DNA from: Thermus scotoductus DSM 8553
GTDB taxonomy: Bacteria; Deinococcota; Deinococci; Deinococcales; Thermaceae
Direction of reading: 5' to 3'
Length of the DNA stretch: 50,321 bases
Assembly: GCF_000381045.1 (NCBI RefSeq)
Contig: NZ_KB905742.1
Coordinates: 1 to 50,321, forward strand
A program made the position numbers and the translations under genes. Each line of letters starts with the position of its first letter. The first letter of the stretch is position 1. Positions 1-50,321 of this stretch are shown one piece after another. The notes beneath the pieces are model-generated. The model did not search any database and was not told the origin of the DNA. It saw nothing but the letters and a program-made list of their open reading frames with translations.

Positions 1-270
1 CGGACTACCCGATGGAACCCCCTACTCCAAGTTTCAAGGTCCACGGGGAACTTTGTCCCCAAGAACATTGTACCCAATCCGTGTCCACCTGTGGTGGACG
101 TGGGGGAGCTAAGCTCCCTTCGGTCGCATGTAGCTGCAAGGTACGCTTTGCGTGACCGCTGACCCATGTATCCCCGGTTTGGTCAGCCTGTGTCACGCGT
201 TAGCGTATCTTGAGGGCTATCTTGGAAACCGGGGGATTATAGCTCCCCCACACCCCCTCTTTTCTCTAAA
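1..270 (-). mobile_element. Left end of an IS200/IS605-type element (partial)
   Basis: Positions 172-257 are almost identical, inverted, to 15053-15140, the left end of the tnpB element near 15 kb. Positions 83-110 match 15164-15192, also inverted. The arms at 100-110 and 241-251 pair, giving a long imperfect stem. Between them 111-171 holds about 60 nt that differ from the 23 nt at the same place in the other copy. On the minus strand the similarity stops soon after position 65, so any transposase would lie left of the window. No convincing reading frame is visible here. It could be a truncated end or a relative that carries another gene. Confidence 0.6.
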
Positions 271-300
271 CTGCCTTGCGCCACGATACGGGAGTATACA

Positions 301-317
301 CCCAAGCCCCCCTTGGG
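301..317 (-). terminator. Possible hairpin terminator after cbiB
   Basis: A short perfect inverted repeat (CCCAAG and CTTGGG around five C/G) lies just past the cbiB stop on the minus strand. There is no clear T-tract, so termination is inferred from position and symmetry only. Confidence 0.35.
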
Positions 318-339
318 ACAACGGGGAAAAGCTCTTTAG

Positions 340-1209
340 CTACCGCCCCAGGGTGAGAAGGGCCAGGAGGAAGCCCGCGCCGTAGCCCACCGCTAGGGCT
401 AGCCGCAAGGCCTGGTGGGTAGTCTTGGGCGTGGGGGAGGGGGCAGAGGCGTTTAAGGCGTAGGCTCCCCGCTTACGCAGGCGCACCCCTAGCCTCAAGG
501 CCAAGGCGGCCATGGGGAAGCCGGCATTGGGGGAAAGCGTCTTCCTGGCTTCCTGGAGGAGCCTGGGCCAGAGCCGGGGAGGGCAAAGGAGAAGGCCCGT
601 GATCCGGGCCGGGACCAGGTTTAAAAGGTCGTCGGCCCGGGCGGCAAACGCTCCCCTCCTTCCGTGCTCGAGGTAGCCCCACATGGCATCGGCGGTGTTG
701 GCGTACCGGTACAGGGCGGCTCCGGCCAGCCCCAAGAGGGCGTAATAGAGGAGAGGGGCGATGACGCTATCGGAAAGGTTCTCCCCAAGGCTTTCCAAGG
801 CGGCTTCCCGAACCTCCTCTGGGGAAAGGTCTTCTGTGGGGCGGCTCACGATCCGGGCTAGGCGCCGCCGGGCTTCTGCAAGGGAATCCGGCCCCTGCAG
901 AGGCCCATAGGACAGGGCTTCCTCCACCCTACCCACCTCCCAAAGGAGCATCCTCAAGCTGAAGAGGGGCTTGAGGAAAAGCCCCAGAAGAAGCCAGCCC
1001 CAGGCCAAGGGCCTGAGGATCAGGTCCAGGAAAAGGGCGGGGAGGGTGAAGAGGAGGGCCCCCAGGGTCCAGTAGAAGGCCCCCGTCCAGAAACCCCGCA
1101 CCTGGGGCCAGGCCCAGGCCAGGTACCGGCCCATGAGGACCACGGGGTGGAACCGGGCAGGGGGTTCCCCAAAGAGGAAGTCCAAGAGAAGAGCCAGAAG
1201 GAGGCTCAC
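340..1209 (-). CDS. cbiB: Adenosylcobinamide-phosphate synthase (CbiB/CobD family)
   Basis: Inner-membrane enzyme that joins adenosylcobyric acid to the aminopropanol (phosphate) side chain in late cobalamin synthesis. The 289-residue protein starts with a hydrophobic segment followed by the family motif [20 protein letters not shown] and has several more hydrophobic stretches. A conserved internal region ([20 protein letters not shown], then [12 protein letters not shown]) is intact. The length is slightly short for the family. The ATG overlaps the stop of the upstream cobC by 4 nt, so the two are probably translationally coupled. The name cobD is used elsewhere for this enzyme and must not be confused with the aminotransferase remnant at 5974-6745. 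Confidence 0.93.
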
Positions 1210-1724
1210 GGGTTTGGAATCAAGCGGTCCAGGACCCGCTTAGGCCAGTCCAGAACCACGGCGCTTCCTGGCTGGACAAGGCCGTCCTCCCCTAAGGCCC
1301 TTAGGGCCGCCCGGATCACCCCTCCGTGGGTGAAGAGGACCGCAGGGGCCTTGATCGCCTCCAGGAAGCGGAGGACCCGCTCCTGGAAGGCCTCGAGGCT
1401 CTCCCCTCCTGGGGGGGCAAAGCCCTGGAAGCGCAGGAGGGCTTCCTGGTAGGCGGGGTCCAGCTCCTGCCAGAGGGCTCCTTCCAGAAGGCCGAAGTGG
1501 ATTTCCCTTAAGGCGAAGACGGGTTGGGGCTGAAACCCCGCCAGTTCCGCCGTCCTTTGGGCCCGAAGCAGGTCGGAGCTGAAGGCGGGAAGCCCCGGCA
1601 GAACCCCTCGGAGGGCCTTGGCCTGGGCCTCCCCCAGGGGGGTGAGGGGGAGGTCGGTCCAGCCCAAGAGGCGGCCTTCCCGGTTCCAAAGGGTTTCCCC
1701 GTGGCGCACCAGCCATAGCTCCAT
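1206..1724 (-). CDS. cobC: Histidine phosphatase, probable alpha-ribazole phosphatase CobC
   Basis: Cytoplasmic phosphatase expected to remove phosphate from alpha-ribazole 5'-phosphate or adenosylcobalamin phosphate. The 172-residue protein opens with the phosphohistidine motif LVRHGET and has the second catalytic histidine in FTHGGVIRA near residue 135. The assignment to cobalamin rather than to general phosphoglycerate mutase-like activity rests on position: it overlaps cbiB by 4 nt and is divergent from cobT across 25 bp. The family is functionally broad, so the substrate is inferred. Confidence 0.8.
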
Positions 1725-1735
1725 GCCTCAGAGCT

Positions 1736-1741
1736 TATACT
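1736..1741 (+). promoter_or_regulatory. Candidate -10 element of cobT, leaderless type
   Basis: TATACT ends 8 nt before the cobT ATG at 1750, and no ribosome binding site lies between. This spacing fits a leaderless transcript, a common pattern in Deinococcus-Thermus. No good -35 box is visible. The whole divergent cobC-cobT gap is only 25 bp. Confidence 0.45.
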
Positions 1742-1749
1742 CCTGCCGT

Positions 1750-2763
1750 ATGGGATACCAGGAGGTTCTGCAGGCGGCAAGGGAGCGCATGGAACGGCTC
1801 ACCAAGCCCCCTAGGTCCCTGGGCCACCTGGAGGAGGTGGCGGTGCGGCTTGCTGCCATCCAGGGAAGGCTGAAACCGGAACTGGGCCTGGGGGCGGTGG
1901 TGGTGGCTGCTGCAGACCACGGGGTGGTGGCGGAAGGGGTTTCCGCCTACCCCCAGGAGGTCACCTACCAGATGGTGCTGAACTTCCTTCGGGGTGGGGC
2001 CGCCATCAACCAGCTGGCGCAGGTGGCAGGCGCCAGGGTGTACGTGTTGGACGTGGGGGTAAAGGGGGACCTGCCCCAGCACCCGGGGCTTCTAAAGCGC
2101 AAGGTGCGCCCGGGCACGGGGAATCTGGCCCGGGAGGCGGCCATGACCCTGGAGGAGGCGGAAAAGGCCCTTCTGGCGGGCCAGGAGGCAGCCCGCATTG
2201 CCATCGCTCAAGGGGCCACCCTTCTTGCGGCTGGGGATATGGGCATCGGCAACACCACGGCGGCCAGCGCCCTAACCGCCGCGCTTCTTGGCCTTTCCCC
2301 GGAAAGGGTGGTGGGCCCGGGCACCGGGGTGGGAGAGGAGGGCCTTAGGCGGAAACGGGAGGCGGTGGCCCAGGCCCTAAGCCGCCTGCGCCCCGGTGAG
2401 CATCCCCTGGAGGTGGCGGCGGAGGTGGGGGGTTTGGAGCTTGTGGCCATCGCCGGGGTCTACCTGGAGGGGTACCGTCAGGGTTTGCCCTTGGTTTTGG
2501 ACGGTTTTCCCGTTTCCGCTGGGGCCCTTCTGGCCTACCGGTTGGAGCCAGGGCTTAAGGAGTACCTCTTCGCGGGCCACCTCTCCCGGGAGCCTGGGCA
2601 CCGGTACATCCTCGAGGCCCTGGGCCTAAGGCCCCTCCTGGACCTCCACCTGGCCCTGGGGGAAGGGACGGGGGCAGTGCTGGCCATGCCCCTCCTCAGG
2701 GCTGCGGCCCGCATCCTGCACATGGCCACCTTTGAGGAGGCGGGGGTTTCCGACCGCCAGTAG
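1750..2763 (+). CDS. cobT: Nicotinate-nucleotide--dimethylbenzimidazole phosphoribosyltransferase
   Basis: Transfers phosphoribose from nicotinate mononucleotide to dimethylbenzimidazole, giving alpha-ribazole phosphate for the lower ligand of cobalamin. The 337-residue product has the family landmarks [10 protein letters not shown] near the start, the [20 protein letters not shown] segment, [14 protein letters not shown], and near the C-terminus the [16 protein letters not shown] segment with the catalytic glutamate region. The frame is open further upstream, but that stretch overlaps cobC. The ATG at 1750 follows a good -10 box and gives the normal family N-terminus. It is followed 3 nt later by cobS. 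Confidence 0.95.
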
Positions 2764-2766
2764 TCC

Positions 2767-3462
2767 ATGCGCCCCTTGCGCCTGGCCCTAGGCCTTCTCA
2801 CCATCTTCCCCTTGGCTCCCAAGGAGGCCACCCCGGAGGATTTCCGAAGGAGTACCCTTTTCTTCCCCCTGGCGGGTTATGCCCTGGGGCTTCCCCTCAT
2901 GCTCCTGTCCTTACTTCCCCTTCCCGATGGGCTTTTGGCTGCCCTGCTTCTGGCTTTCCTCCTGGGCCTTACGGGGTTTTTGCACCTGGATGGGCTTTTG
3001 GATCTGGCCGATGCCCTTTTGGGCGCAAGGCCCAAAGAGGAGCGGCTTCGCATCCTCAAGGATCCTCACCTGGGCCCCTTTGCCTTCGGGGTGGGAGGGG
3101 TTTACCTTCTTCTTCTTTGGCAGGCCTTGGCCTTGGCGAGGGAACCCCTTTTCCTCCTCCTCCTGCCCGGCTTTGCCCGCTTTGCCGTCCTCCCCTTTTT
3201 AAACCGCTACCCCCTCCTGCATTCGGGAATGGCGGGTCTCATCCGGGGAGGTCCCTGGGGAGGCGCTTTCCTTCTGGCCCTGCCCTTTCCCCTCCTTTAC
3301 CCTTGGCCTGCCCTCCTGGTTTTCCTGGCCGCCTATGGGGTGGCCCGCTTGGCGGTGGCCCGCCTGGGGGGGCTAAACGGGGATGTCCTGGGGGCCATGA
3401 TCGCCTTGGGGGAGCTTTCGGGACTGGTAGGCTATGCCTTATGGAAAGCCCTAAGCGGGTGA
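2767..3462 (+). CDS. cobS: Adenosylcobinamide-GDP ribazoletransferase
   Basis: Integral membrane enzyme that condenses adenosylcobinamide-GDP with alpha-ribazole (phosphate), the last assembly step of the nucleotide loop. The 231-residue protein is mostly hydrophobic with about six membrane segments. It shows the CobS hallmarks GLLTIFPL near the N-terminus and [15 protein letters not shown] followed by R and K residues and [10 protein letters not shown] near residues 60-105, where acidic residues bind metal. It lies 3 nt after cobT, and its stop codon overlaps a GTG of cobO, so cobT-cobS-cobO form one transcription unit. Confidence 0.94.
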
Positions 3463-4004
3463 AGCCGTACGCCAGGCCCACGGAAAAGAGACGGGGCCTC
3501 CTTCTGGTCTACACCGGGGAGGGCAAGGGGAAAAGCACCGCCGCCTTTGGCCTGGCCCTTCGGGCCCATGGCCGGGGCCTGAAGGTGAGGATCTTCCAGT
3601 TCATCAAGCACCAGACGGCCCGCTTCGGGGAGCACCGGGCCTTTGCGACCCTGGGGATTCCCGTGGAGGGATTGGGGGATGGCTTCACTTGGAAAAGCCG
3701 CGACCTTTTGGCTTCGGCCCGGTTGGCCTACGAGGGATGGGGGCGGGCCAAGGAAGCCATCCTCTCCGGCGCTTACCATCTGGTGGTCCTGGACGAGGCC
3801 ATCTACCCTTTGCGCTACGGCTGGATTCCTTTGGAGGAGTTCCTTGAGGTCTTAAGGGTGCGTCCCGAGCACGTGCACGTGGTGGTGACGGGGCGGGATG
3901 CTCCCGAGGAGCTTTTGCACCTAGCGGACACGGTCACGGAGATGCGCAAGGTGAAGCACGCCTTTGACCAGGGGATCCCGGCCCAGGCGGGAATGGAGCA
4001 CTAA
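3441..4004 (+). CDS. cobO: Cob(I)yrinic acid a,c-diamide adenosyltransferase (CobO/BtuR type)
   Basis: Attaches the 5'-deoxyadenosyl group of ATP to the cobalt of corrinoids. The protein is 187 residues from ATG 3441. It has the P-loop variant [19 protein letters not shown] near residues 24-42, the motif FQFIKHQ, and the acidic [15 protein letters not shown] segment, all typical of the CobA/CobO/BtuR fold. A GTG at 3459 overlaps the cobS stop as GTGA and would give 181 residues. That coupled start is equally credible and I cannot decide between them. The gene is convergent with and overlaps the cobQ-cobU fusion by 4 nt. Confidence 0.93.
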
Positions 4005-5977
4005 AGCCTTAGAGCCCGGCCCGCCACCAGGAGGTAGACCTCCTCTGCCTCCCGGGCGAAGAGGGCGTTCACCTCCCCCAAAAGGTCCCGGTAGCGGCGG
4101 GCCAAGGGATGGGCGGGAACGATCCCCATGCCCACCTCGTTGCTGACGGCGATGACCCGCTTGCCGCTATGGGGGAGGGCCTCGTTGCTTCGCGGAGCGA
4201 ACAATGCCTCAAGGAACCGCTTGGCCTCCTCCAGGGGGTCCAGGCCCTTTTCCAGGAGGTTGGAGACCCATAGGGTCAGGCAGTCCACCACCACCGTGGG
4301 GTAGCGGGCCTTTGTTAAGGCTCCCGCCAGGTCCAAAGGCTCCTCCAGGATCTCCCAGGTGGGGGGGCGTTCGGCCCGGTGGCGGGCGATTCTTTCCGCC
4401 ATTTCCTCATCCCGGGCCTCGGCGGTGGCGATGAGGGTGGCGAAGGGCCCCGCTAGGTTCTGGGCGTGGCGGCTTTTGCCGCTTTTCGCCCCACCCAGGA
4501 GAAGGACCAAGCCGGGGCGAGGGTCATGCGGATCGGGACTCCGGCTCGCTAAGGGGCCTTGTGGGGGATCCGGGCTTTGCGGCATGGAGGGCAGGGGTTT
4601 TGCCTTGCCAAAAAGCCCTAGGGCGCGGTGGAGGGCCTTCAGGTCCAGATGGCGCTCCAGGGCGTCCGCCAGTTCCTGCAAGGCCTCCTCGAGGCCTCTG
4701 GCCTCCCGGCCGAAGAGGGCCCGTTGCACCCCGGGGTTTTCCAGAAGGCCATGGAGCCAGGTGGCGAGGAGGGAGCCTTCCTGGTGCAGAAGGGGGAGGC
4801 CCTGGCCATGGTGGATCTCGTAGCCCTCCACCTGGAGGCCGTTTAAGCTACCCCAAAAGCCCGTCAGTCCCTCCAGTCTTACCCGCCGGCCGAAAACGGT
4901 CTTGGCCTTTTCCATGCGCACCTGGAAGGGAAGGAGGCCGAGGCCTGGGAAAAGGCCCCTCTTTTCCACTCCCTCCTCGTCCAAAATAGGCTCCGAGAGC
5001 ATCTCCGCCCCGCCGCAGACCGCCAGCACCGGCTTGTTTTGGGCCAGGTGGTTTTGGATCAGGGACAGGAAGTCTCTAAGCCAAGGGAGGTCTTCGCTGG
5101 GGAGGCGGCTTCCCGGAAGGATGAGGAGCCAGGCCCCTTCCGCCTCCTTGGGGGTGCGGGCATGGACCAGGTGGGCGAGCTCGCTCAAGGGCCAAAACTC
5201 GTCCAGGTTGGAGGCATAGGGGTAGCGAAGGACGGCCACCTTGGGGCCCGGGCCAGGCCTAGGGCGATGGCGGAACCCATCTTCCTCGGGAAGCTCCAGC
5301 CCCAGCATGGGCAGGGTGCCCAGTACCGGGACCCCAGTCCAGTCCTGGAGGAGGCGGTAGGCGGGTTTTAGAAGTTCCAGATCCCCCCGGAACTTGTTGA
5401 GGATAAACCCCACCAGCCTTGGCCTGTGCTCCCCCAGAAGGGCCCAGGTGCCGTAGAGGGCGGCCAGGGAGCCACCTTGGTCCACATCCGCCACCAGGAG
5501 GGCCTTGGCCTTTGCCCACTCGGCCACCTTCAGGTTGGGGAGATCGGGCCAGAGATTCCGCTCCACGGGGCTTCCCGCCCCCTCGATCACCACCAGTTCG
5601 TAATCTTGAAGAAGCCCCGCCAAAGCTTCCTGCACCACGCCATCCAGGTGGGCCCGCCGCTCGGCCCAGGAAAGCCGCGAAAGTTCCGGGCTAACCTGGC
5701 CCAGGAGGATCACCTGGGAGGCCCGTTCCCCCATGGGTTTTAGGAGAACCGGGTTCATGCGGGGCTCGGGAGGGACACCCGCCGCCTGGGCCTGGACCCA
5801 CTGGGCGCTGGCCATCTCGCCCCCCGCCACCGCCCGGGCGTGGTTGGACATGTTCTGGGCCTTGAAGGGAGCCACCCTAAGGCCCAGGCGGCGGAAATGC
5901 CGAAGGAGCCCGGCGGTGAGGAAGCTTTTCCCCACCCCGCTTCCCGTGCCCCAGATGACGAGCGCCTTGGCCTTCAC
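4001..5977 (-). CDS. cobQ: Fused cobyric acid synthase (CobQ) and adenosylcobinamide kinase/guanylyltransferase (CobU)
   Basis: One 658-residue frame carries two enzymes. Residues 1 to about 455 are CobQ: an N-terminal ATP-binding domain ([17 protein letters not shown], then [10 protein letters not shown]) and a glutamine amidotransferase domain with the nucleophile in VCGGAEML and a late histidine in [10 protein letters not shown]. It would amidate four side chains of adenosylcobyrinate diamide. A proline-rich linker follows. Residues 489-658 are CobU, with the P-loop [11 protein letters not shown], the [14 protein letters not shown] segment and [12 protein letters not shown]. About ten extra residues ([10 protein letters not shown] region) sit before that last motif and are encoded around a small palindrome at 4189-4201. 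The start is the GTG at 5977, overlapping the upstream stop as GTGA. The longer upstream frame is not CobQ-like. Confidence 0.9.
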
Positions 5978-6745
5978 CGGGAAACCCCTTTCGTCTTGGC
6001 CAGAACCTGGGCCAAAGCCTCCAGGAGGGCCCCTATGACTTCCTCCCGCCCGGCGGAAAGCCTTAGCCACTCCGGCAGGCCGAAGCTGGTGGCGTCCCGC
6101 ACCCGGATGCCCTTCTCCCTGAGGGCCCTGGCCACCTCCGTGGCCCGGCCCACCCGTACCAGCAGGAAGTTGGCGGGACTTTCCCGCACCTCGAGGCCCA
6201 ACTCCCTAAGCCCCTGGGCCAGAAGTCCCCTCAGGCGGTGAAGCTCTTTACGGGTGCTTTCCAGCCAGGCCTGGGCCCTGGGGTCCAGTTGCCTCTCCAA
6301 AAGCCCTTCCCCGTACACGGATACGGGCCAGGAGGGGGCCAGGTTCTGGAAAACCGTGAGGTCCAAGGGAGCCACCAGGTACCCGGCCCGCACCCCCGTA
6401 AGGCCGTGGGCCTTGTTGGGGCTATAGAGGAGCCAAGCCCCTTGGGGTAGGGAAGGGGGCGTTTCCATTAGGGGGAAGTAGGCCAGGTCCAGCACCAAGG
6501 CTCCTCCCGCCCGCCTCACCGCCTCCTCCAGGAAGGGGTAGACCTCCCCCGTGGGGTTATTGGGGAGGCAGAGGAAGGCTATGGAGCTTCGTGGCAAGAG
6601 CCTTAGGGCTAGGGTCCTTGGCCTGGATGTGCTCGAGGACCACGGGATTAGGCCCCAAGGCGTTGGCGTTGGTGGAGAAGTCGTATAAGGGCTCAGGGCC
6701 CCCGTCGGGACCTCCGTGGATGGGCCTCAGGACATCGTCCAACAT
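5974..6745 (-). pseudogene. cobD: Broken L-threonine-O-3-phosphate decarboxylase-like aminotransferase
   Basis: The intact enzyme makes aminopropanol phosphate for the cobalamin side chain. The first about 45 codons (6745 downward) read as a normal class I aminotransferase N-terminus, with YDFSTNANALGPNP. The rest, from about 6615 downward, is in another frame and begins in the middle of the fold (FLCLPNNPTGEV). It then carries the PLP-lysine segment SPNKAHGLTGVRAGYL and a normal C-terminus. Roughly 70-90 residues are missing at the junction, so an internal deletion with a frameshift is the simplest reading. The downstream fragment alone (TTG 6597) lacks the N-terminal part of the fold. A sequencing or assembly error is possible. 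Confidence 0.75.
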
Positions 6746-6860
6746 GCCTCCATGTTAGGCTAGGGTTCAGGGCAGCGCCTTAGCCTGGACCACTGAGGTT
6801 CCGTGGGACCTTGGGCCATTGCTTGATGGTGAGCTGACAAAGCGCCCTTAGGGTGGGGGC

Positions 6861-7595
6861 ATGAGGATTCTGGTGACCAACGACGACGGGATTTTCAGCC
6901 CAGGGCTCTGGTCTTTGGCGGAGGCGGCCAGCCGCTTCGGCGAGGTCTTTGTGGTGGCCCCCGACGTGGAGCAAAGCGGGGTCGGGCATGCCATCACCAT
7001 TGCCCACCCCGTCCGGGCTTTTCCCCATCCGGCCCCCCTGCCGGGGCCCCATTTCCCCGCCTACCGGGTGCGGGGCACCCCGGCCGATTGCGTGGCCCTG
7101 GGCCTCCACCTCTTTGGCCCCGTGGACCTGGTCCTCTCCGGGATCAACCTGGGGAGCAACCTGGGCCACGAGATCTGGCACTCGGGTACGGTGGCCGCGG
7201 CCAAGCAGGGAAGGCTCTTTGGCCTCTCCGCCGCCGCCTTCAGCACCCCCATGAACGGGGCGGGCCCGGATTTCTCCGCATTGAGGCCCTGGGTGGAACG
7301 GGTGCTGGAAACCCTCCTGCGGCTGGAGCGACCCTTCCTGGTGAACGTGAACCTGCCCCACCGGCCCAAGGGCTTCCTCTGGACCCGGCAGTCGGTGCGG
7401 TCCTACGAGGGGGTGGTGGTGGAGGGTGAGGACCCCATGGGCCGCCCCCATTACTGGTTTGCCGCCAGGCCCCTAAAGGAGGCGGAGGAGGGAACGGACC
7501 GCTGGGCGGTGGAGCAGGGGTTCATCGCCGCCACCCCCCTTAGGCTGGACCTCACCGACGAGGCCAAGCTCCAGCCGGCTTTGGCCCACGATTAG
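6861..7595 (+). CDS. surE: 5'/3'-nucleotidase SurE
   Basis: Metal-dependent nucleoside monophosphate phosphatase of the cytoplasm, linked to stationary-phase survival in other bacteria. The 244-residue protein has the family's metal site: NDDG at residues 7-10 (Asp8 and Asp9), Ser39 in [10 protein letters not shown] and Asn96 in [10 protein letters not shown] purine-rich ribosome binding site (AGGGTGGGG) lies directly before the ATG. The gene stands alone between the cobalamin remnant and the convergent nrdA. The 115 bp upstream gap shows no clear promoter. Confidence 0.94.
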
Positions 7596-7623
7596 CCCTA
7601 TTCAGGTCCCGCCCGCCTTCTTT

Positions 7624-9294
7624 TCAGCTCTCGCAGGCCCGGCAGGAAAGGAGGAGGTCCCGGCTGTAAGCTTGGGCCGCACTGGCGCTGAACTGGTAGT
7701 AAAGGGCCTTGAGCCCGCCCCTCCAGGCGTGCAGGTACAGCTCGTTCACGTCCTTGGGCGGGGCCTCAGGGTGGATCACCAGGTTCAGGGACTGGCCCTG
7801 GTCGATGTACTTCTGCCGGGCGATGGCCAGGTTGACCAGGGTCTTTTGGGAAATCTCGGAAAAGGTCTTGAACACGTCCTTCTCCTCGTCGGAAAGGAAG
7901 TCTAGGTGCTGTACCGAGCCATTCCTCTCCAGGATGCTCCGCCACACTTTTTCCTCGTTCTTTCCCTTTGCTTGGAGAAGCTCCTCCAAAAAGGGACTCC
8001 TGAAGGCGATTCGGGCCTTTTGCAGGTCCTTGAGGTAGTAGTTGCTGGTGTAGGGCTCGATGGAGGGGGAAACCTGCCCCAGGATGAAGGAGCTGCTCTT
8101 GGTGGGGGCGATGGCCAGGAGGGTGGCGTTGCGCCTTTCCATGACCTCGGCCAGCTCGTCCTCAGGGTGCCGCTTCCTGAGCCAGCGGCTAGCTTCCTCC
8201 GCTTTCTCCCTTATGGTCTTGAACACCAGGCCGTTGAGGAAGATCGCCTCGGCGCTCTCCAGGGGTATCCCCTGGGACTGCAGGTAGCTGTGCCAGCCCA
8301 AGACCCCGATGCCGATGGCCCTATAGCGCTTGGCGAAGCGCACCGCCCGCTCCATGTAGGGGATGCCCTCCGCCTTCTCGATGAAGTCGTCCAGCACCGA
8401 ATCCAGGAAGATGGTCAAGGTTTCCACGGCGTCGGTGTCCTTCCACTCGTCAAAGTGGAGGAGGTTTAAGGAGGAAAGGCAGCAGACAAAGCTTTCATCG
8501 GGTCCTGAGGGGAGCATGATCTCGGTGCACAGGTTGGAGGCGTGGATGGTTTTCCCCAACTTCTTGAAGATCTCCGGAGCCTGGCGGTTGGCGTTGTCCC
8601 GGAAGAAGAGGTAGGGGATGCCCACTTCGGCCCGGCTCTTCAGCACCTGGGCCCATCTTTCCCGCTTCCTTTTATCCCCTCCTATCATCTCCTCCATCCA
8701 GGCATCCCCCACGGTGACCCCAAAGAAGAGGGACTGGATCTCGCTCCCCTCCCGCTGGATCTTGAGCCACTCCTCAAAGTCGGGGTGCTCTATGGGGATG
8801 TAGGCGGCGCACTGCCCCCGGCGGGTGGAACCCTGGTTGAACACCTCGATCACCCGGTCGAAGAGAGAAGCAAAGGCGTAGGAACCATTGCTTTCCCCGT
8901 TGTCCCGGATGGGGGCTCCCCTGGGGCGAAGGGCCCCCAGGTAAACCGAGGTGCCCCCACCCTGTTTGCTCATCATGCCGATCTCCGCCACCGCCCTCAG
9001 GATGGAGGCGGTGTCGTCTTCCACGTAGGTGCCGTAGCAGGAGATGGGGAGACCCCGCTTGAGGCCGTAGTTGGCCCAGATGGGGGTGGCCAAGGAGTAC
9101 CAACCCTTGGCCATGTACTCCTGGAACTTGCGGGAGAAGCCCTCGATGCGGGTCAGGGCCTCCGCCCGGTCGGCGATTTCCTTCACCCTCTTCTCCACCG
9201 TCACCCCAGGGAGAAGGTAGCCCCGGCTCATGTAGAGGCGGGTCCACTCGTTGGCCCAGTACCACGGTTTGTACTCCCTTTTGGTCTTTAGCAT
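7624..9294 (-). CDS. nrdA: Ribonucleoside-diphosphate reductase class I, alpha subunit
   Basis: Catalytic subunit that reduces ribonucleotides to deoxyribonucleotides using the radical supplied by NrdB. The 556-residue protein is compact and starts directly with the catalytic domain, without an ATP-cone, so activity control by ATP/dATP at that domain is not expected. Active-site landmarks are PISCYG near residue 86 (first redox cysteine), NLCTEIML with the thiyl-radical cysteine, GTSVYLGALRPRG, and the C-terminal shuttle pair CRACES (Cys551 and Cys554). It lies 14 nt behind nrdB with a purine-rich ribosome binding site, as last gene of the riboswitch-led operon starting near 13280. It is B12-independent, unlike class II reductases. 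Confidence 0.93.
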   Translation of the reverse strand: MLKTKREYKPWYWANEWTRLYMSRGYLLPGVTVEKRVKEIADRAEALTRIEGFSRKFQEYMAKGWYSLATPIWANYGLKRGLPISCYGTYVEDDTASILRAVAEIGMMSKQGGGTSVYLGALRPRGAPIRDNGESNGSYAFASLFDRVIEVFNQGSTRRGQCAAYIPIEHPDFEEWLKIQREGSEIQSLFFGVTVGDAWMEEMIGGDKRKRERWAQVLKSRAEVGIPYLFFRDNANRQAPEIFKKLGKTIHASNLCTEIMLPSGPDESFVCCLSSLNLLHFDEWKDTDAVETLTIFLDSVLDDFIEKAEGIPYMERAVRFAKRYRAIGIGVLGWHSYLQSQGIPLESAEAIFLNGLVFKTIREKAEEASRWLRKRHPEDELAEVMERRNATLLAIAPTKSSSFILGQVSPSIEPYTSNYYLKDLQKARIAFRSPFLEELLQAKGKNEEKVWRSILERNGSVQHLDFLSDEEKDVFKTFSEISQKTLVNLAIARQKYIDQGQSLNLVIHPEAPPKDVNELYLHAWRGGLKALYYQFSASAAQAYSRDLLLSCRACES

Positions 9295-9308
9295 CCTCGT
9301 CCCCCTCT

Positions 9309-10277
9309 TTAGAACAGGCTGTCCGGGTCAAAGCTTTGCACCCTCCTGGCGTAGGCCACGCTCCTTTTGTTGAAGAAGTCCACTTCCTTGTCCGCCAAAA
9401 GCTCTAGGTCAAACCATGCCGTGTCCCTAAGCGCTTCCTCCTTAACAGTGAAGGGTGCGGGGAAGCCGTGGAGGGAAAGGGCTTGGTTGTACCGCCATTT
9501 CAGGAACTCCAAGACCTCATCCCGCCCCACCGCTTCCGTGTCCCCTTTGGCAAACATCCAGTCCAAGAGGGCTTCCTCCACCTGGAAGAAAGCCTGGACC
9601 CGCTTGAGGACCTCCTCGGTGAAGGAGGCATCAAAGAGGTCGGGGCGCTCTTCCTTTAGGATGCGAAGAAGCTCCACCCCGAATAGCCCATGCAGGTTTT
9701 CCTCCTTGCTGGTGGCCTCGATGGCATTGGAGATCCCCTTGAAGCGACCAAGGCGCTTGTTCAGGGCCATAAGCACGTAGAACTGGGAGAAAAGGGAGGC
9801 GTGTTCGGTGAAGGCGGAAAAGAGAAGGAGGCCTTTAGCGTACTCCCTGAGGTCCCCCTTTCCCGAGCGGGCCAAGACCTGGGAAAGCTCCTTTTGCCTA
9901 TCCCTTAGGGCTGGCTCCTCGAGGGCCTGGGCGAAGCGCTCTTCCAGGGAGAGGAGGTCCAGGAGGTGGGCGTAGGCGTTGGCATGCCGCACCTCGCTTT
10001 CCGCAAAGGTCATGCCCACCTCGGCGATCTCGGGCTTGGGGAAAACCTCGTAGGCTTTGGCCCAGAAGAGCTTCACGGAAAGCTCCACCTGGGAGATGGC
10101 AAGAAGGGAGCGCTCCACCAACGAGCGCACCTCAGGATCCGCCAGGGCGTAGTCCTGGACGTCTGCCGCATAGCTGAACTCCGTGTGGAGCCAGTAGCTG
10201 TGCCGGATGGCGTCCCGGTAGGCCAGGAGCTTTGGGTACTGGTAGGGCCGGTAGTGGGGTCTAGGTTCGGTGAGCAT
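9309..10277 (-). CDS. nrdB: Ribonucleoside-diphosphate reductase class I, beta subunit
   Basis: Radical-generating di-metal subunit of class I ribonucleotide reductase, 322 residues from the ATG at 10277. That start has a perfect AGGAGGT ribosome binding site 5 nt upstream. The longer frame to 10301 does not. Metal-ligand segments are visible: QVELS, EVRHANAYAHLL, FTEHASLF and EENLH. By alignment to E. coli, EVRHANAY keeps the ligand Glu and His and places a tyrosine at the radical position. The first ligand is Glu (QVELS) where E. coli has Asp. The metal type cannot be read from sequence. The start overlaps the end of metE. Confidence 0.92.
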   Translation of the reverse strand: MLTEPRPHYRPYQYPKLLAYRDAIRHSYWLHTEFSYAADVQDYALADPEVRSLVERSLLAISQVELSVKLFWAKAYEVFPKPEIAEVGMTFAESEVRHANAYAHLLDLLSLEERFAQALEEPALRDRQKELSQVLARSGKGDLREYAKGLLLFSAFTEHASLFSQFYVLMALNKRLGRFKGISNAIEATSKEENLHGLFGVELLRILKEERPDLFDASFTEEVLKRVQAFFQVEEALLDWMFAKGDTEAVGRDEVLEFLKWRYNQALSLHGFPAPFTVKEEALRDTAWFDLELLADKEVDFFNKRSVAYARRVQSFDPDSLF

Positions 10278-12504
10278 GGCCACCTCCTGGGGATTTTCCA
10301 CCTAGGGCTTGGCGAAGCCGCTTGGCGGCCTCCACCATGTTCCTGAGGTTCGAGATGGCCTCCTGGGGTTTACGGGTTTTTAGACCGCAGTCGGGGTTTA
10401 CCCACAAGGAGGCCGGGGAAAAGAAGTTGAGATAGCCCTGGAGGCGGGTGAGCATCTCCTCCACCGTGGCTTCCTCTGGCGTGTGCACATCAAATACCCC
10501 GGGCCCGATCTCTAGGGGAAGGTCCTTAAGGCTTTGGAGGAAGGCTGGGTCCTGCCGGGCTCCTTCCACGCTCACCACGTCGGGGTCCATGGCCTCCAGG
10601 AAAGGCCTTAAGGCGGCGTAATCGGAGTAGCAGAGGTGCTGGTGCACCTGTACCTTGGGTTCCAGATCGCCCACCACCCGATGGAAGGCCTCCTGGGCAA
10701 GTTTTAGGTAGCTGGGCTGCTCTTCCCGCCTGAGGGGCATTTTTTCCAGAAGGGCTGGCTCGTCCACCTGGACAAAGCGGATTCCACGGGCGGCCAGGTC
10801 CCGCACCTCCTGCCTTAGGGCCTCGGCCAGGGCCATGACCGCCTCAGGGAAGCTAACCCCTTCCGGCAGGTAGCTCCAGGCGGCCAGGGTGATGGGGCCG
10901 GTTAGGATGGCCTTCACGGGCTTGGCGGTTAGGCTTTGGGCGTAGAGGGTTTCCCGAAGCACCAGGGGTTCTTGGCGCCGGGGAGGGGCAAAGAGGATGG
11001 GAGGGCGCCAGACCCGGCTTCCGTAGGAAAGGACGAAACCCTTCTGGGTGATGAAAAAGCCCTGTAGGCGTTCGGCGAAGAACTCCACCATGTCGCTTCG
11101 TTCGGGTTCCCCGTGGACCAGGACGTCCAGGCCCAGCTCCTCCTGCAACCGGATGTTTTCCTCGATGGCTTTTTTGATGTTCTCCCAGTAGGCGGCCTGG
11201 TCCAGCTCCCCTGAGCGCAGGCGCCTCCTAAGTTCCCTGAGCTTCCCCGTCTGGGGGAAGCTGCCGATGGTGGTGGTGGGGAAGGGGGGGAGGCCGAGGT
11301 CTTGCTGGGCCTGGCGCCGCACCTCCAGGGGGGGCCTAGGGGGAGGTGGGGGAGAAGGGTGGAGCTCCCAGGCGGGAGGCGGGGTGTACCAGGCCCTGGC
11401 GGCTTGGTATGCCCTTGAGGGCGAGGTGGCCGCCTCGAGGTGGCCTGCTGGGCCTTGCCCATCCGTCAAGAGCTCTTTGAGGAGGGAAAGTTCCTGTAGC
11501 CTTTCCACGGCAAAGGCAAGCCGGCCCTCGAGGGCCTTGGGCAAGGGCTCATCCACCCGCCAGGGCAGATGGAAAAGGGGTGCCTTAGGGGCCAGCCAGA
11601 CCTCCTGCCCCTCTAGCAGGGGCAGGATCCCTCCTAGGGCCAGGAGATGGGTTCGCCACACGCCTTGCCCCTCCACCACCCCTAGGACCAGGGCCATTCC
11701 TGGGGGTAGCTTGGGCAGGGCTTCCCCTACCGGGAAGACCCCAAGGCCCCGCAAGGGAAGGTTGGCCAGGCTCCGAACCACCTCCGAAGCCGGGGGCAGG
11801 TAGTAGCTGAGAAGGACCAACGGTACCCTCTTTGCCAAGGCGGCATAGGCTTTCAGGAGGTGGGGTAGGTCCCGTTCCACCCCATCCAACCCCAGGGCCG
11901 GTTCTTGGAGGAGGAAGAGGGTGCCGGCAAAAGGCTCAAGAAGCTCCGCATAGGCCTCCACCAGGGCCTCGAGGTGGTCCTCCACCCTCTCGGGGGGGTT
12001 TTGCGCCAGGCGCAGAAGGGTGTAGGGACCGAGCAGGGTGGGAAGGCCTTCCGCCGAGCCTGGGGTTTTTTGGCCAACAGGATAGGGGAAAAAGCCCCGC
12101 CTGGGGGTGTAGCGGGGTTTTTCCGGAAGCCGGGGGACCAGGTAGTGGTAGTTGGTGCCAAACCACTTCCTAAGGGGAAGGGCCCCCTTGCCCCGGGCCA
12201 GGGCGTAATAGCCTTCCAGGTCAAAAGGTTCCACGGGGTAGACCCCAAGGGCCACCGCCAGGTCCAGCATGGGGTCGTACAGGCTGAGCTCCCCTGCTGG
12301 ATAAAGGTCCACGTGTTCCCGATAGGTGGCCATCCTGAGACCCTCGAGGTCCTCGAGGGCCTGGAGGAACTCCTCCCTCGGCAAGGAGCCCTGCCAGTAG
12401 GCTTCCAGAAGCCGCTTGTACTCCCGGTTAGGGCCCAGCCGGGGAAGGCCAAAAGCCAGGGTCCGGATGTTGCCTTCTAAAGACGCATGGAATTTTTCCC
12501 GCAT
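10261..12504 (-). CDS. metE: Cobalamin-independent methionine synthase
   Basis: Transfers a methyl group from methyltetrahydrofolate polyglutamate to homocysteine without B12. The 747-residue length is normal. The N-terminal half is more divergent. The C-terminal catalytic half begins around LPPFPTTTIGSFPQT and has the zinc ligands in VHQHLCYSD (His and Cys) and in NPDCGLKTR (Cys), together with FVQVDEPALLEK and VSVEGARQD. It is second in the operon behind the thioesterase and overlaps nrdB by 17 nt. The cobalamin riboswitch far upstream explains its regulation: repressed when B12 is available. Confidence 0.96.
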   Translation of the reverse strand: MREKFHASLEGNIRTLAFGLPRLGPNREYKRLLEAYWQGSLPREEFLQALEDLEGLRMATYREHVDLYPAGELSLYDPMLDLAVALGVYPVEPFDLEGYYALARGKGALPLRKWFGTNYHYLVPRLPEKPRYTPRRGFFPYPVGQKTPGSAEGLPTLLGPYTLLRLAQNPPERVEDHLEALVEAYAELLEPFAGTLFLLQEPALGLDGVERDLPHLLKAYAALAKRVPLVLLSYYLPPASEVVRSLANLPLRGLGVFPVGEALPKLPPGMALVLGVVEGQGVWRTHLLALGGILPLLEGQEVWLAPKAPLFHLPWRVDEPLPKALEGRLAFAVERLQELSLLKELLTDGQGPAGHLEAATSPSRAYQAARAWYTPPPAWELHPSPPPPPRPPLEVRRQAQQDLGLPPFPTTTIGSFPQTGKLRELRRRLRSGELDQAAYWENIKKAIEENIRLQEELGLDVLVHGEPERSDMVEFFAERLQGFFITQKGFVLSYGSRVWRPPILFAPPRRQEPLVLRETLYAQSLTAKPVKAILTGPITLAAWSYLPEGVSFPEAVMALAEALRQEVRDLAARGIRFVQVDEPALLEKMPLRREEQPSYLKLAQEAFHRVVGDLEPKVQVHQHLCYSDYAALRPFLEAMDPDVVSVEGARQDPAFLQSLKDLPLEIGPGVFDVHTPEEATVEEMLTRLQGYLNFFSPASLWVNPDCGLKTRKPQEAISNLRNMVEAAKRLRQALGGKSPGGGHAHRT

Positions 12505-12552
12505 CGCTTACCTCAACTTTCCCATGACCAGGGTAGGGTGGCCCACTGGGAG

Positions 12553-12927
12553 TTAGGAAAGAGGGGGAACGGAAACCGGCCGCCCCACCTCGTCCACCGC
12601 CACCAGCACAAATCCGCCCTTAGCTGCCAGGTAGGGTTCCCTACCCACCTCTATGGGCTCCACCCACATCTCCACCTCCACCCGCATGGAGGTGCGGCCC
12701 ACCTCTATTACCCGGGCTACAAGCTCCACGATGGAGCCCAGGGGCACGGGGCGCTTGAAGTCCACCGCATCCGAGTGCACCGTCACCACCTTGCGCCTGG
12801 CGTGGCGGGTTGCGGCCACGAAGGCTGCCTGGTCCATCCAGGCCATGGCGGTGCCGCCAAAAAGGGTCCCGTAATGGTTGGTTTCCCCAGGGAAAACCGG
12901 GTAGACCATGCGCGTTTCCTTCACCAC
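12553..12927 (-). CDS. Hotdog-fold acyl-CoA thioesterase
   Basis: Probable acyl-CoA hydrolase of the YciA/BFIT type, 124 residues, a single hotdog domain. The conserved N-terminal motif FPGETNHYGTLFGGTAMAWM is present, followed by VVTVHSDAVDFKRPVPLGS and RTSMRVEVEMW. Two adjacent GTG codons (12927 and 12924) lie 6-9 nt after a GGAGGT ribosome binding site. An ATG at 12909 is also possible but has a weaker site. It is the first gene behind the cobalamin riboswitch and precedes metE by 48 bp. Why a thioesterase would belong with B12-independent enzymes is not evident. The natural substrate is unknown. Confidence 0.85.
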   Translation of the reverse strand: MVKETRMVYPVFPGETNHYGTLFGGTAMAWMDQAAFVAATRHARRKVVTVHSDAVDFKRPVPLGSIVELVARVIEVGRTSMRVEVEMWVEPIEVGREPYLAAKGGFVLVAVDEVGRPVSVPPLS

Positions 12928-13128
12928 GGACCTCCAGGGCCGTCTTTGGGCCCGTAAAAGCTAAATCATCCCTTCTACCTGCCCAAGGGGAGTAACCCCG
13001 TGCTGGGCAAGAACTTGCCTAAGGTCGCCTGGCCCAAGGTCCTTGGGCCACCGGGTTTTGGGGGGTTAGGAGTCTAAGGTCCCACAGGCATCACCACCTT
13101 CACCCTTGCCTCGAGGGCTACGGGGTAA
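12928..13128 (-). other. Leader between cobalamin aptamer and thioesterase gene
   Basis: About 200 nt on the minus strand without a gene, the likely expression platform of the riboswitch. Two strong inverted repeats are visible, at 13030-13050 (arms TGGCCCAAGG/CCTTGGGCCA) and 12980-13009 (outer arms TGCCCA/TGGGCA, inner GGGG/CCCC). Neither is followed by a clear T-tract, so I cannot tell termination from translational control. Confidence 0.5.
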
Positions 13129-13253
13129 GGCCGCGAAGCGGGTACTCGGGCTTCCGGACAGAGCCGGTTACCGTTGCGGGACAGCGCCGGACTTGCACCG
13201 GACTTCCCCCACCGCCTGGTGGCGTCCAGGCCTGTCGGCCTGGCATCGCGGCC
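13129..13253 (-). promoter_or_regulatory. Cobalamin (B12) riboswitch aptamer
   Basis: Read on the minus strand, the B12-box core is unmistakable: AGTCCGGTGCAAGTCCGG, then CGCTGTCCCGCAACGGTAA. Further on is GAGTACCCGC, which corresponds to the usual 3' GAGNC...CCGCC part. The closing helix is formed by GGCCGCG (13247-13253) and CGCGGCC (13129-13135). A separate 5' hairpin occupies 13254-13279, starting at the predicted transcription start. Genes downstream on the same strand are thioesterase, metE, nrdB and nrdA. Classic B12 riboswitches shut genes off when adenosylcobalamin is bound, so this operon should be expressed in B12 shortage. Confidence 0.93.
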
Positions 13254-13286
13254 AAGACACCCTAAGTCTTGGGTGTCTTACCAGTG

Positions 13287-13315
13287 AAGCTACCATATCT
13301 TGAATCCCAGGTCAA
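13287..13315 (-). promoter_or_regulatory. Promoter of the riboswitch-thioesterase-metE-nrdBA operon
   Basis: On the minus strand TTGACC (13310-13315) and TAGCTT (13287-13292) are separated by 17 nt, a good housekeeping-type promoter. The predicted start near 13280 coincides with the beginning of the 5' hairpin of the riboswitch leader. Confidence 0.7.
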
Positions 13316-13386
13316 TAGGCCTAGGCTTCCCCTTTTGGGAATCGGGGATTTGTCCGAGGAGCCCTGGTGGGACGTGCCTCGGAGCC

Positions 13387-13419
13387 AAAATATAACAGGC
13401 CGCCTAAGGTGGCGGCCTG
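13387..13419 (-). terminator. Rho-independent terminator after the alkaline phosphatase gene
   Basis: On the minus strand CAGGCCGCC and GGCGGCCTG form a 9-bp stem with a short loop, followed directly by TTATATTTT. It lies about 65 nt beyond the alkaline phosphatase stop codon and upstream of the promoter of the next operon. Confidence 0.75.
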
Positions 13420-13484
13420 AAGGAAGGAGCATCTGCCAAGTTTCCTGCCCCGAGAGCGTTTAAGGGGTTCAGGGGAGCATGGCC

Positions 13485-14990
13485 CTAGGCCCAGATGTCC
13501 TCGGGGTGAGCCATGCCCACGGGGCGGGCCTTGAGAACCTCGAGGGCCTCTTCCTCGGACATAACCGGGTTCTGGTAGCGAATGCCCAAGGCTTCGCCCA
13601 TCAGCCGGAAGACATGGGTGTTGTCCAAGAGGCCCAGAGGGAGGAAGCGGAGGCCCTGGCCGTAAAGGGCCAGCATCACCGGGCTTGCCGTGTGCTGGCC
13701 GGAGTTCCAGCCGATGTTGGGCCGGTCAGGCTTCTTGGCGTCCTTCTGCACCATGGCCCAGGAAAGGGTGTTGCTGGGCTGGACGCCGTAGCGCACCCCA
13801 TCGGGGCGGTGGACCTTCTTGGTGATGGCCTCCACCACCATCTGGGCTTCGGCGTCCTCCAAGGTCACGCCCTTCATGGTCCGGAAGGCTTCCTTTACCT
13901 GGCTGGGGTCGGGGTTGTTCCCTAGGACACGCAGCATGTGCTCAAAGCTGGCCTTCTGGCCTTCCAGGAGGTCCAGGCCCACGCTGCTTTCCAGGTAGCT
14001 TCTGCCCGTTCCGTACAGGGCCCCCGTGCCCGTGGCGTGGTCGGATACCAAGATGAGGAGGGTGTCGGGGTTCCGGTCCGCGAAGGCGGTGAGGAGTTCC
14101 AGGGTTTCGTCGGCCGCCAGCACATCCCACAAGGTGGCGGCGGGATCGTTGAGGTGGTTGGCGTGGTCAATGCGCCCGGCTTCCACCTGGAGGACAAACC
14201 CATTGCGGTAGGCGGCCAAGCGGGCCAAGGCGGCCTGCACCATCTCCTTGAGGCTCGGTACCTTCACCCCCTGGAAGCGGCGGTCCACCTCGTAGGGCAC
14301 GTGGCCGTCAGAGAAGATGCCAAGGAGCTTGCTGGCGTTGGAGCGGGCCAGCTCCTCGGGAGTGCGGACCACTCCGTAGCCTGCCTGAGCGAAGGCGGCA
14401 TACATGTCCTTCTTGTCCTTGCGCTTCTCGGGGTTGAAGAAGCGATCCCCGCCCCCCAGGTAGACCTCGGCCCCAAACTCCAGATACTGGCCCGCGATCC
14501 TCTCCTCGGCGTTGCGGTCGGGATTGGAAATCACGAAGCTGGCGGGGGTGGCATGGGTTGCGGTGGTGGTGGTCACCAGCCCCACAGCCTTCCCCATCTC
14601 CTTGGCTGCGGCAAAGAAGGGCTTTAAGGGGGTGCCGTCGGCATGTACCGCTAGACCGCCATTGACCGTCTTGACCCCGCAGGAGAAGGCGTTGCCGGCA
14701 GCGCTGGATTCGGTGACGTAGCTGGTGAGGCTATAGGTGTTGATGAGCCCGTTAGGGTAGCGGGCCAGGAGCCTTTCCAGGGTAAGGACCCGCCCCTGGC
14801 GCCTGCGGGCGTAGGCCTGGGCGATGGCGTAGTCTTCCCAAGAGAAACCATCATAGACGAAAACAATGAGGTTCCGGTACCTCCGGCCGAGGCTGGGAAC
14901 GTTCTGGGGTGCTCCCTGGGCTCCACCCTTGGGGAGAAGGACCAAGGCTCCTGCCGCCAAACCGCCTTTGAGGATATCCCTTCGCTTCAT
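13485..14990 (-). CDS. Alkaline phosphatase, Tat-exported
   Basis: Phosphomonoesterase expected outside the cytoplasmic membrane. The 501-residue protein begins MKRRDILKGGLAAGALVLLP, a twin-arginine type signal peptide with a cleavage region near residues 25-30. Catalytic landmarks of the alkaline phosphatase superfamily follow: VYDGF near residue 46 (first metal site), the nucleophile serine in VTESSAAGNAFSCG, RIDHANHLND, VSDHATG and GQHTASPV. An AGGTGAGCC ribosome binding site precedes the ATG. It is a single-gene unit ending at a strong terminator. The IS605-type element lies about 50 bp upstream of its start, so its promoter region is close to the insertion point. Confidence 0.93.
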   Translation of the reverse strand: MKRRDILKGGLAAGALVLLPKGGAQGAPQNVPSLGRRYRNLIVFVYDGFSWEDYAIAQAYARRRQGRVLTLERLLARYPNGLINTYSLTSYVTESSAAGNAFSCGVKTVNGGLAVHADGTPLKPFFAAAKEMGKAVGLVTTTTATHATPASFVISNPDRNAEERIAGQYLEFGAEVYLGGGDRFFNPEKRKDKKDMYAAFAQAGYGVVRTPEELARSNASKLLGIFSDGHVPYEVDRRFQGVKVPSLKEMVQAALARLAAYRNGFVLQVEAGRIDHANHLNDPAATLWDVLAADETLELLTAFADRNPDTLLILVSDHATGTGALYGTGRSYLESSVGLDLLEGQKASFEHMLRVLGNNPDPSQVKEAFRTMKGVTLEDAEAQMVVEAITKKVHRPDGVRYGVQPSNTLSWAMVQKDAKKPDRPNIGWNSGQHTASPVMLALYGQGLRFLPLGLLDNTHVFRLMGEALGIRYQNPVMSEEEALEVLKARPVGMAHPEDIWA

Positions 14991-15060
14991 GGCTCACCTC
15001 CAAGAGTAGGCTAGGCACCCTGTGTCATAGCCGGATCAAGGGTTAGAGAAAAGTGGGGGT

Positions 15061-15174
15061 GTGGGGGAGCTATAATCCCCCGGTTTCCAAGATAGCCCTC
15101 AAGATACGCTAACGCGTGACACAGGCTGACCAAACCGGGGATTGCGGCCGCACGCGGCCGCATAGCTCCCCCAC
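15061..15174 (+). repeat. Long bulged hairpin in the left end of the tnpB element
   Basis: Arms 15061-15073 and 15162-15174 pair, and 15074-15086 pairs with 15132-15143. A bulge holding two copies of GCGGCCGC (15144-15151 and 15154-15161) interrupts the 3' arm. The inverted copy at 100-251 has the same stem with a different bulge sequence. It precedes the tnpB start by about 50 nt and would be in the mRNA leader. Confidence 0.65.
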
Positions 15175-15631
15175 GTCCACCACAGGTGGACACGGATTTG
15201 GTACTGTGTAGAAGAAGCCAGCCATGCGCAAAGCCTTCAAATACCGCCTGTACCCCACCCAGCCCCAACAAAAAGACCTGGAGCGCACCCTCTCGCTGTG
15301 CCGCCACCTCTACAACGCGGCCTTGCAGGAGCGTAGGGATGCTTACAAGAAGGCCGGGAAAAGTGTCGGCCTCTACCAACAGAAGAGGTACCTGCCCCAG
15401 ATACGAGAGGAACTGCCCCAGTACAAAAGGGTCCACTCCCAGGTGCTCCAGGATGTTCTTCACCGGGTGGACAAAGCCTTCCAAGGCTTCTTCCAGAGGC
15501 TCAAGGCCAAGAAGGGTAAGGCAGGCTACCCCCGCTTCAAGGGGAAGGGGCGCTACGACTCCTTTACCTTCCCCCAGGCCGGGACTACCGGGGTCAAGCT
15601 CCAGGATGGGGAAAGGCGTGTACTCCTCAAG

Positions 15632-15661
15632 GTGTTTCCCTGACGGGAAAGCAGCCACGGG
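15632..15661 (+). repeat. Short palindromic repeat inserted in tnpB (copy A)
   Basis: A 25-nt core at 15633-15657 is identical, inverted, to 27016-27040 in thiO and nearly identical to 16368-16390. The palindrome is TTTCCC, TGAC or GTCA, GGGAAA. In this orientation and frame it supplies the TGA that interrupts tnpB. The 30-nt length keeps the frame. Confidence 0.7.
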
Positions 15662-16329
15662 ATTGGCTCCGTCAAGGTCAAGCTCCACCGCCCTTTGGAA
15701 GGGAAGATCAAGACGGCGACGGTTAAGCGGGAAGGCGAGCATTGGTACATCATCTTCATCACCGAGGTGGACCCCAAGCCTTTGCCTCCAAGCGAGGAGG
15801 CCATCGGCATAGACCTGGGCACCAACCCCCACTTCCTCGTTACCTCGGAAGGGGAGATGGTAGAGGCCCCTCGGTACTTCCAGAAGGCGCAGGCTAAACT
15901 CGCCACCGCCCAGCGCAGCCTTGCCCGGAAAAAGCGGGGCAGTAACCGCCGCCGTCAGGCCAGAAGGCGGGTAGCCAGACTGCACCGCAAGATCGCCAAC
16001 CAGCGCAGGGACTTCCACCACAAGGTAGCCAGGAAGCTGGTAAACCGCTACGGAACCATCGTCCACGAAGACCTGAACCTTCAAGCCCTTTCCCGCTCCC
16101 ATATAGCCAAGGGCGTACAGGATGCGGGCTGGGCCCAGTTTCTCGCAATCCTCGCCTACAAAGCGGAAGAAGCTGGTAGGCGAGTCATCAAGGTAGACCC
16201 CAAGTACACCAGCCAGGACTGCCCGGTGTGCGGCCATAGGGAGAAGAAGCCTCTCTGGGTGCGGGCGTACACCTGTCCCCAGTGTGGGGCGCTTCTCCAC
16301 CGGGATGTGGCCGCCGCTCAAAACATCCT

Positions 16330-16427
16330 GGCAAAGGCCTGGACGGGGCCTTCGGGGGAAACCCCGCGTGCTTTCCCGCAGGGAAACACCCCGAGAAGCC
16401 CTGGACTTTAGTCCGGGGAGTCGTCAC
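16330..16427 (+). ncRNA. Probable right-end guide RNA (omega RNA) scaffold
   Basis: By family rule the 3' end of tnpB and the element's right end form the scaffold of the TnpB guide RNA, and the guide is the flanking DNA after the end. Here two hairpins are visible: 16368-16390 (GTG, TTTCCC, GGGAAA, CAC) and 16401-16416 (GGACTTTAGTCC). The first is also a copy of the short palindromic repeat. The guide would start near 16428. The start of the RNA is a guess. Confidence 0.4.
16368..16390 (+). repeat. Short palindromic repeat in the element's right end (copy C)
   Basis: GTGCTTTCCCGCAGGGAAAC and the following ACC match copies A and B apart from one missing base in the loop. It forms a stem of TTTCCC with GGGAAA extended by GTG/CAC. 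It lies in the last codons of tnpB. Confidence 0.6.
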
Positions 16428-16437
16428 TATGGTACCC

Positions 16438-17037
16438 ATGACCGACAAGAGCCTCGGCCGTTTTTACGCTTTGGCCCAGGAGTTCTGGTCCCAGCTTCCT
16501 CCTCAGGCTCGCTTCCGCCCCCTCGAGGACGCCAAGACCTTTGCCCGCCACAAGGAGGCCATGAGGTCTTGGGTGGACGCCGTGGTCCAGGGCTTCTACG
16601 ACACCCTCTTCGCCCACCCCGCCACCCGGGCCATCTTCCGGGAAGGGGAGAGGCCAGCCCGGGAGAAGACCCTAAGGGACTGGTACCTGCGCACCGTGGA
16701 GGGCCCCTTCAACGGGCAGTATTTCGCCTGGCAGACCCTGGTGGGTCTGGTGCACGTGCGCCGGGGGGTGACCAACGCCATGATGGCCGCCATGTGGAAC
16801 TGGGTGGTGGATACCGTCTCCCGCCTGGCCCGGGAGCACCTTTCCCAGGAGGAAGCCCAGGTCCTGGCGGATGCCTGGCGCCGGCTGGGCTTTACCGTAA
16901 TGGCCTTGATCTCCGAAGGCTATCTCCACGCCTACCTCGAGGCCCTGGCCCAGGCGGAAGGAGTGGAGGTGGGGATGTTTCTGCAAAGGGCCCAGGAAGA
17001 AGGGGCCCGAATGCTAAGAAACCTTTCCCCAAGCTAA
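16438..17037 (+). CDS. Protoglobin-like heme protein
   Basis: A 199-residue single-domain globin of the protoglobin/sensor-globin type. Visible features are an N-terminal helix (FYALAQEFWSQLPPQARFRP), a helix with a probable proximal histidine at His106 in LVGLVHVRRGV, and NAMMAAMWNWVVD, which follows the family pattern. No methyl-accepting or cyclase output domain is attached, so it is not a full sensor. Gas binding is expected, but the role is unknown. ATG codons at 16429 and 16438 are both possible. A GGGGAG at 16415-16420, which belongs to the end of the tnpB element, is the only ribosome binding site seen. It is 4 nt ahead of cobB, so they are co-transcribed. Confidence 0.8.
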   Translation: MTDKSLGRFYALAQEFWSQLPPQARFRPLEDAKTFARHKEAMRSWVDAVVQGFYDTLFAHPATRAIFREGERPAREKTLRDWYLRTVEGPFNGQYFAWQTLVGLVHVRRGVTNAMMAAMWNWVVDTVSRLAREHLSQEEAQVLADAWRRLGFTVMALISEGYLHAYLEALAQAEGVEVGMFLQRAQEEGARMLRNLSPS

Positions 17038-17041
17038 AGCC

Positions 17042-18355
17042 ATGCTTAGCCTTCCCCGGCTGGTCCTGGGAGCCCCCCATTCGGGGGCAGGGAAGACCAC
17101 GGTGGCCCTAGCCCTTCTTTTGGCCCTGAGGGAACGGGGCCTGAAGGTGCAACCCTTCAAGGTGGGGCCCGACTACGTGGATCCCACCCACCTCGAGGCC
17201 GCTTCGAGGCGCAGGGTGTACAATCTAGACGGCTTTTTCCTGGACCCCTCGGGGCTCCTTTCCCTCTTCCAGCACGGGGCTAAGGGGGCGGACCTGGCCT
17301 TGGTGGAGGGAGTGATGGGTCTATTCGATGGCAAAGACCCCTTGGGAAAGGAGGGCTCCACCGCCCAGGTAGCCAGGCTCTTGCGGGCTCCCGTGGTCCT
17401 GGTGGTGGATGCCTCCGCCATGGCGGGCTCCATCGCCCCTTTGGTCCAGGGTTTTCGCACCTTTGACCCCGCGGTCCAGGTGGTGGGGGTCTTTGCCAAC
17501 CGGGTGGGCTCGGCCCGTCACGCGGAGCTTTTGCGGGAGGCCCTGTCCCAGGTGGGCCTGCCCCTTTTGGGCTGGCTTCCACAGGATCCTAGTTTGGAAG
17601 TCCCCGAGCGCCACCTGGGCCTGGTGCTGGCGGGGGAGGTGCGGCCGCCCCTCGAGGCCCTGGCCCGGGCTCTCCAGGTGGATCTTGAAGGAATCCTGCG
17701 CCTGGCTGCCGCTGCCCCGCCCCTGCCCGAGGCCTTGCCCTTCCTTCCCGATAGGAGGCCTCCCCGGGTCCGGGTGGCCTACGCGTGGGATAAGGCCTTC
17801 CGCTTCTACTACCCTGAGGCCCTGGAGCTTTTGGAGGCCCTGGGGGCTGAACTTGTTCCCTTTAGCCCTTTAGAGGACCCGGCTTTGCCCGAGGCCCAGG
17901 CCCTTCTCCTGGGGGGCGGTTACCCCGAGCTCTACGCCCGGGAGCTTGCGGAAAACCGGGCCATAAGGGAGGCTATCCGCCGTTTTCCCGGCCCCATCGT
18001 GGCCGAGTGCGGGGGGTACATGTACCTCTCCCAGGGGCTTTGGGTGGAGGGAAACGTTTTCCCCATGGTGGGCTTGGTTCCCGGGGAAGCCCGTATGGCC
18101 CAGCATCCGGTGCTGGGCTACCGGGAGGTGGAGGCCTTAAGGGATAACCCCTGGGCGCGAAGGGGGGAGGTGGTTAAGGGGCACGAGTTCCACTATGCCC
18201 GGATGGAGCCTTCTCCGATGGCTGCTTGGCGGCGGCTGGATACGGGGGAGAGGGAGGGCTATACGGATGGGCGGGTGCTGGGGAGTTTTGTCCACCTGTA
18301 CCTGCCGGCCTGGCCTCGAGGGGTTGCGCGCTTTTTGCAGTTTGCAGAAGGTTAG
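17042..18355 (+). CDS. cobB: Cobyrinate a,c-diamide synthase
   Basis: Amidates the a and c side chains of (hydrogeno)cobyrinic acid with glutamine and ATP. The 437-residue protein has the CobB/CbiA layout: P-loop APHSGAGKTTVALALLLAL at the start, FKVGPDYVDPTHLEAAS, an LVEGVMGLFDG motif near residue 90, and a C-terminal glutamine amidotransferase domain with GGGYPELYARELAEN and the nucleophile cysteine in VAECGGYMYLSQGL. It is the only cobalamin gene to the right of the tnpB element, separated from the main cluster by the riboswitch operon and the alkaline phosphatase. It follows the protoglobin by 4 nt. Confidence 0.95.
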   Translation: MLSLPRLVLGAPHSGAGKTTVALALLLALRERGLKVQPFKVGPDYVDPTHLEAASRRRVYNLDGFFLDPSGLLSLFQHGAKGADLALVEGVMGLFDGKDPLGKEGSTAQVARLLRAPVVLVVDASAMAGSIAPLVQGFRTFDPAVQVVGVFANRVGSARHAELLREALSQVGLPLLGWLPQDPSLEVPERHLGLVLAGEVRPPLEALARALQVDLEGILRLAAAAPPLPEALPFLPDRRPPRVRVAYAWDKAFRFYYPEALELLEALGAELVPFSPLEDPALPEAQALLLGGGYPELYARELAENRAIREAIRRFPGPIVAECGGYMYLSQGLWVEGNVFPMVGLVPGEARMAQHPVLGYREVEALRDNPWARRGEVVKGHEFHYARMEPSPMAAWRRLDTGEREGYTDGRVLGSFVHLYLPAWPRGVARFLQFAEG

Positions 18356-18492
18356 CGGAGAGGGAGGGCACAAGCGTGGTGAATCGTGAATCAAAGCACA
18401 AGAAGCCGCCACACTCAGCATAGGGTACCCCAACGCACAAAACAACCCCCGCAAAACGGTACGGCCTACGAACGGAGCCAAGCAGGATGGCA

Positions 18493-19545
18493 TCAGAAGC
18501 CTTCCCTCAGAACCGGGAGGAGTTCGGGCCGCACCAGCTCGAGGGGTGGCGTCTTGCCCTCCCTCAGGAGGGCTCGTACCTTGGTCATACTGATGCTTAG
18601 CCGCTTTTCCCGGTGCCCTTCTGGACAGGTTCTCTCCGAGGCCATACCCCCACAGACGGGGCAGTGGAAGACAGCCCCCACCTTTATGATCTCGATCCCC
18701 AAGGGGGGAAGCTGGTCAAAGATGCGGTGGGCTGCGTAAGGATCGTAAAAATCTCCTACCCCTGCATGATCCCGGCCCACCAGGAAGTGGGTGGCCCCGA
18801 AGTTCTTGCGCACAAGGGCGTGGAATACCGCTTCCCGGGGGCCGGCGTAGCGCATCGGGGTGGCAAGGCCAAACAGGGCCACCCGTTCCCGGGGCAAAAA
18901 GCCTTCTATGAGGGCTTGGTAAGCCTTAACGATGACCTCTGTGGGGAAGTCGTCCTCTTTCTTGGCACCCAGGATGGGATGGACTAGAACTCCATCGGCC
19001 AGCTCCAGTCCCAACCGGATTAGGTACTCGTGGGCCCGATGGGGGGCGTTGCGGGTTTGAAAGGCCACCACCCTCTTCCAGCCCTTTTCCCGGAAGAAGG
19101 CCCGCATCTCCTCAGGGGTCTTCTCCAGCTGTGCAGACCGGGGTCTCCAGGCCAGCACCTCCACCCGCCCCCCAAGGGCGTAGGGCCCCTTGGCGAGGAG
19201 CTTCCTCACCCCGGGGTGGGCCTCGCTTTCCGTACCGAACACCTGGCGGGCCAGGGCCTTGAGGTCCAGCTCGTAGGCGTCCTCCACTTCCAGCACCGCC
19301 ACCGGCTTTGCTTCGTGCACCAGGGCTACCTGGTCCCCTTTTCCCACCTGGGGCTTTTCTCGAAGTTGGAGGAGGATGGGGATGGTCCAAGTATCTCCTG
19401 AGGGAAGCCGCATTTCGTAGGCCACAGACTGCGCCTCCTCCCGGGTCATAAAGCCCCGCAGGGGATGGAAAGCCCCCGTAACGAGGTTTTCCAAGTCCAG
19501 CCTTTCGTCCTCACTAATTTCCACTTGGGGCAGGGTTCCCACCAT
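18493..19545 (-). CDS. sat: Sulfate adenylyltransferase
   Basis: Activates sulfate with ATP to adenylylsulfate (APS) in the cytoplasm. The 350-residue protein has the ATP-sulfurylase motif [11 protein letters not shown] near residue 165, [16 protein letters not shown], and a zinc-binding loop with [13 protein letters not shown] near residues 300-312. [12 protein letters not shown] lies near the C-terminus. No APS kinase domain is attached, which fits the APS reductase-type CysH upstream. It is the last gene of the sulfur operon, 3 nt after the methyltransferase gene. Downstream, 18356-18492 holds nothing recognisable. Confidence 0.95.
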
Positions 19546-19548
19546 CTT

Positions 19549-20277
19549 CTAGACCTCCACCGTTGCCAACGCCGCCAAGGCCGCCTTCGTGTCCTGAACA
19601 AAAACCCTCACCACTTCCCCCAGCACCCATACCGCCGGGGAAGAAACCGCTACCTTTCCCGCCGCCACGTCTTCCAGGGTGGCCGGCACCCTGCTTTCCC
19701 TTGGGGTGGTGGCCTCCATAACAAAGAGGGTGGGCTCATCCGGCCTTCTGCCGAGGCGGATAAGCTCCTTGGCGATCCACGCTCGCCTCTTCACCCCCAT
19801 GAGGACCACCAAGGTGGGTACCTGGGCAAACGCCCTCAGGTCCGGGTAACCCCCATCCTCCAGGACGCCGGAGACCACAGCGAACCCTGAGCTCAAACCG
19901 CGGTGGGTAAGGGGAAGCCCCGTGGCCAGGATGCTGCTCACGCCAGGCACCACCTCCACCTCTATCCCATGGGTAGCCAGGAAGAGGGCCTCTTCCCCGC
20001 CTCTGCCAAGGACGAAGGGGTCCCCTCCCTTAAGCCGGACCACATAGGGAAAGGCCCGGGCGTAATGAAGCAAGAGGCGGTGAATGGTTTCTTGCTTACC
20101 GCTTTCCCCCTCCCTCTTGCCCACATCCACTTTTTTTCCGGTTATTAGGGAAAGGATCCTGCCATCTACCAGCCGGTCGTACAGGACCACGGGGGCTTCC
20201 CTGAGCAGGCGGTAGGCCTTCAGGGTGAGGAGGTCGGGATCTCCTGGCCCGGCTCCCACCAGGTAGACCTTAGCCAT
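19549..20277 (-). CDS. cobA: Uroporphyrinogen-III C-methyltransferase
   Basis: Adds two methyl groups from S-adenosylmethionine to uroporphyrinogen III, giving precorrin-2, the branch point to siroheme and cobalamin. The 242-residue protein begins MAKVYLVGAGPGDPDLLTLK, with VVLYDRLVDGRIL, VRLKGGDPFVLGRGGEEA and VPGVSSILATGLPLTHRG, all hallmarks of the family. The ATG at 20277 has a GGGGTGG site and overlaps the exporter stop by 8 nt. A longer frame to 20307 lies inside the upstream gene and is rejected. Being in the sulfur operon, its first purpose is siroheme for sulfite reductase. Confidence 0.94.
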   Translation of the reverse strand: MAKVYLVGAGPGDPDLLTLKAYRLLREAPVVLYDRLVDGRILSLITGKKVDVGKREGESGKQETIHRLLLHYARAFPYVVRLKGGDPFVLGRGGEEALFLATHGIEVEVVPGVSSILATGLPLTHRGLSSGFAVVSGVLEDGGYPDLRAFAQVPTLVVLMGVKRRAWIAKELIRLGRRPDEPTLFVMEATTPRESRVPATLEDVAAGKVAVSSPAVWVLGEVVRVFVQDTKAALAALATVEV

Positions 20278-21013
20278 GGACCACCCCCCGCCAGACCAGC
20301 TGAGCACCGATGAAGAGAAGCCAGAGGAGGAGGGCTACCCGGAAGGGCTGCTTGGGCACGCGGGTGGCCACGAGGGCCCCCAGGCTGGCCCCCACGATCC
20401 CTCCTAGGCTTAGGGAAAGGAGGAGCTTTGGGTCCACCTGGCCGAAGTGGAGGTGCACCCCACCCCCCACCAGGGAGAGGACCAGGCCGAAGAGGATGGT
20501 CGTGCCCACCACCTGCTGGGGGGTAAGGCGGGTGGCGTAGAGCAGGAGGAGGCTGCCCAGGGTCCCTGCTCCTGACGAGGAGAAGCCCACCTTGAGGCCA
20601 ATCCCGAAGGCGGCGGGAGGCAGGAGCCAGGGCCGTTCCCGGCTTAGGGTTAGCCGGGCTAGGCTCCGGTAGAGCCCAAGTCCCGCTGAAACCACCACGG
20701 TGAGCCCCACCAGGAGGAGGACCATGTCCTTGGCCCCCTTAATAAGGTGAACCAGGAGGAGGCTGCCCAGCAGGACCCCGGGGAGCCCCCCCAAAAGGAG
20801 GAGGCCCAGCACCCTACCCGCCACCTGGCGCCTAAAGAGGTAGACGGCGCCGGCGGGAACCTTGACCAGAAAACCGAAAAGAAGGGCCGTGCCCACCGCG
20901 ATCTCCGGGGAAAGGCCCAGGCCCAGGATGAGGAGGGGGACGGTGATGGAGCCGGCCCCCACCCCGGTGATCCCGATGACGAAGGCGATGAGGAAGCCCA
21001 GAAGAAAGGCCAT
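20270..21013 (-). CDS. TSUP (TauE/SafE) family membrane transporter
   Basis: A 247-residue protein with about eight hydrophobic segments and the family's two related halves: FLIAFVIGITGVGAGSITVP at the start, and GIGLKVGFSSSGAGTLGSLL near residue 138. TSUP proteins move sulfite, sulfonates, sulfate or other organic anions. Its place between cysH and the methyltransferase in a sulfate assimilation operon suggests sulfate uptake or sulfite export. The direction cannot be told from the sequence. The ATG at 21013 has an AGGAGG site. Confidence 0.85.
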   Translation of the reverse strand: MAFLLGFLIAFVIGITGVGAGSITVPLLILGLGLSPEIAVGTALLFGFLVKVPAGAVYLFRRQVAGRVLGLLLLGGLPGVLLGSLLLVHLIKGAKDMVLLLVGLTVVVSAGLGLYRSLARLTLSRERPWLLPPAAFGIGLKVGFSSSGAGTLGSLLLLYATRLTPQQVVGTTILFGLVLSLVGGGVHLHFGQVDPKLLLSLSLGGIVGASLGALVATRVPKQPFRVALLLWLLFIGAQLVWRGVVHG

Positions 21014-21682
21014 CTATGCCTCCTTTGGGTGGAGATGGATTCCACACTCCAGCTTGCCCTTGCCCGCCCAACGGCCGGAGCGGGGGTCCTTGGGGTCTAG
21101 GGGCTTAGCCGTACAGGGGGCGCAACCGATGGAGAGGTAGCCCTGATCGTAAAGGGGCAGGTAGGGCAGGTCGGCCACGGCCAGGTAGGCAAACACCTCC
21201 TTGAGGGTCCAGTCGTAAAGGGGACTCACCTTCTTCAGGCGATGGCCGCTCTTCAGAAGGGCTTCCTCCACGGGCTTTAGGTTAGCCCGGGTGGGGGACT
21301 GCTCCCGTCTAAGCCCTGTGAACCAGGTGTCGTAGTCCTCGAGGGCCCGGAATAGCGGGTCCACCTTGCGGATCTGGCAGCAGCGGGTGGGGTCGGTCTC
21401 GTAGAGCTTCCCGTAGAGGCGTTCCTGCTCCTCCCGGGAAAGGCTTGGGGAGAGGTTGATGAGCTGGAAGCCAAGCTTCTCCTTTAGGGCATCCCGGTAG
21501 GCGTAGACCTCCGGGAAGTGGTAGCCGGTGTCCAGGAAGAGGACGGGGATGTCGGGTTTCTCCTCCAAGAGGAGATGGAGCACCACCACGTCCTCTGCTT
21601 GGAAACTGCACGTGAAGCAGGGCCTTTGGCCTTCTGCTAGGGCGTCCCGGATAAGGGCCTTGGCGCTTGTTACCTTGTCCAT
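21014..21682 (-). CDS. cysH: Phosphoadenylyl/adenylyl-sulfate reductase
   Basis: Reduces APS (or PAPS) to sulfite with thioredoxin. The 222-residue protein has the PP-loop region CSFQAEDVVVLHLL near residue 25 and LDTGYHFPEVYAYRD. It carries the paired cysteines of the iron-sulfur APS reductase type: Cys-Cys in TRCCQIRK and CAPC in IGCAPCTA. The catalytic cysteine is in LECGIHLHP near the C-terminus. The Cys-Cys/CxxC pattern and the absence of an APS kinase in the operon favour APS as substrate. It overlaps the precorrin-2 dehydrogenase gene by 13 nt. Confidence 0.93.
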   Translation of the reverse strand: MDKVTSAKALIRDALAEGQRPCFTCSFQAEDVVVLHLLLEEKPDIPVLFLDTGYHFPEVYAYRDALKEKLGFQLINLSPSLSREEQERLYGKLYETDPTRCCQIRKVDPLFRALEDYDTWFTGLRREQSPTRANLKPVEEALLKSGHRLKKVSPLYDWTLKEVFAYLAVADLPYLPLYDQGYLSIGCAPCTAKPLDPKDPRSGRWAGKGKLECGIHLHPKEA

Positions 21683-22320
21683 GGCTGGACCTCCGCAAGG
21701 ACTTCCTCCACCTTTTCCTTGGCCCTGGTCAGGCCGGCCTCCGGATCCAGGTCAAGTTCCTCTAAGGCCAAATCCACTAGGCGGTACCAAAGCCGCTTGC
21801 GCTCTTCGAAGCAGGGGATCTCCGCTATCCGTGGCCTAAGGCGGCGCAGATAGGCTACAAGTTCCCCGTACTCTGGACCCAAAAGCCGAAGAAAACGCTC
21901 CTTTAGGCGCACCGCCAAGGCAGGGGCAGCCCCAGAGGTGGAAAGGGCCACCACCAACTCCCCCCTTCGCACCACGGCGGGGAGGATGGCGGTGGCGTTT
22001 TTCGGGTCGTCCACCGCCACCAAAAACACTCTTCGCCTTTCCGCTTCTGCCTTTACCTGGGGATGGATCCCCTTGTCCCGGGGATGGCTCACCACCAGGA
22101 AGAAGCCCTCGAGGTCCCCTTCCCGATAACCTCGGGGAAGCCAGCGGATCCTTCCCTCCTTGGCCAAGTCTGCCAGATTCCAATGGTCCTCCTCGGCCAG
22201 GACGGTAACCTGGGCCTGGGCCTCCAAGAGGGCTTGGAGCTTGGCCCCCGTCTCCGGGCCGCCGGCGATTAGGAGAACCGGCCTGTCCCTCAGGTTCAGC
22301 ATGAGGGGAAAGTAGGTCAT
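21670..22320 (-). CDS. Precorrin-2 dehydrogenase / sirohydrochlorin ferrochelatase
   Basis: Oxidises precorrin-2 with NAD and may insert iron, completing siroheme. The 216-residue protein is the CysG N-terminal/Met8 type, with YFPLMLNLRDRPVLLIAGGP (nucleotide-binding loop) at the start, VDDPKNATAILPAVVRRGEL and ALSTSGAAPALAVRLKE. This last motif marks the family. It is separate from the methyltransferase, which is a distinct gene two places downstream, unlike the fused E. coli CysG. It overlaps hemD by 4 nt. Confidence 0.9.
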   Translation of the reverse strand: MTYFPLMLNLRDRPVLLIAGGPETGAKLQALLEAQAQVTVLAEEDHWNLADLAKEGRIRWLPRGYREGDLEGFFLVVSHPRDKGIHPQVKAEAERRRVFLVAVDDPKNATAILPAVVRRGELVVALSTSGAAPALAVRLKERFLRLLGPEYGELVAYLRRLRPRIAEIPCFEERKRLWYRLVDLALEELDLDPEAGLTRAKEKVEEVLAEVQPWTR

Positions 22321-23075
22321 GCCACCTCCCGGTACAGGCGTAAGAAGCCCTGGAGCATGCTTCCTAGCCGCTCCTGCTCATCCACGTAGAAGGGCTGCAC
22401 CCCCCACTCCCTTAAGGCATCCGCGGTAACCCGGCCCACGGCCAGGGCCTTTACCTCGTGCTGGAAGGTTTTCCTTAGGTCCGAGGGGTTCCGGGCTCCC
22501 TCAAACAGGAATTCCACCTGGATGGCGGCTACAAAGGCTACCGCTTCCACCTCTTTGGCCAAAATGGTCTCCTCCAGAAGGCGGATTCCCTCAGGGTCCG
22601 GCAGGTGGCGGTAAGGCATGAGGGGGAGAACCGCATAGCCCCTTTCCTCCAAGGCCTGTTCCAGGAGGGGTAGGGGCTTGCCGTAAAGCTGGAGGGCGGC
22701 CACTCCAGGCCCTTGGGGTAGGAGAGGCAAGAGGCTTGGTGTGGTCCCGTCTCCTACCCCATGAGGGGCAAGCCCTAGGTCCCTGAGTACCCGGGCGGCC
22801 TTGGTCCCCCGGGCCAAGCGGAGGGCTTTCTCCAGGCTCCCCTTCAGGTCTAGTTCCAAAACCCGCCCTCCTTCCATAAGCTCCCTTACCCCTATCCCGG
22901 TGGTGGCCACGAAGAGATCCACGCCTTCTCCCAGCCGCCGGAGATGGTCCTGGTATTCGGGAACGGGTACCTTTTCCGTGGCCTGAACAGGGAGAAGGAG
23001 GGGGATTAAGCCTAGCTTTGTGGCCAGGGATTTGAACTCTTCCCTCCTCCTGAGACCGGCATAGGCGATGCGCAT
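22317..23075 (-). CDS. hemD: Uroporphyrinogen-III synthase
   Basis: Closes hydroxymethylbilane into uroporphyrinogen III. HemD proteins are poorly conserved. The 252-residue length, the RIAYAGLRRREEF start, VDLFVATTGIGVRELME, PLMPYRHLPD and the late VKALAVGRVTADALREWGV all fit the family. It lies between the sulfite reductase and the siroheme genes, which supports the call. The ATG at 23075 follows a GGAGG site by 6 nt. A TTG two codons upstream at 23081 is less likely. Confidence 0.85.
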   Translation of the reverse strand: MRIAYAGLRRREEFKSLATKLGLIPLLLPVQATEKVPVPEYQDHLRRLGEGVDLFVATTGIGVRELMEGGRVLELDLKGSLEKALRLARGTKAARVLRDLGLAPHGVGDGTTPSLLPLLPQGPGVAALQLYGKPLPLLEQALEERGYAVLPLMPYRHLPDPEGIRLLEETILAKEVEAVAFVAAIQVEFLFEGARNPSDLRKTFQHEVKALAVGRVTADALREWGVQPFYVDEQERLGSMLQGFLRLYREVA

Positions 23076-23087
23076 CCCCAACCTCCC

Positions 23088-24818
23088 TTACACCGCGCAC
23101 TCCCCACGGCCTAGCTGCACCCGGAAGGTTTCCCCTTCCGCCCCCAGATCCTGGTAGTACTCTGGGGCTTCCTCATAGGAAGGAATAGTCTGGAGGTCCT
23201 CGAGGAGGGGCTTGAAGGAGGCGGCCCCCACCCGGTCCAAATAAGCCTGGAAACTTTCGCCCTGCTCCCGTTCCTCCTGGTAGCGCTTCAGGATCCTTTC
23301 CACCGCCTCAGGAGTGCGCCGGGCAGGAATCCGAGCCACTACTTGGCCAAAACGGGCCTCCCCCTCCCGGGTGCGCCCGCCCAGAAGGAGGGTGTAGTGG
23401 GGAACCTCCCTTTCCCCTACCTTGCGGCTCGACCCGTAGAAGCCGATGTCGGCAATATGGTGCTGGCCACAGGAGTTGGGGCAGCCGGAGATCTTGATGC
23501 TGATGGGCCGGACCATTGGGTCCTGGACCAAGGCAAGGCTCGCCAAGTGGGCTTCCAAGGCCTGGGCCAGGCCCCGGGAGTGGGTGATGGCCAGGTTGCA
23601 GGTGTCGGCCCCGGGGCAGCGGGTGATGTCCAGGAGGGTATGGGCCTGGGGCTGGGCCAGCCCGGCTTGGAGGAGGGCCTCATAGAGCCCGCCCAAGGCC
23701 TCCTCGGGTACATAGCGAAGGAGGAAGTTCTGGCTGATGGCGCTCCGAACTTCCCCGGCGTAGACCTCGGCGATCTCCGCTAAGGCCCTAAGCCCCTCCG
23801 GGGTGATGTCCCCCAAAGGCAGGCGTACGGCTACGGTGTAGAAGCCTGCCTGCTTCTGGGGGTAAAGGTTGGTCCTGCGCCACTCGTCAAACCCCGGGGC
23901 GAAGGAGAAGGGCTTCCTCGGGGGTGTGGGAAGCCTGGGGGGTTCGGGCTCTGGGGGCGGGGCCCAGGCCTTCAGGTCCTCGCCGCTTGCCGTGAGCTTC
24001 ACCAGGCGCCTTTCCTCCCGCACGGCCTCGCGGAAGGCGGCGATGCCCCACTTCTTCACCAGGAACTTGAGCCGGGCCTGGGTGAGGACCTTGCGGTTCC
24101 CGTAGCGATCAAAGAGGCGGATGATGGCCAGCATGGTGGGGAGGAGGTCCTCCTCTGGGGTAAAGGGTTCCAAAAGTTCCGCGCTCATGGGAGCCGCTCC
24201 CAAGCCCCCGCCCACATAAAGGCGGAAGCCCCTCTTGCCCCCTTCCACCGCCGCCACCGCCCCGATGTCGTGGATGGGGGTGCGGGCGTGGTCCGTAGGG
24301 CACCCCTCAAAGGCGATCTTGAACTTCCGGGGGAGGTTCTGGCCCACGGGATGGCGGAGGAAGTAGCGGTAGGTGGCCTCGGCATAAGGGGTCACGTCAA
24401 AGGGTGCCTCGGGGGAGACCCCGGCGTAGGGGCAGCAGGTGATGGCCCGGATGGAGTGCCCGCAGGCCTCGCGGGTGGTGAGGCCCACGGCGTTCACCGC
24501 CCGGAGGACCTTGGGGACATCCCGGCGGTGGACATGGTGGAGCTGCACCGCCTGGCGGGTGGTGACGTGGGCGAGGCGGTTTTCCGTGTACTGCTCCGCC
24601 ACCTCCGCAAGGACCCGGAGCCCCTCGAGGCTGATTCGCCCCACGGGAAGCTTGATGCGGATCATGTGGTGCTCGGGACGGCCCCGTATGCCGTAGATGC
24701 CGTTTTTGAGCCGGTAGACCCGGAAGTCCTCGGGGTCTTCCTCCCCCGCCTCGAGGCGGGCAATCATGGCCTCCAGATACTGGATTTCGGCTTCGGCCTC
24801 CACGCTGAGTCCTGCCAT
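23088..24818 (-). CDS. Ferredoxin-type sulfite (or nitrite) reductase
   Basis: Siroheme/[4Fe-4S] hemoprotein for six-electron reduction, here most likely sulfite to sulfide given the sat-cysH operon. Nitrite reductases share the fold. The 576-residue protein has the cluster/siroheme cysteines TRCPGADTCNLA (CX5C) and SGCPNSCGQHHIAD (CX3C), plus two internal ferrite-like halves with HVTTRQAVQLHHV near residue 80. The start at ATG 24818 has an AGGAGG site and lies about 40 nt after a good promoter. The frame upstream to 24932 runs through the promoter and is rejected. First gene of the sulfur and siroheme operon, which runs to sat. Confidence 0.92.
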   Translation of the reverse strand: MAGLSVEAEAEIQYLEAMIARLEAGEEDPEDFRVYRLKNGIYGIRGRPEHHMIRIKLPVGRISLEGLRVLAEVAEQYTENRLAHVTTRQAVQLHHVHRRDVPKVLRAVNAVGLTTREACGHSIRAITCCPYAGVSPEAPFDVTPYAEATYRYFLRHPVGQNLPRKFKIAFEGCPTDHARTPIHDIGAVAAVEGGKRGFRLYVGGGLGAAPMSAELLEPFTPEEDLLPTMLAIIRLFDRYGNRKVLTQARLKFLVKKWGIAAFREAVREERRLVKLTASGEDLKAWAPPPEPEPPRLPTPPRKPFSFAPGFDEWRRTNLYPQKQAGFYTVAVRLPLGDITPEGLRALAEIAEVYAGEVRSAISQNFLLRYVPEEALGGLYEALLQAGLAQPQAHTLLDITRCPGADTCNLAITHSRGLAQALEAHLASLALVQDPMVRPISIKISGCPNSCGQHHIADIGFYGSSRKVGEREVPHYTLLLGGRTREGEARFGQVVARIPARRTPEAVERILKRYQEEREQGESFQAYLDRVGAASFKPLLEDLQTIPSYEEAPEYYQDLGAEGETFRVQLGRGECAV

Positions 24819-24858
24819 TCCGCCTCCTTTTCCCCCTCCCCGGGGGATTGCCCGGCAT

Positions 24859-24893
24859 AATATACCATTGAGTGTATGAAAGTCAAGAGTATA
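24859..24893 (-). promoter_or_regulatory. Promoter and candidate operator of the sulfur operon
   Basis: On the minus strand TTGACT (24881-24886) and TATATT (24859-24864) are 16 nt apart. An imperfect palindrome with 11-nt arms (24861-24871 and 24883-24893, two mismatches, 11-nt centre) covers both boxes, a good position for a repressor. The regulator is unknown. Confidence 0.65.
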
Positions 24894-24931
24894 TGCCCTG
24901 TTCCCCAGGTCGGGTTTTAGAGAGCCCCGCA

Positions 24932-24940
24932 TGCTATAGT
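24932..24940 (+). promoter_or_regulatory. Extended -10 promoter of the thiamine operon
   Basis: TGCTATAGT is an extended -10 element (TGn plus TATAGT) about 10 nt before the TPP aptamer. No -35 box matches well, as is usual for extended -10 promoters. Confidence 0.6.
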
Positions 24941-24949
24941 GGAAGGGAC

Positions 24950-25042
24950 AGGCTAGGGGTGCCCCAATGGAGGGGCTGAGAGCTGGGTTTCTCCCAGCAA
25001 CCCTTAGAACCTGATCCGGGTAATGCCGGCGGAGGGAAGCCT
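24950..25042 (+). promoter_or_regulatory. Thiamine pyrophosphate (THI-box) riboswitch
   Basis: The classic conserved blocks are present in order: AGGGGTGCCC, GGGGCTGAGAG, ACCCTTAGAACCTGATCCGG and GTAATGCCGGCGGAGGGAA. The outer helix can be closed by AGGCT and AGCCT. The following 80 nt contain a pyrimidine-rich stretch (25070-25080) that could pair with the AAGGGGGTG ribosome binding site of thiE, suggesting translational control. The operon downstream is thiE to thiD. Confidence 0.96.
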
Positions 25043-25124
25043 ATGCGGAAGACCCTAATCCCCCAAAACCCCACCTCCTTTGGGCCGCGTGGGCCTTTCC
25101 CGCTGGCCTGAAGGGGGTGAAAGC

Positions 25125-25745
25125 TTGCTGGGAAGGCTATACCTGGTGGTGACCCCGAGGCCCGGTTGGTCCATGGCGGAGGTGCTGGATCGGACGGAAC
25201 GGGCCCTGGCGGGTGGGGTGGAGGTCGTGCAGCTTCGGGCCAAGGACTGGGAGGCGAGGCCCATCCTGGACCTGGGGGAAAGGATGCTGGCCCTGGCCCG
25301 ACGGTATGGGGTGCCCTTCTTCCTCAACGACCGGCCGGACCTGGCGGCTCTTCTGGGAGCGGATGGGGTGCACCTTGGCCAGGGGGACCTGACGCCCGCA
25401 GAGGCCCGGCGCTTCTTTCAGGGGATGGTGGGCCGCTCTACCCACGCTCCCGAACAGGCCCTAAGAGCCCTCGAGGAAGGAGTGGACTACCTCTCCATAG
25501 GCCCTGTGTGGGAAACCCCCACCAAGCCGGGGAGGCAGGCCGCGGGCCTGGGTTATGTGCGCTGGGCCCGGGAGAACCTGGGGGAGAGGCCCTGGTACGC
25601 CATCGGCGGCATCACCCTGGAGAACCTGGGGGAGGTTTTGGAGGCCGGGGCGCGCCGAGTTGTGGTGGTCCGCGCCATCCTGGACGCTGAGAACCCCGAG
25701 CGGGCGGCCCAGGCATTCAGGGAGCGGCTTTATGGTGTGGCTTAA
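25125..25745 (+). CDS. thiE: Thiamine-phosphate synthase
   Basis: Joins HMP pyrophosphate and the thiazole phosphate to thiamine phosphate. The 206-residue TIM-barrel protein has VVQLRAKD, LNDRPDLAALLGADGVHLGQ, GRSTHAPEQALRA, YLSIGPVWETPTKPG and AIGGITLENLGEVLEAGA, all family motifs. The start is taken as TTG 25125, which follows GGGGGTG by about 6 nt and gives the usual N-terminus (LGRLYLVVTPR). The open frame to 25080 has no better start. It overlaps thiS by 14 nt. Confidence 0.93.
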   Translation: MLGRLYLVVTPRPGWSMAEVLDRTERALAGGVEVVQLRAKDWEARPILDLGERMLALARRYGVPFFLNDRPDLAALLGADGVHLGQGDLTPAEARRFFQGMVGRSTHAPEQALRALEEGVDYLSIGPVWETPTKPGRQAAGLGYVRWARENLGERPWYAIGGITLENLGEVLEAGARRVVVVRAILDAENPERAAQAFRERLYGVA

Positions 25746-25926
25746 CGGGGAGGCTAAGCCCCTCGAGGGCAAGACGCTCAGGGAGGTTCTGGAGGAGCTG
25801 GATGTGGATCTTTCCCGGGTGGCGGTCCTCCTCAACGAGGAGGCCTACCTGGGGCGGGAGCTTCCTCACCACGTCCTGAAGGAGGGGGATGTGGTGGAGG
25901 TGGTCACCCTCATGCAAGGAGGCTAG
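25732..25926 (+). CDS. thiS: Sulfur carrier protein ThiS
   Basis: Small ubiquitin-like protein whose C-terminal thiocarboxylate supplies sulfur to the thiazole ring. The 64-residue product begins with WLNGEAKPLEG, contains VAVLLNEEAYLGRE and ends MQGG, with the required C-terminal Gly-Gly. ATG 25732 lies within the end of thiE. A GTG at 25735 is also possible. thiG begins at the next base after its stop. Confidence 0.93.
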   Translation: MVWLNGEAKPLEGKTLREVLEELDVDLSRVAVLLNEEAYLGRELPHHVLKEGDVVEVVTLMQGG

Positions 25927-26712
25927 ATGGACACCTGGAAGGTCGGGGACATAGAGCTTAAAAGCCGTCTTATCCTGGGCTCGGGCAAGTTCCGGGACTT
26001 CGGGGTGATGCGGGAGGCCATAAAGGCTGCGGGGGCCGAGGTGGTCACCGTGGCCATCCGCCGGGTGGAGGCCAGGATGCCCGGGCATGTGGGTCTCCTC
26101 GAGGCCTTAGAGGGCGTGCGCCTCCTGCCCAACACAGCAGGTGCCAGGACGGCGGAGGAAGCGTTGAGGATAGCCCGGCTGGGCCGGGTCCTCACCGGGG
26201 AGAGGTGGGTGAAGCTGGAGGTGATCCCTGACCCCACCTATCTCCTCCCCGATCCCGTGGAGACCCTGAGGGCGGCGAGGATGCTCATCGATGAGGGCTT
26301 CCTGGTCCTGCCCTACATCGGTCCTGACCTCGTCCTGGCCAAGAAGCTTTCGGAGCAGGGCACGGCTACGGTGATGCCCCTGGCGGCCCCCATCGGCTCC
26401 GGCTGGGGGGTGAAGACCCGGGCCCTTTTGGAGCTCTTCGCCCGGGAGAAGGCCTCCCTGCCCCCGGTGGTGGTGGATGCAGGGCTTGGCCTCCCTTCCC
26501 ATGCAGCGGAGGTGATGGAGATGGGTTTGGACGCCGTGCTGGTGAATACCGCCATTGCCGAGGCCCAAGATCCCGTGGCCATGGCTGAGGCCTTTCGTTT
26601 GGCTGTGGAGGCGGGGAGGAAAGCCTTTTTGGCCGGCCCCATGCGACCCCGGGAGGTGGCGAGCCCCTCGAGCCCCATGGAGGGCATCCCTTTGGGAGGT
26701 CCTAAGCCGTGA
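25927..26712 (+). CDS. thiG: Thiazole synthase
   Basis: Builds the thiazole phosphate from deoxyxylulose 5-phosphate, dehydroglycine and ThiS thiocarboxylate. The 261-residue TIM barrel has [11 protein letters not shown] near residue 16, [44 protein letters not shown] and [33 protein letters not shown] and [15 protein letters not shown] complete the phosphate site. It starts directly after thiS and overlaps thiO as GTGA. Confidence 0.96.
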
Positions 26713-27671
26713 GGGTAGAGGTGGCGGTGGTGGGGGCGGGGATTATCGGAACCCTCGCTGCCTACGAGCTCAGGAAGCGGGGGCTTTCCGTCCTCCTCCT
26801 AGATGCCGGTAAGGAGGGAGCGGCTACCCTGGCCAGTGCGGGGATGCTGGCTCCTTATCCCGAGGGGCTTTCCGGGGAGGTTTTGGAGGCGGCCCTTTTC
26901 GGCCTAGAGTACTATCCAGGCCTCCTCGAGGAGCTTGCCGCCAAGGGATGGAAGGTGGAGGCGGGGTTTAGCGGCACCCAGGTGGTGGCCCTGTCCCAGG
27001 TGGAAAAGGAGGCCTTGGCTGCTTTCCCGTCAGGGAAACAACCAGCGGCCCAGGAGTCCTTGTCCTACCCGGTTCGGGGTGGAAGGGGAGCGCGTACCTT
27101 CCCTGGCGGGTATGTCCATCCCAAGGCCCTCCGCGAGGCCTTACTGAAAGCTTTGGAGGTCATGGAAACCCCTTTCCTTCAAGCCGAGGTGGAGGAGGTG
27201 AAGGAAGGGGGAGTGCGAGGGCGCTGGCGGGAGGAGCCCTTTACCGCCCAGGCCCGGTTCGTCCTCCTGGCCGTGGGCGCCTGGGGTAGCCGATTTGGCC
27301 TTGGGGTCCGGCCCCTGAAGGGGGAGGCCTTGGTCCTCGAGGGCCCGGCTCCTCCTGCCCCCCTTTTCGCCGGGGAAGGGTACCTCCTTCCCCGGGAGGG
27401 TGGGGTATACGTGGGGGCTACCCAGCGAGAGGGATGGGCTCAAGGAGTGGATCTATTCGGCCTAAGGTGGCTTTCCGACTACGCCCACGAGCGCTTTCCC
27501 CTGCTGGCAGGGGCCAGGTTCCGGGAGGCCCTTTGGGGGTACAGGCCGGTAGGAGAGCTTTTCGTGGGTGAGGTGGAAAGGGGAGTGCTGGCTGCGGTGG
27601 GCCATGGAAGGAACGGCATCCTCCTGGCCCCGTGGACGGCGAAGAGGATTCTCGAGCTTTTGGGGGTGTAG
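26709..27671 (+). CDS. thiO: Glycine oxidase ThiO
   Basis: FAD enzyme that oxidises glycine to the imine used by ThiG. The 320-residue protein starts with GTG coupled to the thiG stop and has the dinucleotide loop [21 protein letters not shown] conserved [15 protein letters not shown] segment lies near residue 130 and a late [14 protein letters not shown] near the C-terminus. Residues about 105-113 (FPSGKQP) are encoded by copy B of the short palindromic repeat and look like an in-frame addition. There is no stop, so function may be kept. Confidence 0.92.
27016..27040 (+). repeat. Short palindromic repeat in thiO (copy B)
   Basis: The 25 nt are the exact reverse complement of 15633-15657 in tnpB. 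Here the frame reads through as GCFPSG-like codons (AAFPSGK) without a stop. The palindrome arms are TTTCCC and GGGAAA. Confidence 0.7.
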
Positions 27672-27673
27672 CT

Positions 27674-28981
27674 ATGACCCAGCTGGAAGCGGCAAGGAAG
27701 GGCATCGTGACCGAGGAGATGGCTTACGTGGCGGAGAAGGAGGGGGTTTCCCCTGAGTTTGTGCGGGAAGGGGTGGCGTCGGGGCGGATCGTGATTCCTA
27801 GGAACCCCAACCACCGCACCCTTCGGGACTTCAAGGGGATCGGGGAAGGGCTCAGCGTGAAGGTGAACGCCAACCTGGGTACTTCCTACGACTACGTCAA
27901 CCTCGAGGAGGAGGTGGAAAAGGCCAGGGTGGCCATCCAGTACGGGGCGGACACCATCATGGATCTCTCCACAGGGGGGGACTTGAAGGCCATCCGGGAA
28001 AGAATCCTCGAGGTGGCCACCGTTCCTTTGGGCACCGTGCCCATCTATGAGGCGGAGTTCCGCGCCGCCAAGCGGAAGAGCTTCTTCGACATGTCCGCGG
28101 ACGAGCTTTTCGAGGTCATAGAGGAACACGGGCGGCAGGGGGTGGACTACATCACCGTGCACGTGGGGGTTACCCTGAAGAACCTGGAGGTTTACCGGAA
28201 TTCCTCCCGGACCACGGGGATTGTGAGCCGGGGGGGCGGGCTCATGGCCGCCTGGATGCTCCACCGGGGAGAGGAGAACCCCCTTTACGCCCGCTTTGAC
28301 GACCTTTTGGACATCGCCCGCACCTACGACATGACCCTTTCCCTAGGGGATGGGCTTAGGCCTGGCTCCTTGGCGGACAGCACCGACCGGGCCCAGATCG
28401 CCGAGCTCCTCACCATCGGGGAGTTGGTGGAGAGGGCCCGCCGGGCGGGGGTGCAGGCCATGGTGGAAGGACCGGGCCACATTCCTTTGAACGAGGTGGC
28501 CACCAACGTGCAGATCCAGAAGAAGCTCACAGGGAACGCCCCCTTTTACATCCTGGGGATGCTTCCCGTGGACACCGCCGCGGGCTTCGACCACATCGCC
28601 GGGGCCATCGGAGGCGCCTTGGCCGGTTGGATGGGGGCGGATATGCTCTGCTACCTGACCCCGGCGGAGCACCTGGGCCTGCCCACCCCTGAGCACGTGA
28701 AGGAAGGGGTGATCGCCTTTAAAATCGCTGCCCATGCCGCCGATGTGGCCCGGGGGAACCCGCGGGCTTTGGAGAGGAACCGGCGCATGTCCGAGGCCCG
28801 CTACCGCCTGGACTGGGAAGGCCAGTTCGCTCTTTGCCTTTATCCTGAGGAGGCCCGCCGCCTCAAGGAGGAGCGGGGCTCGAGGACCAAGGCCTGCAGC
28901 ATGTGCGGCCCCTTCTGCCCCATGAACCTGGTGGAGGCCGTCCTCAAGGGAAGGGCACGCATGGAGCTTCCCGTAAGCTAG
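27674..28981 (+). CDS. thiC: Phosphomethylpyrimidine synthase ThiC
   Basis: Radical SAM enzyme that converts aminoimidazole ribotide to HMP phosphate. The 435-residue protein is the short form, compared with about 630 in E. coli. It has the motifs RIVIPRNPNH, KVNANLGTS, DTIMDLSTGGD, VEGPGHIPLNEV and, at the end, the cluster cysteines CSMCGPFC, from about residue 408. The spacing is CX2CX3C, not the CX2CX4C of E. coli. ATG 27674 has a GGGGGTG site overlapping the thiO stop. The longer frame to 27632 lies inside thiO. Confidence 0.95.
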   Translation: MTQLEAARKGIVTEEMAYVAEKEGVSPEFVREGVASGRIVIPRNPNHRTLRDFKGIGEGLSVKVNANLGTSYDYVNLEEEVEKARVAIQYGADTIMDLSTGGDLKAIRERILEVATVPLGTVPIYEAEFRAAKRKSFFDMSADELFEVIEEHGRQGVDYITVHVGVTLKNLEVYRNSSRTTGIVSRGGGLMAAWMLHRGEENPLYARFDDLLDIARTYDMTLSLGDGLRPGSLADSTDRAQIAELLTIGELVERARRAGVQAMVEGPGHIPLNEVATNVQIQKKLTGNAPFYILGMLPVDTAAGFDHIAGAIGGALAGWMGADMLCYLTPAEHLGLPTPEHVKEGVIAFKIAAHAADVARGNPRALERNRRMSEARYRLDWEGQFALCLYPEEARRLKEERGSRTKACSMCGPFCPMNLVEAVLKGRARMELPVS

Positions 28982-28985
28982 AGCC

Positions 28986-30287
28986 ATGGACCCCATCGCC
29001 CGCTTGGACCGCCTGCCCTTAGGGAGGCCCCACCTTAGGCTCCTTTTCCTCCTGGGGCTCGGCTGGGCCCTGGACGCCATGGACGTGGGCCTCATCGGCT
29101 TCACCCTGCCCGCCCTCACCCGGGAGTTCGGCCTAAGCCCCGTCCAGGCGGGGCTTTTGGGAAGCGTGGGCCTTTTGGGGATGCTCCTGGGGGCCGCTTT
29201 GGGGGGGAGGCTTGCCGACCGCCTGGGGCGGAAGGCCGTCATCGGCTATAGCCTCTTCCTGGCAGGGTTAGGAAGCCTCCTCACCGCCCTAGCCCCCTCC
29301 TTGGCATGGGTCTTCCTCTTCCGCTTCCTCACGGGGCTTGGCCTGGGGGCTGAGCTCCCCGTGGCCGCAAGCCTCATGGCCGAGTGGAGCCCCTTGCGCC
29401 TCAGGGGGCGGATGGTGGTCCTCCTCGAGGCCTTCTGGGCCGTGGGCTGGCTCCTTGCGGCCCTCCTCGGCTACCTCCTCGTGCCCGAGTACGGCTGGCG
29501 GTTGGCCTTCCTGGCCGGGGCCCTTCCCGCCCTCTACGCCGCCTACCTGAGGCTTTCCCTCCCCGAGTCCCCCCGCTGGCTCATGGCCCGGGGGCGGGTG
29601 GGGGAGGCGGAGGCCCTGGTCCGGGCCTGGGAGGGGGCCTTCGCGGGGCCCCTGCCTGAGCCCAAGGCCGCGGAGGTCCCTAGGCCCTTGCCCTACGGGG
29701 CCCTTTTCCGCCCCCCCTATGGCCGGCGCACCCTCTTCATCGCCCTGGCCTGGCTGACCCTGAACGCGGGGTATTACGGGGCCTTCATCTGGCTTCCTTC
29801 CCTCCTCGTGGCCCAGGGCTACACCCTGGTCCGCTCCCTGGAATATGTCCTCCTCATCACCCTGGCCCAGCTTCCGGGTTACCTCCTGGCGGCCTTCCTG
29901 GTGGAGCGGGTAGGGCGGAGGCCGGTCTTGGTGGGCTTCCTCGGCCTTTCCGCCCTTTTCGCCTACCTCCTTGGGCAGGCGGGAAGCCCGGGGGAGATCC
30001 TCCTCTTCGGGAGCCTCCTCTCCTTCTTCAACCTGGGAGCTTGGGGGGCCATCTACGCCTACACCCCGGAGCTTTTCCCCACCGCCCTAAGGGGGAGCGG
30101 GGCGGGCCTGGCCGCGGCCTTGGGCCGGGTGGGGGGGATTTTGGCCCCCTACCTCACGGGCCTCCTCCTTAGCCCCTTGGGGCCAGGGGGGGTTTTGGCC
30201 CTCCACGGGGGGCTCCTCCTCCTTGCGGGGCTTTTTGCCCTCCTCGTGGGGGTGGAGACCCGGGGTAGGGCCCTGGAGGGGGTATGA
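28986..30287 (+). CDS. MFS transporter in the thiamine operon
   Basis: A 433-residue membrane protein with twelve predicted helices. [15 protein letters not shown] is in helix 1, the MFS loop [15 protein letters not shown] follows helix 2, and a sugar-transporter-like [12 protein letters not shown] lies after helix 6. The N-terminus ([15 protein letters not shown], then DAMDVGLI) resembles NiaP-type vitamin and aromatic acid carriers. Its location between thiC and thiD, behind a TPP riboswitch, suggests import of thiamine or an HMP or thiazole precursor. No homologue comparison was possible, so the substrate is inferred. It starts 4 nt after thiC and overlaps thiD by 4 nt. Confidence 0.8.
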
Positions 30288-31060
30288 AGGTCGCTTTGAC
30301 CATCGCTGGCTCGGACTCCGGGGGCGGGGCGGGGATCCAGGCCGACCTCAAGGCCTTTACCCGCTTCGGGGTCTACGGGGCAAGCGCCCTCACCCTGGTC
30401 ACGGCCCAGAACACCCTGGGGGTCCAAAGGGTCCACCTTCTTCCCCCGGAGCTGGTCTACGCCCAGATCCAGAGCGTGGCCGAGGACCTCCCCATCCATG
30501 CGGCCAAGACCGGGGCCTTGGGGAACGCGGAGATCGTGGAGGCCGTGGCCCAGGGGGTGAGGCGCTATGGGATCGCCCCCCTGGTGGTGGACCCGGTGAT
30601 GGTGGCCAAGGGGGGGGATCCCCTCCTCGCCCCGGAGGCCGTGGAGGCCCTAAAGGGGGAGCTTTTCCCCTTGGCCTTCCTCATCACCCCGAACCGCCTC
30701 GAGGCGGAGGCCCTCCTCGGGACCCCCATCCGCACCCTAGAGGAGGCGGAGGAGGCCGCGCGGGCCCTCCTCGCCTTGGGGCCTAAAGCCGTCCTCCTCA
30801 AGGGGGGGCACTTCGGGGGGGAGGAGAGCGTGGACCTCTTGGCCACGGGGGAGGGGGTCCAGGCCTTCCGCGCCCCCAGGGTCCCCACCCGCAACACCCA
30901 CGGCACGGGCTGCACTCTTTCCGCAGCCATCACTGCCCTCCTGGCTTTGGGAAAGCCCCTGGAGGAAGCCGTGGCCGAGGCCAAGGCCTACCTCACCCGG
31001 GCCTTGGAAACCGCTCCTTCCTTGGGTCAGGGCCATGGCCCCGTGAACCACTTCGCCTAG
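30284..31060 (+). CDS. thiD: Hydroxymethylpyrimidine/phosphomethylpyrimidine kinase
   Basis: Phosphorylates HMP and HMP phosphate to HMP pyrophosphate. The 258-residue ribokinase-fold protein has [20 protein letters not shown] at the start, a QNTLGVQ segment, [32 protein letters not shown] and the anion-hole motif [13 protein letters not shown] near residue 205. It overlaps the transporter gene as ATGA and ends the operon. It is convergent with the reductase gene at 31062, with only 1 bp between. Confidence 0.95.
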
Positions 31061-31061
31061 T

Positions 31062-31820
31062 TCAGAGGGCGGTAGCCCCGCCGTCCACGGGAAGAATTGC
31101 CCCGGTGATGTAGTCGGAGGCCGGGCTTGCCAGGAAAAGCACCGCTCCTCCCAGCTCCCCGGGTTTCCCGGGACGCCCCAGGGGCAGGGTGGCCTTCAGG
31201 AAGGCCTCGGCCTTGGGCAGGACCTTCTCCGTCATGCGGGTGGGGAAAAACCCAGGGGCTAAGGCGTTCACCCGAATACCGAACCGGCCCCATTTCACCG
31301 CCAAATCCCGGGTAAGGGCGATAAGCCCACCCTTGGAAGCGGAATAGCCCACGGCATCCAGCACCTCCGGGTACTCCCCCTTGAGCCCTGCCACGGAAGC
31401 AATGTGGATGATCTTGCCGTAGCCCCTTTCCCGCATGCGCTGGGCGGCGGCGCGGCTTGCCAGGAAGGCCCCCACCAGGTTGACCTCGAGGACCTCCCGT
31501 ACCTTTTCCACCGGCATCTCCCAGGAGGGGGCCCCCCAGGAGATCCCGGCGGCGTTCACCAGGATGGTGAGGGGGCCAAGCTCCCTCTCCACCTCCTCCG
31601 CGATGGCCTCGAGGCGGGTCTCATCCCGCACGTCCCCCTCCAAATACAAGGCCTCGCCCAGGGCCTTTTGGGCCTCCTCCAGGAAGCTTGCCCGCCGGGC
31701 CATGACGGCCACCCTGGCCCCCGCCTCCTTGAGGGCTAGGGCCGCCTCGAGGCCAAGCCCCCGGGATCCCCCCGTCACCAGGGCTACTTTGCCGTTCAGG
31801 CGGAATTGCTCCAGGAACAT
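31062..31820 (-). CDS. Short-chain dehydrogenase/reductase (FabG-like)
   Basis: NAD(P)-dependent oxidoreductase of 252 residues. It has the classical SDR pattern: cofactor loop VTGGSRGLGLEAALAL near residue 16, NAAG at about 89, Ser in IHIASVAG, and YSASKGGLIALTRDLA with the catalytic Tyr and Lys. A VNALAPGFFPTRMT segment follows. It lies 9 nt behind the fatty-acid ligase gene, so a hydroxyacyl-CoA or 3-oxoacyl substrate is plausible, but the family is too broad for a firm call. Start ATG 31820 has a GGGGGG site. Confidence 0.85.
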   Translation of the reverse strand: MFLEQFRLNGKVALVTGGSRGLGLEAALALKEAGARVAVMARRASFLEEAQKALGEALYLEGDVRDETRLEAIAEEVERELGPLTILVNAAGISWGAPSWEMPVEKVREVLEVNLVGAFLASRAAAQRMRERGYGKIIHIASVAGLKGEYPEVLDAVGYSASKGGLIALTRDLAVKWGRFGIRVNALAPGFFPTRMTEKVLPKAEAFLKATLPLGRPGKPGELGGAVLFLASPASDYITGAILPVDGGATAL

Positions 31821-31829
31821 AGTCCCCCC

Positions 31830-33443
31830 TTATCCCTCTGAGGAATCGTGGAACAGGTCCTTATACTGTTCCCTGAGGGCACGCTTTAGGAACTTCCCCG
31901 CGCTGGTGCGGGGGATCTCTTCCACGAAGACGAAGGCATCGGGAAGTTGCCACTTGGCAAAACCAGCCTTTAAGAGATGTTCCCGAAGCTCCTCCTCGCT
32001 GGGTTTCTCTCCCCTGGGCACCACCACGGCTAAGGGCCTTTCCTGCCACCTGGGGTGGGGAATGGCCACCACCGCCGCCTCCTTCACCTTGGGATGTCCC
32101 ATGAGGATGTTTTCCAGATCCACGCTGGAAATCCACTCCCCGCCCGACTTGATGAGGTCCTTGAGGCGGTCCTTGATCTCCAGGTACCCCTCCTCATCCC
32201 AGACGGCGATATCCCCGGTGCGGAACCAGCCGTCCGGGGTGAGGGCGCTCCTGGTGGCCTCCTCGTTCTTGTAATAGCTTCCGGTGATCCAGGGCCCTTT
32301 GAGCTGGACCTCCCCCAGGGTTTTTCCGTCCTTGGGCACGGGCCTACCCTCCTCGTCCGCCACCCGGAGGCGCACCAGGGGCACGGGCAGGCCGGTCTTG
32401 GCCTTGAGGGTGATCTTCTCCTCAAAGGAAAGGCCCTGGAGGTAGCTCTTAATCACGTTGATCACCACCACGGGCGAGGTCTCGGTGAGGCCGTAGCCCT
32501 GGCGCACCTCTATGCCCATGCGCTCAAAGCGCTCCACTAGGCTTCTCGGGGCGGCGCTTCCCCCCACCACCAGGCGCCGCAGGGTCTTGAGGCGGTGTCC
32601 CGTGTTCTCCAGGTAATCGGCCAAGGCCAGCCACACCGTGGGCACTCCGGCGGTAAAAGTCACTCCTTCTCCGTCAAAGAGTTCCACCAAGGAGGCGGGA
32701 TCTAGCTTGGGTCCTGGCAGGACCTGTTTGGCTCCCACCAAGGTGGCGGCATAGGGTAGGCACCAGGCGTTCACGTGGAACATGGGTACCACTGGGAGGA
32801 CCGAGTCCTTTTCCGAGAGAGCCGTGCCATCCTCGAGGCTCGCCGCCAAGGTGTGGAGGACCAGGGCCCGGTGGCTGTAGACCACTCCCTTGGGAAGACC
32901 GGTGGTCCCCGTGGTGTAGGCCATGCCGCAGGCGGCCCGTTCGGGTACCCGGATGGGGTCCGCCTCCTCGCCCAACACCTCCTCGTAGGCCAAGTATCCC
33001 TCTGGCGCCTTCTCGTCCATTACCACGAAGTGGCGCACGGTGGAAAGCTCCGGGCGCAGGGTCTCCACCAAGGGAAGGAGCTGGGGATCAAAGAGAAGGA
33101 CCTTGTCCTCCGCATGGTTCAGGATGTAGGCGATCTCCTTGGGGGAAAGCCGGGGGTTTGCGGTGTGGAGGACCGCCCCCATTCCCGGCACGGCGAAGTA
33201 GGCCTCGAGGTGGCGGAAGTGGTTAAAGCCCAAGGTGGCCACCCGGTCCCCCACCTCCACCCCAAGCCGCCTCAGGCCCCCCATGAGCCTTCTAGCCCGC
33301 CGGTAAACCTCGGCGTAGGAGGTGCGGTGAACTTCCCCTGTGTGGAGCCGGGATACCACTTCCTTCCTGGGAAAAAGCTCCGCCGCCCGTTCCAGGAAGT
33401 CCCACAGATTGAGTTCCTCCTCCATCATGGTGTTCGGGAACAT
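31830..33443 (-). CDS. fadD: Long-chain fatty acid--CoA ligase
   Basis: Activates fatty acids to acyl-CoA with ATP. The 537-residue protein resembles closely, from memory, the structurally known T. thermophilus long-chain acyl-CoA synthetase. AMP-binding motifs are MAYTTGTTGLPKGV near residue 180, GYGLTETSPVV, DGWFRTGDIAVWDEEGYLEI and the C-terminal PRTSAGKFLKRALR with the catalytic lysine. ATG 33443 has an AGGAGG site 4 nt upstream. The frame to 33473 has none. It is followed 9 nt later by the reductase gene. Confidence 0.94.
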   Translation of the reverse strand: MFPNTMMEEELNLWDFLERAAELFPRKEVVSRLHTGEVHRTSYAEVYRRARRLMGGLRRLGVEVGDRVATLGFNHFRHLEAYFAVPGMGAVLHTANPRLSPKEIAYILNHAEDKVLLFDPQLLPLVETLRPELSTVRHFVVMDEKAPEGYLAYEEVLGEEADPIRVPERAACGMAYTTGTTGLPKGVVYSHRALVLHTLAASLEDGTALSEKDSVLPVVPMFHVNAWCLPYAATLVGAKQVLPGPKLDPASLVELFDGEGVTFTAGVPTVWLALADYLENTGHRLKTLRRLVVGGSAAPRSLVERFERMGIEVRQGYGLTETSPVVVINVIKSYLQGLSFEEKITLKAKTGLPVPLVRLRVADEEGRPVPKDGKTLGEVQLKGPWITGSYYKNEEATRSALTPDGWFRTGDIAVWDEEGYLEIKDRLKDLIKSGGEWISSVDLENILMGHPKVKEAAVVAIPHPRWQERPLAVVVPRGEKPSEEELREHLLKAGFAKWQLPDAFVFVEEIPRTSAGKFLKRALREQYKDLFHDSSEG

Positions 33444-33468
33444 GCCGCCTCCTTTCCTATCTTTTCCC

Positions 33469-33497
33469 AGCATATCCCCATTAGGGCTTTCACGTCA
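33469..33497 (-). promoter_or_regulatory. Candidate promoter of the fatty-acid ligase gene
   Basis: On the minus strand TGACGT (33492-33497) and TATGCT (33469-33474) are 17 nt apart, 25 nt before the ATG. The -35 match is partial. The rest of the gap, 33498-33645, shows no gene. Confidence 0.45.
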
Positions 33498-33645
33498 CTC
33501 CGTCGAACTCCCATTCACCACCCCTCCTCCAAACTTCCCCTCGGGGGATCTGAACGCCAAGGGAACCGCCCACACCGGAAGCCCTTCCCTGGCGCTTGGG
33601 CTGGAGCTGGGCCTTGAACCACCGGGCAAGGGGGCTTTGCATGCG

Positions 33646-34095
33646 CTATTCCTGGGGTTTCCTGCGGACCAAGGTGACGAATTCCCCTTCCTGAACCACC
33701 TCGTCCCGCTGGTTCAGGACCCGTACGTGCTGCACCACCACACCCCGGTCGGGCTTACTGGTTTCATGCTTCTCCAGGATCTCGCTTTCCCCCCTCACGG
33801 TGTCCCCTATGAATACGGGTTTCAGGAACTTGTAGTTGCGGATCTCCATCCAGGCGATAATGGTGCCCTCAAAGTGCCCGCTCCGCTGCCGAAGGCCGGT
33901 GAACATGGAAAGGACCAGAAGACCATGGGCGATGCGCTGGCCGAAGGGGGTGTTCTTGGCAAACTCGGCGTCGGTGTGGATGGGGTTGTAGTCCCCGGAA
34001 ACCCCGGCGAAGTTAACCACGTCGGCCTCGGTCACCGTACGGGCTGGGGTGGAAAATCGCTGGCCTACCTCAAAGTCCTCAAAGTACATGGGCAT
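33646..34095 (-). CDS. MaoC-like (R)-enoyl-CoA hydratase
   Basis: Hotdog-fold hydratase of 149 residues that would hydrate enoyl-CoA. It begins MYFEDFEVGQRFSTPARTVT and has the catalytic motif FAGVSGDYNPIHTDAEFA (Asp and His), followed by GQRIAHGLLVLSM, as in PhaJ/MaoC proteins. The start at ATG 34095 has GGGAGGTGAT upstream. The open frame to 34305 lies inside the acyl-CoA dehydrogenase region and is rejected. Together with the dehydrogenase remnant upstream it suggests a former beta-oxidation operon. Confidence 0.9.
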   Translation of the reverse strand: MPMYFEDFEVGQRFSTPARTVTEADVVNFAGVSGDYNPIHTDAEFAKNTPFGQRIAHGLLVLSMFTGLRQRSGHFEGTIIAWMEIRNYKFLKPVFIGDTVRGESEILEKHETSKPDRGVVVQHVRVLNQRDEVVQEGEFVTLVRRKPQE

Positions 34096-34108
34096 CCTTA
34101 TCACCTCC

Positions 34109-34965
34109 CTAGCCTTCTCCAAAAGCTTTGATCCCGGTGAGGTGGGCCCCGATGACCAGGGTCTGCACCTCGCTGGTTCCCTCGTAAAGGGTGAGGATGC
34201 GGGCGTCCCGATAAAGCCGGGCCACCTCGTACTCCTCGAAGAAGCCGTAGCCTCCGTGGACCTGGATGGCCCGGTAGGCCACGCGGTTGGCAGCTTCGGA
34301 AGCAAAGAGCTTGGCCATGCTGGCCTCGAGGGTATACCGCTCCCCCTTAAGCTTCTTGGCTACTGCCTGGTAGGTGAGGAGGCGGCTGGCCTCGAGGTCC
34401 AGCTTCATCTGAGCCAGATGCGCCTGGACCAGCTGGAAGCTGGCGATGGGCCTTCCGAACTGGTGCCTTTCCTTGGCGTAGCGTAGGGATAGGTCCAAGG
34501 CCCTTTGCATCAGCTCCACCGCTCCCGCCGCCAGGGAAACCCGGCCGGATCCCGGTAAGCCCGGGTGCGGAGGCTTCCTGCATCCGAGCCCGCCTCGGGC
34601 TCGGTAAGGCCGTAGGCCCCTAGGATTTCCCCCCGGGCCAGGTGGGGGATGTAGCGGTTCTTCTGCTCAGGGGTGCCGTAGGTGAGGAGAGGGGTGAGGA
34701 CCAGGCTTTGCTGCACGGAGAGGATGGAGCGCAAGGAAGCGTATCCCCCAAGCTCCTCCAGAAGGGCGATGTAGGCCCAAAAGTCCAGGCCAGCTCCTCC
34801 CAGCTCCTCGGGTACGAACACCCCTAGGAAGCCCAGTTCCCCCATCCGCTTTACCAGGGGCCAAGGGAAGGCCTCCTTCACCTCGTACTCCGCCAAGGCG
34901 GGTCCCGCCTCTTCCAGGAAACGCCTCGCCAGCTGACGGATCTCCTTGTGCTCAGGAACGTCCAT
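34109..34965 (-). pseudogene. Acyl-CoA dehydrogenase with an internal deletion
   Basis: The first part, 34965 to about 34530, reads as a normal N-terminus (MDVPEHKEIRQLARRFLEEA, ending ... LTEPEAGSDAGSLRTRAYRD). The second part, about 34555 downward, is in another frame. It continues as GRVSLAAGAVELMQRALD, YAKERHQFGRPIASFQ and the C-terminal IQVHGGYGFFEEYEVARLYRD with the catalytic region. The middle beta-barrel domain, about 80-90 residues, is missing, and the frame changes at the junction. The flavin-binding core would be incomplete, so the gene is probably dead. An assembly error is an alternative. Confidence 0.8.
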
Positions 34966-35527
34966 CTTCTAACCCCTTTAGGATGAGATCAAAGTAGAAC
35001 CTGGCCACCTCCTCCGCCCGCAGGGGCCCTCCGGGATGGAACCAGCGGATCATCCAGTTCAGGAGGGAAAGCACGGCCCGCCCCGCCAGGGCCACATCCA
35101 CCGGGCGGAAGACCCCTTTCTCCATACCCCGACGGAGAAGAGTGCGCAGGATTTCCTCGTACTGGTCGCGGAGGGTGACAATCTGCCCTTGCTTTTCGGG
35201 GGAGAGGCTTTGCAGGCCCTGGAGCATGGTGGCGAAGAAGGGCCGGTTCTCCTCAAAAAAGCGGGCGTGGCCCTCCATGAAGCGGAGCAGGGCCTCCCTG
35301 GGGTCGGAAACGGCCAGGGCTTTTTTGCCCTCGAGGAGAAGTCCCTCCAGGGCCTGTTGGCTGATCTCGTAAAGCACCTCCTCCTTGCTCCGAAAGTGGT
35401 GGTAGAGCGCCGCCTTGGAGAGGCCCAGGGCCTCGGCCAGGTCCTGGACGCTGGTCGCCTCGTAGCCCTTTTCGGTGAAAAGCCGGGCAGCTTCTTCAAG
35501 GATGCGGTTGCGGGTGGCGGTTCCCAT
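34952..35527 (-). CDS. TetR-family regulator, probably PfmR/FadR-like
   Basis: Repressor of 191 residues with an N-terminal helix-turn-helix (ILEEAARLFTEKGYEATSVQ, then LGLSKAALYHHFRSKEEVLY) and a helical ligand domain. It is the first gene of the fatty-acid operon and overlaps the dehydrogenase remnant by 14 nt. An operator just before it matches the motif I remember for Thermus PfmR (TACCGACCGNTNGGTN), a regulator of fatty acid and phenylacetate genes that responds to acyl-CoA. The exact orthologue cannot be fixed without comparison. Self-repression is expected. Confidence 0.82.
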   Translation of the reverse strand: MGTATRNRILEEAARLFTEKGYEATSVQDLAEALGLSKAALYHHFRSKEEVLYEISQQALEGLLLEGKKALAVSDPREALLRFMEGHARFFEENRPFFATMLQGLQSLSPEKQGQIVTLRDQYEEILRTLLRRGMEKGVFRPVDVALAGRAVLSLLNWMIRWFHPGGPLRAEEVARFYFDLILKGLEDGRS

Positions 35528-35531
35528 ATCT

Positions 35532-35547
35532 CACCGACCGGTCGGTA
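35532..35547 (-). promoter_or_regulatory. TetR-type operator before the regulator gene
   Basis: On the minus strand TACCGACCGGTCGGTG contains a perfect 14-nt palindrome. It matches the recalled PfmR consensus at every fixed position. It lies at the predicted transcription start, which would block RNA polymerase. Confidence 0.75.
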
Positions 35548-35552
35548 AGTAT

Positions 35553-35581
35553 ACTCTACCCCTGGAGGAGAGGATAGTCAA
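35553..35581 (-). promoter_or_regulatory. Promoter of the TetR/fatty-acid operon
   Basis: On the minus strand TTGACT (35576-35581) and TAGAGT (35553-35558) are 17 nt apart. The operator follows directly downstream. Confidence 0.65.
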
Positions 35582-35691
35582 GTGGCTTGGTGCCCTCTTC
35601 CACGTTTCCAAGCGTCTTGGCGTTATCTGGCCGATAGAGTGTTGCCAAGCCCGCCATAAGTGTGGAAATATGGAACACGAAGGAGGAGCTT

Positions 35692-36783
35692 ATGAAAATC
35701 ACCCTCAGCGTCCTCAAGGCCGACATCGGTTCTGTGGGAGGCCACACCTTACCCAGCCGCAGGGTGCTGGCCAAGGTGGAGGAGGTGGTACGGGAGGAGG
35801 TGGGCCGCCTGCTCTTGGACGCCCACGTGTTCCACATCGGGGACGACATCGTCCTCCTTGTTTCGCACACCCAGGGTCCGCGGAACCCTGCTATACACGA
35901 GCTGGCGTGGAAGGCGTTCCGGGAAGGTACCCAGGTGGCTAAGGAGGAAGGCCTTTACGGGGCCGGGCAGGATCTTTTGAAGGACGCCTTTTCCGGTAAC
36001 CTCCATGGCCTGGGGCCCCAGGTGGCGGAGATGGAGTTTGCCGAACGTCCCGCCGAGCCCTTCATGGTGCTGGCGGCGGACAAGACCGAGCCCGGGGCTT
36101 TCAACCTGCCCCTTTACCTGGTCTTCGCCGATCCCATGTACTCCTCAGGCCTCTTGCTTTCCCCCGATTTGCGCCCTGGCTTCCGCTTCCGCATCATGGA
36201 CCTGGCCCAGACGGAAAGGGATAGCTACATCGTCCTTGATGCCCCGGAGAGGCTTTACGACATTGCCGCCTTGCTTAGGGACTCCCACCGCTTTGGGATA
36301 GAGTCCATCTGGTCCAGGAAGTACGGTGAGATCGCCGCCGTGGTGAGCACCACCCGCCTGCGAAACATCGCCGGGCGTTACGTGGGCAAGGACGATCCCG
36401 TGGCCATTATCCGCACCCAGAAGGTCTTTCCCGCCACGGAGGAGTTTGGCCCGCCCTTTGCCCTGGCTCCTTTCGTGGCGGGGGACACCCGGGGCAGCCA
36501 CCACCTGCCCTTGATGCCGGTGAGGGCCAATACCCCTGCGTCCACCTTCTTCTGCGTGCCCATGGTGTGCGGGCTGGCTTTCTCCCTCAAGGACGGGCGT
36601 TTTTCCGAGCCCGTGGACCTCTTTGCCGACCCGGTTTGGGACACGGTGCGGGCCAAGGTGGTGGAGAAGGCCCAGGAGATGCGCCGCCAGGGCTTTTACG
36701 GCCCGGCCATGCTGCCCATGGAGGAGCTGGAGTACACGGGGATTGCCGAGCGCCTAAAGGAGCTGGAGCGGGAGTTTTCGTAG
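35692..36783 (+). CDS. fbp: Fructose-1,6-bisphosphate aldolase/phosphatase
   Basis: Bifunctional enzyme of gluconeogenesis (archaeal-type, class V FBPase) that condenses triose phosphates and dephosphorylates the product. The 363-residue protein starts MKITLSVLKADIGSVGGH, with metal-binding Asp and His, and has the motifs HIGDDIVLLVSHTQG, ADKTEPGAFNLPLYLVFADP and SGLLLSP. ATG 35692 is preceded by AAGGAGGAG. The frame is open further to 35662 with no site. It is divergent from the TetR gene by about 165 bp and is probably monocistronic. Confidence 0.94.
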   Translation: MKITLSVLKADIGSVGGHTLPSRRVLAKVEEVVREEVGRLLLDAHVFHIGDDIVLLVSHTQGPRNPAIHELAWKAFREGTQVAKEEGLYGAGQDLLKDAFSGNLHGLGPQVAEMEFAERPAEPFMVLAADKTEPGAFNLPLYLVFADPMYSSGLLLSPDLRPGFRFRIMDLAQTERDSYIVLDAPERLYDIAALLRDSHRFGIESIWSRKYGEIAAVVSTTRLRNIAGRYVGKDDPVAIIRTQKVFPATEEFGPPFALAPFVAGDTRGSHHLPLMPVRANTPASTFFCVPMVCGLAFSLKDGRFSEPVDLFADPVWDTVRAKVVEKAQEMRRQGFYGPAMLPMEELEYTGIAERLKELEREFS

Positions 36784-36818
36784 GGCCTCGCTGGTTGGCA
36801 GTGCGGACAATGCCCCGT

Positions 36819-36841
36819 GTACTTCCCCGAAGGGGAAGACC
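36819..36841 (+). repeat. Possible diverged copy of the short palindromic repeat (copy E)
   Basis: GTACTTCCCCGAAGGGGAAG plus ACC matches copy C at 18 of 23 positions, counted by eye, and keeps the palindrome (TTCCCC, GGGGAA). It lies between the aldolase/phosphatase and the next gene. Confidence 0.4.
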
Positions 36842-36903
36842 AGGCGGAGCCTCGAGGGGGGTCCTTCGCCTGGAAAAGGGGTAGACTCTTCCGGGAGAAG
36901 CCT

Positions 36904-38541
36904 ATGGACCTCACTTACTACCCCTATCCCTCCCGTCGGCACGTGGTCATGGGCCGGCGGGGAGCGGTGGCCACCAGCCAGCCCCTGGCTGCCCTGGCGG
37001 GGATGGAGATGCTCCTAAAGGGAGGAAACGCCGTGGATGCCGCCATCGCCATGGCGGCTACCCTCACGGTGGTGGAGCCCACCAGCAACGGCATCGGGGG
37101 AGACCTTTTTGCCATGGTGTGGGATGGGAGGCTCCACGGCCTTAACGCCTCGGGCAAAAGCCCCGCGCGCCTCACCCCTGACCGCCTGCCTGGGGGCAGG
37201 ATACCGGAAAGGGGTTGGCTTCCGGTAACGGTGCCCGGAGCGGTTTCGGGATGGCGGGCCCTGCACGAACGCTTTGGAAGGCTTCCTTTTCCCGAGGTCC
37301 TTGCCCCCGCCATCCGCTACGCGGAGGAAGGCTTCCCCGTGGGACCGGAAACGGCCCGGGCCTGGCGGCGGGCGGAAGGGATCTACCTACCTCTTCGGGG
37401 GCTCGAGTTCCGGGCCTTTCAGGAAGTTTTCTTTCCCCAGGGCCGGGCGCCGAGGGCGGGAGAGGTTTGGCGTAGCCCTGGGCATGCCAAAACCCTAAGG
37501 GAGATCGGGGAAAGCTACGGGGAAAGCCTTTACCGGGGAAAGCTGGCGGAGGCCATTGCCGGCTTCAGCGAGGCTACCGGGGGCCTCCTTAGCCTCGAGG
37601 ACCTGAAGGCCCACGAGCCGGAGTGGGTGGAGGCTCTTTCCGTGAACTACCGGGGTCTTACCGTGCACGAACTCCCCCCCAACGGCCAGGGGATCGCCGC
37701 CCTCCTGGCTTTGGCCATCCTCGAGGGGTTTGACCTTAAGCCGGAAGACCCCTTCAGCTACCACGTACAGATCGAGGCCATGCGCCTGGCCCTGGCGGAC
37801 GCCTTCCGCTACGTGGCCGACTCCCGCTACCTGGAGAAGCCCCCCCAGGCCCTGCTCTCCCCCGAATACGTGGCCTCCCGCCGAAGCCTCATCGGGGAAC
37901 GAGCCCTGCCCCAGGCCCTGCCCGAGGTGAGACCCGGGGGAACCGTCTACCTGGCGGCGGCGGACGGGGAACTCATGGTCTCCCTCATCCAGTCCAACTA
38001 CCAGGGCTTTGGGGCGGGTGTCCTCATCCCGCAAACGGGCATCGCCCTGCAGAACCGGGGCCTGGGTTTTTCCCTGGAGGAGGGCCACCCGAACCGGCTT
38101 GGGCCCGGGAAAAAGCCCTACCACACCATCATCCCGGGGTTCCTGACCCAGGAGGGGAAGCCCGTGGGTCCTTTCGGGGTCATGGGGGGGTTCATGCAGC
38201 CGCAAGGGCATGTGCAGGTGGTGGTGGCCTTGGCGGATTTTGGCCTGAACCCCCAGGCGGCTCTGGACCGGCCCCGGTGGCAGGTGGTGCCGGGTAGGGG
38301 AGGAGATGCGTCCCGTGGGGAAAAACCTGGGGACCGAGTGATCCTGGAACCGGGTATTCCCCAGGCCACGGCCCTGGTCCTCAAGGACCTGGGGCACAGG
38401 GTGGCCTACGAGGTGGAGCCGGGCCTTTTTGGTCGAGGCCAGGTGATCCTAAGGCGTGGCCAGGCCCAAGGGGGTCATGCTGAGGAGGTACTGGTGGCAG
38501 CTTCGGATCCCCGGGCGGAGGGTTTAGGCTTGGCGTGGTGA
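36904..38541 (+). CDS. ggt: Gamma-glutamyltranspeptidase-like protein
   Basis: Ntn-hydrolase of the glutathione hydrolase/cephalosporin acylase family, which matures by self-cleavage before a threonine. The 545-residue protein has GNAVDAAIAMAATLTVVEP and TSNGIGGDLFAMVW in the large subunit and GGTVYLAAADGELMVSLIQS around residue 347, where the Thr of GGTVY is the likely nucleophile. Then come LQNRGLGFSL and GFMQPQGHVQVV. No signal peptide is seen, so it may be cytoplasmic. ATG 36904 follows GGGAG. A short insertion near the C-terminus (38307-38327) resembles the palindromic repeat. The physiological substrate is unknown. Confidence 0.88.
   Translation: MDLTYYPYPSRRHVVMGRRGAVATSQPLAALAGMEMLLKGGNAVDAAIAMAATLTVVEPTSNGIGGDLFAMVWDGRLHGLNASGKSPARLTPDRLPGGRIPERGWLPVTVPGAVSGWRALHERFGRLPFPEVLAPAIRYAEEGFPVGPETARAWRRAEGIYLPLRGLEFRAFQEVFFPQGRAPRAGEVWRSPGHAKTLREIGESYGESLYRGKLAEAIAGFSEATGGLLSLEDLKAHEPEWVEALSVNYRGLTVHELPPNGQGIAALLALAILEGFDLKPEDPFSYHVQIEAMRLALADAFRYVADSRYLEKPPQALLSPEYVASRRSLIGERALPQALPEVRPGGTVYLAAADGELMVSLIQSNYQGFGAGVLIPQTGIALQNRGLGFSLEEGHPNRLGPGKKPYHTIIPGFLTQEGKPVGPFGVMGGFMQPQGHVQVVVALADFGLNPQAALDRPRWQVVPGRGGDASRGEKPGDRVILEPGIPQATALVLKDLGHRVAYEVEPGLFGRGQVILRRGQAQGGHAEEVLVAASDPRAEGLGLAW
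38307..38327 (+). repeat. Possible diverged copy of the short palindromic repeat (copy D)
   Basis: TGCGTCCCGTGGGGAAAAAC plus C resembles copies A-C, but the arms are shorter (TCCC, GGGA) and the centre differs. It is inside the ggt-like gene and in frame (DASRGEKPG). Confidence 0.35.
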
Positions 38542-38657
38542 AAAGACCTAGCATCGGCCGGCAGGGTTATCTTGGGGCTATCTGGTGTGAGGCTCTGGCC
38601 CGCGTGCCGGGCTGATTTCCCCAAGGCATCGGTGGCTAGGGCAAGGACCAAGTTGTT

Positions 38658-38690
38658 CGCGAAAGGTACATTTCGCGCATATGTTATACT
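38658..38690 (+). promoter_or_regulatory. Inverted repeat and -10 element before the recombinase gene
   Basis: CGCGAAA (38658-38664) and TTTCGCG (38671-38677) are perfect arms around GGTACA. TATACT (38685-38690) lies 6 nt before the GTG start, a leaderless pattern. The repeat could be an operator or a recombination site. Confidence 0.5.
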
Positions 38691-38696
38691 ACCCCC

Positions 38697-39611
38697 GTGG
38701 AACCCAGCCTTATCTGGAAATCCATCGGCATTAAAAAGCCCGAGAAGGCCCTTCAACCCCTGGCACCCTATGCCGAATACCTCCTTTTGGAGCGGGGATA
38801 CTCCCCCAGGGGGGTGCGCCGCTACCTCCAGGACCTGACCCTCTGGTTTCGCTTCCTCCAGGAAGAGGGTTTCACCCCGGGCCCCGAGGCGGTCCGGGCG
38901 CTCCTCCTCAAGGAGCGTTGGGCCCCAAGGAGGGTGCAGGGGTTCCTAGCGGCCCTCCGCAGCTACTACCGCTACCTGTCCCAGGTCAAGGGAGAGGCCG
39001 TGTCCGACCCCACGGAGGGCATAGGCCGCCCCAAGGCCGGGCGCAGGCTTCCCCTGCACCCCGCTCCGGAGGAGCTCAGGCGCTTCCTCGAGGCCCTGGA
39101 AGCCGAAAGGGAGGCCAGGCTCCTCAGCCGCCTGGCCCGGTTCCTCTACGGCACGGGGCTTCGCATCTCCGAGGCCCTTTCCCTGAAGGGTCGGAACGTG
39201 ATCCTCGAGGGCTCGGTTCCCGTGGCCATCCGGGTGGTGGGCAAGGGAAACAAGGAAAGGCTGGTGCCCCTTTCCAGGACCGCCCGGGAGGTTCTTTTAG
39301 AGTTGGGGCCACCCCAGGGTAATGTGAGTATTTTCACGTTCACTCAGGGAAGGCACCGGGGCAGGGTTCCTTCCGCCCGGTACGTGGAGGCCAGGTTCCG
39401 GGAGGCGGCCCTGAGGGCGGGCCTGGACCCCAGGCGCTTCACCCCGCACAAGCTCCGCCACGCCTACGCCACCCTGCTGGTGGAAAACGGCGTGGAGCTG
39501 GATGCCGTAAAGGACCTTCTGGGCCACGAGTCCATCGCCACCACCCAAATCTACCTGCACGCCTCGAGGGAACGGCTCAGGGAGGCGGCCTCGAGGTTGC
39601 CCGAGCTTTAA
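38697..39611 (+). CDS. Tyrosine recombinase (XerC/XerD type)
   Basis: A 304-residue site-specific recombinase. The N-terminal SAM-like core-binding domain (YAEYLLLERGYSPRGVRRYL) spans about residues 25-100. The catalytic domain has all the family residues: Arg in YGTGLRISEAL, Lys in VVGKGNKERLVPL, His and Arg in HKLRHAYATLL, and LLGHESIATTQIYLH with the tyrosine nucleophile. The length is normal for XerC/D, which resolve chromosome dimers. Start is GTG 38697, directly after a -10 box. It lies alone in a gap, with no phage or integron genes nearby. Confidence 0.88.
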   Translation: MEPSLIWKSIGIKKPEKALQPLAPYAEYLLLERGYSPRGVRRYLQDLTLWFRFLQEEGFTPGPEAVRALLLKERWAPRRVQGFLAALRSYYRYLSQVKGEAVSDPTEGIGRPKAGRRLPLHPAPEELRRFLEALEAEREARLLSRLARFLYGTGLRISEALSLKGRNVILEGSVPVAIRVVGKGNKERLVPLSRTAREVLLELGPPQGNVSIFTFTQGRHRGRVPSARYVEARFREAALRAGLDPRRFTPHKLRHAYATLLVENGVELDAVKDLLGHESIATTQIYLHASRERLREAASRLPEL

Positions 39612-39681
39612 GGCGGGTACATCGGAAGCCGGCTAGGCCCCCCTTGACCTACCGGGACCCGCAAAAGGTGATGCGGGACAC

Positions 39682-39726
39682 TTGTCCCTTCGCCTCAGGT
39701 GTGCTACCCTAACAAACGACCGTTAG
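39682..39726 (+). promoter_or_regulatory. paa promoter and PaaR operator
   Basis: TTGTCC (39682-39687) and TACCCT (39705-39710) are 17 nt apart. CAAACGACCGTTAG (39713-39726) fits the recalled T. thermophilus PaaR motif CNAACGNNCGTTNG at every fixed base. It lies at the start of transcription, just ahead of the paaR ATG. Confidence 0.78.
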
Positions 39727-39728
39727 CC

Positions 39729-40323
39729 ATGGAGCGGCGCGAGCAAATCCTCACCATAGCAGGCCACCTCTTCAGCCAGCGGGGCTACCACGCCACCAGC
39801 ATGCGGGAGCTGGCCAAGCACCTAAACCTCCAGGGGGGAAGCCTGTACGCCCACATCACCTCCAAGGAGGAGCTCCTCCTGGAGGTGGTGCGCCAGGCCG
39901 CCGAGCGCTTCCTTAAAGTTCTGGAGGGACTTAAGGGCGACCCCGTGGCCAAGCTGAAGGGCCTAGTACGGGGCCACCTCGAGGTCATCGCTCAGGAGCT
40001 GCCCCGGGCCACGGTTTTCTTCCACGAGTGGAAACACCTCTCCCCTCCCCTTCTGGAGGAGGCCAAGGCCTTAAGGCGCCGCTACGAGGAGGGGGTCCAG
40101 AGGGTGATTGCGGAAGGGGTAGAAAAGGGGGTGTTCCAGGTGGAGAACCTCCGCTTGGCCACCCTCTTCGTCCTCTCGGCCCTCAACTGGACCTACCAGT
40201 GGTACCGCAAGGACGGTCCCCTTCCCTTGGAGGTTCTGGCCGAGACCTACGCCGGGATGCTCCTTAGGGCCTTAGGCGTGGCTGCTTCGCCCATAGGCGA
40301 ACACCCGGAGGAAGGAGGCAAGG

Positions 40324-40337
<14 letters not shown>
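39729..40337 (+). CDS. paaR: TetR-family repressor PaaR
   Basis: Repressor of 202 residues for the phenylacetate genes, relieved by phenylacetyl-CoA in T. thermophilus. The N-terminal helix-turn-helix is [20 protein letters not shown] then [19 protein letters not shown]. The C-terminal helical domain includes [14 protein letters not shown] 39729 lies 2 nt after the operator, so the mRNA is almost leaderless. The longer frame to 39699 runs over the operator. It overlaps paaA by 14 nt, making it first gene of paaR-paaABCD. Confidence 0.9.
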
Positions 40338-41295
<958 letters not shown>

Positions 41296-41304
41296 GGAGG
41301 CGCC

Positions 41305-41826
41305 ATGTGGGGAACCGATTGGCCCCGGTTTGAGGTGATCAAGCAGGACACCAAGCATGGCCCCCCGCAGATGGTGGGTTCGGTACACGCCGCTGACCCG
41401 GAGCATGCCCTCTTGCTGGCCCGACACGTGTTCGTGCGGCGCCCCGCCGCCTACGCCCTCTTCGTGGCCCCGGCCGAGGCCTTCTTCCACGTTTCCCAGG
41501 AAGGCCTAAAGGATCTGAAGCCCACCAGGAGGGAGGGAGGAAGCGAAGAACCTTACTGGGTCTTCGCCAAGCGGAGCCACCGCCGGAGCATGGTCTACGG
41601 GGACCTAGTGGGCCGCTTCCTGGCGCAAGGCCCGGAGGATGCCATAGCCCAAGCCCTCCTACAGGCCCAGGGGGTGGCCTTCTGGGCGGTTCCCGAGCGC
41701 CTGGTGGTGGGGACCGAGCCCACCGAGGAAGTGGTGGAAAGCTGGTTTGCCCCGGCCAAGGAGAAGACCTACCGCCTGCAAAGCTACTACGGCCTGATCA
41801 CCGCCAAGGGGGTGGAGGATGCTTGA
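41305..41826 (+). CDS. paaB: Phenylacetyl-CoA epoxidase subunit PaaB, two-domain form
   Basis: Small non-catalytic subunit. At 173 residues it is nearly twice the E. coli protein (about 95). The first half, residues about 7-68, has FEVIKQDTKHGPPQMVGSVH and LARHVFVRRPAAYALFV. The second, residues about 81-135, has a similar YWVFAKRSHRRSMVYGDLVG followed by EDAIAQALL and WAVP. This looks like a tandem duplication of the PaaB fold. It has an AAGGAGG site and overlaps paaC by 8 nt. Confidence 0.9.
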   Translation: MWGTDWPRFEVIKQDTKHGPPQMVGSVHAADPEHALLLARHVFVRRPAAYALFVAPAEAFFHVSQEGLKDLKPTRREGGSEEPYWVFAKRSHRRSMVYGDLVGRFLAQGPEDAIAQALLQAQGVAFWAVPERLVVGTEPTEEVVESWFAPAKEKTYRLQSYYGLITAKGVEDA

Positions 41827-42577
41827 GGCCTACCTGAAGGACGCCCTGGTGGCCCGGCTCACCGCCTGGGCCGACGATGAGGTGGTTCTGGCCCAGCGGC
41901 TTTCCGAGTGGGTGGGGCATGCCCCCATCCTCGAGGAGGATATCGCCATCGCCAACCTGGCCCAAGATGAGCTGGGCCATGCCAAGGTCTGGTTGGAGCT
42001 CCGGCAGGAGCTGGACGGCTCCGACCCCGACCGCCTGGTCTACTTCCGCGATCCCCTGGAGTTCCAAAACGCCGTCCTGGTGGAGCTCCCCAAGGGGGAC
42101 TGGGCCTTCACCATGGTGCGGCAGTACCTCTTTGACGCCTACGAGAACCTCTGGCTGAAGGAGGCAACCCGGAGCGTCTACGCCCCCCTGGCCGAGGCGG
42201 CAAGCCGCATCCTGAAGGAGGAAAGGTTCCACCTGAAGCACTCTTCTCTCTGGGTGGAGCGCCTGGGCCAGGGCACGGAGGAATCCCACCGCCGGGCGCA
42301 GGAGGCCCTGGAAACCCTCTTCCCCTACGTGCGCCAGCTCTTCCAGCCTCTCCCGGGGGATGAGGCCCTGGTGGAGGCAGGGGTGGTACCGGATCTCAAG
42401 GCCCTCGAGGCCCCCTACCTGGAGGAGGTGACCGCCCACATGGTGCGCTCGGGCCTAAGGCCGCCTGAGGGAGGGTACGTGCCCAAAAGCCGCCAGGAAC
42501 ACACGGAGTACCTCTGGTCCCTTCTCGCGGAGATGCAGTCCGTGGCCCGCTGGGACCCGGAGGCCAAGGCATGGTAG
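41819..42577 (+). CDS. paaC: Phenylacetyl-CoA epoxidase structural subunit PaaC
   Basis: Ferritin-like partner of PaaA, 252 residues. It keeps the fold with ANLAQDELGHAKVWLELR and RILKEERFHLKHSSLWVERL, but in this family the site is a stabilising subunit rather than the catalytic centre. LVYFRDPLEFQNAVLVELP is typical. It overlaps paaB by 8 nt and paaD by 7 nt, consistent with equal expression of the complex. Confidence 0.94.
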   Translation: MLEAYLKDALVARLTAWADDEVVLAQRLSEWVGHAPILEEDIAIANLAQDELGHAKVWLELRQELDGSDPDRLVYFRDPLEFQNAVLVELPKGDWAFTMVRQYLFDAYENLWLKEATRSVYAPLAEAASRILKEERFHLKHSSLWVERLGQGTEESHRRAQEALETLFPYVRQLFQPLPGDEALVEAGVVPDLKALEAPYLEEVTAHMVRSGLRPPEGGYVPKSRQEHTEYLWSLLAEMQSVARWDPEAKAW

Positions 42578-43026
42578 AGCGGTACTGGGAAGCCCTAAAA
42601 GGGGTTAAGGACCCGGAGATCCCCGTCCTCAACATCGTGGAGATGGGGATGGTCTTAGGGGTGGAGGCGGAAGGGGAAAAGGTCAGGGTCCGCTTCCGCC
42701 CTACCTTTTCCGGCTGCCCTGCCCTACGGCTCATCCGCGAGGAGATCGAAAAGGCCCTGCGGGAGGCAGGAGCCAAGGAGGTGGAGGTGGTGGAGGCCAA
42801 GGCCCCCTGGAGCACCGAGGACATGGCCGAGGAAGCCCGAAGGAAGCTCCTGGGTTACGGCGTGGCCCCACCCCTTCCCCTCCCCCTGGCGGGGAAGGAT
42901 CCCCCCTGCCCCCGGTGCGGAAGCCAGGAGGTGGTCCTCAAGAACACCTTCGGGGCCACCCTGTGCAAGATGCTCTACCAGTGCGCTGCCTGCGGGGAAG
43001 TTTTTGAGGCCTTTAAGACCGTCTGA
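42571..43026 (+). CDS. paaD: Phenylacetate assembly factor PaaD (MIP18 family)
   Basis: Iron-sulfur/assembly factor for the epoxidase, 151 residues. The N-terminal MIP18 domain has LKGVKDPEIPVLNIVEMGMV and a TFSGCPALRLI segment with the cluster-linked cysteine. The C-terminal zinc ribbon has CPRCGSQE and CAACGEVFE. The reductase subunit PaaE, usually next in the operon, is not in the window: a hairpin follows, then paaZ. Confidence 0.92.
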   Translation: MVERYWEALKGVKDPEIPVLNIVEMGMVLGVEAEGEKVRVRFRPTFSGCPALRLIREEIEKALREAGAKEVEVVEAKAPWSTEDMAEEARRKLLGYGVAPPLPLPLAGKDPPCPRCGSQEVVLKNTFGATLCKMLYQCAACGEVFEAFKTV

Positions 43027-43037
43027 AGGGGAAACAT

Positions 43038-43073
43038 AAGGCCCGGGACTAGGAGGCGTACGGGGCCTTTTTC
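43038..43073 (+). terminator. Candidate terminator after paaD
   Basis: AAGGCCC (43038-43044) and GGGCCTT (43063-43069) can pair across an 18-nt loop and are followed by TTTCC. The T-run is short, so termination may be partial. paaZ follows within 50 nt. Confidence 0.5.
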
Positions 43074-43118
43074 CTGGAAGACCTAGAGCGAACACAGTCC
43101 AGATTCAAGGAGGAAACC

Positions 43119-45128
43119 TTGAAGGTAAAAAGCTACCTCATGGGCCAATGGTTGACGGGTGCAGGAGAAGGGGTGCCGGTGCAGGATGCCGCCACCCTCG
43201 AGGTGCTGGGCCACGTGACCTCGGAGGGCCTGCCCCTCAAGGAGGCGGTGGCCTGGGGAAGGGAGGTAGGGGGGAAGGCCCTCCTTGCCATGGGCTTCCA
43301 GGAGCGGGGCCGAAGGCTTCGGGCCCTGGCACAGTACCTTTCCGAGCGGAAGGAGGAACTCTACCGGCTCTACGCCACCACCGGGGGCACCCGTCGGGAT
43401 GCCTGGTACGACGTGGACGGGGGCATTGGGGTACTCTTCACCTACAGCTCCCTGGCCCGGACGCTTCCCGAGGGAAACCTCCTTCCCGAGGAGGAAAGCC
43501 TTCCCTTAAGCAAGGACTTTTCCTTCCAGGGAAGGCACCTTCTGGGTCCCAAGGGCGGGATCACGGTTCAGATCAACGCCTTCAACTTCCCGGTCTGGGG
43601 CCTTTTGGAGAAGTTCGCCCCTGCCTTCCTGGCGGGGGTGCCCACCCTGGCCAAGCCGGCCACCCCCACCGCCCACGTGGCCGAGGGGTTGGTGCGCCTC
43701 ATGGTGGAGTCCGGGCTTCTGCCGGAGGGAAGCCTCCAGTTCGTGGCGGGAAGCCTGGGGGATGCCCTGGAGGCCCTGGACCACCGGGATAGCGTCTACT
43801 TCACGGGTTCCAAGGCCACCGCAGACCGCTTAAAGCGCCACCCTGCCTTTTTGGAGCGGGGCGTCCTCTTCAATGCAGAAACCGACTCCCTAAACGCCGC
43901 CATCCTGGGGGAAAAGGCAGGGGAGGAGGAGGTGGAGAGGCTGGCCCGGGAGATTGCCCAGGAGCTTTCCATCAAAACCGGGCAGCGGTGCACGGCCATC
44001 CGCCGGGTCCTGGTACCCCAAGGCCGCCTCGAGGCCCTCCTCGAGGCCACCCGTAAGCATCTGGAGGGCCTTAAGCTGGGCGACCCTAGGGAGGAGGGCG
44101 TGGACCTGGGGCCCCTGGCCTCCTTAGGGCAAAAGGAGGAGGTGGAAAGGGCCGTGGAAGCCCTCCTGGCCGCCGGGGCCAGGGTGTACTGGCAGCACCC
44201 AGGCAGGCGGGATGGCGCCTTCTTTCCCCCTACCCTGCTCCTGGCGGAGGATCCCTGGGCGGAAACCCTCCACCAGGTGGAACCCTTCGGCCCGGTGGCT
44301 ACCTTCTTTCCCTACCGGGACCGGGAGGAAGCCCTGCGCCTGGCCCGGTTGGGAGGAGGGATGCTGGCGGCCACCCTGGCCACCCCCGATCCCGAGGAGT
44401 CCCGCTTCTACCTCCTCGGGCTTTCCGGGGAGGTGGGCCGGCTCCACGTCCTAAACCGATTCAACGCCCATAGCTCCACGGGGCACGGCTCCCCCTTGCC
44501 CCGCCTCCTCCACGGGGGACCCGGACGGGCAGGGGGCGGGGAGGAGCTGGGAGGGCTTCTTTCCGTCAAGCGGCACCTGGCCCGCCTGGCCCTCCAGGCC
44601 GACCCCCACACCCTGCAGGCCCTCACCGGGGAGTACGCCAAGGGAGCGGAAAAACCTGCCAGCACCCACCCCTTCCGCAAGTACTATGAGGAACTGGAGG
44701 TCGGGGAAACCCTCTGGACCCATCGCCGCACGGTCACGGAGGCGGACATCGCCCTCTTCGCCCACCTTTCCTGGGACCACTTCTACGCCCACACCGACGA
44801 GATCGCCGCCCAAAAGAGCCTTTTCGGGAAGCGGGTGACCCACGGATACTTCGTCCTCTCCGCCGCCGCCGGGCTCTTCGTGGATCCGGCACCGGGTCCG
44901 GTCCTGGCCAACTACGGCCTCGAGGGCCTGCGCTTCACCGAACCCGTGGGCATCGGGGATACCTTGCAAGCCCGGCTCACGGTGAAGGCCAAGCGGCCCA
45001 GGGACGAGAAATCCGGGGTGGTGGAGTGGGCGGTGGAGGTGGTGAACCAGGAGGGCCAAACCGTGGCCGCCTATACCCTCCTTACCCTGGTGGCCCGAAA
45101 GCCCACGGATGCTTTGCCCTCCGGGTAA
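43119..45128 (+). CDS. paaZ: Bifunctional oxepin-CoA hydrolase / aldehyde dehydrogenase PaaZ
   Basis: Opens the oxepin-CoA ring and oxidises the resulting semialdehyde in phenylacetate degradation. The 669-residue protein has an N-terminal aldehyde dehydrogenase domain (about residues 1-515) with NAFNFPVWG, the general-base Glu in FNAETDSLN and the catalytic Cys in KTGQRCTAIRR. A C-terminal MaoC-like hydratase domain (about 530-669) has LSWDHFYAHTDEIAAQKSLF and TEADIALFAH. The start is TTG 43119, which has an AGGAGG site. It lies about 90 bp after paaD. Confidence 0.95.
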   Translation: MKVKSYLMGQWLTGAGEGVPVQDAATLEVLGHVTSEGLPLKEAVAWGREVGGKALLAMGFQERGRRLRALAQYLSERKEELYRLYATTGGTRRDAWYDVDGGIGVLFTYSSLARTLPEGNLLPEEESLPLSKDFSFQGRHLLGPKGGITVQINAFNFPVWGLLEKFAPAFLAGVPTLAKPATPTAHVAEGLVRLMVESGLLPEGSLQFVAGSLGDALEALDHRDSVYFTGSKATADRLKRHPAFLERGVLFNAETDSLNAAILGEKAGEEEVERLAREIAQELSIKTGQRCTAIRRVLVPQGRLEALLEATRKHLEGLKLGDPREEGVDLGPLASLGQKEEVERAVEALLAAGARVYWQHPGRRDGAFFPPTLLLAEDPWAETLHQVEPFGPVATFFPYRDREEALRLARLGGGMLAATLATPDPEESRFYLLGLSGEVGRLHVLNRFNAHSSTGHGSPLPRLLHGGPGRAGGGEELGGLLSVKRHLARLALQADPHTLQALTGEYAKGAEKPASTHPFRKYYEELEVGETLWTHRRTVTEADIALFAHLSWDHFYAHTDEIAAQKSLFGKRVTHGYFVLSAAAGLFVDPAPGPVLANYGLEGLRFTEPVGIGDTLQARLTVKAKRPRDEKSGVVEWAVEVVNQEGQTVAAYTLLTLVARKPTDALPSG

Positions 45129-45135
45129 ACACATT

Positions 45136-45165
45136 TTGGAGCTTGCTCTTAACCTGTGCTACCAT
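45136..45165 (+). promoter_or_regulatory. Promoter of the HxlR regulator gene, leaderless type
   Basis: TTGGAG (45136-45141) and TACCAT (45160-45165) are 18 nt apart, and the -10 ends 6 nt before the ATG. Confidence 0.5.
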
Positions 45166-45171
45166 GGGGGT

Positions 45172-45498
45172 ATGGCCGAGCGCGAACCGGCCTTCTGCCC
45201 TGTCTATGCCGCCTTGAACCTCCTCCAGGAGAAGTGGACCCTGCACATCATCAGGGCTCTCCTGGAAGGCCCCAAGGGGTTCAACGAGCTGTCCCGGGCC
45301 ATCGGGGGGGTAAACCCCGCTACCCTTTCCCAACGCCTGGAGCACCTGGTGGATCTCGGCGTGGTGGAAAAGAAGGTGGAATCCTTCATGCCCCCCCGCA
45401 CCCGGTACGGCCTCACCGAGGCCGGGCGGGAGCTGGAGGCGGTCATCGCCGCCATAGACCGCTGGGCCCGCAGGAACCTCAAGGTCCCCGTGGGCTGA
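45172..45498 (+). CDS. HxlR-family transcriptional regulator
   Basis: A small winged-helix regulator of 108 residues. The N-terminal CPVYAALNLLQEKWTLHIIR is typical of HxlR proteins, with a conserved cysteine at residue 9 and the W-T pair. It is followed by LLEGPKGFNELSRAI, NPATLSQRLEHLVDLGVVEK and RYGLTEAGREL. HxlR members sense electrophiles or aldehydes through a cysteine. Its closeness to paaZ, whose pathway makes a reactive aldehyde, is suggestive only. ATG 45172 is chosen for the family N-terminus. It is not followed by another gene on this strand. Confidence 0.85.
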   Translation: MAEREPAFCPVYAALNLLQEKWTLHIIRALLEGPKGFNELSRAIGGVNPATLSQRLEHLVDLGVVEKKVESFMPPRTRYGLTEAGRELEAVIAAIDRWARRNLKVPVG

Positions 45499-45555
45499 GG
45501 TTTCGGGGCCGAGGGCGATCTGGCGTGCCCGTGAGCCCGAACCCCTTTACGGAGC

Positions 45556-46032
45556 CTATTCCGCTTCCCCGGCCAGGTACTGGAGGTAGTTGGGCAACCC
45601 CATCTGGTTCAGGAGTTCCCGCTGGGCCTCCAGCCAGTCCACGTGGCCTTCCTCGTCCTTGAGGATCTCCGCCACCATGTCCCGGGTGCCGTTATCCCCC
45701 AGGCTTTGGGCCAGGTTCATGGTTTCGTTGTAGCCCTTCACCGCCTGGAGTTCCCCTTCGTAGTCCCGGAAAAGGATTTCCTCCACCGTTTTGCCGATCC
45801 GGATCTCCCCGATCCGGCTCACCTCCGGAAAACCCTCCAGGAAAAGGATGCGCTCGATGTGCCTCTCCGCATGGCGCATCTCGGTGATGGCGTGGGCCTT
45901 GAGGTGGCGGGCCAGGGCTTTAAAGCCCCAGTTCTCCGCCATCTCCGCATGGACCATGTATTGCAAAATGGCGGCCAGTTCCTCGGAAAGCCTTTCCTGA
46001 AGGCTCTGGATCACGTCCGGGTGCCCTTTCAT
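45556..46032 (-). CDS. bfr: Bacterioferritin
   Basis: Iron-storage 24-mer subunit, 158 residues, of the normal length. The ferroxidase ligands are in LSEELAAILQYMVHAEM and HAITEMRHAERHIERIL (the Met aligns with heme-ligand Met52 of E. coli), YEGELQAVKGYNE and ILKDEEGHVDWLE. A ribosome binding site GGAGG lies about 5 nt before ATG 46032. It is minus-strand and follows nadB, but an extended -10 box at 46050-46055 suggests its own promoter. Confidence 0.94.
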   Translation of the reverse strand: MKGHPDVIQSLQERLSEELAAILQYMVHAEMAENWGFKALARHLKAHAITEMRHAERHIERILFLEGFPEVSRIGEIRIGKTVEEILFRDYEGELQAVKGYNETMNLAQSLGDNGTRDMVAEILKDEEGHVDWLEAQRELLNQMGLPNYLQYLAGEAE

Positions 46033-46049
46033 AAAGAACCTCCAAGGGC

Positions 46050-46058
46050 ATTATACCA
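46050..46058 (-). promoter_or_regulatory. Extended -10 promoter of bfr
   Basis: On the minus strand TGGTATAAT is an extended -10 element, and its last bases overlap the TAA of nadB. It lies about 18 nt before the bfr ATG. Confidence 0.6.
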
Positions 46059-47583
46059 CCGTCGGGACCCGGCGGAGCTCTGAACCTTGTGCCTCCAGAT
46101 GGTAGGCTTCCTTCCCTTCCTGGGGGAAGTCCTCGCGGAAGTGGGCCCCGCGGCTTTCCTCCCGCAGCAGGGCCATCCTGAGGAGAAGCCGGCCAAGGAG
46201 GGCGAGATTCGAAGCTTCCAAGGCCTGGCGCAGGTGGGCCCCCCACCCGGACCTTTCCAGCGCGCCTGGGGTTACCTCCTCTAGGGGTAGATGGGCCACA
46301 TGGGCTAAGGCCTGGGCCAGGTCCTTTCCCCGGCGCACCACCCCCGCCGCCTGGCCCATGCGGTCTTGTAGCGCCTTAAGGTGCACGGGATCAAGGAGGT
46401 AAGCGGGTAAGGGTTCCAAGGCCTTGGGGTAGGCCAGGTCCTCGAGGGCCGCCAAGGCCGCCCTTTCTCCCATCACCAGGCCCTCCAGAAGGCTATTGGA
46501 GGCCAGGCGGTTGGCTCCGTGGAAGCCCGTGGAGGCCACCTCCCCAGCGACATAAAGGCCGGGGATCCCGGTAAAGCCTTGAAGGTCGGTCTTCACACCC
46601 CCCATGGCGTAGTGGGCCGCCGGGGCCACGGGCACAGGCTCCTTCAAGGGGTCCAACCCCAAGGCCCGGGCTTGGGCCACCACCGTGGGAAAACGGCGTT
46701 CCAGGTGGGGGATGGGCCTCAGGTCCAGGTAAACGGCCCCGGTTCTCTCCCGCTCCCAGTGCGTGAAGCGGGCCACCACGTCCCGGGGGGCCAGCTCGGC
46801 CAAGGGATCGTAGCGGGGCATGAACCGCTCCCCATGGGCGTTGAGGAGGAGGGCCCCCTCCCCCCGGCAGGCCTCGCTCACCAGGCTGCCATCGGGGAGG
46901 GCCGTGGGATGGAACTGGACGAACTCCAAATCCCTCAAGGTAGCCCCCGTCCGGTAGGCCAAGGCCATCCCGTCCCCCGTGGACGAGGGGGGGTTGGTGG
47001 TCACGGGGAAAAGCCTCGAGAGGCCCCCGGTGGCGAGGAGCACCGCCCCGGCCCGCACCTCCACAAGGTTAGCCCTACCGGGCTGACCCGAGCCGTGGGG
47101 CGAAAGGACCAAGGCCCCCGCCACCCGCCCCTCGCCCACCAAGAGGCTCACCGCCATGTACCCCTCGAGGACCTGAGCCCTTAGCCGGGAAAGCAAGCCC
47201 TTAAGGAGAAGGAGGCCGCTTTTATCCCCGCCCAAGTGCCGCACCCGGGCCCTGGAGTGCCCGCCTTCCCGGGTGGGTTCGGGATGGAAGGGAAGCCCCA
47301 GGGAAAGAAGCTTCTCCAGGTGGCGGGGGGCTTCCTGGAGGATGGAGCGGGCCACGGCCTCCTCCACCAGGCCCCGGCCCGCCCTTAGGGTATCCCGGAG
47401 ATGGGCCTCCAGGTCCTCCTCGTCAAGGGGAAAGGCCACCCCCCCTTGGGCCCAGGGGGTGGAGCCGGAAGGCAAGGGGTCCTTGCTCAAGAGGAGAACC
47501 TTGGCCCCCCTTTCCTCCGCCGCCAAGGCGGCGTATACCCCAGCCACCCCGGCTCCCAGGATGAGGAGGTCAACCCTTGGCAT
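46051..47583 (-). CDS. nadB: L-aspartate oxidase
   Basis: FAD enzyme that oxidises L-aspartate to iminoaspartate, first step of de novo NAD synthesis. The 510-residue protein has the FAD loop LLILGAGVAGVYAALAAEER, the serine-rich loop PSGSTPWAQGGVAFPL, HYAMGGVKTDLQGFTGIPGL and GEVASTGFHGANRLASNSLL, typical of the succinate dehydrogenase-like flavoproteins. The ATG at 47583 overlaps the nadA stop (TGATG). A TTG just upstream is less likely. Confidence 0.95.
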   Translation of the reverse strand: MPRVDLLILGAGVAGVYAALAAEERGAKVLLLSKDPLPSGSTPWAQGGVAFPLDEEDLEAHLRDTLRAGRGLVEEAVARSILQEAPRHLEKLLSLGLPFHPEPTREGGHSRARVRHLGGDKSGLLLLKGLLSRLRAQVLEGYMAVSLLVGEGRVAGALVLSPHGSGQPGRANLVEVRAGAVLLATGGLSRLFPVTTNPPSSTGDGMALAYRTGATLRDLEFVQFHPTALPDGSLVSEACRGEGALLLNAHGERFMPRYDPLAELAPRDVVARFTHWERERTGAVYLDLRPIPHLERRFPTVVAQARALGLDPLKEPVPVAPAAHYAMGGVKTDLQGFTGIPGLYVAGEVASTGFHGANRLASNSLLEGLVMGERAALAALEDLAYPKALEPLPAYLLDPVHLKALQDRMGQAAGVVRRGKDLAQALAHVAHLPLEEVTPGALERSGWGAHLRQALEASNLALLGRLLLRMALLREESRGAHFREDFPQEGKEAYHLEAQGSELRRVPTVV

Positions 47584-48506
47584 CAACCCACCGCCACCAT
47601 GGCCTCGAGGGCCCTCCTGGCCTTCTTGGCCACCTCCTCGGGCACCCGGATCACGTGGCGCATCTCCTTCAAGGACCAGTAGACCTTCTTTAGGGTTATC
47701 TTCTTCATGTACTCGCAGATGGCGTCCGGCTTCACCGGGATGAAGGTCTTCCCCGGGGCTTCCTTAGCGAGGCGGTGGAGGATGCCCACCTCCGTGGCCA
47801 CCACGAACTCCTTGGCCTCGGCCTTTTTGGCGTGGCGCACCATCCCCTCGGTGGAGAGCATCTTGGCATCGGGTTTGAGGAAGAGGCAACTGGAGCCACA
47901 ACCGCACTCCGGGTGGATCATGAACTCCGCCCCTGGATGGGCCTCCATAAGGGCCTTCAGGTGCTCCTCCCGGATTCCCGCATGCACGTGGCATTCCCCG
48001 GGGAAAAGGTCCAGCCTCCTTCCCGTTGCCCGGGCCACATGGGCCCCCAGGAACATGTCGGGCACGAAGAAGATGGGCCTCCCTTCCGGTAGCCGCGCCA
48101 CCACCTCCACCGCGTTGGCGCTGGTGACGCAGACGTCCGCCAGGGCCTTCACCTCGGCCTTGGTGTTCACGTAGGCCACCACGATCCCGTGGGGATGGGC
48201 TTCCTTCCAGGCCCGGATGTCCTCGGGCCGGAGGCTATCCGCTAAGGAGCAGCCGGCCTCGAGGTCGGGGAGGAGGACGGTCTTTTCCGGATTCAAGATG
48301 GCGGCGGTCTCCGCCATAAAGTGCACCCCGGCGAAGACGATGACCTTGGCCCGGGTTCGCTGGGCCTCCCGGGCCAGGCCCAAGGAGTCCCCCACGAAGT
48401 CCGCCACCTCCTGCACCTCGGGAAGTTGGTAGGAATGGGCCAGAATGACCGCCTGCCGCTCCGCTTTAAGGCGGAGCACCTCTTCTCTAAGCGCCTCCCG
48501 TTCCAT
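47583..48506 (-). CDS. nadA: Quinolinate synthase NadA
   Basis: [4Fe-4S] enzyme that condenses iminoaspartate with dihydroxyacetone phosphate. The 307-residue protein has ILAHSYQLPEVQEVADFVGD at the start and the three cluster cysteines in DLEAGCSLADS, HPECGCGSSC and PDAICEYMK. SANAVEVV and ATEVGILHRL are also typical. ATG 48506 is used. A GTG at 48512 overlaps the stop of the toxin gene as GTGA and is also possible. It is the third gene of nadC-vapB-vapC-nadA-nadB. Confidence 0.95.
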   Translation of the reverse strand: MEREALREEVLRLKAERQAVILAHSYQLPEVQEVADFVGDSLGLAREAQRTRAKVIVFAGVHFMAETAAILNPEKTVLLPDLEAGCSLADSLRPEDIRAWKEAHPHGIVVAYVNTKAEVKALADVCVTSANAVEVVARLPEGRPIFFVPDMFLGAHVARATGRRLDLFPGECHVHAGIREEHLKALMEAHPGAEFMIHPECGCGSSCLFLKPDAKMLSTEGMVRHAKKAEAKEFVVATEVGILHRLAKEAPGKTFIPVKPDAICEYMKKITLKKVYWSLKEMRHVIRVPEEVAKKARRALEAMVAVG

Positions 48507-48508
48507 GT

Positions 48509-48922
48509 TCACGCTCTTGCTGGGCTAAAGCCCTGTTCCCAAAAGTGCTCGTCAAAGGCTAAGGCTTTCCGCAAGCCTTTTCCTTGCATGAAGAAGAAGC
48601 TGGTCCAGTCCACCAGGCTGATGTCCTTTCGCCCAGAGGCCAGCAGGGCGGTTAGGGCTACCTGGTGTAGATCCCCATCCACCGGGATGCTCAGGACCAC
48701 CCCCAAAAGGTCGTGGCAGAGGGCCCGCACGGCCTCGAGGCCCAGCCGCCTTTGCACCAGGGCCACGCTTTCCACCACCACATAGCTATGGGTTACCAGG
48801 CGCACCCGGTCGGCAAGAAGGCGGCGAAACGCTTCCGCGGCCTCTTCGTGATGGGCGTCGTCCCGGTCCAAAAGGGCGTAGAGGGCTGAGGTGTCCACGA
48901 AGACCGCCAAGGTTCTCCTCAC
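48509..48922 (-). CDS. vapC: PIN-domain ribonuclease, VapC-like toxin
   Basis: A 137-residue PIN domain with conserved acidic residues: Asp in VFVDTSALYALLDRDD near residue 10, Glu in SYVVVESVALVQ near residue 50, and Asp in ISLVDWTSFFFM near residue 103. These are the Mg-binding residues of VapC endoribonucleases, which cut tRNA or rRNA. It overlaps the antitoxin gene by 4 nt (ATGA) and nadA by 3 nt. The exact RNA target is not known. Confidence 0.85.
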   Translation of the reverse strand: MRRTLAVFVDTSALYALLDRDDAHHEEAAEAFRRLLADRVRLVTHSYVVVESVALVQRRLGLEAVRALCHDLLGVVLSIPVDGDLHQVALTALLASGRKDISLVDWTSFFFMQGKGLRKALAFDEHFWEQGFSPARA

Positions 48923-49158
48923 TCCATGGCCAGGTAGCGGTCGTGCTCCTGGCTCACGTCCCTAAGGCCCGAGGCGAACCGGCCCACTGCGGCTAAGGCC
49001 CTCTCTGCCCGCTCGGCAAAGCCCCCATTCTCCTTCTCTTGGAGATAACCTTCCACCGCCCGCCGTACCATCTCCGCCAGGGATACCCCCTCCTCCCGGG
49101 CCAGGGCTCTCAGGCGCCGGGCTTGCTCCTCGGTGAGCTGCACCTGGGTCCGCACCAT
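48919..49158 (-). CDS. vapB: Ribbon-helix-helix antitoxin, VapB-like
   Basis: A 79-residue protein whose N-terminal half is a ribbon-helix-helix DNA-binding domain (MVRTQVQLTEEQARRLRALA, REEGVSLAEMVRRAVEGYL). The C-terminal tail (RFASGLRDVSQEHDRYLAME) would wrap the toxin. ATG 49158 starts the folded domain. The frame to 49179 runs over the promoter. Overlap with vapC is usual for type II modules. Autoregulation is expected. Confidence 0.85.
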   Translation of the reverse strand: MVRTQVQLTEEQARRLRALAREEGVSLAEMVRRAVEGYLQEKENGGFAERAERALAAVGRFASGLRDVSQEHDRYLAME

Positions 49159-49164
49159 GCCTAT

Positions 49165-49170
49165 ATGGTA
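49165..49170 (-). promoter_or_regulatory. Candidate -10 element of vapB
   Basis: On the minus strand TACCAT ends 6 nt before the vapB ATG, a leaderless pattern. ATGGT/ACCAT arms (49165-49179) surround it and could be an autoregulation site. Thus the module may be expressed apart from nadC. Confidence 0.4.
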
Positions 49171-49183
49171 GCACACCATGCCA

Positions 49184-50011
49184 TCATGGCTGCACCACCA
49201 GAAGGGAGAGGTCCAAGGCCTTGGCGGAGTGGGTCAGGGCCCCCACGCTCACATAGTCCACCCCAGCCTCGGCCGCCGCCCGGGCTCTTTCTAAGGTCAT
49301 GTTGCCGCTGGCCTCGAGGGGAACCCGTCCCCCCACCCGGCGCACCGCCTCGCGCATCTCCTCCAAGGAGAAGTTATCCAAAAGGATCAGGTCTGCCCCC
49401 GCCTCCAAGGCCTCTTCCAGCTCAGCCAGGCGGGTCACCTCCACCTCCACCTTGAGGTAGTGGGGGGCTTTTGCCTTGGCCTTGCGCACCGCCTGGGCCA
49501 CGCCCCCTGCGGCCCGGATGTGGTTTTCCTTGATGAGGATGCCGTCAAAGAGTCCAAAGCGGTGGTTTTTCCCTCCCCCCACCCGCACCGCGTACTTCTC
49601 CAGGGCCCTCAGCCCCGGGGTGGTCTTGCGGGTGTCCAGGACCTGGGCCTTGGTGCCCTTCAGGGCCTCCACGTAGGCTCGGGTGAGGGTAGCGATGCCG
49701 GAAAGGCGCTGGAGGAGGTTTAGGGCAAGACGTTCCCCGGCCAGGATGCCCCTTAGGGGACCCTCGAGGCGGGCCACCTCGTGGCCGGGGTCCACCTTCG
49801 TCCCCTCCTCCACCAGGGGCGTGAAGGCGATGCGGTGGTCTACTAGGGTAAAGACCTCCCTAGCCACGGGAAGCCCGGCCAAGACCCCCTCCTCCTTGGC
49901 GAGGATGACGGCCTCGCCCATGAGGTCCTCCGGCACCGTGAGGGCCGTGGTGAGGTCCCCGTGGCCGAGGTCCTCGAGGAGCCAGGCCTTTAAGGTTTCC
50001 AAGGGCACCAT
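49184..50011 (-). CDS. nadC: Nicotinate-nucleotide pyrophosphorylase (quinolinate phosphoribosyltransferase)
   Basis: Turns quinolinate and PRPP into nicotinate mononucleotide. The 275-residue protein has [14 protein letters not shown] near the start, [70 protein letters not shown] and [11 protein letters not shown] 50011 is chosen because a -10 box lies 7 nt upstream and the family N-terminus begins nearby. The longer frame to 50044 is rejected. It is the first gene of the nad operon. Confidence 0.94.
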
Positions 50012-50018
50012 GGGCCCT

Positions 50019-50024
50019 ATTCTA
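50019..50024 (-). promoter_or_regulatory. -10 element of nadC, leaderless type
   Basis: On the minus strand TAGAAT ends 7 nt before the nadC ATG, with no ribosome binding site between. The -35 position (50042-50047, TCCATG) is weak and directly abuts the IS end at 50049. Confidence 0.5.
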
Positions 50025-50048
50025 GGCGAGGCAGGGGGCTCCATGGAG

Positions 50049-50321
50049 TGTAGTCGGTCAACACATTTGAGACTCTGTGGGGACCGCCTCCCCCCGTATT
50101 CTAGCCAGGTACTCTAAAGGGGCCAGGCCCCCCAAGGCCTGGTGGGGTCGCCGGCGGTTGTAGTGGTCCAGGTAGGCGTCAAGCTCCCTTTGGAGCTCGG
50201 GGATCTGTGAAGGCAACGGTCGTGTGTAGAACTCATCCCTAAAGGTCCGCTGCATCCGCTCCACGTGACCATTGAGCTTGGGGCTCCTCGGCGGTTCATT
50301 TGGGGTAGGGGCCCCAAAGAG
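50049..50321 (-). mobile_element. Partial IS481-like element
   Basis: The left end begins with TGTAGTCGGTCAACACATTT, a TG-start terminus of IS481 type. The transposase ends 9 nt inside. The rest lies beyond the right edge of the window. It is inserted immediately upstream of the nadC promoter. Confidence 0.65.
50058..50321 (-). CDS. Transposase C-terminus, IS481-like DDE integrase (partial)
   Basis: The frame is open from the window edge and gives 87 residues. [20 protein letters not shown] contains the conserved NG-x-V-E with the catalytic glutamate of the DDE core. [20 protein letters not shown] is a typical end of integrase-core transposases. It ends at TGA 50058-50060. The N-terminal part, with the two aspartates, is outside the window, so activity cannot be judged. 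Confidence 0.8.

Follow-up and report, generated by a model that had tools for sequence, protein, structure and literature searches.

A CobQ-CobU fusion gene in Thermus scotoductus and its relatives, with a short in-frame insert in the CobU half

In the corrinoid pathway, CobQ yields adenosylcobyric acid and CobU works two steps later, after the arm has been attached, as described in the accessible part of PMC7242693. Several enzymes of cobalamin synthesis are known in joined form. The CobL and CysG fusions appear in the same portion of that paper, and a bluB/cobT fusion appears in the accessible part of PMC8123684. CbiET is annotated as bifunctional in HB8, and NCBIfam contains a model for a CobB-CobC fusion (NF053748). 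CobQ joined with CobU is not mentioned in these portions of PMC7242693 and PMC8123684. Such a fusion was also not announced in the titles and abstract openings of the literature searched, a body of work with subscription journals mostly outside it.

We analyzed a stretch of 50,321 nucleotides from T. scotoductus DSM 8553 (contig NZ_KB905742.1), here called the window. We observed that it encodes CobQ and CobU in one gene, cobQU (Table 1), which places pathway enzymes on one chain in the same way as CbiET/CobL, CysG and bluB-cobT. The two enzymes themselves are known; we did not find their joined form described in the literature searched. The fused protein is already present in public records, where it is named after its first half, and its RefSeq name is only "cobyric acid synthase". 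This annotation could lead to CobU being counted as absent from Thermus, although 24 of 27 Thermus genomes encode it within a full-length fused frame.

Table 1. Positions of cobQU, its parts and neighboring features in the window
Feature	Coordinates	Strand	Remarks
cobQU, fused cobyric acid synthase (CobQ) - adenosylcobinamide kinase/guanylyltransferase (CobU)	4001..5977	-	658 codons, GTG start, TAG stop
CobQ half, residues 1-452	4622..5977	-	P-loop GTGSGVGKS (10-18), glutaminase Cys321, His409
Linker, residues 453-488	4514..4621	-	Pro/Gly-rich; 458-479 predicted disordered, pLDDT <50
Extra linker stretch, 39 bp (13 residues)	4523..4561	-	window copy is the sole carrier among 29
CobU half, residues 489-658	4004..4513	-	P-loop GGAKSGKS, His533, Asp565-Cys566, NEVG 613-616
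27-bp in-frame insert	4179..4205	-	22-bp ATTGTTCGCTCCGCGAAGCAAC plus repeat of the 5-bp site GAGGC
CobD/HisC-like aminotransferase gene, broken, directly upstream of cobQU	5974..6745	-	internal deletion and frame change
btuR-type cob(I)yrinic acid a,c-diamide adenosyltransferase	3459..4004	+	TIGR00708, 193.4 bits (cut-off 167.75)
cobS-like adenosylcobinamide-GDP ribazoletransferase	2767..3462	+	TIGR00317, 92.7 bits, below cut-off 110; cluster-conserved
cobT	1756..2763	+	TIGR03160, 427.3 bits (cut-off 319.3)
cobC-like phosphatase	1206..1724	-	TIGR03162, 103.8 bits, below cut-off 162.9; cluster-conserved
cbiB, membrane enzyme between the CobQ and CobU steps	340..1209	-	TIGR00380, 182.5 bits (cut-off 165.9)
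Cobyrinate a,c-diamide synthase (CbiA/CobB family), step preceding CobQ	17060..18346	+	TIGR00379, 400 bits (cut-off 261.4)
Cobalamin riboswitch	13120-13263	-	RF00174, 42.7 bits
TPP riboswitch	24945-25054	+	RF00059, 82.8 bits

The cobQU frame and its predicted product

Translation of the minus strand across cobQU gave 658 residues closed by the terminal TAG, with no internal stop. The protein opens with a complete CobQ (residues 4-452) and closes with a complete CobU (residues 491-658), and the two are joined by a Pro/Gly-rich linker that is predicted to be disordered. A sequence-only reading of this DNA had placed both enzymes in a single 658-codon frame joined by a proline-rich linker. The open translation and the full domain matches bore out the first point and the linker sequence the second (P 32%, G 14% over 29 copies). 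The GTG start (5977-5975) overlaps the TGA (5976-5974) that closes the upstream frame. This overlap had also been noted and it stands, but what lies upstream is not an intact neighbor; the frame there is left over from the 3' part of a broken CobD/HisC-like gene.

The CobQ half matched the equivalog model NF001989 at 387 bits (cut-off 273) over residues 4-452, which corresponds to model positions 1-478 of 480. It also passed TIGR00313 (311.9 bits, cut-off 309.9), a threshold missed by HB8 (297.1 bits) and by a second fused copy on contig C7 of the same genome (308.6 bits). With known CobQ/CbiP enzymes (NF001989, TIGR00313) it shares the full-length domain, the P-loop and the glutaminase Cys and His. 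Unlike them, the cobQU protein bears a second enzyme at its C-terminus, and in the tree the Thermus CobQ halves are set apart by a long branch of 0.8 changes per column. The P-loop and the glutaminase Cys and His have catalytic roles in this family, and K17, S18, C321 and H409 were conserved without exception in a set of 16 diverse fused proteins.

The CobU half covered the full PF02283 profile (positions 1-168 of 168; residues 491-658) at 170.6 bits against a cut-off of 27, and matched the solved structure 1c9k with an E value of 4.6e-26. It has the full Pfam profile, the P-loop and His533 in common with known CobU/CobP enzymes (PF02283, PRK05800; solved relatives 8yep and 1c9k). It differs from them in being tethered to CobQ, with no free N-terminus, and the window copy has an additional 9-residue insert. 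CobU enzymes act through a guanylylated His; K501, S502 and H533, like the catalytic motifs of both halves listed in Table 1, did not vary in any of the 16 fused proteins. The window copy scored 156.3 bits against PRK05800, below the cut-off of 161, whereas five scanned fused relatives, all without the 9-residue insert, scored 163.5-174.7 bits and passed both NF001989 and PRK05800. The insert may explain why the window copy, alone of the six scanned, falls below this cut-off.

We modeled the cobQU protein with AlphaFold2, using 29 of 35 usable stretches as input and leaving out six CobU-only stretches. The model had a mean pLDDT of 85.4 and showed two folded domains on either side of a disordered linker. 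Confidence was mostly above 90 in the CobQ half. It was lower in the CobU half (block-mean pLDDT 56-88), because only one other alignment row spans CobU.

To compare the junction between the two halves, we aligned 29 copies (27 from Thermus, one from G049 and one from HB8). The sequence-only reading would have been refuted by resequencing that showed one domain ending in a stop and the next starting anew; the junction is free of stops in all 29 copies. The linker occurs in nine lengths (21-36 residues) and the frame is always kept. In ten of the 29 copies, the frame lacks any ATG, GTG or TTG from about residue 440 to residue 494 (numbering of the window copy). Taken together, the nine in-frame linker lengths and the ten junctions lacking a start suggest that a single polypeptide is the likeliest product of cobQU.

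CobQ and CobU might nevertheless be released as separate products, by a translation restart or by a protease cut in the linker. The linker is predicted to be disordered, from which we infer that it would be easily cleaved, and residue 465 of the window copy is encoded by an in-frame ATG. A junction GTG or TTG with an upstream GAGG-type motif was present in 8 of the 29 copies, so that restarts in single species, use of rare starts or proteolysis could yield two products. However, an in-frame junction ATG was found in only 2 of the 29 copies, neither of which has a Shine-Dalgarno-like motif; the window copy is one such case. The ten start-less junctions, along with the differing positions of GTG and TTG, exclude a conserved restart, and the frame is never lost even though linker length varies. 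We consider two separate products very unlikely.

Distribution of the fusion and the second copy

We observed a CobQU match in 25 of 27 Thermus genomes. The full-length fused frame was present in 24 of them, including the source genome, with 27 copies in total. No stand-alone CobQ or CobU matched in any of the 27 genomes; apart from fragmentary pieces, the search gave only three further matches, which were weak (about 21-22 bits) and glutaminase-like. Two genomes (G003 and G020) had no match, and one of these (G020) is 65% complete. In G017, whose coordinates agree with T. parvatiensis plasmid NZ_CP014142, a frame change close to the start of cobQU divides it into two overlapping pieces read in different frames, residues 2-65 and residues 51-657. 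The genus was taken to be Thermus because G007 likewise agrees in coordinates with a T. brockianus plasmid record, as G017 does with that of T. parvatiensis. A genome of a second Thermaceae genus (G049) carries the fusion at 77% identity. The same domain order, which the sequence-only reading had proposed to look for in Thermaceae, is therefore present in both genera.

These comparisons also bear on whether an assembly or sequencing error merged two genes. The source genome is a draft assembly in 84 contigs; we found nothing else that would favor an error. The same join occurs in 24 of 27 Thermus genomes and in the complete plasmid records of HB8 and HB27, and it spans three families. An artefact as the origin of the cobQU join was ruled out by this genome comparison, and we regard its probability as negligible.

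We searched 111 genomes of the phylum and verified candidate fused frames individually by direct translation. In one further family (f4), all 12 genomes having a match were fused. In another (f5), two genomes (G108 and G109) were fused, and the others had weak or partial matches or none. Separate genes were observed in several relatives: cobQ, cobC and cobU are three genes in G028 and G030, cobQ and cobU are split in G050 and G053, and the two genes are 97 bp apart in Deinococcus taeanensis. In five genomes of genus g4 (G032, G034, G039, G040 and G041), cobQ and cobU lie on different contigs. We take genera g2-g4 to be Meiothermus-type, and G050 and G053 to be Deinococcus-type. G028 and G030 were also considered as carriers of a three-domain CobQ-CobC-CobU fusion, which was rejected because direct translation gave stops and three genes.

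When species genomes were scanned with the fused alignment, 7 of the 80 loci listed had a CobU match nearby. Among those 7 loci, one was fused (L143, from a Thermaceae genome) and six had separate genes. The two enzymes had been described as normally separate, and this holds for the checked relatives outside the fused lineages; it fails within Thermus, where the fusion is the rule.

We built a tree for each half from selected loci, dropping rows without a long enough matching segment (58 rows per tree, eight of them flagged as long branches). Three changes between fused and split states were needed in each tree, and at least two were forced by well-supported branches. On these trees, at least two gains or losses of the fusion would be forced. 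The fused Thermus and f4 proteins clustered together with the exception of one long-branch row, with weak support (85/89 for CobQ, 83/76 for CobU). The fused f5 pair was placed elsewhere, and the split CobQ of genera g2-g4 grouped with betaproteobacterial CobQ. Overall, the CobQ-CobU fusion is old, and it is found in Thermus, in G049, in f4 (12 genomes) and in f5 (G108 and G109).

The source genome has two fused copies with 77% identity to each other. The second copy, on contig C7, adjoins an intact CobD-like gene (L041; 311 of 332 aligned, no stop). In both trees, the window copy clustered with the copies of G015, G022 and G023, and the C7 copy paired with that of G004. We compared the window copy with its three nearest relatives and obtained dN/dS values of 0.14-0.18 for CobQ and 0.18-0.31 for CobU. 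Both halves of the window copy are under constraint.

The window copy could be a decaying spare, with the C7 copy doing the work. A second copy at 77% identity exists, the adjoining CobD-like gene upstream of the window copy is broken, and only this copy among the 29 has both the 13-residue linker addition and the 9-residue CobU addition, two in-frame inserts unique to it. Decay of a second copy was observed in G001 (L047 9440-10360), where residues about 100-434 have been lost in frame, so that most of CobQ is gone and CobU is kept; the otherwise invariant Cys of the VVDC motif is a Tyr in that copy. In contrast, the window copy has an intact frame, low dN/dS in both halves and its catalytic residues. 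Copies of the window type are intact in three other genomes, and are the sole copy in G022 and G023. On balance, decay of the window copy seems unlikely.

A 27-bp insert in the CobU half

Rickettsia palindromic elements (RPE) are short repeats that occur in frame inside protein genes, as described in the accessible parts of PMC3733652 and PMC2229807, where one example spans 146 bp. Cyanobacterial small dispersed repeats (SDR) are mentioned in the accessible part of PMC3116915. The 27-bp insert in cobU is likewise short and in frame within a protein gene, and it is much shorter than RPE. SDR are similar to it in size. The insert differs from both in its phylum, in occupying only three genomic places and in having no RNA hairpin beyond that of shuffled sequences. 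An in-frame repeat of this type in Thermus was not found among the papers listed by the literature search.

The nine residues that the insert adds lie where helix 581-593 ends and in the loop preceding strand 607-612, which leads to NEVG. It was absent in the other 28 of the 29 aligned cobQU copies. We observed a second in-frame insert, identical at 25 of 27 bases, in maf (TIGR00172) on contig C24 of the source genome (L061, L112). The maf site was empty in 25 of 25 other Thermus loci among the matches listed. Near-identical copies are thus present at two unrelated sites, each with clean empty sites in relatives.

The core of the insert was also present at two different positions in Thermus Mutator-family transposase genes (PF00872; L060, L069). 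It occurs inside several frames of other Thermaceae, as occurrences of the core that are candidate insertions, and forms a 27-bp tandem array in G027 (Allomeiothermus silvanus by coordinates, C1:2898852-2898978). Allowing at most one mismatch, the core pattern was matched 30 times across 12 of 50 genomes; the backward control gave no match. Most of the Thermus matches were transposase copies. The ...CAAC form of the core had no exact match among the viral contigs searched, and the 91 bases around the insert gave only a weak plasmid match (Sinorhizobium, E 0.7).

We tentatively interpret the insert as a mobile element of about 22 bp with a 5-bp duplication, placed in frame in cobU and maf, at two transposase sites, in frames of other Thermaceae and in tandem arrays. 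It would be an RPE/SDR-like micro-element that invades proteins in Deinococcota and among the smallest known, a reading that we consider plausible and somewhat short of probable. The core is found at only three places in the source genome; a high copy number was not observed. The filled sites in cobU and maf both share GAGGC and the following CCT, and it is possible that the insert was copied from one of these genes to the other. RNA folding of the insert was no better than that of shuffles (z 0.42, 0.15, -0.57 and -0.16). The low number of places, the shared flanks and the missing hairpin signal all weigh against mobility. If the insert is mobile, it is a very small natural protein-insertion element.

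We discounted paired changes in two-mismatch copies as evidence for a hairpin (7 hits compared to 4 in the backward control). The 39-bp linker stretch repeats the SPDP motif of the linker and is probably a partial tandem duplication. A search that allowed three mismatches found its core 26 bp nowhere else in the genome, and the stretch was rejected as a second dispersed repeat for lack of another copy.

Neighboring genes and the late corrinoid pathway

The btuR-type gene is convergent with cobQU, and the stops of the two genes overlap. The broken CobD/HisC-like gene on the other side encodes residues 1-58 in one frame and the rest in another. Its remnant matched TIGR01140 from model position 127 onward (95.6 bits, cut-off 290.55).

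The cobQU gene very probably makes one bifunctional chain for late corrinoid synthesis. The CobQ half is predicted to convert adenosylcobyrinic acid a,c-diamide into adenosylcobyric acid, an amidation that uses ATP and glutamine. CbiB, a membrane protein, would then add the aminopropanol arm. The CobU half is predicted to phosphorylate the arm if needed and to guanylylate it, giving AdoCbi-GDP, and a flexible linker of about 20-35 residues would tether the CobU half throughout. We infer both activities, the presence of a single chain in the cell and any benefit from co-localizing the steps on either side of CbiB or from fixed stoichiometry.

Because CobQ acts before and CobU after attachment of the arm, the fusion brackets the CbiB step. 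The fused halves might dock on either side of CbiB and pass adenosylcobyric acid and AdoCbi-P directly. The halves flank exactly this step, cbiB lies in the same cluster, and the fusion is found in three families. However, related genomes manage without the fusion, and old fusions can persist without channeling. We therefore regard substrate channeling as a speculative possibility and rather doubtful; stoichiometric coupling without it is equally compatible with the data. A fusion that spans a membrane-bound step is a ready model for studying whether late B12 steps are organized in a complex.

We also assessed the earlier steps of the pathway. The source genome had no CbiC match and only a 19-bit match for CbiET. 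CbiC and CbiET were both present in the same 12 of 27 Thermus genomes, and 14 of the 25 Thermus genomes with a CobQU match had no CbiC match and no CbiET match above 34 bits. A CbiA-type match was found in 27 of 27 Thermus genomes, 26 of them over the cut-off. These data suggest that CobQU is often kept where only the late steps are found, which would point to the use of late corrinoid precursors, possibly through a late-only pathway that starts near cobyrinic acid in those 14 genomes. The 14 genomes make life on late corrinoid precursors testable.

Elsewhere in the window, the cobalamin riboswitch heads a minus-strand run (7624-12927) that includes a thioesterase-superfamily gene, a B12-independent metE (NF003556) and two ribonucleotide reductase genes. 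The latter encode NrdE-prime and a beta-like subunit that scored below its cut-off. This riboswitch probably shuts off the B12-independent enzymes when B12 is present. The window also contains a TPP riboswitch (Table 1). In the B12 cluster of HB8 pTT27 (L031 10179-10866), and also at L044 and L045, we observed a HEPN and nucleotidyltransferase gene pair between cbiB and the CobD-like gene, which we take to be a toxin-antitoxin-like layout.
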